A stretch of 64,000 bases of DNA from Roseomonas alba (GTDB lineage: Bacteria > Pseudomonadota > Alphaproteobacteria > Acetobacterales > Acetobacteraceae): assembly GCF_019430885.1 (NCBI RefSeq), contig NZ_JAHYBZ010000001.1, positions 62,001-126,000 of the forward strand, given 5' to 3'. Below, one piece after another: positions 1 through 64,000 of this stretch. The translations under genes and the position numbers were made by a program. Below the pieces are notes generated by a model. The model worked only from the letters and a program-made list of their open reading frames with translations, did no database searches and had not been told where the DNA came from. Position 1 is the stretch's first letter. Each line of letters starts with the position of its first letter.

Positions 1-789
1 GTGGTGCACCACATCCGCCGAATGGTGCGCTTGGTGCATGTGCGGACTGACCAGGACGTAGGACAGCCAGCGCGGAAAGGGCAGGGCGATATGGCTGTGG
101 CGCAGATGCGAGAAGGCGACGTTCCACAGCAGGGCAAAGGCGTTCACGCCGAGCAGCGTCGCCGGATCGACGCGGGCGCCGAACAGCGAGGCGACGACCC
201 CGAGCCCCACCCCGTTCATGAAGACGCCGCCGGCGATGTGCACGACCTGCTCCTGCGGCCAGAAGCGGAAGGCGGTGAGCGGCGTCAGCATCGGCGGTTC
301 GTGATGCAGCCGGTGCGCCCGCCACAGCAGCGGAAGGCGATGGAAGAAGCGATGGGTCCAGTAGAGCGACAGGTCGGTCGTCGCGAAGGGGATCAGCGCC
401 GCGGCCACCATGGCCAGTGGATGGTTGAGCCGCGCGCCGTATTCCGGTGCGCCGAAGACCGGGGTGAGCAGCGCGACCGCGAGTGTCGCACCCACCGCGC
501 TCAGCAGGAAGAAGACCGGCGCAAGCAGGAAGGGGAGCGCCGCATTCACCACGAAGAGGATCGCATCCTGGCAGGTCTGGCGCAGGAAGGACCGGCCGGG
601 CAGCGGCACGACGGTCCGCCGCATCTCCCGGAACGAGGCGCGCGTGAAGAAGCCGATGGCCAGGAAGGCCAGCGCGGCGGCGATGATCGTCGGCCACCAG
701 AAGGGCGAACCCGGCTCGGTCAGCACGCCGGCGAGCGAGCGAAGCCAGTTCCAGGCAGCAGTCAGCGGGTCGTAATCGTGCCAGGTCAT
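1..789 (-). CDS. Sterol desaturase / fatty-acid hydroxylase family protein (C-terminus off the left edge)
   Basis: Membrane di-iron oxygenase family acting on lipids; the substrate cannot be told from sequence. Reading leftward from an ATG at 787-789 the protein begins MTWHDYDPL, has hydrophobic membrane segments, then the family's histidine clusters: HRFFH, HRLHH and HLRHSH. Near the window edge comes PHMHQAHH, with further histidines at the edge itself. These clusters are the expected iron ligands. The frame is open to base 1, so the 3' end is missing. A second in-frame ATG at 805-807 would add six residues. The gene is divergent from the creatininase-family gene, and the two putative starts overlap or nearly so. 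Family assignment is firm from the histidine pattern; start and function are not. Confidence 0.8.
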   Translation of the reverse strand, partial: MTWHDYDPLTAAWNWLRSLAGVLTEPGSPFWWPTIIAAALAFLAIGFFTRASFREMRRTVVPLPGRSFLRQTCQDAILFVVNAALPFLLAPVFFLLSAVGATLAVALLTPVFGAPEYGARLNHPLAMVAAALIPFATTDLSLYWTHRFFHRLPLLWRAHRLHHEPPMLTPLTAFRFWPQEQVVHIAGGVFMNGVGLGVVASLFGARVDPATLLGVNAFALLWNVAFSHLRHSHIALPFPRWLSYVLVSPHMHQAHHSADVVHH

Positions 790-1647
790 GAAGGCGCAGA
801 ATCCCATACTGCGGCGCCCGAGGGAACGGGCTTCCGGCGGCGCGGGCTCGCCGCCGCACTGGTTGCGGCGCTGCATCCGGCGGTTGGGCGGGCGCAGCGC
901 GTGCCGGACAGCCTCGACATCGCAGACATGACCTGGAGCGAGGTGCGCGACGCCGTCGCCGCCGGCCGCCGCACCGTGATCGTGCCGAGCGGGGGGATCG
1001 AGCAGAACGGCCCGCACATGATCCTTGGCAAGCATGACCACATCGTGCGGGCGGCAGCGCGGCGGATCGCGGCCGAGCTGGGCGATGCGCTGGTGGTGCC
1101 CGTGCTGTCCTTCTCGCCGCAGGGGCGTTTCGATCCGCCGGAGGGGCATCTGCGCTTTCCCGGCACGATCGGGGTCACCGAGGATGCCTTCGCCGCCATG
1201 CTGGACGGCATCGCCCGCAGCCTGCGGCTGAGCGGCTTTCGGCTGATCTGCTTCCTGGCCGACAACGGTCCGAGCCAGCGGCCGCAGGAGCGGCTGGCGG
1301 CACGGTTGACCGCGGAATGGCGGCGGGCGGGCGTGCGGGTGCTGGCCGTGGATCGCTACTATGCGGCCATCGCCGACCAGGATGCCTGGCTGCGCGGGCA
1401 GGGCGAGACCGATGCCGCCATCGGCAGCCATGCCGGCATCGAGGACACGGCCGAGCTGATGGCCGTGCATCCGCCGGGCGTCGACCTGTCGCGCCTGCCG
1501 CCGCGCCCCGATGCGCTGCCCGCGCTGGGGGCGACCGGCGATCCGTCCCGCGCCTCGGCCACTCGGGGCGAGGCGCTGCTGGCGATCCGCGTCGCCGCGG
1601 CCGTGGTCCAGATCCGTGCCGTCCAGCGGGAGTTGTCCGGCCGGTAG
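778..1647 (+). CDS. Creatininase family protein with signal-like N-terminus
   Basis: Creatininase-fold amidohydrolases use a metal site to open cyclic or linear amides. The motif IEQNGPHMILGKHDH matches the family's first metal motif, but the usual EQHGPH histidine is Asn, a known variant group. The usual NGHGGN loop is replaced by ADNGPSQRP. A later SHAGIEDTAEL matches the HAGxxET region. The segment FRRRGLAAALVAALHPAVGRAQ looks like a twin-arginine export leader, so the start must lie upstream of it. The only in-frame start I find close by is GTG at 778, which overlaps the divergent gene's start; no Shine-Dalgarno sequence is obvious. About 289 aa from that start. Export and altered metal residues make the substrate unknowable here; the start is weakly supported. 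Confidence 0.7.
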   Translation: MPGHEGAESHTAAPEGTGFRRRGLAAALVAALHPAVGRAQRVPDSLDIADMTWSEVRDAVAAGRRTVIVPSGGIEQNGPHMILGKHDHIVRAAARRIAAELGDALVVPVLSFSPQGRFDPPEGHLRFPGTIGVTEDAFAAMLDGIARSLRLSGFRLICFLADNGPSQRPQERLAARLTAEWRRAGVRVLAVDRYYAAIADQDAWLRGQGETDAAIGSHAGIEDTAELMAVHPPGVDLSRLPPRPDALPALGATGDPSRASATRGEALLAIRVAAAVVQIRAVQRELSGR

Positions 1648-1701
1648 GTTGCAGCCGGCCCGCCCCATGCCCATGGTTGGGGCCGACGCGCGGAGGACGC
1701 C

Positions 1702-2241
1702 ATGCCGATCGACGAAAGCCTGACCTTCCTGCCGGTGAACATCGCCGTGCTGACCGTGAGCGACACGCGTGACCTGTCCACCGACCGGTCCGGCCAGACC
1801 TTGCAGGAGCGCATCGAGGCCGGCGGGCATCGCTGCGTGGCACGGGAGATCGTTAAGGATGAGGCGGATCTGATCGAGGCGCTGCTGCGCCGCTGGATCG
1901 CGGACCCGGCCGTGGACTGCGTGATCACCACCGGGGGCACCGGCATCACCGGCCGCGACGTGACGCCCGAGGCCTTCAAGCGCGTGCTGGAGAAGGAGAT
2001 CGAGGGCTTCGGCGAGCTGTTCCGCATGTTGAGCTACGCGAAGATCGGGACTTCGACCATGCAGTCGCGGGCGCTGGGTGGGGTGGCGGACGGGACCTAT
2101 CTGTTTGCGCTGCCGGGGTCGACCGGGGCCTGCAAGGATGCGTGGGACGACATCCTGAAGTTCCAGCTCGACAGCCGGCACCGGCCCTGCAACCTGGTCG
2201 AGCTGATGCCGCGGCTGAAGGAACACCTGAAGGCGGCGTGA
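1702..2241 (+). CDS. moaB: Molybdenum cofactor biosynthesis protein B
   Basis: MoaB/MogA-fold protein that adenylylates or binds molybdopterin during molybdenum cofactor synthesis in the cytoplasm. The 179-aa product has the family fold from residue 14 (VNIAVLTVSDTR). It also has the pterin/nucleotide-binding TTGGTGITGRD at about 77-87 and the C-terminal ALPGSTGAC loop (near 138-146). Length agrees with the family (about 170-180). ATG at 1702 follows a GGAGGAC-like ribosome site. It stands alone, downstream of the creatininase-family gene by 54 bp and convergent with the radical SAM gene. No other Mo-cofactor gene lies in the window. The short family distinguishes it from the longer MoeA and from MogA proper. 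Confidence 0.92.
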   Translation: MPIDESLTFLPVNIAVLTVSDTRDLSTDRSGQTLQERIEAGGHRCVAREIVKDEADLIEALLRRWIADPAVDCVITTGGTGITGRDVTPEAFKRVLEKEIEGFGELFRMLSYAKIGTSTMQSRALGGVADGTYLFALPGSTGACKDAWDDILKFQLDSRHRPCNLVELMPRLKEHLKAA

Positions 2242-2289
2242 GGGCGCCGGAGGCGGGTACGCGCCGCGGGGCGCGTGTCCCCCAGCACC

Positions 2290-3435
2290 TCAGAACAGCG
2301 CCAACTGCGCCGGCGCTGCCGCGGCGCCCGCCACGGGCGGAACCCGGAACTGCGAGCAATCCAGCGCCCCCACCCCGCCGCCGCGCCGTTCCAGCCCGAG
2401 CCGCCGCGCCGCCACCGCGAAACGCTGCGCCAGCATCTCGGCATAGACGCCGGTGCCCTTCTGCCGCACGCCGAAACGGCTGTCGTAGAGCGCGCCGCCG
2501 CGCGTCTGGCGGATCAAGGCCAGCACCCGCGCCGCCCGGTCGGGCATGTGGCGGGCGAGCCATTCCTCGAAGAGCTGCTTGATCTCGAGCGGCAGGCGCA
2601 GCAGCACATAGCCGGCATGGGTCGCGCCGGCGGCGGCGGCGCGTTCCAGGATGGATTCCAGCTCGGCGTCGTTGACGCTCGGGATCATGGGGGCGGCGAG
2701 GACCGCAGTCGGCACGCCGGCGGCAGTGAGCTCCCGCACCGCGGCCAGGCGCCGTTCGGGGGAGGCGGCGCGCGGTTCCATGATGCGGGCGAGCTTGGGA
2801 TCAAGGGTGGTGACGGACAGGCAGACGCGGGCCAGGTTGCGCTGGGCCATGCCGGTGAGGATGTCGAGGTCGCGCAGCACGCCGGCCGATTTCGTGACGA
2901 TGGTGACGGGATGGTTGAAGCGATCGAGCACTTCCAGCACCGCCCGGGTCAGCTTGAGCGTGCGCTCGACCGGCTGGTAGGGGTCGGTGTTGGACCCGAG
3001 GGCGATGGGCTTCGGCTCATAGCCGGGCTTGCGCAGCTCCTTTTCCAGCAGCGCCGCTACCTCGGGCTTGAAGAGCAGCCGCGTCTCGAAATCGAGGCCG
3101 GGGGAGAGGCCGAGATAGGCGTGGGACGGTCGGGCGTAGCAATAAACGCAGCCATGCTCGCAGCCGCGATAGGGGTTCACGGCGCGGTCGAAGCCGATGT
3201 CGGGGCTCTCGTTCCAGGCGAGCGCCGATCGTGCGCTGTCCTTGGTGAGCGTGGTCGGCAGGGGCGGAAGTTCGGCGAAGGCGGCTTCCAGCGTGCCCCA
3301 GCCATCGTCGAAGGCTTCCCGCGCGCTGCGTTCGAAGCGCACGGGCGGGTTGAGGCCGGCGCCGCGGCCCTTGCGGGCGAGCGGCGGCAGGGCATGGCCC
3401 AGATCGGGCGACAGATGGGGGGTACCGTCCGGCAT
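2290..3435 (-). CDS. PA0069 / Rv2578c family radical SAM protein
   Basis: Radical S-adenosylmethionine enzyme of an uncharacterised family related to spore photoproduct lyase. The 4Fe-4S/SAM signature is CEHGCVYC at residues 92-99 (CxxxCxxC), preceded by NPYRGC and followed by YARPSHAYLG. GSNTDPYQPVER and SVTTLDPKLARIMEPRAASPERR are further conserved family motifs. ATG at 3435 is chosen because AGGAG lies 8 bp upstream; longer upstream starts add a low-complexity extension. The product is 381 aa, close to the family norm of about 350-380. It is monocistronic and convergent with moaB (48 bp apart). The substrate is unknown; a DNA or protein repair role is often guessed but nothing here proves it. 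Confidence 0.88.
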   Translation of the reverse strand: MPDGTPHLSPDLGHALPPLARKGRGAGLNPPVRFERSAREAFDDGWGTLEAAFAELPPLPTTLTKDSARSALAWNESPDIGFDRAVNPYRGCEHGCVYCYARPSHAYLGLSPGLDFETRLLFKPEVAALLEKELRKPGYEPKPIALGSNTDPYQPVERTLKLTRAVLEVLDRFNHPVTIVTKSAGVLRDLDILTGMAQRNLARVCLSVTTLDPKLARIMEPRAASPERRLAAVRELTAAGVPTAVLAAPMIPSVNDAELESILERAAAAGATHAGYVLLRLPLEIKQLFEEWLARHMPDRAARVLALIRQTRGGALYDSRFGVRQKGTGVYAEMLAQRFAVAARRLGLERRGGGVGALDCSQFRVPPVAGAAAAPAQLALF

Positions 3436-3574
3436 GGCGCGGCTCCTGCCTGTCAGGGGGAGGGGAGATGAAGTTCCCCTTTCGTTCTTGGGCATCCTGT
3501 CGAAACCGGCCGGATGGGTCAAGAACATATTGGGAACGAGAGGTTAATGCGCGCGGACCGCATCCGCCGGCATT

Positions 3575-4264
3575 ATGAGAACGTCAAGGGAACTCACGGC
3601 CCTCCTGCCGACACTCAACGCCGCGGAAGGCCTGGGCGGGACGCTCGCGGCCCTGCGCGGGCAGGTGGCCGCGATCCTGGTGGCGGATGGCGGCAGCACC
3701 GACGGCACCATCGCCGTGGCCGAGGCAGCCGGCGCGCAGGTGATCGCCGCGCCGCGGGGGCGGGGGAACCAGCTCTCCGCTGGCGCGGTAGCGGTCCACA
3801 CGCCCTGGGTCCTGGTGCTGCATGCCGATACGCGTCCCGGCACCGGCTGGCAGGCGGCTGCCGAAGCCTTCATGGGCGACCCCGCCAATGCCTCCCGTGC
3901 TGCCTATTTCCGCTTCGCTCTCGATGATCCCTCCCCGCAGGCGCGGCGGCTGGAGCGCGCCGTCGCCTGGCGCTGCCGGGCCCTGGCACTGCCCTATGGC
4001 GACCAGGGATTGCTGATCCCGCGCACCCTGCTGGACGCGGTCGGCGGCTACCGCCCCACCCCGATCATGGAGGATGTCGATCTGGTCCGGCGCATCGGCC
4101 GTGACCGCCTGGTCGGGCTCAGCGTGCCCTTCATCACCTCGGCAGCGCGCTGGCGGGCGGAGGGATGGTGGCGGCGTTCGGCGCGCAACCTGGCCTGCCT
4201 GTCGCTCTGGTTCGTCGGCGTGCCGCCGGAACGGATCGCCAGGCTCTATGCGCGGCGGCGCTGA
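3575..4264 (+). CDS. Family 2 glycosyltransferase, TIGR04283 (arsenosugar-type)
   Basis: GT-A fold glycosyltransferase predicted to transfer a sugar from a nucleotide donor. The 229-aa protein opens TALLPTLNAAEGL. It carries the nucleotide-binding VADGGSTDGT (about 36-45) and the metal-binding HAD triad at 83-85 (VLHADT). GDQGLLI and PIMEDVDLVRR follow, all hallmarks of the TIGR04283 group. First of three tightly packed genes: the DUF2064 gene begins 20 bp later, and an HPP membrane protein follows with a 4-bp overlap. The family name comes from arsenosugar loci in other bacteria. No arsenite methyltransferase is visible here, so an arsenic role is not supported by context. An alternative start at 3547 would add a few residues. 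Confidence 0.85.
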   Translation: MRTSRELTALLPTLNAAEGLGGTLAALRGQVAAILVADGGSTDGTIAVAEAAGAQVIAAPRGRGNQLSAGAVAVHTPWVLVLHADTRPGTGWQAAAEAFMGDPANASRAAYFRFALDDPSPQARRLERAVAWRCRALALPYGDQGLLIPRTLLDAVGGYRPTPIMEDVDLVRRIGRDRLVGLSVPFITSAARWRAEGWWRRSARNLACLSLWFVGVPPERIARLYARRR

Positions 4265-4283
4265 TGCGCTTGGGTGCGGCAGC

Positions 4284-4871
4284 ATGCACCGGCCGATCGT
4301 CATTCTCTTCGCCCGGGCGCCCCGCCTCGGTGCGGTGAAGCGGCGGCTCGCCGCCGGCATCGGGGATCGCGCGGCGCTGCGCTTCCACTGCGCGACGCTC
4401 GCCGCCACCGCGCGGCCGATCGCGCGGGACCGGCGCTGGACGACGCTGCTCGCCACCACGCCGCGTGGGGCACGCACCGACTGGGCGCGCTTCGTGCCAC
4501 GCGGCACGCGGCGCATGGATCAGATCCATGGCGATCTCGGCGCGCGCATGCAGGCCTGCCTGCGCCTCGCGCCGCGTGCCGTGTTGGCGGGCAGCGACAT
4601 CCCGGATCTGCATCCCGACGACATCGCCGCCGCCTTCCGCGCGCTGGGCCGTGCCGACGCGGTGTTCGGCCCGGCGCGGGACGGCGGCTACTGGCTGGTC
4701 GGCCTCGGGCCGCGGCGGCCGGCGCGGCCCTTCGCCCGCGTGCGCTGGTCCGGCCCGCATGCCCTGGCCGATACTCTCGCGAATTTCCGCGGGCGGCGCG
4801 TCGCGCTGCTCCGCACGCTGCAGGATGTGGACACTGTCGAGGACCTCGCCATGCTGAAGACCCGCCCATGA
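4284..4871 (+). CDS. DUF2064 / TIGR04282 nucleotidyltransferase-like glycosyltransferase
   Basis: GT-A/nucleotidyltransferase-fold protein that commonly accompanies the TIGR04283 glycosyltransferase. It starts MHRPIVILFARAPRLGAVKRRL, the family's N-terminal signature, although the usual PxxGxxKTRL has KRRL. It carries GSDIPDL at 103-109 and DGGYWLVG at 133-140, both typical. Length is 195 aa, normal for the family (about 190-220). ATG at 4284 follows the upstream stop by 19 bp. Its stop TGA overlaps the ATG of the HPP gene (ATGA), so the three genes are probably co-translated. The pair is likely to build or modify a small glycoside or lipid headgroup; the product is unknown. Confidence 0.82.
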   Translation: MHRPIVILFARAPRLGAVKRRLAAGIGDRAALRFHCATLAATARPIARDRRWTTLLATTPRGARTDWARFVPRGTRRMDQIHGDLGARMQACLRLAPRAVLAGSDIPDLHPDDIAAAFRALGRADAVFGPARDGGYWLVGLGPRRPARPFARVRWSGPHALADTLANFRGRRVALLRTLQDVDTVEDLAMLKTRP

Positions 4872-5374
4872 AGCCGCCGCGTCCGAGCCGCATCCTCGTG
4901 CAGATCGTCGGCACCGCCGTCGCGCTGATGCTGGCGAACGCCGCCCTGTCCTTCACGGAGCATCCCTGGCTGCTGCCCTCCTTCGGCGGATCCTGCGTCA
5001 TCCTGTTCGGCATGCCGCGCGGCATCATGGCGCAGCCGCGGTCCTTCATCGGCGGGCATCTGCTCGCCACGCTGGTCGGCATCGTCTGTCGGGAGGGCTA
5101 TCACCTCCTCGGCGGGCGCGTCGAACCCTGGATCGCCTTCGCCGTGGGCGCGGCGCTCGCGGTGATGGCGGTGACGCGCACCATCCATTCCCCGGCCGGC
5201 GCCAATCCGGTGGTGGTCTTCGCCGAGGACGCGAACTGGCACTTCCTGGCGACGCCGCTGCTGCCGGGCCTCGCGACCGTCTTCCTGGTCGCCTATGTGG
5301 CGAACAACCTGCCCGGATCCTGGGGCGCCGGTCCCTGGCCGCGCTTCGTCCGCTGGCTGCCGCGCAAGACCTGA
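4868..5374 (+). CDS. HPP family integral membrane protein
   Basis: Small polytopic membrane protein (168 aa) of the HPP family, some members of which move nitrite or other small ions. Diagnostic stretches are HPWLLPSFGGSCVILFG, the loop PRGIMAQPRSFIGGH, then HSPAGANPVVVF, the family's second conserved repeat. Four hydrophobic segments are visible (about 10-28, 35-50, 62-78 and 92-108), followed by a last one near 132-150. ATG at 4868 overlaps the stop of the preceding gene by 4 bp, so it is translationally coupled to the two glycosyltransferase-like genes. That pairing is unusual for an HPP protein and suggests a shared membrane-associated pathway. Transported substrate unknown. Confidence 0.85.
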   Translation: MKPPRPSRILVQIVGTAVALMLANAALSFTEHPWLLPSFGGSCVILFGMPRGIMAQPRSFIGGHLLATLVGIVCREGYHLLGGRVEPWIAFAVGAALAVMAVTRTIHSPAGANPVVVFAEDANWHFLATPLLPGLATVFLVAYVANNLPGSWGAGPWPRFVRWLPRKT

Positions 5375-5424
5375 CCCTGGAATCGTTCCCGTTCGCCATG
5401 GCTCACGGCACCGTCTCCAGCCCA

Positions 5425-5484
5425 TTGTTCTTGAGGGCATCTTCGCCCGATCGGGTGCTTCCACCTGATCGGGATCTGCTCTAG
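5425..5484. repeat. Palindromic intergenic repeat, family 2 (copy A)
   Basis: Conserved left flank TTGTTCTTG then GGGCATCTTC, a palindromic core (CCCGATCGGGT pairing imperfectly with ACCTGATCGGG), and right flank ATCTGCTCTAG. The same flanks with a completely different perfect stem recur at 51137-51196. GGGCA and TGCTC can form an outer stem. The CTA of the right flank (5481-5483) is the TAG stop codon of the minus-strand phosphodiesterase gene, so the repeat starts exactly at the end of that gene. It sits in the 106-bp gap between two convergent genes and may act as a terminator or mRNA 3'-end structure. Confidence 0.7.
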
Positions 5485-6221
5485 GCGACCGTGCCGGTCG
5501 CCATCGCGACGGCCCAGTCGGGGCGGCCATTCTCCGCCGCGCGGCGCGCCGCCGCGTCCCAGTCGTAGTCGAGCGCCAGCAGCTCCGCGCCCCAACGCCC
5601 GCGCCGCAGCGTCAGGATGGCGTAGCGGGCATGGGGCGATCGGTGCTCCAGACCCTTCGCCGCGACGGCGTCGGCGAAGATCGGGCAGCCGACGCTGCCG
5701 GGGTTGAGGATGGTGCAGCCCTCGGGCCCCTGCACCAGCGCCTGGCGATGGCTGTGCCCGCACAGCACCACGCCGCCCGGCCGCGCCGTGGCCCCGAGCC
5801 GCGCCGCGACGGTCGCGCGCTGCGCCGGAGCGAGGCGCCCATCCACCACCTCCTCCAGCAGATAGGTGCTGTCATCCATGGGTGTGCCATGCACGGCGAG
5901 GATCTCGGGCGTCACCTCAATGGTCGGTGGGAGGGCGTGCAGGATGGCGCGCTCGGCCTCGGTCAGCGCATCGCGGGCGAATCGGCCGGCCGGGGACAGC
6001 TTCTCCTCCGGCCATTCGAGGATCTGACGGTCGTGATTGCCGCGCACCGTCGGGATGTCGAGCCCAGCCAGACGATCGAAGGTCTCGCGCGGCCAGAGCG
6101 GGCTGGTGACGCAGTCGCCGAGATTCACCACCGCATCGACGCCGCGCAACTCGATGTCGGCCAGCACCGCGTCGAGCGCGAGCAGGTTCCCATGGATGTC
6201 GGATATCACCGCGAGGCGCAT
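5481..6221 (-). CDS. Metallophosphoesterase, YfcE/MJ0936-like phosphodiesterase
   Basis: Binuclear-metal phosphoesterase of the calcineurin-like fold, predicted cytoplasmic (no leader). Metal motifs are complete: SDIHGN (D8, H10), GDC (D36), GNHD (61-64), a histidine in AVHGTP and GHSHRQ. Length 246 aa fits the YfcE-like subgroup that hydrolyses cyclic or small phosphodiesters; the substrate cannot be predicted. ATG at 6221 follows a GGAGAC sequence on the minus strand. Its TAG stop is contributed by the family-2 palindromic repeat just downstream, so the last residues (ATGTVA) may have been shaped by that insertion. It is divergent from the InhA-like gene, with only about 78 bp between the starts, which must hold both promoters. 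Confidence 0.87.
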   Translation of the reverse strand: MRLAVISDIHGNLLALDAVLADIELRGVDAVVNLGDCVTSPLWPRETFDRLAGLDIPTVRGNHDRQILEWPEEKLSPAGRFARDALTEAERAILHALPPTIEVTPEILAVHGTPMDDSTYLLEEVVDGRLAPAQRATVAARLGATARPGGVVLCGHSHRQALVQGPEGCTILNPGSVGCPIFADAVAAKGLEHRSPHARYAILTLRRGRWGAELLALDYDWDAAARRAAENGRPDWAVAMATGTVA

Positions 6222-6299
6222 GGCTGGTCTCCTTCACCGTGCCGCAGGGTGGCGGCGCCCGCCGCCGCATGCCAGCCTGGGCGTGGGAGGATTACCACC

Positions 6300-6983
6300 A
6301 TGACCGCACCGCTCCGCTTCGGCCTGCTGCTGTTCCCGCGCCTGACGCAGCTCGACATGACGGGACCCTTCGAGGTGCTCTCGCGCGTCCCTGGCGGCAC
6401 GGTCCACCTGGTCTGGAAGACGCGCGATCCGGTCGCGGCCGATACCGGCCTGACCATGCTGCCGGATACGGATTTCGCGACCTGCCCGCAGCTCGACGTG
6501 ATCTGCGTGCCGGGCGGCCCCGGGGTCGCGGCGTTGATGGAGGATGCGGAGGTCCTCGCCTTCCTGCGCCGCCAGGCGGACGGGGCGCGCTTCGTCACCT
6601 CGGTCTGCACCGGCGCGCTGGTGCTGGGAGCGGCGGGCCTGCTCAAGGGCGTGAGGGCGACGACGCACTGGGCGAGCCACGATTTCCTCGCCGCGCTGGG
6701 CGCGGTGCCGGAGCATGCGCGCTGGGTGCGCGACGGCCGCGTCGTCACCGGCGGCGGCGTGACGGCGGGGATCGACTTCGCCCTGGCGCTGGTGGCGGAG
6801 ATGGTCTCGCCCGAGGCAGCGCAGGCCATCCAGTTGCAGATCGAATACGCCCCGTCGCCGCCCTTCGCGGCCGGTTCGCCCGAGACGGCGCCGCCGGCGG
6901 TGCTGGCGGCGGCGAAGGCGCGTGGGGCGGGGATGCGGGCGGAACGGGAAGCGCTGGTGGCCCGCGTCGCCGCGCGGCTGTGA
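6300..6983 (+). CDS. DJ-1/PfpI family protein, isonitrile hydratase-like
   Basis: Class I glutamine amidotransferase-fold protein of the isonitrile hydratase (InhA) subgroup, which hydrates isonitriles to N-formamides. The nucleophile is C103 in VTSVCTGALVLGAAGLL, followed by the group signature TTHWASHDFL and GGGVTAGIDFAL. The N-terminal LDMTGPFEVL is also diagnostic (InhA reads LDLTGPYEVF or similar). ATG at 6300 follows GGGAGGA at good spacing; 227 aa matches the family (about 225-230). It lacks the C-terminal AraC helix-turn-helix domain found in FtrA/GATase1 regulators, so it is an enzyme and not a regulator. The exact activity is inference. The gene ends at a double-hairpin repeat element. 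Confidence 0.85.
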   Translation: MTAPLRFGLLLFPRLTQLDMTGPFEVLSRVPGGTVHLVWKTRDPVAADTGLTMLPDTDFATCPQLDVICVPGGPGVAALMEDAEVLAFLRRQADGARFVTSVCTGALVLGAAGLLKGVRATTHWASHDFLAALGAVPEHARWVRDGRVVTGGGVTAGIDFALALVAEMVSPEAAQAIQLQIEYAPSPPFAAGSPETAPPAVLAAAKARGAGMRAEREALVARVAARL

Positions 6984-7020
6984 CTCGGATCAGCAGTCCC
7001 TTTTTCTGATCGGTGGAACC

Positions 7021-7281
7021 GAGAGGGGCTTTGCCCCTCTCGGGCTCTCCCCATCAAAGGCCGCAGGGCCTTTGGAAACCTTGGCCTGGCGCCGGCCTCG
7101 ACGATCCGGCCATCATCAGACGCGCGTTTCGTGCTCGACGCCAGGAAGCGTGACCGAGCGCTGCGCACCATGCTCGCTTCGACACCGCGAAAGGAGCTTC
7201 GCGCCCCACGCCAAGTATCGGTTTCCAAAGGCCCTGTGGCCTTTGGTGGGGAGGGGGCCGGGGAGGGGCAAAGCCCCTCCC
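7021..7281. repeat. Double-hairpin MITE-like element, locus 1
   Basis: Inverted pair of ends between two convergent genes. Left end: outer hairpin GAGAGGGGC / TTT / GCCCCTCTC at 7021-7041, then inner hairpin CAAAGGCC / GGCCTTTG near 7055-7075, then AAACC. Right end is the mirror arrangement: GTTT followed by CCAAAGGCC / CTGT / GGCCTTTGG at 7225-7246, then GGGAGGGGC / AAA / GCCCCTCCC at 7261-7281. The 140 bp between the ends have no gene that I can support. The same architecture recurs eight more times in this window. Confidence 0.8.
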
Positions 7282-7404
7282 TGTCGTGCCGCGTGTCCCA
7301 TCTTCGCACTCATGCGGCGGCGCCCGCCCCGATCGCCGGTGATGAGCCTTGGTACCCACGGACCGTCCGGACATCCGCCGTGCGGCGCGTGTCCAGACGC
7401 TCCC

Positions 7405-8013
7405 TCACCACATCGTCTTGGCCGCGCGCGCCGGCCATTCGCGGTCATAGGCTTCGCCGCCCGTCTCGCCCTGGCTCATGGTCGCGAGGATCTGTCCCGG
7501 TGTCGGCAGGCTGCCCGGCGCGGCGTGGCGCGACGGATCCCACAGTGCCGACCGCACCACGGCGCGGGCGCATTGGAAGAACAGCTCCTCGATCGCGATC
7601 ACCATCACCGAGCGCGGTGCCGCGCCCTCGACCGCGAAGGAGGCCAGGAGATCCGGGTCGATCGACAGATGCGCCCGCCCGTTCACCCGCAGCGTGGTGC
7701 CCGATCCGGGGATGAGGAACAGCAGCCCCACGCGCGGGTCGCGCACCACATTGCGCAGGCTGTCCACGCGGTTGTTGCCGCGCCGGTCGGGCATCAGCAG
7801 GGTGCGGTCATCGGCGATGCGGACCAGCCCATGCGCGTCGCCGCGGGGCGAGGCATCCAGCCCCTCCGGCCCCGCTGTGGCGAGGACGAGGAAGGGCGAG
7901 GCCTCGATCAGGCGCCGGTATTCCGGGGTGAGCCGATCCGCCACCTTCGCTGTCGAGGCGAGGTTGGGGATGCCGTAGAGCGCTTCCAGCGCCTCCACCG
8001 TCTCGATGCGCAT
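7405..8013 (-). CDS. Pyridoxamine 5'-phosphate oxidase family flavoprotein (MSMEG_1061-like)
   Basis: FMN-binding split-barrel protein of 202 aa. The sequence SPFLVLATAGPEGLDASPRGDAHG is the typical PPOX N-terminal strand pair. LLMPDRRGNNRVDSLRNVV and VGLLFLIPGSGTTLRVNGRA are the FMN-phosphate-binding and dimer motifs of the MSMEG_1061 subgroup. ATG at 8013 is preferred because GGAGG lies upstream on the minus strand and because longer starts add a proline-rich stretch. Such proteins reduce or oxidise unknown substrates with a flavin; the true PNP oxidase PdxH has a different C-terminal motif. It is divergent from a small hypothetical gene. Its 3' end faces the repeat element at 7.0-7.3 kb. 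Confidence 0.85.
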   Translation of the reverse strand: MRIETVEALEALYGIPNLASTAKVADRLTPEYRRLIEASPFLVLATAGPEGLDASPRGDAHGLVRIADDRTLLMPDRRGNNRVDSLRNVVRDPRVGLLFLIPGSGTTLRVNGRAHLSIDPDLLASFAVEGAAPRSVMVIAIEELFFQCARAVVRSALWDPSRHAAPGSLPTPGQILATMSQGETGGEAYDREWPARAAKTMW

Positions 8014-8149
8014 GCGCGTCCTCCGCTGCCAGTGCCTGACGCCCGATAGGCCGCCCGGCGCAGGCCGGGTAGGCGGAGGACCGGGCAGCCTCTCCGTGTT
8101 CACGGGACCTTCATCAGCGCGGCGGCATCATGCGCGTCGGAGGCCGTCC

Positions 8150-8524
8150 ATGGACACCGCGACCCAGGCGATCGGAGAGGCCGAGCGCGAGGCCCGCACC
8201 CGCATCGCCCGCCATCTGCAGGAACTCCATCGCCTGCACCTCGCCCTGGCCGATGAGAGCCGGGCCTTGAAGCGCTTCACCACCGATGGGCAGGCCGGGA
8301 TCGAGATCGCTCTCGCGACCGAGATGCTCGAACAATACATGGGCGCGAGCGCGGGGTTCCTGGAGAACATGCGCGGCCGCTTCGAGGCGCGCCTGGCTCT
8401 GCTGCGGCGGGGTGAGCCGGCCTTCGACGCCCGGCCGGACCGGGCGCCGGAGCATGGCACCTTCTGGCTGGGCTTCTCGCGGCTCTGCGCCGTGTTGCGG
8501 CGCTGTGGCGGGGTGAGTGGCTGA
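8150..8524 (+). CDS. Hypothetical protein, helical, unknown function
   Basis: I do not recognise a family. The 124-aa product starts MDTATQAIGEAEREARTRIARHL and is predicted to be mostly amphipathic helix. A leucine- and alanine-rich heptad-like stretch (LQELHRLHLALADESRALKRF) is followed by MLEQYMGASAGFLENMRGRFEARLALL, suggesting a helical bundle or coiled-coil interaction. No membrane segment or leader is seen. ATG at 8150 has CGGAGG at the correct spacing, and codon use resembles the neighbours, so it is likely real. It is divergent from the PPOX gene (136 bp apart) and followed by a gene-poor stretch. Confidence 0.6.
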   Translation: MDTATQAIGEAEREARTRIARHLQELHRLHLALADESRALKRFTTDGQAGIEIALATEMLEQYMGASAGFLENMRGRFEARLALLRRGEPAFDARPDRAPEHGTFWLGFSRLCAVLRRCGGVSG

Positions 8525-8907
8525 ACGGGGCCGGCCGATAGGGCGGGAGGCACGCTCTCCGAAGAGCGGCCGCGCGACGCCACGTACCCGGTTGATCGCG
8601 AGCAGACGATGCGCGCATCGCGCTGCGGTTCACCGATCCTCCGCTGCGTCACTCTTGCCACCGTGTCGCGACACGGCATCGTGTGAGCGGCGAGAAGCCC
8701 CGTGGAGCGCCGGTCGTGCCGATGAGCCGCCGATCCTGTCCTTCCTGACACTGGACACGACGCCACGGCCGTGCCGATCATCGACCGACATCGGCATGCG
8801 CGCCTGCCGTGTCCCATCCGGCAGACATGGTCCTCATGGCGTGCGGTGACGCGCGGCCTGGTCGCTGTTCGCCTCTCACCCCAGCAAAAACGTGGGATCA
8901 CCCGACA
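8525..8907. other. Gene-free stretch, nothing recognised
   Basis: 383 bp between the helical hypothetical gene and the aldo/keto reductase gene. All frames are short or have atypical arginine/serine-rich translations. I see no hairpin of the repeat families, no tRNA-like fold and no clear promoter. A local palindrome GTGTCGCGACAC lies at about 8660-8671. It probably contains the reductase promoter and may be decayed sequence. Confidence 0.4.
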
Positions 8908-9903
8908 ATGAAGCACGTGACCTTCGGCGGAACCGGCCTTCGCGTCTCTGCGCTGTGCCTTGGCACCATGACCTTCGGCCTGCAATGCGACGAGGCCAGC
9001 AGCAACGCCATCATGGATCGCGCGGCTGAAGGCGGCATCGACTTCTTCGACACAGCGGATGTCTATCCCCTCGGCGGCGGCGCGGACACCAGGGGGCGCA
9101 CCGAGGAGATCGTCGGCGCCTGGCTCAAGGGCAAGCGCCACGACGTCATCCTCGCGACCAAATGCGCCGGCGTGATGGGCCCGAAGCCGTGGGACCAGGG
9201 GATGTCGCGCAAGCATGTGCTCGACGCGATCGATGAGTCGCTGAAGCGGCTCGGCACCGACTATGTCGATCTCTACCAGCTCCATCGCTACGATCCACGC
9301 ACGCCGATCGACGAGGTGCTGGAAGCGCTCGACACCGTCGTGCGCAGTGGCAAGGCGCGCTATGTCGGCGTGTCGAACTGGCCGGCCCACAAGCTCGCCC
9401 GCGCCATCGGCCGCAGCGAGACGCGCAACCTGGTGCGCATCGCCTCGTGCCAGCCGCGCTACAATCTCCTCTTCCGCGGCTATGAGCGCGACATGCTGCC
9501 ACTCTGCGCCGAGGAGAGCATTGCCGTCATTCCCTACAATCCGCTTGCCGGTGGCATGCTGACCGGCAAGCACAGGGGCGATGCGCCGCCGCCTGCAGGA
9601 TCGCGCTTCACGCTCGGCAATGCCGGCCCGCGATACCAGGAGCGCTACTGGAACCAGCGCGAGTTCGAGACCATCGAGGCGCTGAAGCCCGTCGCCGCGG
9701 AAGCGGGGATGAGCATGGCCACCATGGCGATGCGCTGGGTCCTGTCGAACCCGGCGATCACGGCGCCGATCGTCGGCGCGAGCCGGCCGGAGCAACTGGC
9801 GGACAGCCTCGCTGCGGCGACGGACGGCCCGCTTCCGCCCGATCTCAAGGCGAAGCTCGACGACCTGACGCATGAATGGCGTGCCGTGGATGCCGAACGC
9901 TAG
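8908..9903 (+). CDS. Aldo/keto reductase
   Basis: NADPH-dependent carbonyl reductase of the AKR superfamily, TIM barrel, cytoplasmic. The catalytic tetrad is visible: D48 (FFDTADVY), Y53, K85 (LATKCAG) and H126 (YQLHRYD). The C-terminal cofactor region PIVGASRPEQLADSL is also typical. 331 aa is the usual length. The sequence resembles the YajO/Tas and L-glyceraldehyde-3-phosphate reductase type groups (GTMTFG near the N-terminus and GRTEEIVGAWL), but the substrate is not predictable. ATG at 8908 is the first start with the MKHVTFGGTGLRVS opening shared by the family; the ribosome site is weak. The gene is followed by a degenerate copy of the double-hairpin element. Confidence 0.9.
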   Translation: MKHVTFGGTGLRVSALCLGTMTFGLQCDEASSNAIMDRAAEGGIDFFDTADVYPLGGGADTRGRTEEIVGAWLKGKRHDVILATKCAGVMGPKPWDQGMSRKHVLDAIDESLKRLGTDYVDLYQLHRYDPRTPIDEVLEALDTVVRSGKARYVGVSNWPAHKLARAIGRSETRNLVRIASCQPRYNLLFRGYERDMLPLCAEESIAVIPYNPLAGGMLTGKHRGDAPPPAGSRFTLGNAGPRYQERYWNQREFETIEALKPVAAEAGMSMATMAMRWVLSNPAITAPIVGASRPEQLADSLAAATDGPLPPDLKAKLDDLTHEWRAVDAER

Positions 9904-9944
9904 GACCGACATCGCCTTCTGGCCGTCTCGTCTCCTGAGCTGTG

Positions 9945-10209
9945 GAGCCGAGAAGGGCCTCGCACTTCCCAGGTGCATCGCAGCAGGGCACCCGGTTCAC
10001 AGAGCTTCGCACCGCGCATCGGCGCCCGCATCGCCCGAAAGGCCATTGCAAATCTCACGCTGCGTCGTGCTCCACCGGCAGAACTAGCGCCGAGACGCGC
10101 CGCGCACCGGACGAGGAACGGAGCGCCCGCACTTCGCGGCGCCAAGTGACGGTTTCCAAAGGCCCTGTGGCCTTTGGCGGGGTGATTTGGAGGGGCGGCG
10201 CCCCTCCAA
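9945..10209. repeat. Double-hairpin MITE-like element, locus 2 (left end decayed)
   Basis: The right end is intact: CCAAAGGCC / CTGT / GGCCTTTGG at 10156-10177, then TTGGAGGGGC / GGC / GCCCCTCCAA at 10187-10209. The left end is recognisable only as GGAGCCGAGAAGGGC followed by an imperfect partner near 9945-9972. It lies between the aldo/keto reductase gene and the decayed HlyD-family pseudogene, both pointing toward it. Confidence 0.65.
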
Positions 10210-10330
10210 TCTCCCAACCTCACCGATCATCGAGACAGGGCCGCTGGTATCGCCTCCGTGCCGGCCGTCATCGGCTCTGCGCGATGATGCCGGGCCGCGC
10301 CAATGCCGTCGCGGTCTCGCGGCCTCTTGC

Positions 10331-10805
10331 TCAGCGTGTCGTTGGCGTCACCGGTGTCGCGTTGGGCACCGGCCGCGAACCGCGCGGTTCGATCTGCACG
10401 GTCGCGGTCATGCCGGCCACGAGCCGCGGCCCTTCCGGTACTTGGTCGATATGCACGCGCACGGGGATGCGCTGGGCCAGGCGCACCCAGGTGAAAATCG
10501 GGTTGACCGCCGCGAACCCCTGTAGGCTCGGCCGTGCATTTGGCGATGCTGATGCCGCGCGCGATGCCGACAACATGCCCCCGGAGCAACGGTGCGTCGC
10601 CCATCAGCCGGATGAGCGCCGGGTCGCACGAACTGGTTGTCGACCACCGGCAGCGCGACGATCCGGCCGTCGACTTCGGGCGCCACCGTGACGACATAGG
10701 CACGCACCGTGCCGTCACGGGTCCAGGGACCTTCCATATAGGCACCCCAGACGAACCAGCCGGGGCACCCACCGCGACCGCGACCGTCGCCAGGCTGAGC
10801 GCCAC
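10331..10805 (-). pseudogene. Broken HlyD-family (AaeA/EmrA-like) efflux adaptor
   Basis: Pieces of one periplasmic adaptor protein appear in order but in three frames. The N-terminal anchor MALSLATVAVAVGA is in one frame. Then WTRDGTVRAYVVTVAPEVDG with PVVDNQFVRPG, the lipoyl/beta-barrel start, is in another. GHVVGIARGIS follows, and FAAVNPIFTWVRLAQRIPV with VPEGPRLVAGMTATVQIEPR is in a third. These are the conserved blocks of AaeA-type adaptors, which partner FUSC or MFS exporters. The central hairpin (roughly 100 or more residues) is missing: the sequence runs from the first barrel strand almost directly to the GHVxxIARGI block. So there is at least one internal deletion plus frameshifts, and the gene cannot make a working adaptor. 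Boundaries are approximate. Confidence 0.75.
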
Positions 10806-11509
10806 GGGCCGCCGCCTGGCTCTGCGCCAGCAGTGCCGCTGGCCGGGCGCACCATTGCCCGGGCGCTCCGTGGCGCATGAGCAGGCGCGGCCCGAAGAGC
10901 AGTGCGGGGAGTGCGCCAGCGCGGATGGCCGGAAGGAGGCGCTTCGCGGTGTCGCTCGGCGGGATGATGGCGGTACTCGCTGACGCGCTGCATCTCCTCG
11001 TCGTCGCGTCGCAGGCGGTGTCGCAATTGCATCGCGCCACGGCCCACAGGTGCCGCGTCACGCGCCGGCCGGCATCCCCTGAACTGACTATTGGCGTTGC
11101 GCCTGGCGGCGATCTGCCGCGGCGGCCCCGTGGCCCGCAGCGGCACTGAATTCCGGCTGAACCTGGGCAACAAGGGCGAGGCCAGCCCATGTGGGATGAA
11201 CGGTGGCGACCATCGGGCCAATTGCGCCCGGCACGCTCCGCGCGGCACCGGCATGATTCGTGTGCTGGCCGCTCGACGGCACTGCCGGTGCTTCCATCCG
11301 GGGGGGAGCGAGATTCGCGCCTCGTAGGCGCCGATGCCGCAGAATGGCGGGATCGCCATCCTTCCCCGGGACCGCGACGCCTCGCCGTGGTCAGTCGGGA
11401 CCGCCGAGGGACGACCGCAGGCCCGCCCCGACGGAATACTGCATATGGCTGGTGTTGCGCGCCCCGCCATCGGTACGCGGAACTCCGTACGGGCCTGGCC
11501 CGCAGTGCC
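10806..11509. other. Decayed region, no intact gene
   Basis: About 700 bp between the pseudogene's 5' end and rnhA. All frames are interrupted or have compositions unlike the neighbours. Because AaeA-type adaptors usually follow a FUSC-type membrane gene and a DUF1656 gene, this may be what remains of the rest of that efflux operon. I could not align any segment to those families with confidence. No repeat-family hairpin or RNA gene is seen. Confidence 0.45.
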
Positions 11510-11962
11510 CTACGGTTCCGCGGCCTTCCGTGCCGCCGTGGCCAGGGCATCCGCGCGTTCGTTCATCGGGTCCCCGGCATGGCCTCGCACCCAGCGCCAT
11601 TCGACCTCGTGCGGCTTGGCCGCGGCCAGCAGCCGCTGCCAAAGATCGAGGTTCTTCACAGGCTCTTTCGCCGCATTGCGCCAGTTGCTGCGCACCCAGC
11701 CGTGAATCCAGCGGCTGATGCCGTTGCGGACATATTCGCTGTCGGTGTGCAGCGCGACCTGGCAGGGCTTCTTCAACGCCTCCAGCGCCATGATCGCCGC
11801 GGTCAGCTCCATGCGGTTGTTGGTCGTCTCCGCTTCGCCGCCGGACAGTTCACGCTCGTGTTCCCCGAAACGCAGGATGGCCGCCCAGCCGCCCGGCCCA
11901 GGATTGGGCTTGCAGCCGCCATCGGTCCAGATCTCGACGAGGGGACGCGGATCGGCGCTCAC
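11510..11962 (-). CDS. rnhA: Ribonuclease HI
   Basis: Endonuclease that cuts the RNA strand of RNA-DNA hybrids during replication and R-loop removal; cytoplasmic, Mg-dependent. All four catalytic acidic residues are visible: D14 (IWTDGGC), E52 (NNRMELTA), D74 (HTDSEYV) and D138 (NERADALA). The basic handle ([11 protein letters not shown] with [10 protein letters not shown]) is also present. 150 aa is the standard length. Its ATG at 11962 overlaps the stop of thrB by 4 bp (ATGA), the last of a three-gene overlapping set ispH-thrB-rnhA. That order is common in alphaproteobacteria. No abnormal residues. Confidence 0.97.
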
Positions 11963-12939
11963 AGCCCGAGCGCGCCCGGGCTTTCGGCCTGCACGAAGAA
12001 GCGCAGCTTGCGCAGGTATTCCAGCGGATCCTTGCGGGTGACCAGCGCGCCGTCGGGCGTATGCGTCCAGTCGTACAGCCGCGTCAGCAGGAAGCGTAGC
12101 GCCGCGCCGCGGCCCAGTACCGGCAGCGCCGCGCGTTCGGCCTGCGCCATCGGCCGCACGGACTCATAGGCGGACAGCAGCGCCCGCGCCTTGGTCACGT
12201 TGAAGGAGTAGTCCGACTCGAAGCACCAGGCGTTCAGGCAGATCGCGACGTCATAGGCGTAGAGATCGGTGCAGGCGAAATAGAAGTCGATCAGCCCCGA
12301 GACCCGCGGCTTTCCGTCCTGATCCGGCAGGAAGAAGACATTGTCGGGAAACAGATCGGCATGGATATGCCCGCGCGGCAGCGTGTCCGGCGCCGGCCAG
12401 GCGGCGAGGATGCCGGTCAGCGCCGCATCCAGCTCCGCGATCAGCCCCGGCTGCACCTCGTCCCCCCGTGCGCGGCAGCCATCAAGCAGCGGGGCCCAAC
12501 CCGCGGGACCCAGCGCATTCGGGCGTTGGATGGGGAAGCCCTCGCCGGCGCGATGCATGCGCGCGAGTGCCTCGCCCAGCGGCGCGCAATGTTCCGGGCG
12601 CACCCGGCGCGGCCAGACGCCGGGCAAGAAGGTCACGATCGCCGCCGGCCGCCCGCACAACTCGCGCAGCGCCGCCCCGTCACGCGCCGGCACCGGCGTC
12701 GGGCAGGCCAGCCCGTGCACCGCCATGTGCTCCATCAGCCCAAGGAAATAGGGCAGTTCCATCCGGTCCACGCGCTTCTCGTAGAGGGTGAGGATGAAAT
12801 CGCCCGCCTCGGTCTTCAGCGCGTAGTTGGAATTCTCCACCCCCTCGGCGATGCCGCGGAAGGCCAGCAGTTCGCCGAGCGCATAGTCGGAGAGGAAGGC
12901 GCGCAGCGCCTCATCCGTCACTTCGGTATAGACGGCCAT
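11959..12939 (-). CDS. thrB: Homoserine kinase (aminoglycoside-phosphotransferase-like type)
   Basis: Phosphorylates L-homoserine to O-phosphohomoserine, the branch step to threonine. The 326-aa protein is the ThrB form with a protein-kinase-like (APH) fold, not the GHMP form. It opens [22 protein letters not shown]. Motifs are [18 protein letters not shown] (ATP lysine region), HADLFPDN (catalytic loop) and [10 protein letters not shown] (metal aspartate). Its start overlaps the ispH stop by one base and its stop overlaps rnhA by four, implying coupled translation. asd lies nearby (15.1-16.1 kb, same strand), so two steps of the aspartate-family pathway are close together. Confidence 0.96.
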
Positions 12940-13895
12940 CAGGCGTGGGCGCGCATGGGGGGAATACGGAAGATCACGTCCTCGGTCGCCACGGTCACAT
13001 CCTCGACGCTGACGGCGAAGCGTTCCCGCAGCCGGTCCAGCACTTCCTGCACAAGAATCTCGGGGGCCGAGGCGCCGGCGGTGATGCCCACCGTCACGCA
13101 GCCATCGGCGAGCATGGGGTCGAGTTCCGCACCCCGCTGCACCATCACCGCGCGCGGCGCGCCGGCGCGTTCGGCGACCTCCCGCAGCCGCACGGAATTG
13201 GACGAGTTCGGCGCGCCCACCACGATGACCAGGTCGGACCGTGCCGCCACCGCCTTCACCGCCGCCTGGCGGTTGGTGGTGGCGTAGCAGATGCTTTCCT
13301 TCGCCGGCTCGGTGATGTCGGGGAAGCGGTCGCGCAGGATGGCGACGATCTCCGCCGTGTCGTCCACCGACAGCGTGGTCTGCGTCGTATAGGTCAGTTC
13401 GACGCCCTCGGGCGGCTGGACGCGGCGCGCGGCTTCGGCATCCTCGATCAGCGTCATGGCACCTTCGGGCAGCTGGCCCATGGTGCCGACCACCTCGGGA
13501 TGGCCCTCATGGCCGATCAGGAACAGGTGGCGGCCGCGGGCGTGGTGGCGTTCAGCCTCCCGATGCACCTTGCTGACCAGCGGGCAGGTGGCGTCGAGGA
13601 AGTACATCTCGCGCTGCTTCGCTTCCGCCGGCACCGATTTCGGCACGCCATGGGCGGAAAAGACCACCGGCTGCCCGTCATCCGGCACTTCCGACAGCTC
13701 GTCCACGAAGACGGCGCCGAGGTGTTCCAGCCCCTCGACCACGAAGCGGTTGTGCACGATCTCGTGCCGGACATAGACCGGGGCGCCGTGGCGCTTCAGC
13801 GCCTCCTCCACGATCCGCACCGCGCGGTCCACCCCGGCGCAGAAGCCGCGCGGGCCGGCGAGCAGGACATGGAGGGCAGGCTTCTCGGGGATCAT
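12939..13895 (-). CDS. ispH: 4-hydroxy-3-methylbut-2-enyl diphosphate reductase
   Basis: Last enzyme of the MEP isoprenoid pathway, a 4Fe-4S reductase making IPP and DMAPP. The three cluster cysteines are present at C19 ([10 protein letters not shown]), C104 ([11 protein letters not shown]) and C203 ([11 protein letters not shown]). The substrate-binding HEIVHNR (44-50), FSAHGV and SSNSVRL motifs are also there. 318 aa from ATG at 13895, where the sequence becomes typical ([21 protein letters not shown]); earlier starts add a non-conserved proline-rich extension. First gene of the overlapping ispH-thrB-rnhA set. The divergent lipoprotein gene starts about 100 bp away. Confidence 0.97.
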
Positions 13896-13998
13896 CTCGG
13901 TTCCGGATCGGGGAAGGGCAGGTTGCGGCCTGTCCCGGGCGGGCGGCACACTATAGATGGGGCGCCCGGGATCAAAGGGGGCAGGAAAGGTGGCGGTG

Positions 13999-14538
13999 AT
14001 GCGGCTGAATGCGGTGGCTTGTGTGATGGCGACGACGGTGCTGGCGGGGTGCGGCCCCACGGGCTACGAGACGGCCCGGCCTGCGCCATGCCCGCGCATC
14101 ACCATCCTCGCCGATGGTGCGGACCTGACGCGCTACAGGCCCGGTGCGGTGCCTGACCTTGCTTCCATGACCGCGGATGCCCGGCTGATCGGGTTCCAGG
14201 CGCGTTGCGACTACACCGACCGTCGGCGGTCCGTGGTCGCGGCGATCAGCGCCGTGTTCGAGGTCGAACGTGGCCCGGGCGCGACGGGTCAGGCGGCGGT
14301 GGAATTGCCCTGGTTCATCGCCGTGACCGACGCCAACGACTCGCAACTGATCGACCGGCGCGAATTCGTCACGCCCATCACCTTTGAGGGTAATGCCAAT
14401 CGCGTCCGGGTGCAGAGCCGCCCCGTCTCCTTCAACTTCCCGGCGGATGAGCGCCTGGTCGAGAATCACAACGTCCGCCTGTCCTTCCAGGTCACCCGCG
14501 AGGAGTTGGAGGCCAACCGCCGCCGCGGGCCGCGGTGA
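13999..14538 (+). CDS. Putative lipoprotein of unknown function
   Basis: 179-aa precursor with a clear lipoprotein leader: [18 protein letters not shown], lipobox LAGC with C18 as the modified residue. It is therefore predicted to be anchored on the periplasmic side of the inner or outer membrane. The mature part begins [25 protein letters not shown]. It is conserved in style with uncharacterised alphaproteobacterial lipoproteins that share the CPRxxIL.D.ADLTRYR pattern and a beta-rich C-terminal half. C83 (ARCDY) may pair with the cysteine in APCPR. GTG and other upstream starts would bury the leader, so ATG at 13999 is chosen. Its stop overlaps the GTG start of the next gene (GTGA), so the two are coupled. 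Confidence 0.75.
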
Positions 14539-15104
14539 GCGGGCAGGGGATCTTCGTCTCCCACCCCGAGGTGGTGATCGATCCGGCGATCCCGGTGCCG
14601 CGCTGGGTGCTGGCGGATGAGGGCATCGCCCGCATGCGGCGCCTAGCCGCCGATCCGGACCTGGCCGGGCTTTCCGCTGTCTGGGCGAGCGATGAAGCGA
14701 AGGCGATCGAGGCCGCGGGCTTTCTCGCCGCACGTTTCGGCCTGCCGGTGCAGGTCCATCCCGGCCTGGCCGAGATGGATCGGTCCAGCACAGGCTATCG
14801 CCCGCGGGCGGCGTTCGAAGGTCTGGCTGACGCCTTCTTCGCCCGGCCGGAGGAAAGCGTCGAAGGCTGGGAGCGAGCGGTGGATGCGCAGCGGCGCGTG
14901 GTCGCGGCGGCAACCGGGATCGTCGCGCGGCATGGCGGCGGCACGCTGGCGCTGGTCGGACATGGCGGCACCGGCACGCTGCTGATGTGTGCCTGGGCGG
15001 GGTTGCCGATCGCCCGCCGGCACGACCAGCCGAAGGCCGGCTGCCGCTGGCGGTTCAGCCTGAACCCGCCCGCCGTGATCGAGGGCTGGCAGCCCATCGG
15101 CTGA
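14535..15104 (+). CDS. Histidine phosphatase family protein with altered catalytic motif
   Basis: Resembles the phosphoglycerate-mutase-like superfamily. The usual RHGET start is replaced by FVSHPEVVID: the catalytic histidine position is kept (H10) but the phosphate-binding arginine before it is serine. The second histidine appears in LALVGHGGTGTLL, the normal GHGG motif. ASDEAKAIEAAGFLAARFGLPV and the LAEMD motif (usual LxExxxG) also fit. About 189 aa. GTG at 14535 overlaps the lipoprotein stop by 4 bp. Other members with VSHPEV exist as a recognisable subgroup, so the change is probably ancestral and not a local mutation. Whether it is catalytic is unclear. Convergent with asd, 8 bp apart. 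Confidence 0.78.
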   Translation: MSGQGIFVSHPEVVIDPAIPVPRWVLADEGIARMRRLAADPDLAGLSAVWASDEAKAIEAAGFLAARFGLPVQVHPGLAEMDRSSTGYRPRAAFEGLADAFFARPEESVEGWERAVDAQRRVVAAATGIVARHGGGTLALVGHGGTGTLLMCAWAGLPIARRHDQPKAGCRWRFSLNPPAVIEGWQPIG

Positions 15105-15112
15105 CGACCGCA

Positions 15113-16138
15113 TCAGCCGCCGGTGATGAGCCCCTTGCTGTGCAGTTCCTCGGCGATCTGCACTGCGTTCAGCGCCGCGCCCTTGCGGAGGTTGTCGGCG
15201 ACGCACCAGAAGGCCAGCCCGTGCGGCACGGTCGGGTCCTTGCGCAGCCGGGAGATGTAGACCGCGTCCTCGCCCGCGATTTCGAGCGGCGTCGCATAGC
15301 CGCCATCGTCGCGCGTATCGAGCACGGTGACACCCGGCGCCTCTCGCAGCGCCTCGCGTGCCTGGCGCTCGGTGATGGGCTTCTCGAATTCCACATGCAC
15401 CGCCTCGCCATGGCCGATCATCACCGGCACGCGCACGCAGGTGGCGATCACCTGGATGTCGGGGTCGAGGATCTTCCGAGTCTCGACCATCATCTTCCAT
15501 TCCTCCTTCGTGGCGCCGTCATCCATGAAGCGGTCGATATGGGGAATGACGTTGAAGGCGATGGGCTTGGTGAACTGCTCGGGGGTCGGCGGATCGTTGA
15601 CGAAGATGCCGCGCGTCTGGGACCACAGCTCGTCCATCGCCTCCTTCCCCGCGCCCGAGACGGACTGATAGGTCGCGACCACCACCCGCTTCACCTTCGC
15701 GATGTCGTGCAGCGGCTTCAGCGCCACCACCATCTGGATGGTCGAGCAATTGGGGTTCGCGATGATCCCTTTCTTCGGGCGCTTGGCGATGGCCTGCGGG
15801 TTCACCTCCGGCACCACCAGCGGCACGCCGGGTTCCATGCGGAACTGGGAGGTATTGTCGATGACGAGGCATCCCGCCGCCGCGGCGCGGGGTGCATGCA
15901 CCGCCGAAATCGCGGCCCCCGGCGAGAACAGCCCGAGATCCGTCCCGGCGAAATCGTAGCGATCCAGGTCCCGCACCTTCAGCACCGTCTTCGGCCCGAA
16001 GGAGATTTCGGTCCCGGCTGAGCGTCCCGAGGCCAGCGCCACCACCTCGCGCACCGGGAACTCGCGTTCGGCAAGGGTCTTGATGATCTCGCGCCCCACC
16101 GCCCCGGTGGCGCCGACGACCGCGACCTTGTAGCTCAT
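15113..16138 (-). CDS. asd: Aspartate-semialdehyde dehydrogenase
   Basis: Reduces aspartyl phosphate to aspartate semialdehyde with NADPH, feeding lysine/diaminopimelate, methionine and threonine synthesis. N-terminal Rossmann motif VAVVGATGAVG (5-15), catalytic cysteine C131 in ANPNCSTIQ, and the active-site region ATCVRVPVMIGHGEAVHVEFEKP including the catalytic histidine. 341 aa, the usual length, and ATG at 16138 gives the canonical MSYKVAVVGATG start. Single gene; on the same strand as thrB but 2 kb upstream of it. No anomalies. Confidence 0.97.
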   Translation of the reverse strand: MSYKVAVVGATGAVGREIIKTLAEREFPVREVVALASGRSAGTEISFGPKTVLKVRDLDRYDFAGTDLGLFSPGAAISAVHAPRAAAAGCLVIDNTSQFRMEPGVPLVVPEVNPQAIAKRPKKGIIANPNCSTIQMVVALKPLHDIAKVKRVVVATYQSVSGAGKEAMDELWSQTRGIFVNDPPTPEQFTKPIAFNVIPHIDRFMDDGATKEEWKMMVETRKILDPDIQVIATCVRVPVMIGHGEAVHVEFEKPITERQAREALREAPGVTVLDTRDDGGYATPLEIAGEDAVYISRLRKDPTVPHGLAFWCVADNLRKGAALNAVQIAEELHSKGLITGG

Positions 16139-16217
16139 GGGGGCGCCTCCTCTGTGCGGAAAGACCGCTCCCATACGGCAGGCGCCGCCCCTTGGGAACG
16201 GCGCCCGCCCGGTTTGG

Positions 16218-18539
16218 CTAGGCGGCGCGGATGGCCCGCAGGAAGCCGGCCGAGCGTTCCCGCAGCGTTGCCGCATCGCCGGACAGCGCGCCGGAGGCCT
16301 CCAGCACCGCGCCCGCCGACCCGCCGGTCGCCTCGGAAGCGGCGCGAATGCCCTCCATGCGCTGCGCCACGGTGCCGGTTGCCTCGGCGACCTGGGCGGC
16401 GCTGCGGGCGATCTCGCGCGTCGTCGCGCCCTGTTCCTCGACCGCGGCGGCAATGGCGGTGGCGATGTCGCTGGTGCGGTCCACCGTGGCGCCGATGGCG
16501 CGGATCGCCTCGACCGCCTGGTTCGTGGCACCCTGCATCTCGCTGATCTGGCGGGCGATCTCCTCGGTCGCCTTGGCGGTCTGGCCGGCGAGGTTCTTCA
16601 CCTCACTGGCGACGACGGCGAAACCCTTGCCGGCCTCGCCCGCGCGGGCCGCTTCGATCGTGGCATTGAGGGCGAGCAGGTTGGTCTGCCCCGCGATCTC
16701 CCCGATCAGCCGCACCACGTCGCCGATGCGCGCGGCCGCCTCGGCGAGGCCCCGCACGGTGGAATCGGTCGCCTTGGCCTCGGCCACGGCGCGGCGGGCG
16801 ACCTCGGCGGCCTCCGCGACGCGGCGGGTGATCTCCTCGACCGACGCGGCCATTTCCTCGGCGGCGGCGGCGACCGCCTGCACATCGGCATTGGCCTGCA
16901 TGCCGGCCTCGGAGACGGCGACCGCCTCGCGCCCGCCGGCGGCCGCGGCCTCGGTCAGGGTGCGCGCGGCATCCTGCATGCGGCCGGCGGCGGTCGCGAC
17001 GGAATCGACCACCGCGCCGATATCGGCCTCGAAGGTGTCGGCGAGACGCGCCTGTTCCGTCACCCGCTGCCAGGCCAGCATGGCGCCGACATATTCGCCC
17101 GTGGCGTCGCGCAGCGCCGTGATGCTGAGGTCGAGCATTTCGGGGCCGATCGGCACGCGCGCCCGATGCGGCAGCGTCGCGGCATCGGCCACCACGGCGC
17201 GGATCTCCTCGGGCTTCTGCTCGAAGATGTCGACCTTGCTGCCGACGATCTGGTCCGGCTGATGCGCCAGATGCTCGCGCAGCGGCATCATCAGTTCCTG
17301 CGCGAAGCCATTCGCATAGGTGATGGTGAAGTCGCGGCGCGGATCGGCGACTACGACGCCCAGCGGCATCTGCTCGATCATCTGGCCGCGGCTGAAGGCC
17401 TCGCCCACAGTGACGCGCAGTTCCTCCACCGCCTCGGCGATGCGGCCGATCTCGTCACGGCGGCCGCGGTCGGTCACGGTCACGTCGGCATTGCCGCCGG
17501 CGATGCCCGCGATGGTCGCCGCCATGCGGCGCAACGGCGCGCCCACGGTGCGGGCCAGCGCGAAGGCCGACAGCAGGAGCACCAGCGCGATGGCGCCGGC
17601 GGCGAGGAAGACCAGCCGTGTCTGCCGGGCGAGGGATGCCTCGACGGCCTCGCCGGCTGCCTTGTCCATCTCCCGCAGGCGGCCATTCGCGGCAGCGACC
17701 GCGGCGATCAGCGCATCGCGCGCCGGTGAGGCCTGTTCCTGCGTGAACTTGTCCAGTTCGGTGCCGCGCTCGATGGTGGCCAGCGCGCCGGCCGAGGCCT
17801 GCTCCGCGATACGCCCGATGCGCTCCAGCTCCTCCTTGACCCGCGGATTGGCCGCGGCGGTGGACACCGCGCCGCGCAGATGCACCCGCGCCTGGGCTGC
17901 GGACCGGCGCGCGCGCTGCGCCTGCGCGGCATCGCCGGTGGCGAGGTAGCGTAGGGTCGAGGCGCGCATGTCGTTCACCCCTTGGTGCGACGCCATGAAG
18001 CGCGTGCGCGCGTCATCCCTCGTGTCACCCGACAGGTCGAACTCGATCGCGGCGTTCGCGCCCTCGAAGGCCTGGTCGTATTCCGCTGCGCGCGCGAGGA
18101 AGTCCTGATCGCGCGCGCTCAGGATGGCGATGCGCTGCGACGCCTGTTCGCCCATCAGCCGCGCATACTCGCCCGCTGCCGCGATCAGCCGGTCGAGCAG
18201 CGCGTCCGTCGCGGCGTCCTGCACGACGTCGCGCGCGCGCCGCGCCTGGTCGCCGGTGACGGTCAGCGAGGCCACGGCGCGCTCGCGCGCGGCCTCGACA
18301 TCGGGCGCCCGATTGGCCGCGAGCATCGTGCGTATATGCGTCGGGGCTTCCGAAGCCGCGCTGATGGCCGCGGTCAGGAGGCTCGTCGCCTCACCGAGGC
18401 GGACCTGCTGCGCGACGGTGGCGGACAGGTCCCGTCCGGTCAGTGCCACCGTGCCGGCGATGCCACCCAGCATGGCGAGGGCGAGCAGGCTCGAGGTCAG
18501 CAGTTTCAGTCCGACGGACAGGTTCAGGAAGGCGCGCAT
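16218..18539 (-). CDS. Methyl-accepting chemotaxis protein with PAS domain
   Basis: 773-aa chemoreceptor. Layout: TM1 about 12-34; a long periplasmic helical sensor about 35-305 with no cysteines; TM2 about 309-329; HAMP about 330-382; a PAS domain about 385-495 ([27 protein letters not shown]); then the signalling domain about 505-773. The hairpin tip reads [23 protein letters not shown], the invariant CheW/CheA-contact sequence. No CheR/B-docking pentapeptide is seen at the C-terminus (ends FLRAIRAA). A cytoplasmic PAS plus a periplasmic domain suggests two inputs. No che genes are in the window, so it feeds a chemotaxis cluster elsewhere. Adjacent to the NrsF/ECF pair, same strand, 48 bp from nrsF. 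Confidence 0.93.
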
Positions 18540-18586
18540 GGAGGCCTCGTTGCAAGGACGTTGCCTCCAGTATGTCTGCCGGGCCC

Positions 18587-19252
18587 TTAAGCCGCGGTGA
18601 AGCGAGCCGCTGCGCGGTCCTCCCAGGACCGCCCGAAGGCGAGGAACAGCCCCACTACAATGAGCGTCATGCCGACATGCCAGACCAGGGCCTCGGCCGC
18701 GCCGTCGAGTTCATGGAACAGCCACAGCCCCGCCGCCGACAGTGCCGCGCCGGCCAGCCCACCCATCGCCGCGACCGGCAGCGGCCGGATGCCGGCAGCA
18801 TAGCGCAGCACCCAGATCAGCGATCCCGACAGCGGGATACCGACGCCGAGGATGAAACCCACGCAGCCCCAGGACATACCGGGCACCAGCGCCTGCGGCC
18901 CGATGCGCAACAGGTCGGCGAGACAGCCGAAGCCGAGCGTGCCGACCCACAACACCGCCGCCGGCAGCGGCAACAGCACCCAGCGCGGCGAGCGGTCCGG
19001 CAGGGCGAGCTGGAAGGCGGCGATGGTCGCGAGCACCCCGGTCGCACCCGAGGCGATCCATTGCAGCATCTCCTGCACATCGACCATGCGCGCGGCGAGG
19101 TCCGGGCGCGGCCCATGCCAGGCCACCGCACCGGCGATCAGCAGGAAGGCGAAGGCGAGCCAGGCGGCGGCGCGGCGCAGCGGCGGCGCGAGCCGGTGCA
19201 CCGGCCGCAGATCGGCGGACAGGCGGGTGATCAGCTCCTCGGTGGTGCTCAC
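18587..19252 (-). CDS. NrsF/DUF1109 family membrane anti-sigma factor
   Basis: 221-aa protein with six hydrophobic segments (about 30-46, 66-84, 92-110, 124-145, 156-176 and 190-206) preceded by a short cytoplasmic N-terminus ([21 protein letters not shown]). This is the hallmark of NrsF, which holds an ECF sigma factor at the membrane until a metal or redox stress is sensed. Two cysteines near membrane faces, C110 (GFGCLADL) and C130 (MSWGCVGF), sit where the family's conserved cysteines are expected. ATG at 19252 overlaps the stop of the upstream sigma-factor gene by 4 bp, so sigma and anti-sigma are co-translated. Role inferred from the family and operon order. Confidence 0.88.
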
Positions 19253-19809
19253 GGCTTGTCCTCCGCGCCGAGGCGTCGGCGCAGCGTCCGCAGCGCGCGA
19301 TGCGTCGCCACTTTGAGCGCGCCGACCGACAGGCCCGAGCGCCGCGACGCCTCGGCGAGCGGCAGGTCCTCGAGCTTGGCGAGGCGCAGCGCGGTGCGCT
19401 GGCTCTCCGGCAATTCGGCCACGGCGTCGCGCAATTCGCGCCCGGCAACCCGGTCCTCGCCATTCCCGGCATCGGGCGCGGCGAGGGTTTCGGCATGGTC
19501 GTCGATCGGCGTCTCGCGCCCGGCGCCGCGACCGCGCCGGCGCAGCCGGTCGATGCAGCGGCGCTCTGCGATGGCGACGATCCAGGGGCGCAGCGGGCGG
19601 GACGGGTCGTAGGTGGCAATCATCCGGTGCATCGTCAGCAGCGTGTCCTGCACGGCATCCTCGGCCTCGTGGCTGTCGCGGATGCGGCGGCGGGCGATGG
19701 CGCGCAGCAGCGGCAGGCAGTCGCGCAGCAGCATGTCATAGGCGCGCGCATCGCCCGCCTGCGCCGCGACCATCCAGGATTCCCATCGCCCGTCGCTCTC
19801 GCCCGTCAC
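19249..19809 (-). CDS. ECF RNA polymerase sigma factor, NrsF-controlled
   Basis: About 186 aa. Region 2 contains AYDMLLRDCLPLLRAIARRRI and EAEDAVQDTLLTMHR. Region 4 contains LPESQRTALRLAKLEDLPLAEASRRSGLSVGALKVATHRALRTLRRRL, a complete helix-turn-helix for -35 recognition. The start is uncertain. GTG at 19809 gives a typical N-terminus (MTGESDGRWESWMVAAQAGD) with an AAGGGA site upstream. ATG at 19902 would overlap the opgC-like gene's stop by 4 bp (ATGA) and add 31 residues with unusual composition. The gene is coupled to its NrsF partner and is next to a chemoreceptor. Likely signal: metal or oxidative stress, by analogy with the Caulobacter SigF system. Confidence 0.9.
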   Translation of the reverse strand: MTGESDGRWESWMVAAQAGDARAYDMLLRDCLPLLRAIARRRIRDSHEAEDAVQDTLLTMHRMIATYDPSRPLRPWIVAIAERRCIDRLRRRGRGAGRETPIDDHAETLAAPDAGNGEDRVAGRELRDAVAELPESQRTALRLAKLEDLPLAEASRRSGLSVGALKVATHRALRTLRRRLGAEDKP

Positions 19810-19898
19810 GGCGCGTCCCTTGCTTCGTGACGGCACACTAGGCCGGCTGCGCGTCGCGTTGAAGCGCAGCGGGGCGAGGAAGCAATCGGCGGTGGCGC

Positions 19899-21017
19899 TC
19901 ATCGCGCCACCAGCGCCGGGGGCAGGCGCCGCCGTTCGGTCAGCACCCCCTGCGCGAGCAGGATGCCGACCCCGAGCAGCGTCAACACCGGATCGAGCCA
20001 CCAGGCGCCCGGTGCGAGGCGGAAGGCGACGGTCACGCCCCAGGCCAGGAACAGCCCGGTGCGGAACACGTCGAGGCTATGCCGCCCCGCCGCCGCCATG
20101 AGCTGTGCGAGCGGATGGTGCATCCAGGGCGCATCCTTCGGCACCAGCACCGCGACCAGATAGGCCAGCGCCAGCGCATGCAGCAGGGCGAGCGGGCCCA
20201 GATGCGTCTTGGAGGTGAGGATGGCGAGCGTCTCGCTGTCGATCGCGGGGTCGATGCGCTGGATGATGCTCCAGCTCATGCCGGCCAGCACCAGCATCAC
20301 CGAGGCCGCGATCGCCCAGCCATGGCGCCGTACCGCGCCGCCCCACAGCAGCGCCCGCCGCCCGAACCAGGCGCCGAGCATGAAGACGAACTGCCAGGCC
20401 AGCGGCTCCAGCCCCGTCCCCGACAGGGCTGGCCAGTGCCACAGCCCGAACTGCACCCCGCCCCAGAGCAGCGCCGGGACGATCAATGCCGGGACACCGA
20501 TCCGGTGCGTCAGCCACAGGAAGCCGGGAAGTGCCAGCATGGACAGGATGAAGACCGGCAGGATGTCCATGAAGACCGGCATGTAGAGCAGCAGCGCGGC
20601 GGCCGGCAGCGCGAGGAAGGGATGGTGCGCGAGCGGCCCCCAGCCCAGGCGGGTCACTTCCCCGGGCAGGGGAATGCCCATCTCCGACCACAGGATCAGC
20701 GCGCCGGTCATCAGGAACAGCAGCAGATGCACCAGCCACAGCCGGAAGGCCCGGCGCCAGATGTCGCGCGCCGCGGCCCAGGCGCCCTCGCGTTCGGATT
20801 TCAGCGTATGCACGGAGGCCAGCACGAAGCCCGAGAGGAAGAGGAACTGCTCCGAACTGTCTGAAAACCCCCAGGCGGCATGGATTCCGTAGGACCCGAA
20901 TGCCGACCCCACCGCATGCGCCCCGAAGATCGACACCTGCAGCCAGCCGCGGATGACGTCGAGGCGCACGTCGCGCGGGGGACGGGCAAGGGCGCGCGTC
21001 GCGGTCGAGGGGGCCAT
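19899..21017 (-). CDS. OpgC-like membrane acyltransferase
   Basis: 372-aa integral membrane protein of the OpgC/acyltransferase-3-related family, which succinylates periplasmic glucans in other bacteria. It opens with RDVRLDVIRGWLQVSIFGAHA, the family's substrate-recognition stretch (RxxxIDxxRG..L). SEQFLFLSGFVLASVHT follows, and about ten hydrophobic segments then alternate with short basic loops. Its stop is at 19899, directly before (or overlapping) the sigma-factor start, so it may be in the same transcript upstream of the sigma/anti-sigma pair. Divergent from the DUF1489 gene, about 128 bp apart. Its acyl donor and acceptor are not predictable; no opgGH genes are in the window. Confidence 0.82.
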   Translation of the reverse strand: MAPSTATRALARPPRDVRLDVIRGWLQVSIFGAHAVGSAFGSYGIHAAWGFSDSSEQFLFLSGFVLASVHTLKSEREGAWAAARDIWRRAFRLWLVHLLLFLMTGALILWSEMGIPLPGEVTRLGWGPLAHHPFLALPAAALLLYMPVFMDILPVFILSMLALPGFLWLTHRIGVPALIVPALLWGGVQFGLWHWPALSGTGLEPLAWQFVFMLGAWFGRRALLWGGAVRRHGWAIAASVMLVLAGMSWSIIQRIDPAIDSETLAILTSKTHLGPLALLHALALAYLVAVLVPKDAPWMHHPLAQLMAAAGRHSLDVFRTGLFLAWGVTVAFRLAPGAWWLDPVLTLLGVGILLAQGVLTERRRLPPALVAR

Positions 21018-21145
21018 GTAGTCTGCTCTCCGGGACGGCCGGGAGGGCCGCCTTCCTTACCCACCCTTCGTTCCCCGATACGAAGCGGTTACGCGTGGTG
21101 TCTTCCCTCTTGCCGACTCGTCCCCGGGGGCGACATGGATGGGCT

Positions 21146-21571
21146 GTGCTGCACCTGATCAAGCTGTCCGTCGGCCCCAAGGACGTCGCCGCCCTCGCGG
21201 CGCTGCAGAAGGAGAGGCTGCGCAGCGATCCCCCGCTGCGCGCCTGGACCCGCATGTTCCCCAAGAGGATCGACGAAATCACGGATGGTGGGTCGATCTA
21301 CTGGGTGGTCGGCGGCTTCGTCCGTGTGCGCCAGCGCATCCTGGGCCTGCGCGAGGAGCAGTGGGACGACGACACGCCCTGCGCCGCCCTGCTGCTCGAC
21401 CCGACCCTGGTGCTGGTGGAAGCGCGGCCGGTGAAGGCATTCCAGGGGTGGCGGTATCTCAAGCCCGAGGAAGCGCCGCCGGATGTGGCGACGGATCGGC
21501 CTGCGGCGGTCGGTCTGGAGAGCCTGCCGCCGAAGCTGCGGCGCGACCTCGCGGAGTTGTGTCTCATCTGA
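21146..21571 (+). CDS. DUF1489 family protein
   Basis: Conserved alphaproteobacterial protein of unknown function, 141 aa. Characteristic blocks: LHLIKLSVGPKDV at the N-terminus, a central MFPKRIDEITDGGSIYWVVGGFVRVRQRILGL, then LVLVEARPVKAFQGWRYLKPEEAPPD. GTG at 21146 is selected because translation from there gives exactly the family's start and the in-frame extension upstream is not conserved. It is divergent from the OpgC-like gene. Its 3' end is followed directly by a half-copy of the double-hairpin element and then two terminator-like hairpins. DUF1489 members bind no known cofactor and have no assigned process. Confidence 0.88.
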   Translation: MLHLIKLSVGPKDVAALAALQKERLRSDPPLRAWTRMFPKRIDEITDGGSIYWVVGGFVRVRQRILGLREEQWDDDTPCAALLLDPTLVLVEARPVKAFQGWRYLKPEEAPPDVATDRPAAVGLESLPPKLRRDLAELCLI

Positions 21572-21577
21572 TGGCGC

Positions 21578-21655
21578 GGGAGAGGGGCTTCGCCCCTCCC
21601 TGAAACCCCACCCCACCAAAGGCTGAAAGGCCTTTGGAAACCGATACTTGGCTCC
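21578..21655. repeat. Double-hairpin element, locus 3 (single end)
   Basis: Only a left end is present. Outer hairpin GAGGGGC / TTC / GCCCCTC is at 21582-21598. Inner hairpin CCAAAGGC / loop / GGCCTTTGG is at 21616-21637, then AAACCGATACTTGGC. It begins within 10 bp of the DUF1489 stop codon. A solo end suggests either deletion of the rest or that a single double hairpin is itself the functional unit. Confidence 0.72.
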
Positions 21656-21699
21656 TGACATCACGAACGGCGCCGAAATGACGCAGGTCGCCCGGGCGG

Positions 21700-21841
21700 C
21701 GTGGGGGCACTCGTCCTCGTTGCAACGAATTAAGGTCTCTTCCACCGGACCGAGAGCTGGCCACTGGCAGTTTCACACCTGTCGCGGCGGCTTATTCCCG
21801 GCAGGCCGCTGCTCGACTGGCTCCGCTTCGGCGGAGTCTTT
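21700..21841 (+). ncRNA. Candidate small structured RNA ending in a UUCG-loop terminator
   Basis: No protein-coding frame fits this 140-bp stretch between convergent genes. It contains a GCGGCGGC / GCCGCTGC hairpin (about 21784-21813), then CTCCGC-TTCG-GCGGAG followed by TCTTT at 21821-21841, a compact intrinsic terminator. A TTGCAA-like box lies near 21719. I could not match it to 6S, SRP, tmRNA or a riboswitch. It may instead be only a 3' UTR of the DUF1489 transcript; low confidence. Confidence 0.25.
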
Positions 21842-21842
21842 A

Positions 21843-21877
21843 GGCCCGGCTGGAGCAATCCAGCCGGGCCGATTTTA
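21843..21877 (+). terminator. Strong intrinsic terminator, rightward
   Basis: Perfect 12-bp stem GGCCCGGCTGGA (21843-21854) with loop GCAA and complement TCCAGCCGGGCC (21859-21870), followed by GATTTTAT. The T-run lies only on the plus-strand 3' side, so it stops rightward transcription, from the DUF1489 gene or a small RNA, before the convergent hyfI gene. It ends two bases before or within the hyfI stop region. Confidence 0.8.
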
Positions 21878-22414
21878 TCGGGCCGCCCGGATCGGCGGCG
21901 TCTCCGCCTCCAGCAGCGATAGCAGGCCCTCGAGCAGTTGCTCGGGCGAGGGCGGGCAGCCAGGGATCAGCAGATCGACCGGCAGCACGGCACCGACCCC
22001 GCCATGCACCGCATAGCAGCCCTTGAAGACACCGCCATCGACGGCGCAATCGCCGGCGGCAACCACCCAGCGCGGTTCGGGCGTGCAGGCCAGCGCGCGT
22101 TCCATCGCCTCGGCCATGTTCGCGCAGGCCGGGCCGGTCACCAACAACACATCGGCATGCTTGGGGGAGGCGACGAAGCGCAGCCCGAAGCGTTCCAGGT
22201 CATAGGCCACGTTCTGCAGCGCGTTGATTTCCAGCTCGCAGCCATTGCAGGACCCACTGTCCACCTCGCGGATCGCCAGGCTGCGGCCGAGCCGCGTCCG
22301 CGCCATGGTGGCCAGCCGTTCGGCCAGCGCCGCGACAGTCGGTTGCGGCACCGGCGGCGCGGCGTCGGTGAGGGGCTTGCCGACCAGGGCGCGGGCGAGG
22401 CGGGGCCAGAGCAT
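21875..22414 (-). CDS. hyfI: NuoB/HycG-like Fe-S small subunit of hydrogenase-4-type complex
   Basis: 179-aa subunit that carries the proximal 4Fe-4S cluster in membrane hydrogenases and complex I relatives. All four cluster cysteines are visible: C56 and C59 (SCNGCELE), C123 (AAGDCAVDGG) and C153 (PGCPPSPEQ). SPKHADVLLVTGPAC is the usual quinone/NiFe-side motif. ATG at 22414 overlaps the stop of the VOC gene (TGATG). On the minus strand it is the last gene of the hyf set but is separated from hyfG by the VOC gene and a repeat element. The terminator at 21843-21877 is on the opposite strand. Complete and probably functional as an electron-transfer subunit. Confidence 0.9.
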   Translation of the reverse strand: MLWPRLARALVGKPLTDAAPPVPQPTVAALAERLATMARTRLGRSLAIREVDSGSCNGCELEINALQNVAYDLERFGLRFVASPKHADVLLVTGPACANMAEAMERALACTPEPRWVVAAGDCAVDGGVFKGCYAVHGGVGAVLPVDLLIPGCPPSPEQLLEGLLSLLEAETPPIRAAR

Positions 22415-22794
22415 CAGGCGCACTCCGCGATACGTTCGGAGAAGACCAGGCGATTGCCGAAGGGATCGGCGATGTCCATGTCGCGCCAGCCCCAGGGCTG
22501 GTCGTGCAGGCCCGGCCGCGCGTGGCGATAGGCCTTGGCCGTCAACTCGGCGTGGAAATCCGCGAGTCCTGTCATGCGCAGGATCAGCTTGGTCCCCGGC
22601 GTGCCGTCGCCGAAATGCTCGCTGAGGAAGAGCAACAGCCCGCCGCGCGAGACCTGCGCGAAGATCGGCAGGTCGGGTGCGAAGCGATGCTCCCAATCCC
22701 AGCTCATGCCGAGGAAATCGACGTAGAACTCGCGTGCCTTGGCGACATCAAAGATGCGCAGGACGGGGATGGTCTCGTCGAAGAGGATGGTCAT
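22414..22794 (-). CDS. VOC superfamily (glyoxalase/bleomycin-resistance-like) protein
   Basis: 126-aa vicinal-oxygen-chelate fold protein. The pattern IPVLRIFDVAKAREFYVDFLGM is the standard N-terminal betaalphabeta start. VSRGGLLLFLSEHFGDGTPG and WGWRDMDIADPFGNRLVFSER complete the fold; the terminal DPFGN motif carries the usual last metal glutamate position (SER, near residue 120). It most resembles glyoxalase-superfamily proteins of unknown substrate. Its stop overlaps the hyfI start by one base, so hyfI translation is coupled to it. It sits between the large- and small-subunit genes of the hydrogenase-like complex, which is unusual and may reflect insertion. Confidence 0.85.
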   Translation of the reverse strand: MTILFDETIPVLRIFDVAKAREFYVDFLGMSWDWEHRFAPDLPIFAQVSRGGLLLFLSEHFGDGTPGTKLILRMTGLADFHAELTAKAYRHARPGLHDQPWGWRDMDIADPFGNRLVFSERIAECA

Positions 22795-22890
22795 GAGGCG
22801 CCCCCACGCACTGGAGAGGGGTCGGACTCTTCTTCAAACGTCACCCTGCCACAGGCCCAACGGTAGCCCCGATGCTTTCGCAGGGGGACC

Positions 22891-23116
22891 GAGAGGGGCT
22901 CTGCCCCTCTCGGGCTCACCCCGCCAAAGGCCGAAGGGCCATTGGAAACCTCGACTTGGTGCCGTGCGCCGCTGCCAGAATGGCGCCGAGACCCGTCCTT
23001 GCGCACGAAAGGCGTTTGGAGGGCGCAGCGCGAGCGCCGCGCTGGGTGCCAAAAGATTGCGTTCCAAGTGCTCCAAGCACTTGGCGGGGTGGTTTGGAGG
23101 GGCAGAGCCCCTCCAA
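22891..23116. repeat. Double-hairpin MITE-like element, locus 4
   Basis: Left end: GAGAGGGGC / TCT / GCCCCTCTC (22891-22911), then CCAAAGGCC / GAA / GGGCCATTGG (22924-22945), then AAACCTCGACTTGGTGC. Core near 22980-23006 reads GGCGCCGAGACCCGTCC followed by TTGCGCAC. Right end (B type): GATTGCGTT, then CCAAGTGC / GCACTTGG (23064-23084), then TTGGAGGGGC / AGA / GCCCCTCCAA (23094-23116). It interrupts the hyf cluster between hyfG and the VOC gene and is the clearest copy with two different ends. Confidence 0.82.
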
Positions 23117-23191
23117 CGGTGACAGCGGAAGAACGAGCGCCATCAGCAAGGCCCCTCGGCCCGTGCCCGGCAAAACTTGTGACCCCATCCG

Positions 23192-24703
23192 TCACAGGTC
23201 CACCCCGCTGTAGGAGCAGTTGAACGACTTGTTGCACAGCGGGAAGTCCGCGACGATGTTGCCTTCGATCGCCGCTTCCAGCAGTGGCCATTGCAGCCAG
23301 GATGGGTCGCGCAGGAAGCAGCCGCGGATCAGCCCGCCCTCGTCCAGCCGCACCCAGGCGAGGCATTCGCCCCGGAACCCTTCGATCAGGGCGACACCTT
23401 CGCCGGCCTGGGAGGGCAGGGGCACCAGCGTCTCGCCCGGCGGCAGCTCGGCGAGCAGCCGCCGCACCAGACCGATGGACGTTGCGAGTTCCGCGACGCG
23501 TACGCGCACGCGGGCATCGACGTCGCCGCCGGTCTCCACTGCGATGGGCGGCAGCAACCAGTCATAAGGCGCGTAGCCGGGCGTCAGCCGCGCGTCGAAG
23601 CCGCGCCCCGATCCGCGCCCGACGAAGCCGCCGGCGGCGAAGCGCCGCGCATGCGCGGGGTCCAGGAATCCGGTGCCCACCACCCGGTCCTGCAGGCTGG
23701 CGTGGCTGTCATAGATGCGGCGCAGGGCCGGGATTTCCGCCTCCACCGCGGCCAGCGCGGCGAGGATGAGTTCGGCCCCGCCCGGTGCGATGTCCGGCGC
23801 GATGCCGCCGGGCAGCACCCCGTCCATCATCAGCCGGTGGCCGAAGGCGGCGGCGCAGGCGCGCAGCACGCCCTCGCGCAGGAAACCGCAGCGGGCATGG
23901 GGGAAGGCGAAGGCCGCGTCGTTGCAGACGAAGCCCCAGTCGTTCAGGTGGTTATGGATGCGTTCCAGCTCGCCCATCACCGCGCGAAGCGCGATCGCGC
24001 GGGGTGGGATGGTGACGCCGAGCGCGGCTTCCGCGGCGGCGGCGAAGGCCCAGCCGAAGGCGACGGTGGAATCCCCCGACAGCCGCGCCGGGAACACCGC
24101 CGCCGCGCGCGGCGACTTGCCGAGCATCAGCGACAGCACGCCCTTGTGCTTGTAGCCGAGCCGCGCTTCCAGCCGGACCACGACCTCGCCCTGGATATGA
24201 AAGCGGAAATGGCCGGGCTCGATGACGCCGGCATGGATGGGGCCGACCGGGATCTGGTGGATGCCCTCGCCCTCGACGGGAAGGAATTCGGGTTGGGGCG
24301 GTTCTGCACCGACCAGGGACAGGGGGTTCGCCGACATCGGGCCGGCGATCTGCCAGCGGCCATGATCGAGCCAGGGGCGCAGATCGACCGCGCCCTCGGC
24401 GGTCAGGCCCCACAGGTCGCGGATCATGCGCTCGAAGCGGATCGCACCGGGACGGGCGGGGGAGAGCGCGGCGTAGCGCCCGCCCTCCGCCACGGCGGAG
24501 GCCAGGAAGATTTCGTTCGTCGTCTCGTCCAGGAAGGCGGCGTGGACCGTGCCGAGCTCGGCCCAGAGCCCGAGCAGGGCGATCGCCGGATCCTCCGCTA
24601 GCGCACCGGGCAAGCGGGCCCAGGCTTCCGCGCTGAGCAGGAAGCGGTCATGGGGCACGGCCCCTTGCGGCGCGCCGCCGCGGATCAGGGCTTTCGCGCT
24701 CAT
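23192..24703 (-). CDS. hyfG: HyfG/HycE-like large subunit without NiFe ligands
   Basis: 503 aa. An N-terminal NuoC-like domain (about 1-120, with FERMIRDLWGLTAEG) is fused to a NuoD/[NiFe]-large-subunit-like domain, as in HycE/HyfG. The first nickel-binding CxxC of hydrogenases should lie in a CGICG motif; here the aligned segment is RLSGDSTVAFGWAF (about 207-220), with no cysteine. The usual C-terminal DPCxxC is also lost; the protein ends DFPLCNKSFNCSYSGVDL (C490 and C496, spaced CxxxxxC). It therefore cannot hold a NiFe site and is complex-I-like in this respect. ATG at 24703 overlaps the hyfF stop by 4 bp. Fifth gene of hyfBCEFG. Confidence 0.9.
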   Translation of the reverse strand: MSAKALIRGGAPQGAVPHDRFLLSAEAWARLPGALAEDPAIALLGLWAELGTVHAAFLDETTNEIFLASAVAEGGRYAALSPARPGAIRFERMIRDLWGLTAEGAVDLRPWLDHGRWQIAGPMSANPLSLVGAEPPQPEFLPVEGEGIHQIPVGPIHAGVIEPGHFRFHIQGEVVVRLEARLGYKHKGVLSLMLGKSPRAAAVFPARLSGDSTVAFGWAFAAAAEAALGVTIPPRAIALRAVMGELERIHNHLNDWGFVCNDAAFAFPHARCGFLREGVLRACAAAFGHRLMMDGVLPGGIAPDIAPGGAELILAALAAVEAEIPALRRIYDSHASLQDRVVGTGFLDPAHARRFAAGGFVGRGSGRGFDARLTPGYAPYDWLLPPIAVETGGDVDARVRVRVAELATSIGLVRRLLAELPPGETLVPLPSQAGEGVALIEGFRGECLAWVRLDEGGLIRGCFLRDPSWLQWPLLEAAIEGNIVADFPLCNKSFNCSYSGVDL

Positions 24704-26139
24704 CCGATCACCCTTGCCGCGGCGCCGAGCATGGCCGCGAGCCCCGCCGGCATGGCGAGGCCGAGTGCCGCCGCCACCACCAGATGCAGCCAGAGCGGCG
24801 TCGCCGCCACCATCTCCTGCCAGCCCTTCGGCGATCCGTTCGGCACGTCGGGCGTTGGCGCGCCGAAGCACATGGCCTGCAGCACTGTGATCAACGCAGC
24901 AAGCGCGGTGACCATGCCGATCGCGAGGGGGATGGCGAGCCAGGGTGCCTCGGCCGCCGCGGTGGCCAACAGCCGGAACTCGGAGACGAACAGCAGCGCC
25001 GGCGGTAGCCCGCCGATGGCCGCGATGGCGAGGGCCAGCCCCCAGCCCAGCGCCGGATGCGTCGCGACCAGCCCGCCGATATCCACGATCTTCTGGCTGC
25101 CCTTAGCCTGAGACGCGCGGCCGACGCCGAAGAAGATCGCGCTCTTCACCAGCGAATGCCCGAGCAGATGCAGCAGCCCCGCGAGATTGGCGAGCGGCCC
25201 GCCCAGCCCGAAGGCGAAGGCCGCGATACCCATATGCTCGATCGACGACCACGCGAAGAAGCGCCGCGCATCACGCCGTCGCCACAGCGCCAGCGCGGCG
25301 AGCAGCACCGTCGCGAGGCCCATCGCCAGCAGGAAGGGCCCGGCCGCGATGGCCTGCGGGTTCGCGCCAACGATCGCCTTGTTGCGCAGCACGGCGAGCA
25401 TCGCCGCATTCAGCAGCAGCCCCGACAGCACGGCGGAGATCGGCACCGGCCCTTCCGCATGCGCATCCGGCAGCCAGGAATGCAGCGGCACCAGCCCGAC
25501 CTTGGTCCCATAGCCCAGCAGCAGGAAGGCGAAGGCGAGGTTCAGCGTCGCCGGGTCGCAGCGCGCCGCCACCTCCATCAGCGCCGTCCAGGACAGCCCC
25601 GTCTCCTCATCCAGCAGCGGCTGCGCGGCGAGATACAGAACGATGGTCCCGAACAGCGCGAGCGCGATGCCGACACCGCAGAGGATGAAGAACTTCCACG
25701 CCGCCTCGAAGGCCGCGGGGGTGCGGTGCACCGCGACCATGGAGACGGTGGCGAGGGTCGCGATCTCGATCGCCACCCACATCACGCCGAGATTGTCGGC
25801 GAGCAGCGCCAGGGTCTGCGCGCCCATGAAGATCTGGAAGGCGGCGTGGTAGGCGCGGATGCGCCAATGGTCGAAGCCTTCGCGGTCCAGTGTCGCCGCC
25901 GAGAACACCGCGGTGGTCAGCCCGACGAAGGCGGACAGCAGAATGAAAGGCAGGTTCACCGCATCCGTATGCGTCCAGCCCTGCTGCGCATAGGGCTGCG
26001 CCATCAGCACGCCGGCCATCAGGAAGGACACGGCGCTGACCGCGACATTGCCCCAGGACGCCTGCCGCAGATTCGGCACGGCGGCGAGGGCGACGGCCCC
26101 AGCCCAGGCCCAGAAGACGATGACCCATTGCAGCGGCAT
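24700..26139 (-). CDS. hyfF: Hydrogenase-4 component F-like antiporter subunit
   Basis: 479-aa polytopic membrane protein of the NuoL/M/N-Mrp antiporter family, predicted to pump protons or sodium. The family's key charged residues are visible. Glutamate is in ADNLGVMWVAIEIATLATV (TM5-type). Lysine is in LLLGYGTKVGLVPLHSWLPDAHAEGPVPISAVLSG (TM7 and the broken helix), and a further lysine is in LLHLLGHSLVKSAIFFGVG. ATG at 26139 overlaps the hyfE stop by one base. Earlier in-frame starts would read through hyfE in the wrong frame. Its role is coupling electron transfer by the HyfG/HyfI arm to ion movement. Confidence 0.93.
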   Translation of the reverse strand: MPLQWVIVFWAWAGAVALAAVPNLRQASWGNVAVSAVSFLMAGVLMAQPYAQQGWTHTDAVNLPFILLSAFVGLTTAVFSAATLDREGFDHWRIRAYHAAFQIFMGAQTLALLADNLGVMWVAIEIATLATVSMVAVHRTPAAFEAAWKFFILCGVGIALALFGTIVLYLAAQPLLDEETGLSWTALMEVAARCDPATLNLAFAFLLLGYGTKVGLVPLHSWLPDAHAEGPVPISAVLSGLLLNAAMLAVLRNKAIVGANPQAIAAGPFLLAMGLATVLLAALALWRRRDARRFFAWSSIEHMGIAAFAFGLGGPLANLAGLLHLLGHSLVKSAIFFGVGRASQAKGSQKIVDIGGLVATHPALGWGLALAIAAIGGLPPALLFVSEFRLLATAAAEAPWLAIPLAIGMVTALAALITVLQAMCFGAPTPDVPNGSPKGWQEMVAATPLWLHLVVAAALGLAMPAGLAAMLGAAARVIG

Positions 26140-26807
26140 CAGCGGCGTTCCCCGCGATGCTCTTCGAGCGACCCGGTGTCGAGCGTGTCGAAGCGTTCGC
26201 GGATCTGGAAGGCGAAGACGCCGGCGACCAGCGCCAGCATCAGCACCAGCGCGGCGGTGGACAGTTCCACCACCAGCGGCATGCCGGTCACGCCGATGGC
26301 CGCGAGGATCAGGCCGTTCTCGAGCGACAACAGCCCGATCACCTGGCTGATGGCGTTGCGCCGCGTGATCATCATCAGCATGCCGAGCAGCACGACGGAC
26401 ATGGCGAAGGCCAGGCTCTCGCGCGACAGCAGGCGGGCATCCTGGGTGGCCGGCAGGGTGACGAGGATGCACAGCCCGACCAGCGCGACGCCGGCGGTCA
26501 TCGACAGCCCGACGCCGAGCGCGGTCTCGACCGTCCGGTGCAGGTTCAGCTCGCGCACCAGGCGATGCAGCGCGAAGGGGATCAGCAGACCCTTCACGCC
26601 GAAGGCCAGCAGGGCGGTCAGGTACAGCCCCGGCACGCCCTGCGCATGCGCCGCCCAGGCCGCCGCCGCGGCCAGCACCATGCCCTGCATCGCGAAGGCA
26701 TTGATCACCGTCCCGATGCGCCGCTGATACAGCAGCACGAAGGACAGCAGCAGCACCGCCCCGCCGAGCAGATGCGACAGATCGTAGGTGAGCTGCCCGA
26801 ACCTCAC
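26139..26807 (-). CDS. hyfE: Hydrogenase-4 component E-like (NuoK-type) subunit
   Basis: 222-aa protein with about six hydrophobic segments. The C-terminal half is NuoK-like (RRNAISQVIGLLSLENGLILAAIGV, containing the buried glutamate of the K subunit), preceded by an N-terminal extension typical of HyfE. GTG at 26807 overlaps the hyfC stop (GTGA), and translation starts RFGQLTYDLSHLLGG. Fourth charged loop: QIRERFDTLDTGSLEEHRGERR at the C-terminus. Third gene of hyfBCEFG; coupled on both sides by overlaps. Part of the ion-translocating membrane arm. Confidence 0.9.
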   Translation of the reverse strand: MRFGQLTYDLSHLLGGAVLLLSFVLLYQRRIGTVINAFAMQGMVLAAAAAWAAHAQGVPGLYLTALLAFGVKGLLIPFALHRLVRELNLHRTVETALGVGLSMTAGVALVGLCILVTLPATQDARLLSRESLAFAMSVVLLGMLMMITRRNAISQVIGLLSLENGLILAAIGVTGMPLVVELSTAALVLMLALVAGVFAFQIRERFDTLDTGSLEEHRGERR

Positions 26808-27763
26808 GCGAGCCCCGTCGAGACGAACAGCAGCACCGCGCCGAGCAGCCCGAGCAGTAGCGCCGCGCCGAGGAATTCCGGCACGCGGAAGACGCGCATC
26901 TTGGCGATGGCGCTCTCGAAGGCGGCAAGCCCCAGCGCGAGCCCGCCGATCTTCACCAGCCAGGCGGCGAGCCCGACCACCCACCAATGCGGCGCCGACC
27001 CCGCCGGCGCCTGGCCGAGCGGCAGGAAGACGGCCGCGAGCAGCGACAGCCACAGCAGCAGCCGCATCTGCGCCGCATAGTCCCACAGCGCGAGATGCCG
27101 GCCTGAGGCTTCAAGGATCATCGCCTCATGCACCATGGTCAGTTCGAGGTGTGTGGACGGGTTGTCGACGGGGATGCGCGCATTCTCCGCGATGGCCACG
27201 GCGAGCAACGCGACCAGTGCGAGGCCCAGCGACACGCGCAGGCCGAGCGCGCCGTCCCGGAAGGACCCGGCGATGGCGTCGAGATTCGTGGTCCCGGCGA
27301 GGATCGCAAGCGACAGCGCCGCCACCACCAGCGCCGGCTCGGCGAGTGCCGCGAAGGACATCTCCCGCGCCGCGCCCAGCCCACCGAAGGGCGTACCGAC
27401 ATCCATCCCCGCCAGCGCCATCGCCACGCGCCCGACGGCGAGCAACCCCGCGACCAGGATCAGGTCCGCCAGCGGCGCGAAGGCCATGCCGCGCGCGAAG
27501 GACGGCACCAGCGCCGCGGCCGCGACGGCCGCCCCGGCCGCGAGATAGGGGGCGGCAAGCGAGATCGCCGAGGCGTTCTCCGCCAGCACCGGCCTCTTGC
27601 GCAGCAGCTTCAGGAGGTCGCGCAGGGGCTGCAGCACATGCGGCCCGCGCCGGCCCATCATCCGCGCCTTCATCCAGCGCACGACGCCCGTCAGCAGCGG
27701 TGCGGCGGCCAGGATCAGCGCGATGTGCAGCGCCTGCGCCAGGATGGACCAGACCACCGCCAT
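26804..27763 (-). CDS. hyfC: Hydrogenase-4 component C-like (NuoH-type) subunit
   Basis: 319-aa membrane subunit related to NuoH/HycD, which docks the hydrophilic arm on the membrane. Diagnostic features: MGRRGPHVLQPLRDLLKLLRK (the G..G..Q...D..K loop), MDVGTPFGGLGAAREMSFAALAEPALV (conserved Arg/Glu loop) and ARIPVDNPSTHLELTMVHEAM (the acidic loop). Eight or so hydrophobic segments. ATG at 27763 lies one base after the hyfB stop; its own stop overlaps hyfE. The presence of this subunit separates the locus from Mrp antiporters, which lack a NuoH homologue. Confidence 0.93.
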   Translation of the reverse strand: MAVVWSILAQALHIALILAAAPLLTGVVRWMKARMMGRRGPHVLQPLRDLLKLLRKRPVLAENASAISLAAPYLAAGAAVAAAALVPSFARGMAFAPLADLILVAGLLAVGRVAMALAGMDVGTPFGGLGAAREMSFAALAEPALVVAALSLAILAGTTNLDAIAGSFRDGALGLRVSLGLALVALLAVAIAENARIPVDNPSTHLELTMVHEAMILEASGRHLALWDYAAQMRLLLWLSLLAAVFLPLGQAPAGSAPHWWVVGLAAWLVKIGGLALGLAAFESAIAKMRVFRVPEFLGAALLLGLLGAVLLFVSTGLA

Positions 27764-27764
27764 C

Positions 27765-29789
27765 TCAGCGCGCCCCCATCCAGGCGAGCAGGGCCAGCAT
27801 CAGCACGACGGCGCCGAAGGCGAGGCCCAGGCACTGCCGGATCGATAGGTCGCGCAGCCGTTCGGCGCGCGCCGCGGCGGCGTCCCGCCAGCGGGGCAGG
27901 GCGCCTTCCAGGAAGGCCAGCGCCGGATCACGGAAGCCCGAATCCAGCACGGCGGGACTCGTCGCCCCGGGGGCGGGCATCGTCACCCGTTCGCGGGCGC
28001 TGAGCAGCCCCTGGCCCAGCATGCGCCGCAGTGGCTGGCCGAAGCCGGCCGCACTCGGCTGGGCGGCGGGATCGCCGAAGGGAAAATGCGGCGGCGCGGC
28101 GATGAAGCCGCAATCCCAGGCCGGGCCGCGCATCACGCCCGCCGGCGCGCGGCGCCGCACGACCCAGACCGCGAGCCCGACCGCGGCGGCCAGCAGCAGG
28201 GCCACGGCCAGCGGCCAATAGCGCGCCCCGCCCTCGGCCGCACCGATAGCATCCCAGCCGGCGCGCGGCGCCGAGGTTCCGACCATCACCCGCAGCGCCG
28301 GCTCGGCGAGGTCGAGCAGCAGCCCCGGCACCAGCCCCAGCACGACGCACAGGCCCGCCGGCACGGCGAGCGCCCAGCGCACCGCGCCGCCGGATTCCTC
28401 CGCCCCCGCCGCGCGCGGCGTGCGCGGACGGCCGAGGAAGACCAGCCCCCAGAAGCGCACCATGGCCGCGGCCGCCAGCGCCGCCGCCAGCGCGGCGAGC
28501 GCCGTGACCGCTGCCGCCCCCATCTGGAAGGCGATATCCCCGATCCGCCAGGCCGCCAGCAGCGCCTGTAACAGCAGCCATTCCGAGGCGAAGCCCGACA
28601 GCGGCGGCAGTGCGGCCGCGGCCATCGCGCCGGTCAGCGCTGCCCAGGCGGTCCAGGGCATGCGGTGGATCAGCCCGCCCAGCCGGTCGAGCTGCCGCGA
28701 CAGTGCGCCGTGCAGGACCTCGCCGGCCGCCAGGAACAGCAGCGTCTTGAACACCGCATGGTTCAACGTGTGCAGCAGCGCCGCCCCGGCCGCCAGCGCC
28801 GCCAGCGCCGGCAGGTCGGCCCCCCGGAAGGCCACGGCGAGCCCCATTCCGATCGCGATCAGCCCGACATTCTCGATGGTGGAGCAGGCCAGCAGGACCT
28901 TGCTGTCCTCCTCCAGATTGGCCCGCAGCGCCCCGATCACGGCCGACGCTGCGCCGAGCGCGATCAACGGCGCGCCCATCCAGATCGGCTGGGCCGGCCC
29001 CATCAGGTCGAACAGGAAGCGCGCCAGCACATAGAGCGCGACCTTGGTCATCGCCCCCGACATCACCGCCGAGACGTGGCTCGGCGCGGCGGGATGGGCG
29101 AGCGGCAGCCAGACATGCAGCGGCGCCAGCCCGGCCTTGGACCCCGCCCCGGCCAGGACCAGCAGCATCACGGCCAGCGCCCGCAGGCCTTCCGGCGGGG
29201 CCTCCCGCAGCACGGCGAAGGCGACGTCGCCCGCGCCCCCGGCCAGCACCCCGAAGGCGAGGACCAGCGCCAGCCCGCCATAACCGGCGAAACCCAGATA
29301 GATGCGCGCCGCCTCCCGGTTCTCGGCTCGCGCGTGGTCATGGGCGACCAGGGCCCAGGAGGCGAGGGACATGGCCTCGAAGCCCAGCAGCAGGGTGAAG
29401 CCATCCGCGGCGAGCAGCGTCAGCGCCATGCCGGCGATGAAGAGCGGCCAGGGCACGAGCTCCCGCGGCGCCACCCGGCCATGCACCCCCCCGAAGGCGT
29501 ACAGCCCGGCACAGGCCACCGACAGCCCCAGCGGCAGGAGAAACCAGGAAGACAGCGGATCGAGCGCCAGCCGCGCCGGCCCCCAGGGCGGCCCGAAGGG
29601 CAGTTCCATCACGGCCGGACCGTTCAGCAGTCCGCCGATGCCGCCCGCCACCAACCCGAGACCCGCCACGGCTACCGCCCCGTGCACCGTTCTGGCTCCG
29701 GACGGAAAGCGGGCAAGCGGCAGCGCGGCCACGCCGAGCGCGGCGAGCAGGCCGACCAGCAGAGCCAGTGCCGTCAGCATGCAGGGCAT
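27765..29789 (-). CDS. hyfB: Hydrogenase-4 component B-like antiporter subunit
   Basis: About 674 aa, the long NuoL-like subunit (E. coli HyfB/HycC type). Motifs: FEAMSLASWALVAHDH (TM5 glutamate), GAGSKAGLAPLHVWLPLAHPAAPSHVSAVMSG (TM7 lysine and broken helix) and LLHTLNHAVFKTLLFLAAGEV (TM8 lysine). FASEWLLLQALLAAW follows. Two near-by starts are possible, 29789 (MPCMLTALALL) and 29780; neither has a strong ribosome site. First gene of the minus-strand cluster; the promoter must lie in the 29790-29975 interval, facing away from the TRAP genes. Long upstream open frames on this strand are by-products of high GC and are not used. Confidence 0.92.
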   Translation of the reverse strand: MPCMLTALALLVGLLAALGVAALPLARFPSGARTVHGAVAVAGLGLVAGGIGGLLNGPAVMELPFGPPWGPARLALDPLSSWFLLPLGLSVACAGLYAFGGVHGRVAPRELVPWPLFIAGMALTLLAADGFTLLLGFEAMSLASWALVAHDHARAENREAARIYLGFAGYGGLALVLAFGVLAGGAGDVAFAVLREAPPEGLRALAVMLLVLAGAGSKAGLAPLHVWLPLAHPAAPSHVSAVMSGAMTKVALYVLARFLFDLMGPAQPIWMGAPLIALGAASAVIGALRANLEEDSKVLLACSTIENVGLIAIGMGLAVAFRGADLPALAALAAGAALLHTLNHAVFKTLLFLAAGEVLHGALSRQLDRLGGLIHRMPWTAWAALTGAMAAAALPPLSGFASEWLLLQALLAAWRIGDIAFQMGAAAVTALAALAAALAAAAMVRFWGLVFLGRPRTPRAAGAEESGGAVRWALAVPAGLCVVLGLVPGLLLDLAEPALRVMVGTSAPRAGWDAIGAAEGGARYWPLAVALLLAAAVGLAVWVVRRRAPAGVMRGPAWDCGFIAAPPHFPFGDPAAQPSAAGFGQPLRRMLGQGLLSARERVTMPAPGATSPAVLDSGFRDPALAFLEGALPRWRDAAAARAERLRDLSIRQCLGLAFGAVVLMLALLAWMGAR

Positions 29790-29850
29790 GGGCGCCGAGT
29801 CACCGTGGCAGGATAGGCCGCCGGGCCCCGCGGGCACAAACCCCACGGAT

Positions 29851-29879
29851 TTGCATTGACCGGCGGCCGGCGCTAGAGG
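29851..29879 (+). promoter_or_regulatory. Possible sigma-70-type promoter for the TRAP dctQM genes
   Basis: TTGCAT (29851-29856), 17-bp spacer, TAGAGG (29874-29879); start of dctQ is about 97 bp downstream. A GCCCCTC / GAGGGGC hairpin follows at about 29884-29905 and could affect the 5' UTR. The -10 match is only partial, so this is a suggestion. Confidence 0.3.
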
Positions 29880-29975
29880 AAGCGCCCCTCTCGCGCGGGA
29901 GGGGCAAGATCCAGTCATGGGAGCACGGCGCCATGCGCCACGGTCGGCCGGAACTCGGCCGGAGCACGCCTTAGC

Positions 29976-30524
29976 ATGCGTGCCGCACTCCAGTTCAGCC
30001 GGGGCGTCGACGCCATCAGCGCCGCCTTCGGGTATGTCGCCGAATGGTGCGTCCTGGCCGCCTGCGCGATCGCCGCCGGCAATGCCATCGTGCGCTATGC
30101 CTTTTCCTGGTCGTCCAATGCCTGGCTTGAGGTGCAGTGGTACCTCTTCGCCGCCGTGGTGCTGCTGGGTGCGGCCTATACGCTGCGCCGCAACGGGCAT
30201 GTCCGGGTGGACCTGGTCTATGGCTCGGTCTCGCACCGCACCAAGCTGTGGATCGACCTGCTCGGCATCATCTTCTTCCTGCTGCCGGGCATGCTGCTGC
30301 TGGCCTGGATGACCTGGCCGTTCTTCCTCGATGCCTTCATCCGGGAGGAAGGGTCGCCCAATGCCGGCGGCCTGATCCGCTGGCCGGTGAAGATCCTGAT
30401 GCCGATCGGCTTCGCGCTGGTCGCGCTGCAGGGCCTGTCCGAGCTGGTGAAGCGCATCGCCGCCCTGCGCGGCATGACCGACGAGGCTGCCCAGGTGGCC
30501 GAATACGAGCGCCTGGAGCAGTAG
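29976..30524 (+). CDS. dctQ: TRAP transporter small membrane subunit (DctQ type)
   Basis: 182-aa four-helix subunit that joins the large permease in TRAP transporters for organic acids and similar solutes. Hydrophobic segments at about 22-42, 52-70, 92-114 and 135-155. The motif NAWLEVQWYLFAAVVLLGAAYTLRRNGHVRVDLVYG is the family's central signature. ATG at 29976 has no strong ribosome site. The dctM gene begins 3 bp after its stop. No DctP receptor gene is adjacent in this window: a Bug-type receptor gene is convergent downstream, and that family normally uses TctAB instead. The cognate receptor is presumably elsewhere. Confidence 0.9.
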   Translation: MRAALQFSRGVDAISAAFGYVAEWCVLAACAIAAGNAIVRYAFSWSSNAWLEVQWYLFAAVVLLGAAYTLRRNGHVRVDLVYGSVSHRTKLWIDLLGIIFFLLPGMLLLAWMTWPFFLDAFIREEGSPNAGGLIRWPVKILMPIGFALVALQGLSELVKRIAALRGMTDEAAQVAEYERLEQ

Positions 30525-30527
30525 CGG

Positions 30528-31940
30528 ATGATCAGCCTCGAGATGATGCCGCCGCTGATGTTCGGCGGCCTGGTGATCTTCCTGCTCATCGGCTTCCCGG
30601 TGGCCTTCTCGCTGTCCGCGGTCGGGCTGTTCTTCGGGTTCGTCTCGATCGAGATGGGCTTCTTCACCACCGCCTATCTCGGAAACCTGCCGCTGCGCGT
30701 CTTCGGCATCCTGTCGAACGAGGTGCTGCTCGCCATCCCCTTCTTCACCCTGATGGGCGCGGTGCTGGAACGCTGCGGGTTGGCCGAGGATCTGCTGGAA
30801 GGCACCGGGCAATTGTTCGGCAAGGTGCCGGGCGGCCTTGCCTATGCCGTGGTGCTGGTGGGCGCGGTGCTGGGCGCCATCACGGGCACGGTCGCGGCCT
30901 CGGTCATCGCCATGGGCATGATCTCCCTGCCGGTGATGATGCGCTACGGCTACGACATGCGCATCGCGACGGGCGTCATCGCGGCCTCGGGGACCATCGC
31001 GCAGCTCATCCCGCCCTCGCTGGTGCTGATCGTGCTGGGCGACCAGCTCGGCAAGTCGGTGGGCGACATGTATGCAGGGGCGATCGGGCCGTCGATCCTG
31101 CAGGTCTCGCTGTTCCTGCTGTTCATCGCCTTCGTCAGCATCGTCTCGCCGAAGAAGGTGCCGCCTCTGCCGCCCGAGGCGCGTGGGGTGCGCGGCTGGC
31201 CGCTCTACTGGAAAGTGCTGAAGGGCATGGTGCCCTCGCTGGTGCTGATGTTCCTCGTGCTCGGCACCATCTTCCTCGGCCTCGCCACGCCGACCGAGGC
31301 CGGTGCGATGGGCGCCATGGGCGCCATCGTCATCGCCATCGTGAACGGCCGCTTCACCTTCAAGCTGCTCTTCGAGGCGATGGCCAACACCGCGCGCATC
31401 ACCGCGATGGTCATCTTCATCCTGATCGGCGCGACGGTCTTCTCCCTGGTCTTCCAGGGCGTGGACGGCAGCATCTGGATCGAGCACCTGCTGTCGCACC
31501 TCCCCGGCGGGCAGACCGGGTTCCTGATCTTCGTCAACGTCTTCGTCTTCTTCCTGGCCTTCTTCCTCGACTTCTTCGAGATCGCCTTCATCGTGGTGCC
31601 GCTGCTCGCCCCGGTGGCGGCGAAGCTCGACATCAACCTGGTGTGGTTCGGCGTGCTGCTCTGCGTGAACCTGCAGACCAGCTTCATGCACCCGCCCTTC
31701 GGCTTCGCGCTGTTCTACTTGCGCGGCGTGGCGCCCAAGGAAGTGCTGACGAAGGATATCTACTGGGGCGCGCTGCCCTGGCTGTGCCTGCAGCTCATCA
31801 TCGTAGCCGTCGTCATCATGTGGCCGCAGACCGTGACCTACTGGCTACATCAGGGCACCGGGGTCGATCCCTCGACCGTGCGGATCGAGGTACCGCTGCC
31901 CGAGCCCGAGGACGAGACGTCAGTCCCGGTCTTCCGCTGA
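30528..31940 (+). CDS. dctM: TRAP transporter large permease subunit (DctM type)
   Basis: 470-aa sodium-coupled permease with 12 or so membrane segments. Typical signatures are VALVGAVLGAITGTVAASVIAMGMIS, TGVIAASGTIAQLIPPSLVLIVLGDQLG and ATPTEAGAMGAMGAI. The second half is GVLLCVNLQTSFMHPPFGFALFYLRGVAP, where the PPFG motif is nearly invariant. This is the longer 'mannitol/chloroaromatic' subgroup with a loop around KVPPLPPEARGVRGW. It follows dctQ closely, so the two form one unit. The solute is unknown. Confidence 0.94.
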   Translation: MISLEMMPPLMFGGLVIFLLIGFPVAFSLSAVGLFFGFVSIEMGFFTTAYLGNLPLRVFGILSNEVLLAIPFFTLMGAVLERCGLAEDLLEGTGQLFGKVPGGLAYAVVLVGAVLGAITGTVAASVIAMGMISLPVMMRYGYDMRIATGVIAASGTIAQLIPPSLVLIVLGDQLGKSVGDMYAGAIGPSILQVSLFLLFIAFVSIVSPKKVPPLPPEARGVRGWPLYWKVLKGMVPSLVLMFLVLGTIFLGLATPTEAGAMGAMGAIVIAIVNGRFTFKLLFEAMANTARITAMVIFILIGATVFSLVFQGVDGSIWIEHLLSHLPGGQTGFLIFVNVFVFFLAFFLDFFEIAFIVVPLLAPVAAKLDINLVWFGVLLCVNLQTSFMHPPFGFALFYLRGVAPKEVLTKDIYWGALPWLCLQLIIVAVVIMWPQTVTYWLHQGTGVDPSTVRIEVPLPEPEDETSVPVFR

Positions 31941-31974
31941 TCCCTGGAGGCGAAGGGGCCCGGCCCCTTCGCCG

Positions 31975-32958
31975 TCAGTCGACGCGCGCCCCGCTGGCCT
32001 GCACCGCCACCGCCCAGCGCGTGCGCTCCCGGGCCAGAAATCCGTCAAGCCCGCCCTCGCCCAGCGTGACCAAGGTCGCACTGCGCGCCCGCATCAATGC
32101 GCGATAATTGTCCGAGGCCGTGACGGCCGCCACCGCCATGCGCAATTGATCGACCACCGGCGCCGGCGTCGCTGCGGGGACGAACATGCCGAACCAGTTC
32201 GGGACGTCCAGGCTGGGGTAGCCGGCCTCGACCAGGGAGGGCACCTCGGGCAGTTCCGCGGCGCGTTCGCGCGTGGCGATGCCGACGATGCGCGCCTGGC
32301 CCGACTGGTGCAGTGGCAGCGCCGTGGTCAGCGCGTCGCACATCATCGCGACCTGGCCCGAGACGAGATCCGCCAGTGCCGGCGGGCTGCCGCGATAGGG
32401 CACATGGACCATCTGCAGCCCGGCATCCTTGGCGAAGAGTTCCGCCGTCAGATGCGTAAGCGAGCCGCTGCCCGAAGACGCGAAGGCCACTTCGCCCGGC
32501 TTCGCGCGTGCCTTGGCGACCAGCGCATCGAGCGTCGGTTCCGGCAGGGCGCGCGGGCTGACGAGCATGACGTTCGGCTGCGCGCCCAACACGCCGAGAG
32601 CTGCGAAATCCGTGTCCGGATCGTAGTTCAACCGGGCATAGAGCGGCTTCGCGATACCCATCACCGCGGGGCCCACCGCCAGGATCGTGTATCCGTCGGG
32701 CGCGGATTTCGCGACCGCTTCCGACCCCACATTCCCACCCGCGCCGGCACGGTTGTCCACCACCACGAGCTGGCCGATCTCCCGTGACAGGCCTTCCGCC
32801 GCCGCGCGGGCGAGGATGTCGGTGATGCCCCCGGGCGCGAAGGGCACGACGACGCGCAGCGGCCGGTTCGGGTAGCTGCCCGATTGGGCGCGTGCCACGG
32901 CCGGCACGGTGAGCGTCGCCGCCATCAGCAAGGCGCGGCGCGAGGGTGAATGCAGCAT
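31975..32958 (-). CDS. Tripartite tricarboxylate transporter (Bug family) solute receptor
   Basis: Periplasmic receptor of about 327 aa with a Tat-like leader (SRRALLMAATLTVPAVARAQ). Family hallmarks are YPNRPLRVVVPFAPGGITDILAR, VVDNRAGAGGNVGSEAVAKSAPDGYTI, FASSGSGSLTHLTAELF, HVPYRGSPPALADLVSGQV and EVPSLVEAGYPSLDVPNWFGMFVPA. An internal Met at 32958 gives better spacing to GGAG than Met at 32961. No tctA/tctB genes are nearby, so it is an orphan receptor, as is common in this family. Convergent with dctM, 34 bp apart; the only link between the two systems is position. Confidence 0.93.
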   Translation of the reverse strand: MLHSPSRRALLMAATLTVPAVARAQSGSYPNRPLRVVVPFAPGGITDILARAAAEGLSREIGQLVVVDNRAGAGGNVGSEAVAKSAPDGYTILAVGPAVMGIAKPLYARLNYDPDTDFAALGVLGAQPNVMLVSPRALPEPTLDALVAKARAKPGEVAFASSGSGSLTHLTAELFAKDAGLQMVHVPYRGSPPALADLVSGQVAMMCDALTTALPLHQSGQARIVGIATRERAAELPEVPSLVEAGYPSLDVPNWFGMFVPAATPAPVVDQLRMAVAAVTASDNYRALMRARSATLVTLGEGGLDGFLARERTRWAVAVQASGARVD

Positions 32959-33077
32959 CATGCTCTCCAGGCCGTTCGGGGCGACACGATCCTGGGCACG
33001 AAGTCCGCGGCACGAAAGATGCTGACTGACGTCGGCCGGCGCCTTTGTCGGTCGTGGCGGCAACGCCGAGGACGAAG

Positions 33078-34670
33078 ATGAGGCATCGGAGCGTGATGGT
33101 GCGAACGCATTGGGCAGCCGCGTTGGCGGCGTGGCTTGTCGCCGGAGCGAAGGCAGCGGTGGCGCAGTCGCTGACCGTGGCGCTGGCGGCGACACCGACG
33201 GCGATCGACCCGCACTTCCACAACCTGGTGCCGAACAATGCCATCGCGGCGCATGTCTTCGACCGGCTGGTGCACCAGGACCAACGCCAGGCGCTGACGC
33301 CGGGCCTCGCCGAATCCTGGCGCGCGATCTCGGAGACCGAATGGGAGTTCCGCCTGCGCGCCGGCGCGACCTTCCACGACGGCGCGCCGGTCGAGGCCGA
33401 GGATGTCGCGGCGAGCCTGCGCCGCGTCCCCGCCGTGCCCAACAGCCCCGGCCCCTTCACCCAGTTCGTGCGCGGCATCGCCTCGGTCGGGATTGTCGAC
33501 CCGCACACGCTGCGCATCACAACGCGCGGGCCGCAGCCGCTGCTGCCCACCGACCTGTCGGTGATCGCCATCATCCCCCGCCGCTTCGAAACCGCCGCGA
33601 CCGCCGAGTTCCGCTCGGGCGCGGCGATGATTGGCAGCGGGCCGTTCCGCTTCGAATCCTTCACCCCCGGCGACCGCGTCGTGCTCGCCCGCAACGACGC
33701 CTATTGGGGCGGTGCGCCGGCCTGGCAGCGCGCGACGCTGCGCATCGTGCCGAATGACAGCGCGCGCGTCGCTGGGCTGCTCGCCGGCGATGTGGATGCG
33801 ATCGAGGCAGCACCGATCTCGCAGCTCGACGCCCTGCGCCAGCGCCCGGGCATCGCGCTGTTCCGCACCGTGTCGAACCGCGTGATGTTCCTCAGCTTCG
33901 ACACCTTCCGAGACGTCACGCCGCATGTCAGCGCGCGCAACGGCCAGCCGCTGGCGGCGAACCCGCTGAAGGATGCGCGCGTGCGCCGCGCCATCTCCAT
34001 GGCCATCAACCGCACCGCCATCGTCGAGCGGCTGATGCACAACGAGGCGATCGCCGCCGGCGGCCTGCTCGCCGAGGGCTTCTTCGGCGCCAGCCCGAAC
34101 CTTCCCCCGCCGGCCTTCGACCCGGACGGCGCACGGCGCCTGTTGCGGGAGGCGGGCTACCCGGACGGTTTCCGCCTGACCATCCACGGCCCCAACGACC
34201 GATTCCCGAATGACGAACAGATCCTCCAGGCCGTGGCGCAGATGCTGACGCGCGTGGGCATCGAGGTGCGCGCCGAGGCGATGCCCTTCAACATCATCCT
34301 CTCCCAGGGCGGGCCGCCGAATTTCGCCTTCTCGACCATGCTGCTCGGCTGGGGCAGCAATACGGGCGAAGCCTCCTCGCCGCTGCGTGGGCTGCTGGCG
34401 ACGATGAATCGGGATCGTGGACTCGGCGTCGCCAATCGTGGGCGATATTCCAACCCGGCGCTCGATGCGATCATCATCCAGGCACTGGGCACGGTGGATG
34501 ACGGATCGCGCCGCGCCTTGCTGGAACAGGCGCAGGACGTCGCGATGGCGGACCAGGCATTGGCGCCCATCCTGTATCAGGTGAATATCTGGGCGACGCG
34601 GGGCGGCATCACCTATGTGCCGCGCGCGGATGAATTCACCCTGGCGCGCTTCTTCACCCCGGCGCAGTGA
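33078..34670 (+). CDS. ABC transporter substrate-binding protein, family 5 (peptide/opine/nickel type)
   Basis: About 530 aa with an N-terminal leader (HWAAALAAWLVAGAKAAVAQ). Family-5 SBP blocks are IDPHFHNLVPNNAIAAHVFDRLVHQD, LTPGLAESWRAISETEWEFRLRAGATFHDGAPVEAEDVA, IGSGPFRFESFTPGDRVVLARNDAYWGG, VRRAISMAINR and NDRFPNDEQILQAVAQML. ATG at 33078 is preferred over 33045 because it begins directly before the leader. The amidase gene starts 16 bp downstream, so the two likely share a transcript. That suggests uptake of a peptide, amide or amino-acid derivative that is then hydrolysed. Permease and ATPase genes are not in the window. Confidence 0.92.
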   Translation: MRHRSVMVRTHWAAALAAWLVAGAKAAVAQSLTVALAATPTAIDPHFHNLVPNNAIAAHVFDRLVHQDQRQALTPGLAESWRAISETEWEFRLRAGATFHDGAPVEAEDVAASLRRVPAVPNSPGPFTQFVRGIASVGIVDPHTLRITTRGPQPLLPTDLSVIAIIPRRFETAATAEFRSGAAMIGSGPFRFESFTPGDRVVLARNDAYWGGAPAWQRATLRIVPNDSARVAGLLAGDVDAIEAAPISQLDALRQRPGIALFRTVSNRVMFLSFDTFRDVTPHVSARNGQPLAANPLKDARVRRAISMAINRTAIVERLMHNEAIAAGGLLAEGFFGASPNLPPPAFDPDGARRLLREAGYPDGFRLTIHGPNDRFPNDEQILQAVAQMLTRVGIEVRAEAMPFNIILSQGGPPNFAFSTMLLGWGSNTGEASSPLRGLLATMNRDRGLGVANRGRYSNPALDAIIIQALGTVDDGSRRALLEQAQDVAMADQALAPILYQVNIWATRGGITYVPRADEFTLARFFTPAQ

Positions 34671-34686
34671 CGCGGAGACCATCAGC

Positions 34687-36060
34687 ATGACCGAGGATAT
34701 CTGGCGGCTTCCGGCGACGGTGCTCGCCGCGCGTTTCCGCGAGGGGAGCCTGACGCCGAGCGCGGCGCTGGCCGCCGTGCTGGAACGCATCGCCGCTGCC
34801 AATCCGCAGCTCAACGCCTTCGCGACCCTGGACGTGGCCGGCGCGACCGCTGCCGCACAGGAAGCGGATGCGCGCTTCGCCGCGGGCAAGCCGCTCGGCC
34901 CGATGGATGGCGTGCCGGTCTCGATCAAGGACAACATCACCGTCGCCGGCCTGCGCTGCGCCTGGGGCAGCGCATTGTGGATGGACTACGTGCCCGAGGC
35001 CGACGAGACTCCGGTCGCGCGGCTGCGCGCCGGCGGCGCCGTCATCCTCGGCAAGACGAATGTGTCGGAGTTCACGCTCGGCCGCGGCAATGTGGACACC
35101 GCATCCTTCGGGACCACGCGCAACCCGTGGAACACGGCGCTGACGCCGGGTGCCTCGACCGGTGGCGGCGCGGCGGCCGTGGCCGCGGGCTTCGGGCCGG
35201 TCACGCTCGGCACCGATGGTGGCGGGTCGATCCGTCGCCCGGCCTGCCATTGCGGGCTGGTGGGCCTGAAGCCCAGCACGGGGCGCGTCGCGCGCCGCAA
35301 CGGCTTGCCGATCATCCTCGACGATGCCGAGGTGATCGGCCCCATCGCGCGCACGGTCGACGACCTGGCGACGACGCTGTCGATCATCCAGGGCCCGCTG
35401 GACGAGGACCGGCTGTCGATCGGCGTGCCCGGCCCGCATGAGGAGCCGCCGCCGCCGACGGGGCTGCGCATCCTCTATGTGCCGCAGGTCGCGCAATGGC
35501 AGGTCGAGGCGCCGGTCGCCGCATCCTGTGCCGAGGCGGCGCGCAAGCTTGCGGCGCTCGGCCACAGCGTCACCGAGGGCGCGCTGCCCGTCGACATCGC
35601 GCTGTTCGAGAAGCACTGGCCGGCGATCGGTGCCGCAGGTCTTGCCTGGGTCCTGCGCGGCAAGGATTGGAAAGGCCGCATCGGCGCGATCTATGAGGAG
35701 ATGATGGCGAAGGCGGAAACGCTCTCGGCGGCCGACTACGTCGATGCGCTGAACGCCTTCCGTGAGGTGCAGGCGCAATTCGCCCGCGCCTTCCGCGACT
35801 GGGACGTGATCGTGATGCCTTCGGCTGGCGCGCTGCCCTGGGATGCGACGAAGTTCGGCCCGCCCTATCACCGCGCCTTCACAGGTATCGTGAATGCGGG
35901 CGGGCTGCCGGGGCTGAACGTGCCGGTGGATCCGTCGCCCGAAGGGCTGCCGATCGGGGTGCAGCTGGTCGGGCCCTATGGGGCGGACTGGAAGCTCATC
36001 GCGCTCGCGCGGCAGTACGAGGCGGCGTACCCCTGGGCGGATCGCTGGCCGGCGCTGTGA
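34687..36060 (+). CDS. Amidase (amidase-signature family)
   Basis: 457-aa cytoplasmic amide hydrolase. The Ser-cisSer-Lys triad is present: K81 in VPVSIKDNI, S157 in PGASTGGGAAAV (family GGSSGG, with Thr at the neighbouring position) and nucleophile S181 in GTDGGGSIRRPA. The C-terminal LPGLNVPVDPSPEGLPIGVQLVGPYGAD is typical of this group. ATG at 34687 is 16 bp after the SBP stop. It is close in style to GatA-like and indoleacetamide/aryl-acylamide hydrolases, but the substrate cannot be named. Its stop lies at the start of a double-hairpin element, and the convergent SBP gene follows. GatB/GatC are absent, so it is not the tRNA amidotransferase subunit. Confidence 0.92.
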   Translation: MTEDIWRLPATVLAARFREGSLTPSAALAAVLERIAAANPQLNAFATLDVAGATAAAQEADARFAAGKPLGPMDGVPVSIKDNITVAGLRCAWGSALWMDYVPEADETPVARLRAGGAVILGKTNVSEFTLGRGNVDTASFGTTRNPWNTALTPGASTGGGAAAVAAGFGPVTLGTDGGGSIRRPACHCGLVGLKPSTGRVARRNGLPIILDDAEVIGPIARTVDDLATTLSIIQGPLDEDRLSIGVPGPHEEPPPPTGLRILYVPQVAQWQVEAPVAASCAEAARKLAALGHSVTEGALPVDIALFEKHWPAIGAAGLAWVLRGKDWKGRIGAIYEEMMAKAETLSAADYVDALNAFREVQAQFARAFRDWDVIVMPSAGALPWDATKFGPPYHRAFTGIVNAGGLPGLNVPVDPSPEGLPIGVQLVGPYGADWKLIALARQYEAAYPWADRWPAL

Positions 36061-36061
36061 T

Positions 36062-36247
36062 TTGGAGAGGGGCTTTGCCCCTCTCCAAGCCTCTCCCCAC
36101 CAAAGGCCCGAGGCCTTTGGAAACCGTCTGTCAGCCAGTCGGCCTTGATGGGCACGCGTCTGCCCATCGTCGCGACAGACAGACCGATGGGATCCAAGGG
36201 CCGTGGGCCCTTGGCGGGTGGGGTTTGGGGAGGGCAGAGCCCTCCCC
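36062..36247. repeat. Double-hairpin MITE-like element, locus 5
   Basis: Begins at the amidase stop codon. Left end: TTGGAGAGGGGC / TTT / GCCCCTCTCCAA (36062-36088), then CCAAAGGCC / CGA / GGCCTTTGG (36100-36120). Right end: CCAAGGGCC / GGGCCCTTGG (36194-36214), then GGGGAGGGC / AGA / GCCCTCCCC (36227-36247). At 186 bp it is the shortest paired copy and almost fills the gap between two convergent genes. Confidence 0.82.
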
Positions 36248-36253
36248 GTAGTG

Positions 36254-37864
36254 TTACCCGCCCCAATTGCGCGCCGAGAAATCCATCACGAACGACTTCG
36301 ACGCCTTCCACGGCAGGTCCTTCCGCTTGCCCGTGAAGTTCGCCGTCTGGAACAGCACGGTGTAGGCGGGGTCCTCGCGTTCCGTCAGCGTCAGCATGCG
36401 CCGGAAGGCTGCCTGGCGCTTCGCGAGGTCGCTTTCCACCTGCAGCACGTCGAGCAGCCGCGGCGCCTCGTCATTCTGCCACTGCCCGGCGGCCCAGGTT
36501 TGCCCGCCCGGCCCATAGACCGACATCGGCGCGACCGGGTCGTTGAACACCGCTGTGTTGGAGTTGTCGCACAGCCCGCGCCCCGGGAAGCGGCCGAGGA
36601 TCTGGCCCCAATTCTCCTTCATCTCGATCGGCACGTTCAGCCCGACCTGGCGCCAGCCTTCCACCAGGATCTGTGAGGACGCGACCTGGCCCGTGTAGTA
36701 GTTGTTCAGCAACTGGTACGGGATCGGTTCGCCGCGGTAGTTCGCCTCGCGCAGCAGGCGGCGCGCCTCGGCCGGGTCGAAGCGCGGGGCCTCCCAGTCC
36801 GACAGGTACATGTCGCCATAGACTTCCCATTGCAGGCCCTTCGGCACGCGGGTGCGGCCGGCCCACAGGCTGTCCACGATCGCCTGGCGGTCGATGCTGT
36901 GGGACATGGCGCGGCGGATCAGCGGGTTCGCCAGCACCGGATGCGTCTTGTCCCACACGATCAGGCGGATGTTGTTGATCGGGCCGCCCTGGACTTCGTG
37001 GCGCGCGCTGCGCTCGACGCCGCCGATCTGGTCGGGCGGCAGGTCGCAGATGAAGTCGTAGTCGCCGGCGAGCAGCCCGTTCACGCGGCCCGCGACATCC
37101 GGCACCTCGACCAGGCGGATCGACTTCAGCGGCGGGCGCCCGCCCCAATAGGCGTCATGCGCCTCGAGCAGCAGGTCGCGGCCCGGGCGATGCTCGACGA
37201 TGCGATAGGGCCCGGTGCCGACCGGCTTGCGCGCCCAGTCCAGCCAGGATTCCGCGGCGTCGAAGGCGGCGCGGGAGAAGATCGCGCCCGAGGTCCGCGT
37301 CAGCCGCCCTTCCAGGGTCACATCCGGCACGGAGTTCACGAAGCGCACGGTCTTCGCGTCGACGATCTCCATCCGCTCGAAGCCCGGGAAGTGGGCGCGG
37401 GAGATGGCGACGGCCTCCGGCGGTGGCGTCTTGCCGCCCTGGCCCGCGGTGGTGGACACGAACAGCCCGCGGCTGTCGGCGGCAAGCCCCGTCCACATGC
37501 GTTCGCGCGAGAAGGTGAAGGCGACGTCCTCGGCCGTCATGGTGCGGCCGTCATGCATCACCACGCCCTCGCGCAGCGTCAGTTCCAGCGTCTTCGGATC
37601 GATCCGCCGCCAGGACGTGGCAAGCACCGGGCCCGCGCGCTCCGTCTCCTGCCAGTCGATGCCGATCAGCGGCTCGGAGAAGGAGGGCATGATACGGAAG
37701 CCGACATTGGACTGCTCGCGCATCGGCTCCATGGTGCCGGAGGTGCTGATGATCTGCACCGCGACGGTAATGGACGGCCGCGTATCGGCCTGCGCGACGG
37801 CGAAGCGCGGCAGTGTGCCGGCGGCGGCCAGCCCGCCCAGCAGCGCGCGACGGTTCAGTATCAT
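36254..37864 (-). CDS. ABC transporter substrate-binding protein, family 5 (second copy)
   Basis: 536-aa periplasmic binding protein with a Tat-like leader (MILNRRALLGGLAAAGTLPRFAVAQA). Recognisable family-5 blocks are RIDPKTLELTLREGVVMHDGRTMTAEDVAFTFSRERMW, KPVGTGPYRIVEHRPGRDLLLEAHDAYWGGRPPLKSIRLVEV, IRRAMSHSIDRQAIVDSLW and YTGQVASSQILVEGWRQVGLNV. It is unlike the SBP at 33.1 kb in sequence and so probably binds a different solute. Convergent with the amidase gene, divergent from the M20 peptidase gene at 38041, which may share its regulation through the 176-bp intergenic region. Transport partners are absent. Confidence 0.93.
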   Translation of the reverse strand: MILNRRALLGGLAAAGTLPRFAVAQADTRPSITVAVQIISTSGTMEPMREQSNVGFRIMPSFSEPLIGIDWQETERAGPVLATSWRRIDPKTLELTLREGVVMHDGRTMTAEDVAFTFSRERMWTGLAADSRGLFVSTTAGQGGKTPPPEAVAISRAHFPGFERMEIVDAKTVRFVNSVPDVTLEGRLTRTSGAIFSRAAFDAAESWLDWARKPVGTGPYRIVEHRPGRDLLLEAHDAYWGGRPPLKSIRLVEVPDVAGRVNGLLAGDYDFICDLPPDQIGGVERSARHEVQGGPINNIRLIVWDKTHPVLANPLIRRAMSHSIDRQAIVDSLWAGRTRVPKGLQWEVYGDMYLSDWEAPRFDPAEARRLLREANYRGEPIPYQLLNNYYTGQVASSQILVEGWRQVGLNVPIEMKENWGQILGRFPGRGLCDNSNTAVFNDPVAPMSVYGPGGQTWAAGQWQNDEAPRLLDVLQVESDLAKRQAAFRRMLTLTEREDPAYTVLFQTANFTGKRKDLPWKASKSFVMDFSARNWGG

Positions 37865-38040
37865 GGCGAAATCCCCTCTGCCCTTCGGATCAGGGGCGGG
37901 ACGCTAAGCCGTGGCCCATGACAGATGCGGGACCGCTGCGTGAAGGCTGCGGGATGCACATGGACCGATTCCGGACTTGTCCACCCCCCCTTTGCGCCTG
38001 GCCTGCGCGGTGTCAGCCTTGCGCCGCAAAGGAGAACCAC

Positions 38041-39219
38041 ATGAGTACCGAAGCCGATATCACCGCCTGGCTGGCCTCGCAGAAGGACGCGATGCTCGCC
38101 GAACTCGCCGAGATGGTGAACACCGATGGCGGGTCCTACGACAAGGCGGGGGTCGATCGCACCGGCGCGCAGGTGAAGCGCTTCCTCGAATCGCACGGCA
38201 TCGCCGTCGAGGTGCTGCCCCAGGCCAAGCATGGCGACTGCATCCGCGGCATCGTCGATGGCGGCTATGAGCTCGGCACCGGCAATCAGCGGTCGAACAT
38301 CGTGGTGATGGGCCATCGCGACACCGTCTTCCCGAAGGGCGAGCCCGACCGTCGCCCCTTCACCATCAAGGATGGCCGCGCCTATGGCCCCGGTGTCGCC
38401 GACATGAAGGCCGGCATCGTGATGAACATGTTCGTCCTCGCCGCCTTCAAGAAGTTCGGCGGCGCGCCGGGGCCGCTCGTCGGCCTGTTCACCGGCGACG
38501 AGGAGATCGGCAGCCCTGAAGGCCGCCCGGTCATCGAGGCCGAGGCGCAGAACGCCCGCGTCGTCTTCAACAGCGAACCAGGCCGTGCCTCGGGCAATGT
38601 GGTGAAGGCGCGCAAGGGCGGCGTGTTCTCCGTCGTGGACATCACCGGCAAGGCCGCGCATTCCGGTGGCAATTTCGAGGCCGGCATCAGCGCGATCGGG
38701 GAGGCCGCACACAAGATTGTCGCCATCCATGCACTGACTGACCTCAAGCGCGGCATTACGCTGAATGTCGGGCTGATCCAGGGCGGCCAGTCGGTGAACA
38801 CCACCGCGCCGAGCTGCCAGTTCCAGATCGACCTGCGCTATGTCGAAGTGCCCGAGCGCGACGAGATCATGGGCAAGATCCACGACATCGTCGCGAAGTC
38901 CTACATCCCCGGCACCAAGGCGACGCTGGCGGTGAAGGGCGAGTTCCGACCACTGAACCCATCCGCGGAATCGGAACGCGTCTTCTCGATCTATCAGGCG
39001 GCGGCCGCGGAATCGGGGCTGAAGGTCGAGGCCGAATTCACCGGCGGCTGCGCGGATTCGGGCTTCACGGCGGCGCTCGGCGTGCCGACGCTGTGCGGCG
39101 TGGGGCCGGTGGGCGGACTGGCGCATAGCCCGGAGGAATATCTGGAGGTCGAGACCGTCGTTCCGCGCGCGCAGGCGATGGCGCGGTCGATCTTCCGGTT
39201 GGAGAAGGCCGGGATCTGA
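38041..39219 (+). CDS. M20 family metallopeptidase (glutamate-carboxypeptidase type)
   Basis: 392-aa zinc exopeptidase/amidohydrolase, cytoplasmic. Metal and catalytic residues are present: H92 and D94 (VVMGHRDTVF), D121 (YGPGVADMKAG), E154-E155 (FTGDEEIGSPEG), and the later metal residues in FNSEPGR and LAHSPEEY. The lid domain contains GKAAHSGGNFEAGISAI with the usual His. ATG at 38041 follows AAAGGAG at ideal spacing. Architecture matches carboxypeptidase G2/ArgE/acetylornithine-deacetylase relatives; CPG2-like substrates are folates or N-acyl amino acids. Divergent from a family-5 SBP gene, so uptake followed by deacylation is plausible. Confidence 0.93.
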   Translation: MSTEADITAWLASQKDAMLAELAEMVNTDGGSYDKAGVDRTGAQVKRFLESHGIAVEVLPQAKHGDCIRGIVDGGYELGTGNQRSNIVVMGHRDTVFPKGEPDRRPFTIKDGRAYGPGVADMKAGIVMNMFVLAAFKKFGGAPGPLVGLFTGDEEIGSPEGRPVIEAEAQNARVVFNSEPGRASGNVVKARKGGVFSVVDITGKAAHSGGNFEAGISAIGEAAHKIVAIHALTDLKRGITLNVGLIQGGQSVNTTAPSCQFQIDLRYVEVPERDEIMGKIHDIVAKSYIPGTKATLAVKGEFRPLNPSAESERVFSIYQAAAAESGLKVEAEFTGGCADSGFTAALGVPTLCGVGPVGGLAHSPEEYLEVETVVPRAQAMARSIFRLEKAGI

Positions 39220-39245
39220 AGGGGGAGGGGCGCCGGGCTGAAGAC

Positions 39246-39480
39246 GGAGGAGGGCTTTGCCCTCCCCCGGACCCCCCACCCACCAAAGGCCGAAAGGCCT
39301 TTGGAAACCTCGACCTGGCGCTCTGCGCTTCGGGCGGAATGGTGCCGAAACCCGCCTTTGCGCGAAGGAGGCGTGTTGAGGGAGCAAAATGTCTGTTGCG
39401 CCCGCGCCAAGTGATTGCGTTCCAAGTGCTCCAAGCACTTGGTGGGGTGAGGTTTGGAGAGGGGCAAAGCCCCTCTCCAA
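39246..39480. repeat. Double-hairpin MITE-like element, locus 6
   Basis: Left end: GAGGGC / TTT / GCCCTC (39250-39264), then CCAAAGGCC / loop / GGCCTTTGG (39283-39304), then AAACCTCGACCTGGCGC. Core near 39340-39364 reads GGTGCCGAAACCCGCC followed by TTTGCGC. Right end (B type): GATTGCGTT then CCAAGTGC / GCACTTGG (39422-39442), then TTGGAGAGGGGC / AAA / GCCCCTCTCCAA (39454-39480). It shares core and both ends with locus 4. It lies between two genes of the same direction. Confidence 0.84.
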
Positions 39481-39537
39481 TTCCGGCAGTGACGTCCTTC
39501 TCTGGCCTGAACCGCCCCGCCGTGTCATGCCCCGGCC

Positions 39538-40647
39538 ATGACCGCGGAGTTCGACATTTTCCTCGCCACCCTGCCGGGCCTTGAGCCCGTGCTGTGCGAC
39601 GAGGTGCGCCACAAGGGCTTCAAGCGGCCCAAACCCGTGCCCGGCGGTGTCGTGCTGAAAGGCGGCTGGCCGGAAATCTGGCGCGCCAATCTCTGGGTCC
39701 GTGGCGCGAGCCGTGTCCTGGCCCGCATCGACAGTTTCCGCGTCGAGCATCTCGCGCAACTCGATCGCCGCGCGCGACACGTCCCCTGGGCCAGCGTCCT
39801 GCGTCCCGACATCCCATTCCGCGTCGAGGCCTCGTGCAGCGCATCGCGCATCTATCACAGCGGCGCGGCGGCGGAGCGGATCGCGACGGCCATCCGTGAG
39901 ACCCTCGGTGCGCCCAGCGCGGATGATGCCGAGGTCACTGTCATGGCCCGGATCGACCACGATATCTGCACCATCAGCATCGACACCTCCGGCGAGCCGC
40001 TGCACAAGCGCGGCTACAAGGAGGCCGTGAACGCCGCGCCGATGCGCGAGACCATGGCGTCGCTGTTCCTGCGCCAATGTGGCTATGATGGGAACGAGCC
40101 GGTGCTCGACCCGATGTGCGGGTCCGGCACCTTCGTCATCGAGGCCGCGGAGATCGCCGCACGCCTCAACCCGGGCCGTGCGCGACACTTCGCCTTCGAG
40201 AAGCTCGCCACCTTCGATGCCGAGGCGTGGGAGACGATGCGCGCGGTGCGCAGCGGCCGGACGCCGCCGGCGCGCTTCCAGGGCAGCGACCGCGACGCCG
40301 GCGCGATCGCGATGAGCCTTGCCAATGCCGAACGCGCCGGGGTCGCCGACATCACCGAATTCCGGCGCTGCGCGATCAGCGACATCGTGCCGCCGGAGGG
40401 CCCGCCGGGCCTCGTCATCGTCAATCCGCCTTATGGCACGCGCCTGGGCGATCGCCCGAAGCTGATGCCTCTCTACCAGGCGCTGGGCCGCGTGCTGATG
40501 GAGCGCTTCCACGGCTGGCGGGTCGGCATCATCGCGACCGATGCCAGGCTTGCCCATGCCACCGGGCTGCCGTTCCTGCCGACCGACGCCCCGGTGCCGC
40601 ATGGCGGGCTGCGCGTGACGCTGTTCCGCACCGCGCCCCTGCCCTGA
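39538..40647 (+). CDS. THUMP-domain class I SAM-dependent RNA methyltransferase (RlmL/Trm-like)
   Basis: 369 aa. The N-terminal half begins FDIFLATLPGLEPVLCDEVRHKGF, the THUMP-associated start, with RNA-binding HKRGYKEAVNAAPMRETMASLFL. The C-terminal half has the Rossmann methyltransferase motifs PVLDPMCGSGTFVIEAAEIA (SAM site) and IVNPPYGTRLGD (the NPPY catalytic motif of N2-guanine or N6-adenine methylation). It probably methylates 23S rRNA or tRNA guanine. It is shorter than E. coli RlmL, lacking the second (RlmK) domain. ATG at 39538 gives the family N-terminus. It lies just after a repeat element. Confidence 0.9.
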   Translation: MTAEFDIFLATLPGLEPVLCDEVRHKGFKRPKPVPGGVVLKGGWPEIWRANLWVRGASRVLARIDSFRVEHLAQLDRRARHVPWASVLRPDIPFRVEASCSASRIYHSGAAAERIATAIRETLGAPSADDAEVTVMARIDHDICTISIDTSGEPLHKRGYKEAVNAAPMRETMASLFLRQCGYDGNEPVLDPMCGSGTFVIEAAEIAARLNPGRARHFAFEKLATFDAEAWETMRAVRSGRTPPARFQGSDRDAGAIAMSLANAERAGVADITEFRRCAISDIVPPEGPPGLVIVNPPYGTRLGDRPKLMPLYQALGRVLMERFHGWRVGIIATDARLAHATGLPFLPTDAPVPHGGLRVTLFRTAPLP

Positions 40648-40717
40648 CGCGCAACCGCGCTTTCCCACCGCGCCGACCCGCTCCACAATCCGCCGGCCAC
40701 GGAGAGGGAACACCCGG

Positions 40718-41164
40718 ATGGATGCGGCAATGCGCGAGCTCTACGGCGTCGAGGGCCAATGGGCGCTGTGGAAGGAACACACCATCCGCTGGGCGGAATG
40801 CGACATCTACGCCCATGTGAACCACGCCGCCTACCTGACCCTGTTCGAGGATATGCGCATCGACTGGTGGCTCGGCGCCGGCGGCGGCTTCTCGCCGACC
40901 GCGCCCGGGCCGGTGGTCGGCTCGCTCGAGGTGAAGTACCACCGCCCCGGCCATTTCCAGGACAAGGTGCTGCTGACGGCGCGCACGGCGTCCTTCCGCC
41001 GCACGTCGTTCGTGCATCAATACGCGATGTGGCGCGACGGGCTGCTGTGCTCGGCCCGCGCGCTCTGCGTCGTCATCGACAACGCCACGGGCGCGAAGGC
41101 CGAACTGCCCGAGGAGATGCGCCGCCTGATGGCCGAACGCGACGGCGCGGTGGCGGAGGTCTGA
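40718..41164 (+). CDS. Acyl-CoA thioesterase family protein (4HBT hotdog fold)
   Basis: 148-aa hotdog-fold protein. The pattern HTIRWAECDIYAHVNHAAYLTLFEDMRIDWW is the 4-hydroxybenzoyl-CoA-thioesterase signature, with D in RWAECDIYAHVNH as the catalytic acid. SLEVKYHRPGHFQDKVLLTARTASFRRTSF is the substrate-facing strand set. Only slightly longer than YbgC (about 130). ATG at 40718 follows a GAGAGGGAA sequence. It stands between the methyltransferase gene and a TTG-start gene on the same strand. The substrate is unknown. Confidence 0.88.
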   Translation: MDAAMRELYGVEGQWALWKEHTIRWAECDIYAHVNHAAYLTLFEDMRIDWWLGAGGGFSPTAPGPVVGSLEVKYHRPGHFQDKVLLTARTASFRRTSFVHQYAMWRDGLLCSARALCVVIDNATGAKAELPEEMRRLMAERDGAVAEV

Positions 41165-41202
41165 CCCGCTCGGCTGCTGAGCCCAGTCATGGAGGTATAG
41201 CC

Positions 41203-41688
41203 TTGAACGATACCGAAGCACTGCGCCTGAGCTTCCGCCCGGAACGTGTCAGGATGCTGATGGTGGGGGAATCCGCGCCTGCGGGCGGAACCTTTTTCTA
41301 CCGAGCGAATTCCAACGCCTATCGAGAGATTAGGAAGGCGTTTGGACGCGATGGCGACGACGGCTTCCTCGCGTGGTTCAAAGCGCAAGGCTTTTACCTG
41401 GATGATTTGGTCCTGACGCCTATCAACACCACCGGCCGGGCTGAGCGACAGAGTGCCTGCGAGGCGGGAATTGCGCCGCTCTCAGAGCGCATCCGCAACT
41501 ACCGTCCGCAAATGGTCATCGCGTTCAAGAAATCGATCTGCCGCGAGGTGTTGGAAGCTGTCCGTCGCTCTGGCACGGGCGCGGCATATGAATGCACGCA
41601 TTTTCCAGGTGTTGGTCAGCAAGCCAAGTTTCGGGCCGATATGGCATTGATCCTGCCGCGGCTGCCGGGACGCGACGTCAATCTCTAG
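41203..41688 (+). CDS. Uracil-DNA-glycosylase-like hypothetical protein with TTG start
   Basis: About 161 aa. MLMVGESAPAGGTFFYRANSNAYREIRKAF is typical of a small uncharacterised group with UDG-superfamily-like architecture (the VGExP motif resembles the UDG family-4/5 VGEAPG). NYRPQMVIAFKKSICREVL matches the later helix. TTG at 41203 is chosen because GGAGG lies 8 bp upstream and the nearby ATG at 41189 reads only MEV then stop. Base composition is visibly lower in GC than the neighbours (for example ACCTTTTTCTACC and GAGATTAGGAAGGCG), a sign of recent transfer. Its stop shares a CTAG with the convergent denD-like gene. The family is known only as hypothetical; a DNA-repair role is unproven. 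Confidence 0.7.
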   Translation: MNDTEALRLSFRPERVRMLMVGESAPAGGTFFYRANSNAYREIRKAFGRDGDDGFLAWFKAQGFYLDDLVLTPINTTGRAERQSACEAGIAPLSERIRNYRPQMVIAFKKSICREVLEAVRRSGTGAAYECTHFPGVGQQAKFRADMALILPRLPGRDVNL

Positions 41689-42668
41689 AGGCCCCGGTCG
41701 GCCCTGGTCGCCTCCAGATCATCCTCGATGAAGGCGCGCACCAGGTCTTCCAGCGGCTCCTGCTCGGGGAAGCCGAGGCGCCGCGCGCGCTCGGCCTCGA
41801 AGGCCGCGGGCCAGCCGACGACGATGTCGAAGACCTCCCGGTCGAAGGCGAAGCCGACCTTCTCGCGTGCCGCATGGCCGGCCACGATTTCCAGCGCGCC
41901 GAGCAGCTTCGCGACCGTCGCGCTGCGCCCCGGCGGGTTGATGCCGCGATCGATGCCGAGCGGCGCTGTATCCATCGTCGCCGCGTGCAGGAACCATTCC
42001 ATGGTGCTGCGCGGGGAGCAGATCCAGACGGCGAATTCCGGCGGCACCGGGCAGTCGGTGGACAGGCCCAGCAGCGGCTCGCGGATGATGGCCGAGACGA
42101 AGGAGGACGCCGCCTTGTTCGGCCGCCCGGGCCGCACCATCACCGTCGGCAGCCGGATGCAGACCGCATCGAGGAAGCCCTTGCGCGACGCATCCTGCAG
42201 CAGCAACTCCCCGATCGCCTTCTGCGCGCCATAGGAATTGGTCGGCACCTGCCGCCCGTCATCGGGCACCACCGCGTCCTGGCCTCCGCCGAAGGAGGCG
42301 ACGGAGGAGGTGAAGATCACGCGCGGCTTGGTCCCCAGCGCCCGGCAGGCGCCCAACACGGCGAGGGTGCCATGCAGGTTCACCTTCATGCCGAGGTCGA
42401 AATCCGCCTCGGCCGCCGCGCTGACCACGGCGGCCAGGTGAAAAACCACCTCGGTCCCCGCGGGGATCGCCGCGGCGACGTCGGCCGGATTCGCGACGTC
42501 GCCGCCCAGGCACTGCACGGGGAAGGGAGCCTCGGGCGCCGTGGGGGCGTGCAGGTCGAACAGGGTCAGCCCGGTGATGGGCTCGCCGCCCAGCGTGCCG
42601 TCCTTGGCCAGCCGCGCGGCCAGCTTCTTGCCCAGAAATCCACCGCCGCCGAGTATGGTGATGCGCAT
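41685..42668 (-). CDS. denD: D-erythronate dehydrogenase-like NAD-dependent epimerase/dehydratase
   Basis: 327-aa extended SDR. Rossmann motif ITILGGGGFLGKKLA (3-17), catalytic SSVASFGG with the YGAQK triad (Tyr and Lys in NSYGAQKAIGELL), and VCIRLPTVMVRPGRPNKAASSFVSAIIREPL, the DenD group's substrate loop. It oxidises D-erythronate to 2-oxo-D-tetronate in tetronate catabolism when partnered with DenC/OtnK genes. None of those partners is in the window, so the symbol rests on similarity alone. ATG at 42668 has GGAGCAGG upstream. Convergent with the UDG-like gene, the two stop codons sharing CTAG. Confidence 0.85.
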   Translation of the reverse strand: MRITILGGGGFLGKKLAARLAKDGTLGGEPITGLTLFDLHAPTAPEAPFPVQCLGGDVANPADVAAAIPAGTEVVFHLAAVVSAAAEADFDLGMKVNLHGTLAVLGACRALGTKPRVIFTSSVASFGGGQDAVVPDDGRQVPTNSYGAQKAIGELLLQDASRKGFLDAVCIRLPTVMVRPGRPNKAASSFVSAIIREPLLGLSTDCPVPPEFAVWICSPRSTMEWFLHAATMDTAPLGIDRGINPPGRSATVAKLLGALEIVAGHAAREKVGFAFDREVFDIVVGWPAAFEAERARRLGFPEQEPLEDLVRAFIEDDLEATRADRGL

Positions 42669-42740
42669 GCCTGCTCCTCTTCCCCGTGGGGCAAGGTGCT
42701 CCGGCTTCGCCGCCGCGCCAAGCCCTTCCTAGGACCGCCC

Positions 42741-43082
42741 ATGGCCCGCGACCCCTCCCTGGAAGATCGGTTGCGCGCGGCCCTCGTGGAGGCCGGCCCG
42801 CTGGTATGGAAGCCGATGATGGGCGGCTACTGCGCCATGAAGGATGGCCATCTGCTGGCCTCGGCGACCCGGCGCGATGGCGAGGGCCTGTTCTTGTTCC
42901 GCCTCGGTCGCGTGGCGGCGGAGGAGGCGCTGCGGCGCGGCATCGCCCGGCCGCTGCGGGCCGGCCTGCGCACCATGCCGGGCTATGTCGAGATCCCTGC
43001 CGAATCCTGCGACGAGGCGGCGCTGCGCCGCTGGGTCGTGCTGGCCTTGGCGGAAGTCGGCCGACTGCCACCGAAGGGTTGA
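42741..43082 (+). CDS. TfoX N-terminal domain protein
   Basis: 113-aa protein with only the TfoX/Sxy N-terminal domain. Signature: PLVWKPMMGGYCAMKDGHLLASATRRDGEGLFLFRLG, which reads like the KKMFGGxGxxxDGxxFAxxxDGxLYLK pattern, and later TMPGYVEIPAE. The C-terminal helix-hairpin-helix domain of full-length competence regulators is absent, so a DNA-uptake role is unlikely. Function unknown. ATG at 42741 is used; no strong ribosome site. It is divergent from denD-like (72 bp) and followed 32 bp later by the ammonia-lyase gene. Confidence 0.82.
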   Translation: MARDPSLEDRLRAALVEAGPLVWKPMMGGYCAMKDGHLLASATRRDGEGLFLFRLGRVAAEEALRRGIARPLRAGLRTMPGYVEIPAESCDEAALRRWVVLALAEVGRLPPKG

Positions 43083-43114
43083 CCGGGCGCCCTCGGCTGG
43101 CGCATGGCCGGGCC

Positions 43115-44290
43115 ATGATCCCGACCTGCCCCTTCCGTTTCATGATGAACCGCCGCCATGGCACGCCGGGCTTGGTGGTCCTGCCCGATTCCGGCTTCCG
43201 GCGCGCGCGGGAGGAGATTGCCTCCTGGCCCGGCTATGAGGCGACCCCACTGGTGGACCTGCCGGACGCCGCCGCCGCGGCCCAGGTCGCATCGGTGCAC
43301 TACAAGCATGAAGGCGGGCGCTTCGGCCTGGGATCCTTCAAGGCGCTGGGCGGCGCCTATGCGGTGATGCGCCTGCTCCAGGCGGAACTCGCCAGGCGCG
43401 GCGTCGCCAATGCCGCCACCGCCGCCGAACTGATGGAGGGCACCCACGGGGAGGCGACGCGCGGCATCACCGTCTGCTGTGCGACGGACGGCAATCACGG
43501 TCGGTCCGTCGCCTGGGGGGCGAAGCTGTTTGGCGCCACCTGCGTCATCTTCGTCCATGAACACGTCAGCCAAGGTCGCCGCGACGCCATCGCGAAATAT
43601 GGCGCCGAGATCCGCGTCGTGCCCGGCAACTACGACGATGCGGTGCGGGAGGCGCAGAAGCAGGCCGATGCGAATGCCTGGTTCGTCGTCTCCGACACCT
43701 CCTATCCCGGCTATACCGAGGTCCCGCGCGACGTGATGCAGGGCTATCGCGTCATGGCCGATGAGGCCGCGACGCAGATCGGCATCACGCCGACACACGT
43801 CTTCGTGCAGGGTGGCGTCGGCGGGGTCGCGGCGGCGGTCTCGGCCCAGATGCGCATGCGCTTCGGCGCCGCGGTGAAGGTAATCGTCGCTGAGCCCGAC
43901 AAGGCCGCCTGCCTCCTCGCCAGCGCCGAGGCCGGCCAGCCGACCACCATCGAGGGCGATCTCGATACCTTGATGGCAGGCCTCGCCTGCGGCGAGCCCT
44001 CGCTGCTCGCCTGGCAGGAGCTGGAGCGCGCCGCCTTCGCCTTCATGGCCGTGCCGGACGATTCCGCGGTCGATTGCATGAAGGCGCTCGCCGCCCGCAA
44101 CCCACCGGTGGTGGCGGGGGAAAGCGCGGTGGCGGGCCTTGCCGCGCTTCTCCTGGCCGCCGGCGAGCCCTTCGCACGTGCAGCGCTGGGGCTCGATTCC
44201 ACCAGCCGCATCCTGCTGTTCGGCACCGAGGGCGCGACGGATCCCGAGATCTATGCCCGGCTGGTCGGTCATGCCCCTTCATCAGAGTGA
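43115..44290 (+). CDS. Diaminopropionate ammonia-lyase
   Basis: 391-aa PLP enzyme that cleaves D- and L-2,3-diaminopropionate to pyruvate and ammonia; the fold is type II like threonine dehydratase. The PLP lysine is K76 in LGSFKALGGAYAV. CCATDGNHGRSVAWGAKLFG (PLP phosphate site), FVQGGVGGVAAAV (Gly-rich loop) and VGEP-like VVAEPDKAACL are also family motifs. The start MIPTCPFRFMMNRRHG fits; an earlier frame upstream belongs to another reading. Close match to YgeX-type proteins but no xanthine/purine-catabolic neighbours are seen. It precedes the ugp operon by 70 bp, same strand. Confidence 0.9.
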   Translation: MIPTCPFRFMMNRRHGTPGLVVLPDSGFRRAREEIASWPGYEATPLVDLPDAAAAAQVASVHYKHEGGRFGLGSFKALGGAYAVMRLLQAELARRGVANAATAAELMEGTHGEATRGITVCCATDGNHGRSVAWGAKLFGATCVIFVHEHVSQGRRDAIAKYGAEIRVVPGNYDDAVREAQKQADANAWFVVSDTSYPGYTEVPRDVMQGYRVMADEAATQIGITPTHVFVQGGVGGVAAAVSAQMRMRFGAAVKVIVAEPDKAACLLASAEAGQPTTIEGDLDTLMAGLACGEPSLLAWQELERAAFAFMAVPDDSAVDCMKALAARNPPVVAGESAVAGLAALLLAAGEPFARAALGLDSTSRILLFGTEGATDPEIYARLVGHAPSSE

Positions 44291-44360
44291 CATCGTTCTG
44301 TAATCTCTCTGAAAAGGCGCCCGGCTAAGCCGCCGCGTCGCCGCAACAGGGAGAGACGCA

Positions 44361-45713
44361 ATGCTCCGTCGCCGCATGCTCATGACCGGGGCGATGTCCC
44401 TCGGTGTCGCTGCCCCCGCGCTGGGCCAGACCCAGCCGGTCGAGATCCAGTTCTGGCATGGCCTGGCCCAGCCGCTGGGCGGCCTGCTGGAAAAGCGCTG
44501 CACCGACTTCAACGCGACGCAGACGAAATACAAGATCGTCCCGACCTTCCGCGGCTCCTACCCGGAGACGATGGTCGCGGCGATCGCCGCCTTCCGCGCC
44601 AACAGCGCCCCGCACATCGTGCAGATGTTCGAGGTCGGCACCGGCACCATGATGGCCGCCGGCCGCGCGGTGAAGCCGGTGCACGAGCTGATGGCCGAGA
44701 CCGGCACCACCATCGACTTCGACGACTACCTGCCCGGCGTGCGCGGCTATTACAGCCTGTCGGACGGGCGGATGATGTCGATGCCGTTCAACAGCTCGAC
44801 CACCATCGTCTGGTACAACAAGGACGCCTTCCGCGCCGCCGGTGCGGACCCCGACAAGTTCCCCGAGACCTGGCAGGGCGTCACCGAACTGCTGCCCAAG
44901 CTGAAAGGCGCAGCCGGCACCGAGGTGCCGATGTCGACCGCCTGGCTGACCTGGGCGCAGATCGAGAATTTCTCGGCCATCCACGACATTCCGCTGGCGA
45001 CGCTGGCGAATGGCTTCGGTGGCCTCGGGACCGAGCTGCAGATCAACAACCCGCTGGTCCAGCGCCACATGGCGAATCTGGTCCAGTGGCAGAAGGACGG
45101 GCTGTTCCGCTACGGCGGCCGCAACAATGCCGGCGAGCCCGCCTTCCCGAGCGGGCAGGCGGCGATCATGTTCACCTCCTCGGGCTTCCGGGCGCGGGTG
45201 CAGCGGGAGGCACGCTTCAACTGGGGCGTTGCGATGCTGCCTTACTACCAGGGCACGCCGCGCGCGCCGATCAACTCCATCATCGGCGGCGCCAGCTTCT
45301 GGGTGATGAACAAGGGCCCGGCCGCTGGCGGCGGGCGCACGGCAGACGAATTCAAGGGCGTGGCCGAGTTCTTCAAGTACATCAGCCAGCCCGAGGTCGA
45401 TGCGCAGTGGCACATGGACACCGGCTATGTCCCGGTGCGCCGCGCCTCCTATGCCATCGCCCGCGACAAGGGCTTCTACCGTGACAACCCCGGCGCCGAC
45501 ATTCCGATCGAGCAGCTTCTCCGCGGCGGCGGTGTGCTGACCGACAACAGCCGCGGCATCCGCCTCGGCGGCTTCGTCGAGATCCGCACCATCATGGAGG
45601 AGGAGCTGGAGCGCGCCTTCCAGGGCCAGCAGACGGCCGAGCAGGCGCTGGCCGCGGCCACCACGCGCGGCAACCAGGTGCTGCGCAACTTCCAGCGCGC
45701 CAACCGCGGCTGA
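44361..45713 (+). CDS. ugpB: sn-glycerol-3-phosphate ABC transporter substrate-binding protein
   Basis: 450-aa periplasmic receptor with leader [23 protein letters not shown]. Signature: [70 protein letters not shown], highly characteristic of Ugp[19 protein letters not shown] and the [24 protein letters not shown] region match the ligand pocket. First gene of ugpBAEC. ATG at 44361 follows GGGAGAGACGCA at good distance. The preceding region (44290-44360) probably holds the promoter; no Pho box is obvious. Receptors of this type bind glycerol-3-phosphate and glycerophosphodiesters. Confidence 0.95.
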
Positions 45714-45741
45714 TGACGGGCCCGGTGTCGCGGAGGATGGC

Positions 45742-46623
45742 GTGAGAAAAAAGGTCATCTTCCGCGGCGCCGCGCTGCCCTATCTGCTGCTGCTGCCGCA
45801 GATGGCGGTGACGCTGGTCTTCTTCTTCTGGCCCGCCGGCATGGCGGTCTGGCAGTCGGCCCAGCGTGAGGACGCCTTCGGCCTGTCCACCGAGTTCGTC
45901 TGGTTCGAGAATTTCAGCGACCTGTTCCATGACCCGATCTACCTGAACGCGGCGTGGAACACGGTCATCTTCTCGACCTCGGTCGCCGCGCTGGCGCTGG
46001 GTGCGGCGCTGTTCCTCGCCGTGCAGGCGGACAAGCAGATCCGTGGATCGGGGCTCTACAAGACGCTGCTGATCTGGCCCTATGCCGTCGCACCCGCGCT
46101 TGCGGCCGTGCTGTGGCTGTTCATCTTCCATCCCTCGATCGGCCTGGTCGGGCGGGCCTTCGCGGCCATCGGCGTCGATTGGGACTACCGGGTGAATGGC
46201 GGGCAGGCGATGGCGATGGTCATCATTGCGGCCGCCTGGAAGCAGGTCTCCTACAACTTCATCTTCTTCCTCGCGGGGCTGCAGTCGATCCCGGCCTCGG
46301 TGCTGGAGGCCGCGGCGATCGACGGGGCGCGGCCGATGCGCCGTTTCTGGACGGTGGTCTTCCCACTTCTGTCCCCCACGGCGTTCTTCCTGCTGGTGGT
46401 GAACCTGGTCTACGCCTTTTTCGACACCTTCGGCGTGATCCACGCGCTGACCCGCGGCGGCCCCGGCAACGCGACCGAGACGCTGATCTACAAGGTCTAT
46501 GTCGACGGCGTGCAGAACCTGAATTTCGGTTCCTCCGCGGCGCAATCCGTCGTGCTGATGATCATCGTCATCGGCCTCACGGCCATCCAGTTCCGCTATA
46601 TCGAACGCCGGGTGCACTACTGA
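45742..46623 (+). CDS. ugpA: sn-glycerol-3-phosphate ABC transporter permease UgpA
   Basis: 293-aa permease with six hydrophobic segments. The inner-loop EAA motif is [62 protein letters not shown], the Ugp/MalF-type signature. GTG at 45742 (protein begins [31 protein letters not shown]); the ribosome site overlaps CGGAGGATGG. The stop overlaps the ugpE start by one base, so the pair is coupled. Forms the channel with UgpE. Confidence 0.95.
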
Positions 46624-47516
46624 TGTCGGCCACGATCGACGTCGAGGCCCTCGCCGCCGCCTCCCGCCGCCGTCGGATGCGGGAACGGGTGCTGACGCAT
46701 CTCGCGCTGATCCTCGGCGTCGTCGTCTTCGCCATGCCGATCTGGATCACGCTGGTGGGGTCCACCCACGACACGGACACGATCGGCCGCGGCGACGTGC
46801 CGCTGCTGCCCGGCAGCGAGGCCTGGAACAACTACATGCACGCCTGGGCGCAGGGCGGGGGCGGGCGCAACACCTTCGCCGTACCGGCCAGCACCATGCT
46901 GTGGAACAGCTTCATCATGGCGATGCTGATCGCGGTGGGGAAGATCGCGATCTCGCTGCTCTCGGCTTTCGCGGTGGTGTTCTTCGCCTTCCCGCTGCGC
47001 ATGGTCTTCTTCTGGATGATCTTCATCACCCTGATGCTGCCGGTCGAGGTCCGCATCATCCCGACCTTCCAGGTGATGACCAGCCTGTCCCTGATCGACA
47101 CCATGACGGGGCTGACCCTGCCGCTGATCGCCTCGGCCACCGCGACGCTGCTGTTCCGGCAGTTCTTCCTGACCATTCCCGACGAATACGTCGAGGCCGC
47201 GAAGATCGACGGGGCGGGGCCGCTGCGCTTCTTCAAGGATGTGGTGCTGCCGCTGTCGGCGACGAACATCGCGGCACTCTTCGTCATCCTCTTCATCTAT
47301 GGCTGGAACCAGTATCTCTGGCCGCTGCTGATGGTGACCAACCGCGACCTGGAGACGATCATCGTCGGCCTGACCAAGATGATCGGCATCGGCGACGCGC
47401 AGAACGAGTGGAACCTGATCATGACCACGGCGGTCTTCGCCCTGCTGCCGCCGGTGGCCGTGGTGGTGCTGATGCAGCGCTGGTTCATCAAGGGCCTGAC
47501 CGAGACGGAGAAGTGA
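46623..47516 (+). CDS. ugpE: sn-glycerol-3-phosphate ABC transporter permease UgpE
   Basis: 297-aa permease, partner of UgpA. The EAA loop reads [51 protein letters not shown]. The N-terminal basic tail [36 protein letters not shown] precedes TM1. ATG at 46623 shares its A with the upstream stop (TGATG). The ATPase gene follows after 4 bp. Typical length and content; no defect seen. Confidence 0.95.
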
Positions 47517-47520
47517 CCGC

Positions 47521-48585
<1,065 letters not shown>

Positions 48586-48590
48586 AATCG

Positions 48591-48620
48591 TTGACGTAGT
48601 GCGCGGCGGCCTCCCAGATT
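48591..48620 (+). promoter_or_regulatory. Possible promoter for the first tandem Bug gene
   Basis: TTGACG (48591-48596), 18-bp spacer and CAGATT (48615-48620), 29 bp before the Bug gene start and 6 bp after the ugpC stop codon. The -35 is a good match; the -10 is weak. Confidence 0.35.
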
Positions 48621-48648
48621 GCCCTCAAGCAACCGGGAGGACCCAAGA

Positions 48649-49629
48649 ATGAACCGCCGCCACATCCTCGGTCTTGGCGCCGCGGGCGCCATCGCACCCT
48701 TCGCCGCGCAGGCGCAGCAGACGCCCCCTTGGCCCAGCCAGGCCGCTCGCATGATCGTGCCCTTCGCGGCTGGCGGCCCTACGGATATCCCGGCCCGGCT
48801 GCTCGCCGATGAGATGTCGAAGTTCCTGCCCAACCGCGTGGTGGTGGAGAACCGCACCGGATCGGGCGTGTTGATCGGCACCGACATGGTCGCCAAGGCG
48901 CCGAAGGACGGGCTGACGGTGCTCTACACCACGGTCGGCCACGCCTATCTTCCAGGCCTGTTCGAGCATCTGCCTTTCGATCCGCTGGCCGACTTCACTC
49001 CCTGCGCCTTCGTCGGGCAGATCCCGATGATTCTGATGGTGAACAAGGATTTCCCGGCGCGGACCCTGCCGGAGCTGATCGCCTTGCTGCGCGCCAATCC
49101 TGGCAAGTACGACTATGCCAGCAGCGGCAATGGCGGGGCTGTTCATCTCGGAACCGAGCTATTTCTCTACATGGCCGGCGGGTTGCGGGTGAACCACATC
49201 GCCTTCCGCGGGTCCTCTGCCGCGACGCCGGAGGTGCTGGCCGGCCGTATCCCGATGATCTTCGACGTCGCCGCCGGCGCGCTTCCCTACATCCAGCGCG
49301 GCGAACTCCGGCCGATTGCCATCAGCACCCGCACCCGCATGCCCTATGCGCCCGACATCCCGACCTTCATCGAAGGCGGCGTGCCGAACTTCGAATGCTA
49401 TACTTGGCACATGGTGATGGTGCCGGCCGGCACGCCGCGTGGCACGGTCCTGGCGATCAACGCCGCGGTGAACCGCGCCCTGGCCGTTCCGGCAGTACAG
49501 GACCGCCTGGCGCAGATGACCATGAACGTCGTCACCAACAGCACGCCGGAAAGTGCAGCGGACTTCCTGCGTAGCGAAACGGCAAAATGGACCCCGGTAA
49601 TCCGCGGCGCCGGCATCCGCCCAAGTTGA
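48649..49629 (+). CDS. Bug-family solute receptor, tandem copy 1
   Basis: 326-aa periplasmic receptor with Tat-like leader MNRRHILGLGAAGAIAPFAAQAQQ. Family blocks are MIVPFAAGGPTDIPARLLADEM, VVENRTGSGVLIGTDMVAKAPKDGLTV, YASSGNGGAVHLGTELFLY and HIAFRGSSAATPEVLAGRIPMIFD. ATG at 48649 follows GGGAGGA. Immediately after ugpC but probably with its own promoter. The following Bug gene at 49707 is closely similar, so a tandem duplication is likely. No TctA/TctB permease genes are seen. Solutes of Bug proteins are mostly carboxylates. Confidence 0.93.
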   Translation: MNRRHILGLGAAGAIAPFAAQAQQTPPWPSQAARMIVPFAAGGPTDIPARLLADEMSKFLPNRVVVENRTGSGVLIGTDMVAKAPKDGLTVLYTTVGHAYLPGLFEHLPFDPLADFTPCAFVGQIPMILMVNKDFPARTLPELIALLRANPGKYDYASSGNGGAVHLGTELFLYMAGGLRVNHIAFRGSSAATPEVLAGRIPMIFDVAAGALPYIQRGELRPIAISTRTRMPYAPDIPTFIEGGVPNFECYTWHMVMVPAGTPRGTVLAINAAVNRALAVPAVQDRLAQMTMNVVTNSTPESAADFLRSETAKWTPVIRGAGIRPS

Positions 49630-49706
49630 CCGGAAGCCGCCCTTCAGGGCGGTTGACGCATGGCGGCGCATGGGCCACCTGTCCCTGCATTCGGGAGAAT
49701 GCAGTC

Positions 49707-50681
49707 ATGGATCGTCGTCATCTGCTGGGCCTCGGTGCCGCCGCGGCCCTCGCCCCTGTCGCCACCCGGGCCCAGGCCCCGGCCTGGCCGACTGCGCCGG
49801 TGCGCCTCGTCGTGCCCTTCGCTGCCGGCGGCCCCACCGACGTTCCCGCGCGGCTCTTCGCGGACGAGATCTCGAAGATCCTTCCCCAGCGCATGATCGT
49901 CGAGAACCGCACCGGCGCCGGCGTCGTGGTCGGCACCGACGTGGTGGCGAAGGCGCCGAAGGACGGCCAGACGTTGCTCTACACCACGGTCGCCCAGTCG
50001 GTGCTGCGGCCGCTCTTCCCGCGCCTGCCCTTCGATCCTGTGGCGGATTTCGCGCCCATCTCCCTGATCGGCGTGATCCCGATGGTGATCACGGTGAACA
50101 AGGACTTCCCCGCCCGCACCCTGCAGGAGCTGATCGCCAAGCTGCGCGCCGAGCCCGGCAAGTGGGACTACGCCAGCAGCGGCAATGGCGGCGCGCTCCA
50201 CCTTGCGGCGGAACTGCTGCTGCGCCGGGCCAATGTCCAGGCCAACCACGTGCCGTATCGCGGCACGGCGGCGGCCATGCCGGACGTGCTGAACGGCTCG
50301 GTGCCCATCATCGTCGATGTCGCGACCAGCGCCTTGCCCTTCGTTCAGCGTGGCGAAACCCGCGCCCTGGCCGTGATGGACGACCAGCGTCTCCCGCAGC
50401 TCCCGAACGTGCCGACCACTGCCGAGGCGGGCTTCCCGGGCCTTGAAGCCTATACTTGGCATATGGTGCTGGCGCCCTCCGGCACGCCGGAGCCCATCAT
50501 CGATGCGGTGGCCGCCGTCTTCGGGCGTGTGGCGAAGGAGCCGTCGGTGCGTACCCGCCTCTCGGATCTCGCCATGCGCATCGTCGACGACCAGTCCCCG
50601 GCCTATGCCAAGTCGTGGCTCGAGGCGGAACGGACGAAGTGGGAAGGCATCATCCGGGAAGCCGGCATCCAGGCGGACTGA
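49707..50681 (+). CDS. Bug-family solute receptor, tandem copy 2
   Basis: 324-aa paralogue of the preceding gene with leader MDRRHLLGLGAAAALAPVATRAQ. It matches copy 1 block by block: LVVPFAAGGPTDVPARLFADEIS, IVENRTGAGVVVGTDVVAKAPKDGQTLLYTTV, NKDFPARTLQELIAKLRAEPGKWDYASSGNGGALHLAAELL and FPGLEAYTWHMVLAPSGTPEP. Differences concentrate in the ligand-facing loops (SVLRPLFPRLPFDPVADFAPIS against YLPGLFEHLPFDPLADFTPCA), so the two may bind different carboxylates. ATG at 49707 with GGGAGA upstream. It ends at a double-hairpin element. Confidence 0.93.
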   Translation: MDRRHLLGLGAAAALAPVATRAQAPAWPTAPVRLVVPFAAGGPTDVPARLFADEISKILPQRMIVENRTGAGVVVGTDVVAKAPKDGQTLLYTTVAQSVLRPLFPRLPFDPVADFAPISLIGVIPMVITVNKDFPARTLQELIAKLRAEPGKWDYASSGNGGALHLAAELLLRRANVQANHVPYRGTAAAMPDVLNGSVPIIVDVATSALPFVQRGETRALAVMDDQRLPQLPNVPTTAEAGFPGLEAYTWHMVLAPSGTPEPIIDAVAAVFGRVAKEPSVRTRLSDLAMRIVDDQSPAYAKSWLEAERTKWEGIIREAGIQAD

Positions 50682-50713
50682 TACCCGCGGCCTCCATGTC
50701 CTGACCTGTGGAA

Positions 50714-50993
50714 CCGAGAGGGGCTTTGCCCCTCTCGGCGTGAAGCAGTGCTTCACGCCCCAACAAAGGCCGAGAGGCCTTTGGAAACCTCAGCCTGGTA
50801 TTGTGCGCCCCTGCCGGAGCGGCGCCGAAACCCGCACCTGCGCAGCAAGCGCGCTGGGTGGGATGGCATGTCTGTCACGCCCAACAGCAAGAGACCAGGT
50901 GCTTCAAGCGCTGGGGGCATCCATGGACATGGCACGGCAACGTCAATGGGAGCCCGATGGCGGGGCGGCTTGGAAGGGGCAGAGCCCTTCCGA
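50714..50993. repeat. Double-hairpin MITE-like element, locus 7 (with extra hairpins)
   Basis: Left end: CCGAGAGGGGC / TTT / GCCCCTCTCGG (50714-50738), then an additional perfect hairpin GGCGTGAAGC / GCTTCACGCC (50737-50759) filling the spacer, then CAAAGGCC / GGCCTTTG (50764-50783). The core near 50819-50843 reads GGCGCCGAAACCCGCAC followed by CTGCGC. The right end is worn but contains half of the CCATTGACGTTGC hairpin seen at 61.7 kb (GGCAACGTCAATGG near 50937-50949), then TTGGAAGGGGC / AGA / GCCCTTCC (50970-50992). Confidence 0.75.
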
Positions 50994-51136
50994 TTCCGCG
51001 CGCTCCAGTCATTTCCAAGGGCCGCTGGCATCCTGCCCGCCGCCCTCTCAGCCGACGTCGTATCGGCCAGGATCCCGCCCGGCCCCGCCCGGAGCATTTC
51101 CGGCGAACCTCCATTCACCTGCAATGCTCCAGGTGT

Positions 51137-51196
51137 TTGTTCTTGCGAGCATCTTCACCTGTCCGGATGAGTTCATCCGGACAGGACCTGCTCTAG
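51137..51196. repeat. Palindromic intergenic repeat, family 2 (copy B)
   Basis: Same flanks as copy A at 5425-5484: TTGTTCTTG, then GAGCATCTTC, a stem, then ACCTGCTCTAG. Here the stem is a perfect 12-bp CCTGTCCGGATG / CATCCGGACAGG with AGTT loop, unrelated in sequence to copy A. GAGCA and TGCTC form an outer stem. CTA at 51193-51195 is the TAG stop codon of the minus-strand Liv-type receptor gene. It lies after the locus 7 element, so both repeat families occupy the same gene-free gap. Confidence 0.75.
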
Positions 51197-52422
51197 CCTG
51201 ACGTCTCCCCCATCTGCCCCCGGACCGGCGCCACCGCGGCTTCCGCGGGGAACACCGTCACCTGCCGCCCGCCCTGCCATTGGAGGAGAAACGGCTTCGC
51301 CCGCGTGTTCTGCCCGCGCTCGTCGAAGCGCACGCCCCAACCGGTGGCGGTGGTGCCGTCGGCGATGTCGGTGGCGAGCACGGCGGTGCGCACGCGATCC
51401 TTCTCGGTGCTGCCGGCGCGATGCACGGCGTCGAGGAAGACCCGGGCACCGAAGTAGTTCGCCAGGGAATGGCCCGATCGCGGCTCAGCGCCGTAATGCC
51501 GCTTGTAGAATTCGACGAAGGCCGAGACGCCAGGCGCGAAGCGCTCATTCACCGCGAACTGGGTGAAATCGACATTCATCACGCCCTCGAAGGCGGGGCC
51601 AACGGCGCGCGCCGTATCCACCAGCGAGTATCCCGCGCCCGACCCGATCACCATGCGCGGCTTCCAGCTCACTTCCTGCATGGCGCGGAAGAACAGCACG
51701 ATGTCGTTCTGGTAGCCGGTGTGCAGCACGATATCGGTGCCGGCGGCGCGCAGGCGCTGCATGGCGGAGGCGAGTTCCGCCGAACGCGGCGAATAGCCGA
51801 TCTTCTCCACCAGGGTCAGGCCGCGGGCGCGGACCTGCTGTTCCTGGAAGCTGCTGACAGTCTGGCCATAGAGCGCATCCTCGAAGAGGATCGCGATCTT
51901 CAACGCCGGGGCCTCCACGGCGAAGATCGGTGCCAGAACATCGGGCACCGCCGTCACGGTGGCCAGGCCGAAATCCGAGGAGCGCGGGCAGGTGCGGAAG
52001 ACGTAGCGGAAGCCCCGCTCGGTGATGGGATCGCTGATCGCGCCCAGCTCGAAATAAGGCACGCCCTGCAATTCGCTGACCTGCGTCGCGGCGAAGGACA
52101 GCGGCGAGGCATAGGTCCCGAATACCGCCGCGACGCGTTCCGTGCCGATCAGCCGGCGGACTTCCGTGATCGCCTGTTCGGCACTGACCGCGTCGCCCTT
52201 GGCGAGGCGGATCTGGCGGCCGAGCACGCCGCCCACCGCGTTGCGCTCCTCCACCGCCAGTTCGACGCCGCGGAAACTCTCATCGCCGAGCAGGGCGAGT
52301 CCGCCTGAGAAGGGATAGAGTGCGCCGAATTTCAACTCGCTGCCCTGGGCGGCTACGATGCGCGGCACGGCGGGCGTGGCGGCAAGGCCGCCCAGCACGG
52401 TGCGGCGACGGATCGGGGCCAA
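51193..52422 (-). CDS. Branched-chain-amino-acid-type (Liv) ABC transporter substrate-binding protein
   Basis: 409-aa periplasmic receptor with a Tat leader (RRRTVLGGLAATPAVPRIVAAQ). Motifs of the periplasmic Leu/Ile/Val or urea/amide family are KFGALYPFSGGLALLGDESFRGVELAVEERNAVGGVLGRQI and AVFGTYASPLSFAATQVSELQGVPYFELGAISDPITERGFRYVFR. TTG at 52422 is used because GGAGGAA sits 6 bp upstream and no ATG/GTG gives a full leader. The last codons and TAG stop coincide with the family-2 repeat. Its own permease/ATPase genes are not in the window. Divergent from the quinone oxidoreductase gene. Confidence 0.88.
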   Translation of the reverse strand: MAPIRRRTVLGGLAATPAVPRIVAAQGSELKFGALYPFSGGLALLGDESFRGVELAVEERNAVGGVLGRQIRLAKGDAVSAEQAITEVRRLIGTERVAAVFGTYASPLSFAATQVSELQGVPYFELGAISDPITERGFRYVFRTCPRSSDFGLATVTAVPDVLAPIFAVEAPALKIAILFEDALYGQTVSSFQEQQVRARGLTLVEKIGYSPRSAELASAMQRLRAAGTDIVLHTGYQNDIVLFFRAMQEVSWKPRMVIGSGAGYSLVDTARAVGPAFEGVMNVDFTQFAVNERFAPGVSAFVEFYKRHYGAEPRSGHSLANYFGARVFLDAVHRAGSTEKDRVRTAVLATDIADGTTATGWGVRFDERGQNTRAKPFLLQWQGGRQVTVFPAEAAVAPVRGQMGETSG

Positions 52423-52554
52423 GGGCTTCCTCCAGCGGGACGGGAACAATGTGAATCTTCGACGTCCCGCGCCGCGCTGGCAAGCCCGCCTGCCTTGACG
52501 CAGCGGTGTGCGCGGCGAATGGTCCGCCCGCACCAGCATGGGGAGACGACGCCG

Positions 52555-53562
52555 ATGACGAACCTGCCGCAGGAGATGACCTTCATCGACCATGGCGCCG
52601 GTGGCGGCCCCGAGGTGCTGGTCCCCGCCCGCGCGCCGGTCCCCGCACCCAGGCCGGACGAGGTGCTGATCCGTGTCATGGTCGCCGGCGTGAACCGCCC
52701 CGATGTGCAGCAGCGCAGCGGGTCCTACCCGCCGCCGCCGGGCGCGAGCCCGATCCTCGGCCTGGAATGCGCGGGGGAGGTGGTCGCCACCGGTTCGGCC
52801 GTCACCCGCTACAAGGTGGGCGACAAGGTCTGTGCCCTGACCAATGGCGGCGCCTATGCAGAATATTGCGCCGCACCCGAGGCCCAGACCCTGCCTTGGC
52901 CCGCCGGCTACGACGCGCTGCGCGCCGCCGCGCTGCCCGAGACCTTCTTCACCGTCTGGGCGAACCTGTTCGGCCACGGCCAGATGCAGCAGGGCGAGAC
53001 GGTGCTGGTGCATGGCGGCACCTCCGGCATCGGCGTTACCGCGATCCAGCTTGCGAAAACCTTCGGCGGGCGCGTTTTCGCCACCGCCGGCAGTGACGAC
53101 AAATGTGCTGCTTGTCTACGTTTCGGTGCGGATGCCGCGATCAACTACCGCACCCAGGACTTCGCCGAGGAAGTCCGCCGCCTGACCGACAAGAAGGGCG
53201 TGGACGTCATCCTCGACATGGTCGGCGGCGCCTATTTCCAGCGCAACCTGCGCTCCCTCGCCTGGGACGGGCGGCTGGTGCTGATCGCCTTCCTCGGTGG
53301 GTTCGAGGTGGAGAAGGCCGATCTCCGCCCCATCATGCTGAAGCGCCTGACGGTGACGGGGTCGACCATGCGCCCGCGCACCACGGCGCAGAAGGGGGAA
53401 CTGGCGCGCGGGCTGGAAGCGAAGGTCTGGCCGAAGCTCGCCGCCGGCCAGTTCGGCCCAGAGATCTACCGCAGCTTCCCCCTCGCCGAGGCCGCCGAGG
53501 CGCATCGCCTGATGGAAAGCAGCGCGCATATCGGCAAGATCATGCTGACTGTCGCACCGTAA
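52555..53562 (+). CDS. NAD(P)H:quinone oxidoreductase, PIG3/zeta-crystallin-like MDR
   Basis: 335-aa medium-chain dehydrogenase without zinc ligands. Motifs: VAGVNRPDVQQRSGSYPPPPGASPILGLECAGEV, the cofactor-binding VLVHGGTSGIGVTAIQLAKTFG and KGVDVILDMVGGAYFQRNLRSLAWDGRLV. The PIG3-type signature QRSGxYPPPPGAS is clear. ATG at 52555 gives the family start (TNLPQEMTFIDHG). The SDR gene begins 14 bp downstream, so the two redox enzymes are likely co-transcribed. Acceptor is probably a quinone. Confidence 0.93.
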   Translation: MTNLPQEMTFIDHGAGGGPEVLVPARAPVPAPRPDEVLIRVMVAGVNRPDVQQRSGSYPPPPGASPILGLECAGEVVATGSAVTRYKVGDKVCALTNGGAYAEYCAAPEAQTLPWPAGYDALRAAALPETFFTVWANLFGHGQMQQGETVLVHGGTSGIGVTAIQLAKTFGGRVFATAGSDDKCAACLRFGADAAINYRTQDFAEEVRRLTDKKGVDVILDMVGGAYFQRNLRSLAWDGRLVLIAFLGGFEVEKADLRPIMLKRLTVTGSTMRPRTTAQKGELARGLEAKVWPKLAAGQFGPEIYRSFPLAEAAEAHRLMESSAHIGKIMLTVAP

Positions 53563-53576
53563 CGGGAGATCCGCCC

Positions 53577-54317
53577 ATGTTCGACCTGACCGGCAAGGTG
53601 GCGCTGCTGACAGGGGCGACGGGCGGCATTCCGCGCGCCACCGCCATGCTGTTCCACCGCCTCGGCGCGGCGCTCGTGCTGACCGACCTCGACCCCGGCG
53701 CGCTGGAGGACCTCGCCACCGTCCTGCCCAAGGACGGCCCGCGTGTGGTTACGACACGGGTCGACGTCACCGACCCAGCCGAGGTCGAGGCCGCGGTCGC
53801 CCTGGCCGGGACGGAGCTCGGCGGCCTCGATATCCTCGTCACCGGCGCGGGGCTGTATGTAGAGCGCGAGGTCACCGCCATGTCGGACGCCGACTGGCAC
53901 CAGACGATCGGGGTCAACCTTGATGGCGTCTTCCATGCCTGCCGGGCCGCCATGCCGGTGCTGCGCAAGGGCGGGGCGATCGTGAACATCGCCTCCATGG
54001 CCGGGCATCGCGGGTCGGTCCGCCATGCCCATTACGCGGCCTGCAAGGCGGCCGTGCTCGGCTTCACCCGGTCCCTGGTGCATGAGCTGAGCCCCCGGGG
54101 CGTGCGGGCCAATTGCGTCTCTCCCGGCATCATTGCGACGCCGATGACCGAGGCGATCATGCGCGACAACGGCGCGGCGCTGGTCGGTGCCACGCCGATG
54201 CGCCGCTTCGGCAGCCCGGAGGAAGTCGCCTCGGTCATCGCCTTTCTCGCTTCTGACGCGGCCGCCTTCGTCACGGGCGAGACGATCCACATCAATGGTG
54301 GCCTCTACATGGACTGA
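53577..54317 (+). CDS. SDR family oxidoreductase with altered glycine motif
   Basis: 246-aa classical short-chain dehydrogenase. Catalytic S140, Y153 and K157 (HYAACKAAV) and N114 are present. The cofactor motif TGxxxGxG is TGATGGIP at 12-19: the third glycine is proline, which is rare because that position faces the NAD(P) diphosphate. NNAG, usual after strand 4, is TGAG (ILVTGAGLY). The C-terminal SPGIIATPM and GETIHINGGLYMD are typical. ATG at 53577; coupled to the upstream quinone oxidoreductase gene. Substrate unknown. It may have changed cofactor use. Confidence 0.88.
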   Translation: MFDLTGKVALLTGATGGIPRATAMLFHRLGAALVLTDLDPGALEDLATVLPKDGPRVVTTRVDVTDPAEVEAAVALAGTELGGLDILVTGAGLYVEREVTAMSDADWHQTIGVNLDGVFHACRAAMPVLRKGGAIVNIASMAGHRGSVRHAHYAACKAAVLGFTRSLVHELSPRGVRANCVSPGIIATPMTEAIMRDNGAALVGATPMRRFGSPEEVASVIAFLASDAAAFVTGETIHINGGLYMD

Positions 54318-54509
54318 ATGGGCATGTTCCTTGCGCTCCTCGCCCTCGCGCTGATCCTGGCCGTCCTGATCGGGCGGCTGCCGCGCGGGGGCGGGCGGGC
54401 GCTCGCCGCCGGCGGCGCGGTGCTGGCGCTGGCGGGTGCTGCGCTGATGCGCCTGCAGGCCGGCTCACTTCCCGGGCACGGTCCGCGGCGCTGGCATTCC
54501 CCGTCCTGA
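54318..54509 (+). CDS. Small hydrophobic protein, function unknown
   Basis: 63 aa: MGMFLALLALALILAVLIGRLPRGGGRALAAGG then a second hydrophobic stretch ALAGAALMRLQ, then GSLPGHGPRRWHSPS. Two likely membrane helices (about 3-18 and 28-44) with an Arg-rich loop. ATG at 54318 begins directly after the SDR stop codon, a gap of zero, and could be translated by re-initiation. No family recognised; it may be real as a membrane-anchored partner of the redox pair or simply an open frame. Confidence 0.4.
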   Translation: MGMFLALLALALILAVLIGRLPRGGGRALAAGGAVLALAGAALMRLQAGSLPGHGPRRWHSPS

Positions 54510-54633
54510 CACGAAAGCAACACGTGCATCCTCGCATGGCGGCTTTCCAAAAAGCCGCGCATGCGCTCACATCGTCACACGGACCGGGGCGCGTGCACGG
54601 TTCACCACTGCAACCGGGAAATCTTGTCGCCCC

Positions 54634-55512
54634 ATGCGTTCGGCGTTCCATCTGCTGGTCGTTGCAATTCTTCTGTTCGGGGGTGCCTGGCCGGTCACCA
54701 AGGCCGCACTCGCCCATGCGACGCCGATGTGGTTTGCGGTCGGGCGCGCGGGGTTGGCGGCCGTGGTTTCGGCTCTGCTGCTCGCGGCACTCGGCCGGTT
54801 GCACTGGCCCAGGCGGCGGGACATGCCCTCGGTGCTCGCGCTCGGGCTGCTGCAGCTCGGTGTCTTCTTCGTCCTCGCCCATGCAGCGGTTGCCATGGTC
54901 CAGGCCGGGCGGACGGCCATCATCTCGGCCGTCGTCACCTACTGGCTGATCCCGCTCTCCGTCCTTGTTCTGGGGGAGAAGGTGCCGCCCCATCGCTGGG
55001 TTGCGGCCGGGCTCGGGCTCGCCGGCGTGGCGGTGCTGGCCGGCCCCTGGTCGGTGGACTGGACGGACATGGCGCAGCTTCTCGGCCATCTGATGCTGAT
55101 GGCGGCCGCGCTGTTCTGGACGCTGGCCATCATCACCACGCGGAAATACCCGCCGGCCTCCTCGGTCTTCGAGTTGCTGCCCTGGTGCTTCACCCTGGCC
55201 ACGGTCTTCATCCTTCCCTTCGCCCTGGTGCTGGAACCCGATGGCGGCATCTTCGGCCCGTCCTGGCCCTTCATGCTCTATATCGGGCTGGTCGTGGCCC
55301 CGATCGGCACCTGGTGCGTCATCGAGGTCGGCCGGCGCCTGCCTGGTGCCGTCGCCTCGGTGGCCTTCCTGCTGGTTCCGGCCTTCGGCGTGCTGGTCAG
55401 CCATCTCTGGCTGCGGGAACCGCTCGGCTGGGACATGATCCTGGGCGGCGGGTTGATCGTGGCCTCGGTCGTCCTGGCCGCACGGGAGTCCGGCGAACAG
55501 CCTGCGGCATGA
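54634..55512 (+). CDS. EamA/DMT superfamily exporter
   Basis: 292-aa drug/metabolite transporter with ten hydrophobic helices in two EamA repeats: first HATPMWFAVGRAGLAAVVSALLL, second LLGHLMLMAAALFWTLAIITTRKYP. Conserved features include the first-half FGGAWPVTKAALAHATPMWFAVGRAG and the second-half LLVPAFGVLVSHLWLREPLGWDMILGGGLIVASVVLAARE. Substrate not predictable (amino acids or metabolites in the family). ATG at 54634 is the first in the frame that gives a full first helix; no strong ribosome site. 124 bp follow the small ORF upstream. Confidence 0.9.
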   Translation: MRSAFHLLVVAILLFGGAWPVTKAALAHATPMWFAVGRAGLAAVVSALLLAALGRLHWPRRRDMPSVLALGLLQLGVFFVLAHAAVAMVQAGRTAIISAVVTYWLIPLSVLVLGEKVPPHRWVAAGLGLAGVAVLAGPWSVDWTDMAQLLGHLMLMAAALFWTLAIITTRKYPPASSVFELLPWCFTLATVFILPFALVLEPDGGIFGPSWPFMLYIGLVVAPIGTWCVIEVGRRLPGAVASVAFLLVPAFGVLVSHLWLREPLGWDMILGGGLIVASVVLAARESGEQPAA

Positions 55513-55546
55513 CAGTGCGTGGAAGATCGTGCGAAGGAGCGCGATC

Positions 55547-56317
55547 ATGATCCTGGCGAATACCGAAGCGGGCTCCGGCCCGCCCCTGATCCTGCTGCAC
55601 GGCCTTTTCGGGGCCGGGCAGAACTGGGGCGCCATCCGCAGGGCCCTGGCCCCGCACTTCCGCGTCCTGACGCCGGACCTGCGCAATCACGGCGCGTCGC
55701 CGCATGCCGCCGACATGTCCTATGCGGCGATGGCCGGGGACGTGATCGACCTGATGGACGCGACCGGGATCGACCAGGCTGCCATCCTCGGCCACTCCAT
55801 GGGCGGCAAGGTCGCCATGATGCTGGCCCTGATCCACCCCGCGCGCGTCTCGCGCCTGATCGTCGCGGATATCGCGCCGGTCCGCTATCCGCCCGGCCTG
55901 CGCGGCTACATCACCGCCATGCAGGCCATGACGTTGGCCCCGGGCCTGACGCGGCGGGAGGCCGATGCTGCCCTGGCCGCCGCAATCCCGGAAGCCGGCA
56001 TCCGTGCCTTCCTGCTCCAGAGCCTGCGCCTCGACCTCGATCCGCCGGCCTGGCGCCTCGGGCTCGACGAACTCGCTGCGGCGATGCCGGGCATCGAGGG
56101 TTTCTCCACCCCTCCCGGCGCCCGCTACGACGGGCCGACCCTGGTGATGGGCGGCGAGACCTCCGGCTACATCCGCGCCGACAACCATCCCCTGTTCGAG
56201 AGCCTGTTTCCCCGCGCCCGCTTCGTGACCATCCCCAAGGCGGGACACTGGATCCACGCCGAGAATCCGTCAGGCTTCCTCGCGGCGCTGGAGCCATTTC
56301 TGGAGCAGGGCGGGTGA
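55547..56317 (+). CDS. Alpha/beta hydrolase, YbfF-like esterase
   Basis: 256-aa serine hydrolase. The nucleophile elbow is GHSMGG (S84), with the oxyanion motif ILLHGLFGAGQNW near the N-terminus. The acid is likely D in PTLVMGGETSGYIRADNHP and the histidine in AGHWIHAENP (near 238). RNHGASPHAADMSYAAMAGDVIDLMDA is the YbfF/AB-hydrolase 'RNHGxS' signature. ATG at 55547 follows AAGGAG at good spacing; a longer start at 55529 has none. It lies just after the EamA gene and ends at a repeat element. Confidence 0.9.
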   Translation: MILANTEAGSGPPLILLHGLFGAGQNWGAIRRALAPHFRVLTPDLRNHGASPHAADMSYAAMAGDVIDLMDATGIDQAAILGHSMGGKVAMMLALIHPARVSRLIVADIAPVRYPPGLRGYITAMQAMTLAPGLTRREADAALAAAIPEAGIRAFLLQSLRLDLDPPAWRLGLDELAAAMPGIEGFSTPPGARYDGPTLVMGGETSGYIRADNHPLFESLFPRARFVTIPKAGHWIHAENPSGFLAALEPFLEQGG

Positions 56318-56349
56318 GGGGCGTGCCGGAGGCGGATGTCGGAAGCGGG

Positions 56350-56490
56350 TGAGGGCTTTGCCCTCTCCCGGACCCTCACCCACCAAAGGCCGAATGGCCC
56401 TTGGACCCCTCGACTTGGTGCTGCGCGCCACGGGGTGAACGGTGGCGAGAGCCGCCCCTGCGCACGATGCGCGTTCGGTGGACGCGGCGT
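56350..56490. repeat. Double-hairpin element, locus 8 (A end and core; B end not seen)
   Basis: GAGGGC / TTT / GCCCTC (56351-56365), then CCAAAGGCC / GAAT / GGCCCTTGG (56382-56404), then CCTCGACTTGGTGCTGCGCG and a core-like GGTGGCGAGAGCCGCC followed by CCTGCGCAC near 56440-56466. No right end is visible up to 56716; the intervening bases are not coding in any frame I trust. Confidence 0.72.
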
Positions 56491-56716
56491 GTCCGTTCGG
56501 CCTTCCGCTTCCGGCGTCGGCGGGCGCGATCGGGTGATCGGCGCCGGCAGGCATGGCAGCGCCCTTCAGGCCGGCGCGTCTGGCGCTCTCATACCGCCGA
56601 GCCTTGCTGATGACCTGGTCATCGGCAAGGCGAACGGTACGGCGCGCGGGTTTGGTGGGGCGGCCGCGCGCAATACCAAGACTCCGATACCGAGTCAGCC
56701 GGAAGGCTGGCCGGTA
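56491..56716. other. Gene-free remainder after locus 8
   Basis: 226 bp of non-coding sequence between the element and the phosphoesterase stop codon. GGTTTGGTGGGGCGGCCG near 56649-56666 faintly resembles the element's spacer, so a B end may have decayed here. No other structure recognised. Confidence 0.35.
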
Positions 56717-57589
56717 TCAGCCGGTGATTTCCACCAGCGTGATTTCCGGCGGCACGCCGAGCCGCACCGGGAGGGTGCTGATGCCGAGTCCGCCCGAAAC
56801 GATCAGGTCGCGTCCCTCCTCCCGCACATGTCCCCAGGCGTAGCGGTTGCCGTAGCGGGAGGGCGTGATGGGCGACCAGCCGGCGAGGCGCACCTGCCCG
56901 CCATGGGTGTGGCCGGAGAAGGTGACGGTCGCGCGTGCCGGCATCCGCGCGAAGATGTCCGGTTCATGCGCCATCAACAGCAGCGGGGCATCGCCGGCGA
57001 CCTGGTCGAGCAGGCGCGGGAGGTCGTCGGCGCCCTGGCGCGGACCGAAGACCCATTGGGATTCGAGTCCGCCGACCAGCACGGGGCCACTGCGCAGCAC
57101 CTGGTTGCGCAGGGTGGGAATGCCGACGGCTTCCAGGGCGCGGGCGATGGCGGTCACGGCGCCGCGGCCGCGCCGCATCGCCTCGTGGTCCTCCCACCAG
57201 TCGTGATTGCCGTTGACGGCATAGACGCCAAGGGGCGCGCGCAGCGCGGCGAGCCGGCGGGCCACATCGGCATGCGGGATGACGCGCGTGACGAAGCGAA
57301 AGGACGGCCCGAAATCCCCCGGCAGCAGCACCAGGTCGGGCGCGAGCCCGTTGGCGCGATCGACGATGTGCTCGATGCGGCCTTCATCCATCAGCGGCGC
57401 GCCGGCGTGCAGGTCGGACAGCACGGCGACGCGCAGGGCCAGGCCGGCAGGCCAGCGCAGGGGCCGGATGCGATGATGTTGGACGGTCAGGCGCAGGAAG
57501 GGCTCGACCACGCCGCCATAGGCGGCCACGCCCGCACCCGCGGCCAGCAGGCCACCCACACCGGTCATGATGCCGCGACGCCCGATCAT
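56717..57589 (-). CDS. Tat-exported metallophosphoesterase (YkuE-like)
   Basis: 290-aa precursor with a twin-arginine leader (MIGRRGIMTGVGGLLAAGAGVAAYGG), then a calcineurin-like phosphoesterase. Metal motifs are VAVLSDLHAGAP, LLPGDFG, VNGNHDWWED and TFSGHTHGGQVRLAG, all complete. RIRPLRWPAGLALRVAVLSDLH is the YkuE/UDP-diacylglucosamine-pyrophosphatase-relative start. ATG at 57589 was chosen because the leader begins there; a longer frame adds low-complexity residues. Position at the periplasmic face suggests hydrolysis of lipid or cell-envelope phosphoesters. It is followed on the same strand (upstream) by the glycosylase gene 63 bp away. Confidence 0.9.
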   Translation of the reverse strand: MIGRRGIMTGVGGLLAAGAGVAAYGGVVEPFLRLTVQHHRIRPLRWPAGLALRVAVLSDLHAGAPLMDEGRIEHIVDRANGLAPDLVLLPGDFGPSFRFVTRVIPHADVARRLAALRAPLGVYAVNGNHDWWEDHEAMRRGRGAVTAIARALEAVGIPTLRNQVLRSGPVLVGGLESQWVFGPRQGADDLPRLLDQVAGDAPLLLMAHEPDIFARMPARATVTFSGHTHGGQVRLAGWSPITPSRYGNRYAWGHVREEGRDLIVSGGLGISTLPVRLGVPPEITLVEITG

Positions 57590-57652
57590 GGCGGCGCAGT
57601 CTGCATCGGAAGATGGCGGCGGTGGGGCGGGCCGCGCCACGGCCCTGTCGAT

Positions 57653-58300
57653 TCAGATGGCCTTGGGCTGGCGGAAGCTGCCGTCCTTGGCCATGTCCGC
57701 CGCACGCCAGAAATACCAGGCGGCGGTGGTGCGGAAGGGGCCCCAGGCCTCGCCGATGGCGGCCAGTTCCTTGGGCTTGGGCTGCGCCTCCAGCCCGGCG
57801 GCGACGCGGTAGCCCTCCCGCACGCCGAAATCGTCCACCGGCAGGATATCGGGCCGGCCGAGGGTGAAGATCAGCAGCATCTCCACCGTCCAGCGCCCGA
57901 CCCCGCGCAGCGCGACCAGGCGCTCGATCAGTTCCGCATCGGTCAGTTTCCGCGCGGCCGCGCGCGTCGGCACGATGCCGGCGGCGGCCTTCTCGGCGAT
58001 GTCGCGGATGGCGAGCGCCTTGTTCGCCGACAGGCCGCAGGCGCGCATCTGTTCCGGCGTCACGGCCAGCACCGCCTCGGGGGCGGGAAAGCCCGCGGGG
58101 CAGCAGCAGGCGATGAAGCGGCCGAGGATCGCCTCGGCCGCCCGCCCATGCACCTGCTGGTGCGCGATGGCCCGCACCAGCGCCTCATAAGGCTGGCGCC
58201 GCGCCGGCTTCAGGGTGCAGGGCCCGACCTGGCGGATCACCGCCTTCAGAATCGGGTCCCGCCGCAGGTGCTTCAGGGCTTCGGGCGTGCCGATGCTCAC
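57653..58300 (-). CDS. DNA-3-methyladenine glycosylase II-like (AlkA/HhH-GPD)
   Basis: 215-aa DNA base-excision glycosylase. The helix-hairpin-helix-GPD motif is LVALRGVGRWTVEMLLIFTLGRPDILPVDDFGV. The catalytic aspartate is D157 in PVDDFG (D156 adjacent), and IAHQQVHGRAAEAILGRF is the family's DNA-contact helix. No 4Fe-4S cysteine cluster (unlike Nth/MutY). GTG at 58300 overlaps the dctM stop by 4 bp (GTGA), coupling it to the TRAP genes, which is odd for a repair enzyme. Removes alkylated purines (family knowledge). Confidence 0.9.
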   Translation of the reverse strand: MSIGTPEALKHLRRDPILKAVIRQVGPCTLKPARRQPYEALVRAIAHQQVHGRAAEAILGRFIACCCPAGFPAPEAVLAVTPEQMRACGLSANKALAIRDIAEKAAAGIVPTRAAARKLTDAELIERLVALRGVGRWTVEMLLIFTLGRPDILPVDDFGVREGYRVAAGLEAQPKPKELAAIGEAWGPFRTTAAWYFWRAADMAKDGSFRQPKAI

Positions 58301-59574
58301 CGGAACACCAGATGCGGCAGCACCAGCGTGATGGCCGGGATGTAGGTGATGACCATCAGGCAGGCGAAGATCACCGCAATGAAGACGCCGAGCGGCTTCA
58401 TCATCTTGTCGATGCTGCACCCGGCCACCTGTGCCGCGGCGAACAGGTTCACGCCGAAGGGCGGGGTGATCATGCCCAGCGCGAGGTTCACCACCATCAC
58501 CGTGCCGAAATGCACCCCGTCCACGCCGACACGCTGCGCGGCTTCCTGCAGGATCGGGGCGAGCACGATGATCGAGGCCGAGGTCTCGACGAACATGCCC
58601 ACGACGAAGAGGAACAGGTTCACCACGAGCAGATAGGCGCCCGCGCTGTCGAAGGAGGTGGCTAGCCAGTTCGCCGCCGCATCCGGCACGTTCTGCCTGT
58701 TCAGCAGCCAGGAGAACAGCGCCGCGCAGGCGATGATGAACATGATCACCGCGCTGCTGATCACCGATTTGCGGAAGATCGGGTAGAGGTCGCGCAGACC
58801 GATCTCGCGATGCAGGAACATGCCCACGATCAGTGCGTAGAAGACCGCGATCACCGAGGCCTCGGTCGGCGTGGTCACGCCGCCATAGATGCCGCCCAGC
58901 ACGATCACCGGCATCACCAGCGCGAAGGCCGCCTGGCGCGTCGCGGTCAGGAAGGGCAGGCGCCCAACGCCGTCCTCCTTCCCCCAGCCCTTGATGCGGC
59001 ACCAGATCAGCACGGTGACGATCAGCGCGCCGCCGATCAGGAAGCCCGGCCCGAAGCCGGCGATGAACAGCTCCGGGATCGAGGTCTGGGTGGTCACGCC
59101 ATAGAGGATCATCGGGATCGACGGCGGGATGATGACGCCAAGTTCCGCCGAGGTCGCCTGCAGCGCCGCAGCGAAGGCCACCGGATAGCCAGCCTTGACC
59201 AGCGCCGGGATCATGATGGCGCCGATCGCGAAGGTCGTCGCGACGGAAGATCCGCTGATTGCCGCGAAGATCATGCAGGTGACGACGCAGGTCGCGGGCA
59301 GGCCACCCTGCACGCCGCCCACGATGGAGCGGGCGAATTCCACCAGGCGGCGGGAGATGCCGCCGACATCCATCAGGTTGCCCGCCAGGATGAAGAAGGG
59401 AATGGCGGCGAGTGGGAACTTGTCGAGTGCGACGAAGAGCTGCTGCGCCGCGACGATGAGCGGGAACGAGGTGAAGCCGGCGATGCCGACGACCGCGGCG
59501 ATGCCGATGGCGATGGCGACCGGGATGCTGATGGCGAAAAGCACCAGCATCACGGTGAGCATGGTCCCGCTCAT
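58297..59574 (-). CDS. dctM: TRAP transporter large permease (DctM type)
   Basis: 425-aa sodium-dependent permease of the shorter DctM group. Typical blocks: MICAAISGSSVATTFAIGAIMIP (FAAISGSSxAT), ATSAELGVIIPPSIPMILYGVTTQTS, GGVTTPTEASVIAVFYALIVGMFLHREI and ALGMITPPFGVNLFAA (TPPFG). ATG at 59574; the small 66-aa frame's stop overlaps it by 4 bp. Third gene of the minus-strand unit dctP-Q-M, with the AlkA-like gene coupled downstream. Substrate unknown. Confidence 0.94.
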   Translation of the reverse strand: MSGTMLTVMLVLFAISIPVAIAIGIAAVVGIAGFTSFPLIVAAQQLFVALDKFPLAAIPFFILAGNLMDVGGISRRLVEFARSIVGGVQGGLPATCVVTCMIFAAISGSSVATTFAIGAIMIPALVKAGYPVAFAAALQATSAELGVIIPPSIPMILYGVTTQTSIPELFIAGFGPGFLIGGALIVTVLIWCRIKGWGKEDGVGRLPFLTATRQAAFALVMPVIVLGGIYGGVTTPTEASVIAVFYALIVGMFLHREIGLRDLYPIFRKSVISSAVIMFIIACAALFSWLLNRQNVPDAAANWLATSFDSAGAYLLVVNLFLFVVGMFVETSASIIVLAPILQEAAQRVGVDGVHFGTVMVVNLALGMITPPFGVNLFAAAQVAGCSIDKMMKPLGVFIAVIFACLMVITYIPAITLVLPHLVFR

Positions 59575-59771
59575 ATTTGATAGCCCTCAGACGGCCGGCG
59601 GGCCGCATCCGGGCCGCCCAATCGCATGGCGGAGCAATGCGGTTGGGGCCCATCCGCGGCCCTTGCCTTCGCGCCCCGCGCTATCGCAGTCGCGGCGGCG
59701 GGCAGGCCGGGCGCGGTCGCGCCGTGCGCTCCGGACGCGCCGTCGGCGCGCCTGTGAGTGGCGGGCGTCAT
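59571..59771 (-). CDS. Small basic ORF sandwiched between dctQ and dctM by double 4-bp overlaps
   Basis: 66-residue frame (MTPATHRRADGASGAHGATAPGLPAA... ending RRPSEGYQI). Its ATG at 59771 overlaps the dctQ stop (ATGA) and its stop at 59571 overlaps the dctM ATG (ATGA). The sequence is low-complexity, Ala/Gly/Arg-rich, with one cysteine, no membrane segment and no known domain. The double overlap would allow continuous translational coupling across the 193 bp that otherwise separates dctQ and dctM. It may be a real linker peptide or an accident of high-GC sequence; codon use is not decisive. Confidence 0.35.
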   Translation of the reverse strand: MTPATHRRADGASGAHGATAPGLPAAATAIARGAKARAADGPQPHCSAMRLGGPDAARRPSEGYQI

Positions 59772-60364
59772 ACGGCGTTCTCCAGCTCTTCATGGCGGTG
59801 GTCGAGGAACTGGGCGACGACGCCCACCATGGCGAAGACCGCGCCGATCGGGATCGCCGCATAGCCCCAGGACATCGACACTTCGAGGCCCGCCATCTCC
59901 TGGAACTTCACGCGCAGCGCCATGTCCCAGCCGAACCAGAACATGATGCCGAGGATGGTGAGCGAGGCGGCCAACGCCGCCGATTCCAGAGCCCGCCGCA
60001 CTGCCCCGCCGGTGTAACGGTGCGCGACGTCGATCGACACCAGCGCGCCGGCGCGCAGAGCCACCGCGACGCCGAGGAAGGCCATCCAGATCAGTGCGGT
60101 GCGCACCAGCGCCTCGGACCAGACGGAGGGGGTTTCCGTCGCGAAGCGGGCGATCACCTGCCACATGCCGGCAACCGCTGCGACGGTCAGCGCCAGGCAG
60201 GCGAGCATCGCCGCCAGCCCCGTGGTCGCCCGGTCGACCTGCATGATCGTGCTGCGCACCGCGCCGCGCATCCCACCGCCGGATCCGGCCCACAAGGCAA
60301 GGATGACGGTGGCGAGCGTCGCCGCCGCCGTCACCTGCAAGGGCACCACATTCATCGCATTCAT
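59768..60364 (-). CDS. dctQ: TRAP transporter small permease (DctQ type)
   Basis: 198 aa from ATG at 60364; the family core starts at about residue 34 (RGAVRSTIMQVDRATTGLAAMLACLALTVAAVAGMWQVIARFATETPSVWSEALVRTALIWMAFLG), so an internal ATG near 60271 (MRGAVRST) is a plausible alternative start. Motif SEALVRTALIWMAFLGVAVALRAGALVSIDVAHR and the four helices fit DctQ. Lies between dctP (68 bp upstream) and the small ORF/dctM. Supports the large subunit. Confidence 0.85.
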   Translation of the reverse strand: MNAMNVVPLQVTAAATLATVILALWAGSGGGMRGAVRSTIMQVDRATTGLAAMLACLALTVAAVAGMWQVIARFATETPSVWSEALVRTALIWMAFLGVAVALRAGALVSIDVAHRYTGGAVRRALESAALAASLTILGIMFWFGWDMALRVKFQEMAGLEVSMSWGYAAIPIGAVFAMVGVVAQFLDHRHEELENAV

Positions 60365-60432
60365 CGATACCCCCCAGTCAGGCGAAGGGGCGCAGCACCT
60401 GGCCGCGCCCCCGGTTCAGGCGACGCCGTCGG

Positions 60433-61407
60433 TCAGTTCGGCTGCCAGTCACGGATGCGCCGCAGCGTCCCCGCATCCAGCGTCCGTTCCCATTCCGCGA
60501 AGGCCGGCGCCAGCGCGGCCTGGAAGGCGGCGGTGTCCACTTCGGTCACCACGGTCATGCCGTTCTGGCGCAGCGTCGCAACGCCCGCCTCGTCATCGGC
60601 CGTGACGCGGGCGCGGTTTGCGGCCTGGGCCTCACGCGCCGCCTGGTAGAACAGGGTACGGTCGGCCGCGCTCAGCCGCGCGACGGTCTGCGGATTGCAG
60701 ATCATGACCTGCGGCGAATAGACGTGCCGCGTCATGGTGAAGTAGCGCTGCACCTGGAAAATGTTGTTCGCCACGATGACCGAGATCGGGTTCTCCTGCC
60801 CGTCCACCGTACCCTGCTGAAGCGCCGGGATCAGCTCGGAGAAGGCCATCGGGGTCGGAAGCGCGCCGAGGGTGGTGAAGGCCCGCATATGCACCTGGTT
60901 CTCCATGGTGCGGATCTTCAGGCCGCGCAGATCGGCCGGAGTGTTAATCTCCCGCCGCGAATTGGTCATGTTGCGGAATCCGTTCTCCAGCCACACGACG
61001 CCGACCAACCCGCGGGCCGGGAAACGGGCGAGCACCTGCTGGCCGATCTCGGAATCCAGCACGCCGCGGGCATGGGTCGCGTCGCGGAACAGGAAGGGCA
61101 CGTCGAAGATGCGCACCTCGGGGACGAAGTTCCCGACCGGGCCCGTCGAGGTGAAGGTGCAGTCGATGGTGCCGATCTGCACACTCTCGACCATCTCGCG
61201 TTCATTGTCATTGCGCTGGGCAACAACCTTGTAGCGGCCATTCGTCAGGCGCTCGAAGGCCGACCCAAAGGTGGTGGCGCCGACACCGGTATGGCTGTTG
61301 GCCGGCAGGGCATGCTGCACGGTGAGCTGCGTCTGCGCGAAGGCCGGCGCAGCAGCGAGCGGCGCCGCCAGGGCAACCGCGAACGCAAGACGTCTGGTCA
61401 GGGACAT
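60433..61407 (-). CDS. dctP: TRAP transporter solute receptor (DctP type)
   Basis: 324-aa periplasmic binding protein; leader MSLTRRLAFAVALAAPLAAAPAFAQ. DctP blocks: LTVQHALPANSHTGVGATTFGSAFERLTNGRY, VESVQIGTIDCTFTSTGPVGNFVPEVRIFDVPFLFRDATHARGVL and LKIRTMENQVHMRAFTTLGALPTPMAFSELIPALQQGTVDGQENPI (the conserved ligand-arginine region). ATG at 61407 with GGAGGATT upstream. First gene of the dctP-Q-M unit and the likely receptor for it. A second very similar receptor gene lies 0.5 kb upstream, across a repeat element. Confidence 0.94.
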   Translation of the reverse strand: MSLTRRLAFAVALAAPLAAAPAFAQTQLTVQHALPANSHTGVGATTFGSAFERLTNGRYKVVAQRNDNEREMVESVQIGTIDCTFTSTGPVGNFVPEVRIFDVPFLFRDATHARGVLDSEIGQQVLARFPARGLVGVVWLENGFRNMTNSRREINTPADLRGLKIRTMENQVHMRAFTTLGALPTPMAFSELIPALQQGTVDGQENPISVIVANNIFQVQRYFTMTRHVYSPQVMICNPQTVARLSAADRTLFYQAAREAQAANRARVTADDEAGVATLRQNGMTVVTEVDTAAFQAALAPAFAEWERTLDAGTLRRIRDWQPN

Positions 61408-61535
61408 TCCTGTGAATCCTCCATGTTGGGTGTTGTTGCCGGCAGTTAGCCGGGGGCGGGCAGGGCTGGCAATGGCACCCGTGACCCGAGGCCCAGATTG
61501 GGGCGCTATCCTCATGCGCGTGCGGGACCATGGCG

Positions 61536-61911
61536 GTGGCGGAGCGGGGAGGGGCTCTGCGCTCGCCCGGGCCCCCGACCTGCCAAAGGGCCGGCTGGCC
61601 TTCGAGACTACCGGGGTGGCTCCGCCGGACAAGATCGGAGGGGCTCCGCCCCTCCGAACCACCCCGCCACCGGGGTTCCATTGACGTTGCAGGGCAACGT
61701 CAATGGAACCCCTCGTGCTTGGAGCATTTGGAACGCAGAAACCTGGTGCTGGGCAGGCGGGTCATGCCGTTCCCTTCCAAGCGCCTCGCGGGCGCAAAGG
61801 CGGGTTTCGGCGTTCTTCCCGCCAACGGCGCACCGCACCAGGTGACGGTTTCCCAAGGCCCTGTGGCCTTTGGCGGGGAGAGGTTTGGAGAGGGGCAGAG
61901 CCCCTCTCCAA
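61536..61911. repeat. Composite double-hairpin element, locus 9
   Basis: Contains a worn extra end (about 61536-61620, GGGGAGGGGCTC then a CCAAAGGGCC-like stem). A B-type end follows: outer CGGAGGGGC / TCC / GCCCCTCCG (61636-61656), then a perfect 13-bp hairpin CCATTGACGTTGC / GCAACGTCAATGG (61678-61706) and a worn GTGCTTGGAGCATTTGG stem. The core lies near 61793-61813 in inverted orientation (GCGCAAAGGCGGG then TTTCGGCG). An intact A end has CCCAAGGCC / CTGT / GGCCTTTGG (61852-61873) and TTGGAGAGGGGC / AGA / GCCCCTCTCCAA (61885-61911). It separates the two dctP genes. Confidence 0.78.
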
Positions 61912-61941
61912 TGCCACAGCGGTCGGCTGAGCCCTGCCGCC

Positions 61942-62919
61942 TCAGTTCGGCTGCCAGGCGCGGATCCGCCGCAGCGTGTCGGCGTCCAGTTCGCGCTCAT
62001 ACTGCGCGAAGGCGGAGGCCAGGGCGGCCTGGAAGGCGGCCGTGTCCACGCTGGTCACCACCTGCATGCCGCGGCGGCGCAGTTCCTCGATGCCGGACGC
62101 CTCATCCGCGCTGACGCGGTCGCGATTGGCCTTCTGCCCGGCGCGGGCGGCTTCCATGAAGGCGGCGCGGTCGGCGGGCGACATGGCCTGCATCATGGCT
62201 GGGTTGCAGATCAGCAGGCCCGGCGAATAGACGTGCCCGGTAAGCGTCAGGTAGCGCTGCACCTGGTTCAGGTTGTTCGCCACGATCACCGGGATCGGGT
62301 TCTCCTGCCCGTCCACCGTGCCCTGCTGCAGGGCGGGGACGAGTTCGGAGAAGGCCATCGGCGTCGGCAGCGCGCCAAGGGTGGTGAAGGCCCGCATATG
62401 CACCTGGTTTTCCATGGTGCGCACCTTCAGGCCGCGGACATCGCCGGGGTCATGGACCTCGCGGCGCGAATTGGTGAGGTGGCGGAAGCCGTTCTCCATC
62501 CAGATCACGCCCACCAAGCCGCGCGCGTTGAACTGCTGGAGGATGTTCTGGCCGATCTCGCTGTCCAGCACGCCGCGGGCATGGGCGTAGTCGCGGAACA
62601 GGAAAGGCACGTCGACCACGCGCACGGCCGGGACGAAGTTGCCGACCGGGCCGGTGGAGCCGATGTAGCACTCGACCGTGCCGATCTGGACGCTCTCGAT
62701 GATCTCGCGCTCGTTGTCGTTGCGCTGGATGTTCACCCGGTAGCGGCCGCCGGTGGCGCGCTCGAAGCTCTCCTTCAGCGCCTGGGCGCCGGCGCCGTAA
62801 TGGCTGTTCGAAGGCAGCGGGTGCTGGATGGTGATGGTGGTCTGGGCCATCGCCGGGGCGGTCACGGCGGCGGTGGCTAGGCACAGCGCGGCGACGGCCG
62901 CGCGGCGGGCGATGGTCAT
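61942..62919 (-). CDS. dctP: TRAP transporter solute receptor (DctP type), second copy
   Basis: 325 aa; leader MTIARRAAVAALCLATAAVTAPAMAQ. Nearly the same block as the neighbouring receptor: LKVRTMENQVHMRAFTTLGALPTPMAFSELVPALQQGTVDGQENPI, and VESVQIGTVECYIGSTGPVGNFVPAVRVVDVPFLFRDYAHARGVL. Both end TLRRIRxWQPN. It is a paralogue made by duplication; differences lie at the start (QHPLPSNSHYGAGAQALKE) and in the C-terminal third. No permease genes are adjacent other than the set downstream of the first receptor, which it may share. Encoded by a start at 62919 with a weak ribosome site. Confidence 0.93.
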   Translation of the reverse strand: MTIARRAAVAALCLATAAVTAPAMAQTTITIQHPLPSNSHYGAGAQALKESFERATGGRYRVNIQRNDNEREIIESVQIGTVECYIGSTGPVGNFVPAVRVVDVPFLFRDYAHARGVLDSEIGQNILQQFNARGLVGVIWMENGFRHLTNSRREVHDPGDVRGLKVRTMENQVHMRAFTTLGALPTPMAFSELVPALQQGTVDGQENPIPVIVANNLNQVQRYLTLTGHVYSPGLLICNPAMMQAMSPADRAAFMEAARAGQKANRDRVSADEASGIEELRRRGMQVVTSVDTAAFQAALASAFAQYERELDADTLRRIRAWQPN

Positions 62920-62995
62920 CCTTGGGTCTCTCCCATGCGGGCGGCGGCTGGTGCCGCCCGAATGGGGACCTACTACGCCCGGGCCGGGCCCGTGA

Positions 62996-63634
62996 TCAAT
63001 GCGGCGCGTCGTGCGGGGCCGGGATGGGCAGGCCCATATGCAGCGCGGCATTGGCGTTGATCGTGCCTTCCCACATCAGCTCAAGGCCGATCCAGGCGAT
63101 CAGGGCGACGCCGATATAGGCGATGACCTTGAAGCGATCGAGCAGCCTGGCCAGGAAGCCGCCGAGCAGGCCCATCAGGACGATGGAAATGGTCAGGCCC
63201 AGGATCAGCATGACAATGTCGTTGCGGGCGACCGCGGCGACGGCCAGCACGTTGTCGAGGCTCATCGACACGTCGGCGACGACGATCTGCCAGAGCGCCG
63301 CCATCAGGGTCTTTTCCTTGACCTCGCCTTCCTCGCCGCCCTCCTCCTCGCCGTGATGGAGGAGCTCCTTCAGGAACGACCAGGCGATGTAGAGCAGGGC
63401 GAGGCCGCCGACGAAGGCGATCCACCACAGGCCGAGCAGATAGGTCGCGAAGATCGAGAAGATGATGCGCAGCACCGCCGCGGCGACGATGCCGAACAGC
63501 ACCGCCTTGCTGCGCATCGCCGCCGGCAGGCCTGCAGCCGCCATGCCGATGACCACCGCGTTGTCGCCCGACAACACGATGTTGAGCCACAGGATTTCAA
63601 GAAAACGCGGCGCCGCCGCAATCAGGCTGTCCAT
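62996..63634 (-). CDS. TerC / YjbE-family membrane protein, putative metal ion exporter
   Basis: 212-aa TerC-type protein with about seven hydrophobic segments. The two conserved aspartate motifs are WLNIVLSGDNAVVIGMAA and VADVSMSLDNVLAVAAVARND (SGDNAxxI and DxxxSLDNxLA), which bind the ion in Mn-exporting relatives. A long acidic loop HHGEEEGGEEGEVKEK lies between TM3 and TM4. Members export Mn or are linked to tellurite resistance. No yybP-ykoY-like riboswitch could be recognised in the 130 bp upstream. ATG at 63634; not in an operon. Confidence 0.9.
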   Translation of the reverse strand: MDSLIAAAPRFLEILWLNIVLSGDNAVVIGMAAAGLPAAMRSKAVLFGIVAAAVLRIIFSIFATYLLGLWWIAFVGGLALLYIAWSFLKELLHHGEEEGGEEGEVKEKTLMAALWQIVVADVSMSLDNVLAVAAVARNDIVMLILGLTISIVLMGLLGGFLARLLDRFKVIAYIGVALIAWIGLELMWEGTINANAALHMGLPIPAPHDAPH

Positions 63635-63771
63635 ACGTCACTCCCGGCGCCGCGGCATATCTCCAGCGGCTGTGAATACGCGCCGGACGCTAGTCGTCAT
63701 GCGCCGTTCGGCAAGTTTCAACGATGCAATGTGACGTCCATCTTTCGGATGACTGATGCGACGGCGTGCCG

Positions 63772-64000
63772 TTACGACAGCAGCAGGACGGCGACCCAGC
63801 CGATCACCAGCACCGCGGCGGTGGAGGGCAGAAGCAGCCGCCAGATCTGTGCTGGCCGGGTCCCGTCGGCGAGCAGCCCGCAGACCAGGGCGGTGGCGGC
63901 GAAGGATATGCCGGCCCCGGCCGAACCCGTGAAATTGTGGATGGAGGGCGCCAGCAGCGGCGGCAGTCCGGCGGCGAGTCCCAGGGCCTGCTGCACCGGC
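63772..64000 (-). CDS. C-terminal fragment of a membrane transporter, N-terminus off the right edge
   Basis: The frame is open to the window edge (codon for P at 63997-63999 before a GTG at 63996), so only the last 76 or so residues are seen: PVQQALGLAAGLPPLLAPSIHNFTGSAGAGISFAATALVCGLLADG then TRPAQIWRLLLPSTAAVLVIGWVAVLLLS. It looks like the last two membrane segments of a permease; the exact family could not be assigned. Its stop is at 63772, 137 bp from the terC-like start, same strand. Confidence 0.6.
   Translation of the reverse strand, partial: PVQQALGLAAGLPPLLAPSIHNFTGSAGAGISFAATALVCGLLADGTRPAQIWRLLLPSTAAVLVIGWVAVLLLS

Follow-up and report, generated by a model that had tools for sequence, protein, structure and literature searches.

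A Hyq-type, hydrogenase-related membrane complex of Roseomonas alba with a putative polar pocket in place of the NiFe site

The hydrogenase-4-like operon of Roseomonas alba encodes an orthologue of the Azorhizobium caulinodans Hyq complex, of the energy-converting hydrogenase-related (Ehr) type; it is not new in kind, nor does it belong to the Hyp-matured NiFe hydrogenases. Judged from aligned sequences, the NiFe site of its large subunit, HyfG, appears to have given way to a conserved polar pocket that is independent of cysteines (S209-G-D211, N491-K492-S493, N495, Y498, and G500). We consider it probable (roughly 0.6) that the Hyq-type Ehr complex is a membrane oxidoreductase on a group-4 hydrogenase/complex I frame in which this pocket replaces NiFe, and most likely a proton-coupled, ion-moving one. 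New here are a host genome without HypD and without NifH or a NiFe hydrogenase over cut-off, the retention of proton-path and pump residues where the quinone-site His and Tyr are gone, and the separate losses in sister complexes.

The window (the whole 64,000-nucleotide stretch analysed) carries a hyfBCEFG-(VOC)-hyfI operon, and a check across it found all six hyf genes on the minus strand where a sequence-only reading had located them (Table 1). Coordinates and the Pfam and NCBIfam profiles, which agreed with one another (PF00361 was found twice), likewise bear out that reading's set of membrane modules. We infer a GTG start for hyfE at about 26807 (scans used 26801), and hyfF residue numbers include one extra N-terminal residue, as for E. 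coli HyfF; pump positions in HyfB and HyfF carry what we take to be the matching NuoM labels, their letters verified by alignment. A dispersed repeat and the VOC gene, whose stop overlaps the hyfI start (TGATG), separate hyfG from hyfI. Upstream of hyfB is a divergent TRAP DctQ gene, with no HTH gene directly there. No exact NifA-type box was found near hyfB, and sigma-54-like sites with 3 mismatches allowed were no commoner than chance (215 versus 246 expected). No HyfA/D/H, HycH/I, or maturation genes were found in the operon (hyfA/hyfH-type genes were sought by eye, within the operon only).

Table 1. Features of the hyf operon, in window coordinates.
Feature	Position	Strand	Basis
hyfB, antiporter-like subunit, 674 aa	27765..29789	-	PF00361
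hyfB pump residues E138/K218/K249/E403, all present	27765..29789	-	aligned residues
hyfC, NuoH-type membrane anchor, 319 aa	26804..27763	-	PF00146, conserved charged residues
hyfE, NuoK-type subunit	26139..about 26807	-	NF008556 and PF00420, both below cut-off
hyfF, antiporter-like subunit	24700..26139	-	PF00361, NF005043 above cut-off
hyfF pump residues E126/K214/N245/E388	24700..26139	-	aligned residues
hyfG, 503-aa large subunit lacking the NiFe ligands	23192..24703	-	PF00346 above, PF00374 below cut-off
hyfG codons S209-G-D-S212, replacing CGIC	24068..24079	-	HycE alignment
hyfG codons for residues 486-503, DFPLCNKSFNCSYSGVDL, replacing the DPCxxC end	23195..23248	-	HycE alignment
Dispersed repeat, hyfG–VOC gene interval	22887..23113	-	
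VOC (Glyoxalase_7) gene within the operon	22414..22794	-	PF19581
hyfI, small subunit, four Fe-S cysteines, hydrogenase spacing	21875..22414	-	PF01058

When HyfG was aligned with E. coli HycE, the four NiFe cysteines of group 4 hydrogenases (C241/C244/C531/C534 of HycE) fell on S209/S212/S497/G500. No NiFe cysteine is retained, and the claim that RLSGDSTVAF (RLSGDS being residues 207-212) stands in place of CGIC holds. The sequence-only reading was also right that DPCxxC is missing and in its numbering of C490 and C496, but the chain does not end at DFPLCNKSFNC, the true end being longer (DFPLCNKSFNCSYSGVDL). HyfG finishes at SGVDL without the extension that a protease removes from group 4 hydrogenases; its end presumably coincides with the maturation-protease cut site of those enzymes. 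A phylogeny, the kind of check proposed earlier, placed HyfG outside the NiFe hydrogenase controls, and a fold search matched it best to the E. coli FHL large subunit (7z0s_E), followed by complex I. The structure model has a mean pLDDT of 83.6, with residues 139-174 and 480-503, pocket loops included, below 50.

Loss of the NiFe site is not a chance event, because the altered site is nearly fixed in 115 distinct orthologues (window included; L006, L090, L047, L050, L124, and one row identical over the last 330 residues are omitted). SGD is present in 113/115, NKS, N495, and Y498 in 114/115 each, S497 in 113/115, and G500 in all 115. The residues to which proton-path roles are assigned in the HycE study (PMC9474812) are retained as well, E162 in 114/115 and H252, R363, E405, and R444 in 115/115 each. 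Where hydrogenases and complex I share a conserved canopy Asp, HyfG has Asn.

The small subunit HyfI has the four intact Fe-S cysteines previously ascribed to it (C55, C58, C122, and C152), and these ligands read CCCC in 108/108 orthologues having a complete small subunit. At one Hyq locus, L161, the small subunit was undetectable despite room downstream; at another, L141, the sequence downstream runs to only 1.4 kb. Among loci scoring at least 250 bits, the pump residues are EKKE in 66/67 HyfB and EKNE in 107/108 HyfF sequences. In the oxidoreductase that we favor, the lone HyfI [4Fe-4S] cluster would relay electrons to or from a small molecule, substrate or cofactor, in the HyfG pocket, and protons would follow the path retained in HyfG. 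HyfC and the antiporter-like subunits would couple the redox step to transmembrane ion movement; the electron partner would be supplied from outside the operon.

The lack of maturation genes near the operon, noted before, extends genome-wide for HypD, the Hyp family sought: it had no match in the whole genome (99% complete), and neither PF00374 (NiFe hydrogenase) nor NifH was found there over cut-off. Together with the tree, the absence of HypD, and of PF00374 over cut-off, supports the earlier assignment to the Ehr type rather than to NiFe hydrogenases. Formate dehydrogenase alpha likewise gave no match at cut-off in this genome (22 matches were weaker, two of them long). Among genomes with hyfG, HypD occurs in 12/75 and NifH in 1/75, so recycling of nitrogenase-derived H2 cannot be the general role of the complex, and it is not its role in R. 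alba. HypD is somewhat commoner alongside hyfG (12/75 versus 6/125; Fisher p 0.01); this enrichment, the canopy Asn, L161, and the low-pLDDT pocket loops all count against the oxidoreductase reading. Neighboring genes, chosen by a rule of G+C by codon position (174 candidates from 46 loci, 86 scanned), included no recurring partner among the best 25 of 98 families, in which HTH regulators (10 and 6 members) were the only ones with more than three.

Mutant data for the orthologue exist and were overlooked in the sequence-only reading. Azorhizobium Hyq is described as an 'endo-hydrogenase' encoded by hyqRBCEFGI (PMC2650096, PMC2930871, PMC3357923), and its deletion is reported to alter N2 growth (PMC2650096) and H2 evolution (PMC3357923). 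At 20 uM O2, the deletion raised H2 evolution from 12 to 175 and, in a hupSL deletion, from 16 to 540, whereas below 1 uM O2 it cut evolution from 7,100 to 2,600 and from 61,000 to 14,000; a nifK hupSL strain still evolved 56,600 (PMC3357923), and in nodules H2 evolution occurs in the hup hyq double mutant only (PMC2930871). These mutants behave as though Hyq turns over H2, contrary to the oxidoreductase reading, and they favor a NiFe-free hydrogenase that interconverts H2 and protons and is in electron exchange with the quinone pool, its centre being something other than Hyp-made NiFe, as proposed for Hyq (PMC3357923). The hydrogenase proton-path residues kept in HyfG would fit such an enzyme too, and we regard it as a real, if unlikely, prospect. 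However, the Azorhizobium data are from whole cells, the low-H2 nifA control is hup+ and hence unmatched with the nifK hupSL strain (PMC3357923), and the N2-growth deficit of the hyq mutant remained under 20% H2 (PMC2650096). The hyf genes, moreover, lie mostly in genomes without nitrogenase or Hyp genes. No hydrogenase is known to work without metal-binding cysteines. That Hyq is an ion-moving hydrogenase of a hitherto undescribed kind, lacking Ni, Hyp-made Fe(CN)2CO, and large-subunit metal-binding cysteines, and uses the HyfI cluster, the SGD/NKSxNxSYxG pocket, and the proton path, is a long shot; if true, such a hydrogenase would be widespread in alphaproteobacteria, many of them without Hyp genes and nitrogenase. 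A literature search listed no Hyq papers after 2012 among its matches.

The complex I fold and the proton-path residues would also suit a quinone oxidoreductase, i.e., a complex I core without its NADH module that reduces or oxidises quinone at the HyfG/HyfI/HyfC interface, and a quinone cavity is proposed for Hyq (PMC3357923). We nevertheless find this distinctly unlikely, since both quinone-headgroup residues are gone: the His and Tyr positions, taken from PMC7684303, are I161 in 114/115 and G210 in 115/115 orthologues. In addition, HyfI carries the CxxC of hydrogenases (C55-x-x-C58) as opposed to the adjacent cysteines (CC) of NuoB.

Sister complexes of the same family have lost the pocket, the pump residues, and sometimes the Fe-S ligands, and apparently remain under selection; narrow literature searches found no publication on such degenerate complexes. 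Fe-S ligands are lost though the operon is retained at L129, L156, L157, and the Allomeiothermus locus L041. The pump-loss claim uses aligned residues, although the weaker alignments have gaps at many of these, and a signature that misses some true antiporters (its count of 108/115 is for loci excluding the window). When charged residues within membrane windows were crudely counted, sister complexes (6.5%) and Hyq (6.0%) could not be told apart, which runs against the pump-loss reading. A BLAST inventory in which membrane subunits were missing from distant loci was overturned by reading frames and HMMs, which show hydrophobic subunits in most, and no relative turned up when viral contigs were searched with the Allomeiothermus protein. 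The four loci without Fe-S ligands and the want of a recurring partner gene would be consistent with a non-redox transporter that moves ions by gradients alone, its redox part a structural leftover. The window's clade keeps its Fe-S ligands and proton path almost without exception, however, and we think this very unlikely.

Cysteines C260, C490, and C496 are all present in 102/115 orthologues, each is lost alone in some, and the set is whole in no Ehr row below 48% identity (120 rows, repeats included). The proposal that C490 and C496 form a new ligand site is not supported: they are off the NiFe ligand positions (C496 lines up with the DPCxxC proline), they are lost in some orthologues, and they are already published as C491 and C497 of Azorhizobium HyqG, for which Sprecher 2012 (PMC3357923) prints C258/C491/C497 and the missing CxxC pairs. 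An unusual NiFe hydrogenase with the three cysteines as metal ligands, which their frequent joint presence might favor, is scarcely credible, as HypD is absent here and, over cut-off, from 63/75 hyfG genomes, HyfG has neither a C-terminal extension nor C496 at a ligand position, and the cysteines are individually lost in some orthologues.

Compared with known systems, the complex is closest in description to Hyq, which has the same six subunits in the order B-C-E-F-G-I (here with VOC before I), lacks both CxxC motifs, and has equivalents of C260/C490/C496 and the four Fe-S cysteines. The likeness to A. caulinodans comes through the published description, the sequence compared being the operon of Rhizobium johnstonii 3841 (HyfG 52% identical to that of the window), whose species group is listed in the Hyq papers (PMC2650096, PMC2930871, PMC3357923). 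Hyq differs in having hyqR upstream and NifA control, where the window has the DctQ gene and no exact NifA box, and in its host, the window genome being without nitrogenase or Hyp genes (NifH and HypD searched). E. coli hydrogenase-4/formate hydrogenlyase agrees in fold and has subunits B, C, E, F, G, and I in common, but the window operon lacks the NiFe ligands, HyfA/D/H, HycH/I, and maturation genes. Respiratory complex I shares core subunits, proton-path residues, and pump residues, but the window operon lacks the NADH module and the quinone His/Tyr and has CxxC instead of CC. Coppi and Marreiros reportedly worked on Ehr. Ehr complexes, described in PMC6349859, PMC10284858, and PMC7894505 as group-4-like with antiporter-like subunits and without Ni/Fe-binding residues, have the subunit set and lack of NiFe ligands found here, although Ehr is a loose class and the likeness is to published descriptions. 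The Pyrococcus MBS sulfane reductase, as described in PMC7684303, has likewise lost the NiFe site, repurposed the pocket, and dispensed with the quinone residues, but it keeps two of four NiFe cysteines (window HyfG, none), holds its proximal cluster on three cysteines (window HyfI, four with hydrogenase spacing), and has no proton path, which window HyfG keeps.

The complex thus presents a conflict, being widespread in aerobic bacteria and published as an H2-recycling hydrogenase but without any known hydrogenase ligand. That conflict is now testable, with near-invariant HyfG pocket residues named for mutation. Because hyf genes are mostly found without nitrogenase and Hyp genes, there are strains in which any H2 activity cannot stem from a Hyp-made centre. 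In this complex-I-like machine, the redox and pump halves apparently decay separately, a point relevant to the coupling between them.

All six genes assigned from the sequence alone to the minus strand (hyfB, C, E, F, G and I) were recovered, and Pfam and NCBIfam profiles identified their products as two antiporter-type subunits, a NuoH-type anchor, a NuoK-type subunit, a large subunit, and a NuoB-like small subunit. HyfG scored above the cut-off for Complex1_49kDa and below that for NiFeSe_Hases. The VOC gene of the operon adjoins hyfG in 10 of the 38 relative loci searched, some of which are repeats of one genome. The dispersed repeat in the operon has partial copies in the window near 7015, 10137, 39243, 50710, 56353, and 61715, and at least 55 matches in the genome, with 40 of 522 candidate places scored; some of its ends match in inverted orientation, making it MITE-like.

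Features of the window operon and of related loci
Feature	Sequence	Position	Remark
VOC (Glyoxalase_7) gene	window	22414-22794	between hyfG and hyfI; stop overlaps hyfI start
Dispersed repeat, ~227 bp	window	22887-23113	between hyfG and hyfI
Ehr small subunit of L041	Allomeiothermus silvanus plasmid pMESIL01	13278-14150	Fe-S positions TDES, not CCCC
Hyq operon of L039	Methylovirgula plasmid pHY1	1654-8216	adjoins a divergent, plasmid-borne F-type ATP synthase operon
Sister group loci	L126-L131, L133-L142, L146-L154, L156-L158, L163-L165		window's family

Alignment to HycE of E. coli places S209, S212, S497, and G500 of HyfG at the positions of its NiFe-binding cysteines (C241, C244, C531, and C534), and a cysteine occurs at one of these positions in a single member (L059) of a set of 115 distinct HyfG orthologues (at least 48% identity, window included). 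Pocket residues were conserved as SGD in 113, NKS in 114, N495 in 114, S497 in 113, Y498 in 114, and G500 in all 115. The sequence-only reading had proposed C490 and C496 as a new ligand site, but this is unsupported: C496 aligns to the proline of DPCxxC and C490 to a hydrophobic position, and the C260/C490/C496 trio is complete in 102 of 115 orthologues, each cysteine being singly lost in some. The trio is also clade-limited, as homologues from Cupriavidus, Burkholderia, and Allomeiothermus are without all three, and none of 42 rows below 48% identity carries the full set (best, CCG in one row). This marks the polar residues as the constant part of the pocket and the cysteines as the habit of one clade.

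The absence of a NiFe site and the broad Ehr-type class were confirmed, and both have already been described in orthologues. Work on Azorhizobium describes the same operon under the name hyq (PMC2650096, PMC2930871, PMC3357923). HyqG was regarded as a NiFe enzyme in 2009 (PMC2650096); the 2012 paper reports both CxxC motifs missing from HyqG of eight genera, with C258, C491, and C497 conserved instead, and judges a NiFe centre uncertain or even unlikely (PMC3357923), which is what the sequence-only reading observed. Ehr is another name for such complexes, whose Ni/Fe-binding residues are missing (PMC6349859, PMC10284858, PMC7894505); Geobacter Ehr is described as more abundant on formate than in hydrogen-containing conditions. 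Three points are new here: in the window's family the complex is decoupled from Hyp genes and from nitrogenase genes, its retained and lost residues have been mapped, and sister complexes in decay were identified.

Phylogeny agreed with this placement: in an 81-row, midpoint-rooted tree with several long branches and bootstrap values not fully settled, HyfG grouped with its own genus inside the Hyq clade and not with NiFe hydrogenases, and starred branches split that clade from three FHL-type, one Ech-type, and two complex I rows. The predicted HyfG fold best matched the E. coli FHL large subunit (TM-score 0.82), with the pocket loops modelled at low confidence.

In the HycE comparison, residue roles follow a study of the FHL complex of E. 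coli (PMC9474812). The glutamate of the loop, E193 in HycE and E162 in HyfG, is conserved in 114 of the 115 orthologues, and HycE H284, R395, E437, and R478 (HyfG H252, R363, E405, and R444) are each kept in all 115. The canopy aspartate (HycE D529) is N495 in HyfG, with Asn in 114, and the quinone-headgroup positions, named after PMC7684303, are I161 (Ile in 114 of 115) and G210 (Gly in all 115). Among subunits scoring well enough, HyfB has pump residues EKKE in 66 of 67, and those of HyfF match the EKNE of its E. coli counterpart in 107 of 108. Every one of the 108 complete small subunits retains the four Fe-S cysteines of HyfI. Seven orthologues stand outside this count: one is interrupted inside the gene, five sit at the end of a contig, and the seventh, L161 (genome G057), is a Hyq operon that has C, E, F, and G but in which a small subunit was undetected across 7.6 kb downstream. 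The HyfG site is thus not that of a hydrogenase, nor is it the quinone site of complex I, yet the proton path leading to it persists, as do the pumps.

In the window genome, searches gave no HypD match, no NifH match over cut-off, and none over cut-off for PF00374, whose sole weak match was hyfG. With presence called at E 1e-100 or better (our own threshold), HyfG matched in 75 of 200 genomes of the order; HypD exceeded its cut-off in 12 of these 75 versus 6 of the 125 others, and NifH in 1 versus 7. HypD is enriched with hyfG (Fisher p 0.01), counter to our reading, yet it is absent in 63 of 75. All 18 sampled genomes of the window's genus had hyfG, one had HypD, and none had NifH over cut-off. 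Among 72,556 plasmid records, 90 matched HyfG, 68 of them covering at least 80% of its length, and some are true FHL or Ech types.

In the tree, one group (100/100) nested among the Hyq rows holds 29 rows, all from the window's family. These sister operons are complex-I-like descendants of Hyq that have lost the large-subunit pocket and, where alignable, the antiporter pump residues; three of the genomes also lack most Fe-S ligands. Most of these rows no longer have the SGD site or the canopy Arg; the equivalents of H284, R395, and E437 (His, Arg, and Glu) are kept in 23, 26, and 23 of the 29. The antiporter signature, which misses some true antiporters, was found close to the operon in none of 31 sister loci, whereas 108 of 115 Hyq loci carry it somewhere in the locus, and the better alignments show pump residues replaced in L142, L148, and L129/L156/L157. 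In genome G098, the Hyq operon L160 is intact, and the pump residues of a second, Hyq-like operon, the paralogue L159, are replaced by GLVH/TLLQ. Fe-S positions read GCGS in three related genomes and CCCS in two, and a small subunit was not found in L140, L163, or L141, the last with only 1.4 kb left downstream. On stop-to-stop frames, pN/pS in the GCGS genomes was 0.13-0.16 for the large subunit (EhrL) and 0.39-0.49 for the small (EhrS), other pairs ranging from 0.17 to 0.73; the EhrL values suggest that the sister complexes are maintained. Conversely, the Allomeiothermus complex (L041), without Fe-S cysteines, retains pump residues EKKE/EKNE in its membrane subunits. Taken with the sisters that lack pump residues, this indicates that the redox and pump halves can decay separately.

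The Hyq-type complex is most likely a proton-coupled, ion-moving oxidoreductase. From the residues kept and lost we infer electron flow, pumping, and substrate: one Fe-S cluster would carry electrons, with the electron partner supplied from outside the operon; the HyfG pocket, independent of cysteines, would take a small substrate or cofactor; and ion pumping would be coupled to the redox step. The Pyrococcus sulfane reductase MBS is a precedent for NiFe loss with the pocket serving other chemistry, although it differs from the Hyq type in cysteines, cluster, and proton path (PMC7684303).

That Hyq is instead a NiFe-free hydrogenase seems to us improbable, although Azorhizobium hyq mutant data favour H2 turnover (PMC3357923, PMC2930871). 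Deletion of hyq raised H2 evolution at 20 uM O2 (12 to 175; 16 to 540 without Hup) and lowered it below 1 uM O2 (7,100 to 2,600; 61,000 to 14,000) (PMC3357923), and nodules evolved H2 only in the hup hyq double mutant (PMC2930871). However, the H2 data in PMC3357923 are from whole cells only, the nifA control in its comparison is unmatched, and the N2 growth deficit of the hyq mutant persisted with 20% H2 (PMC2650096). If true, a hydrogenase that dispenses with NiFe would be the most interesting outcome.
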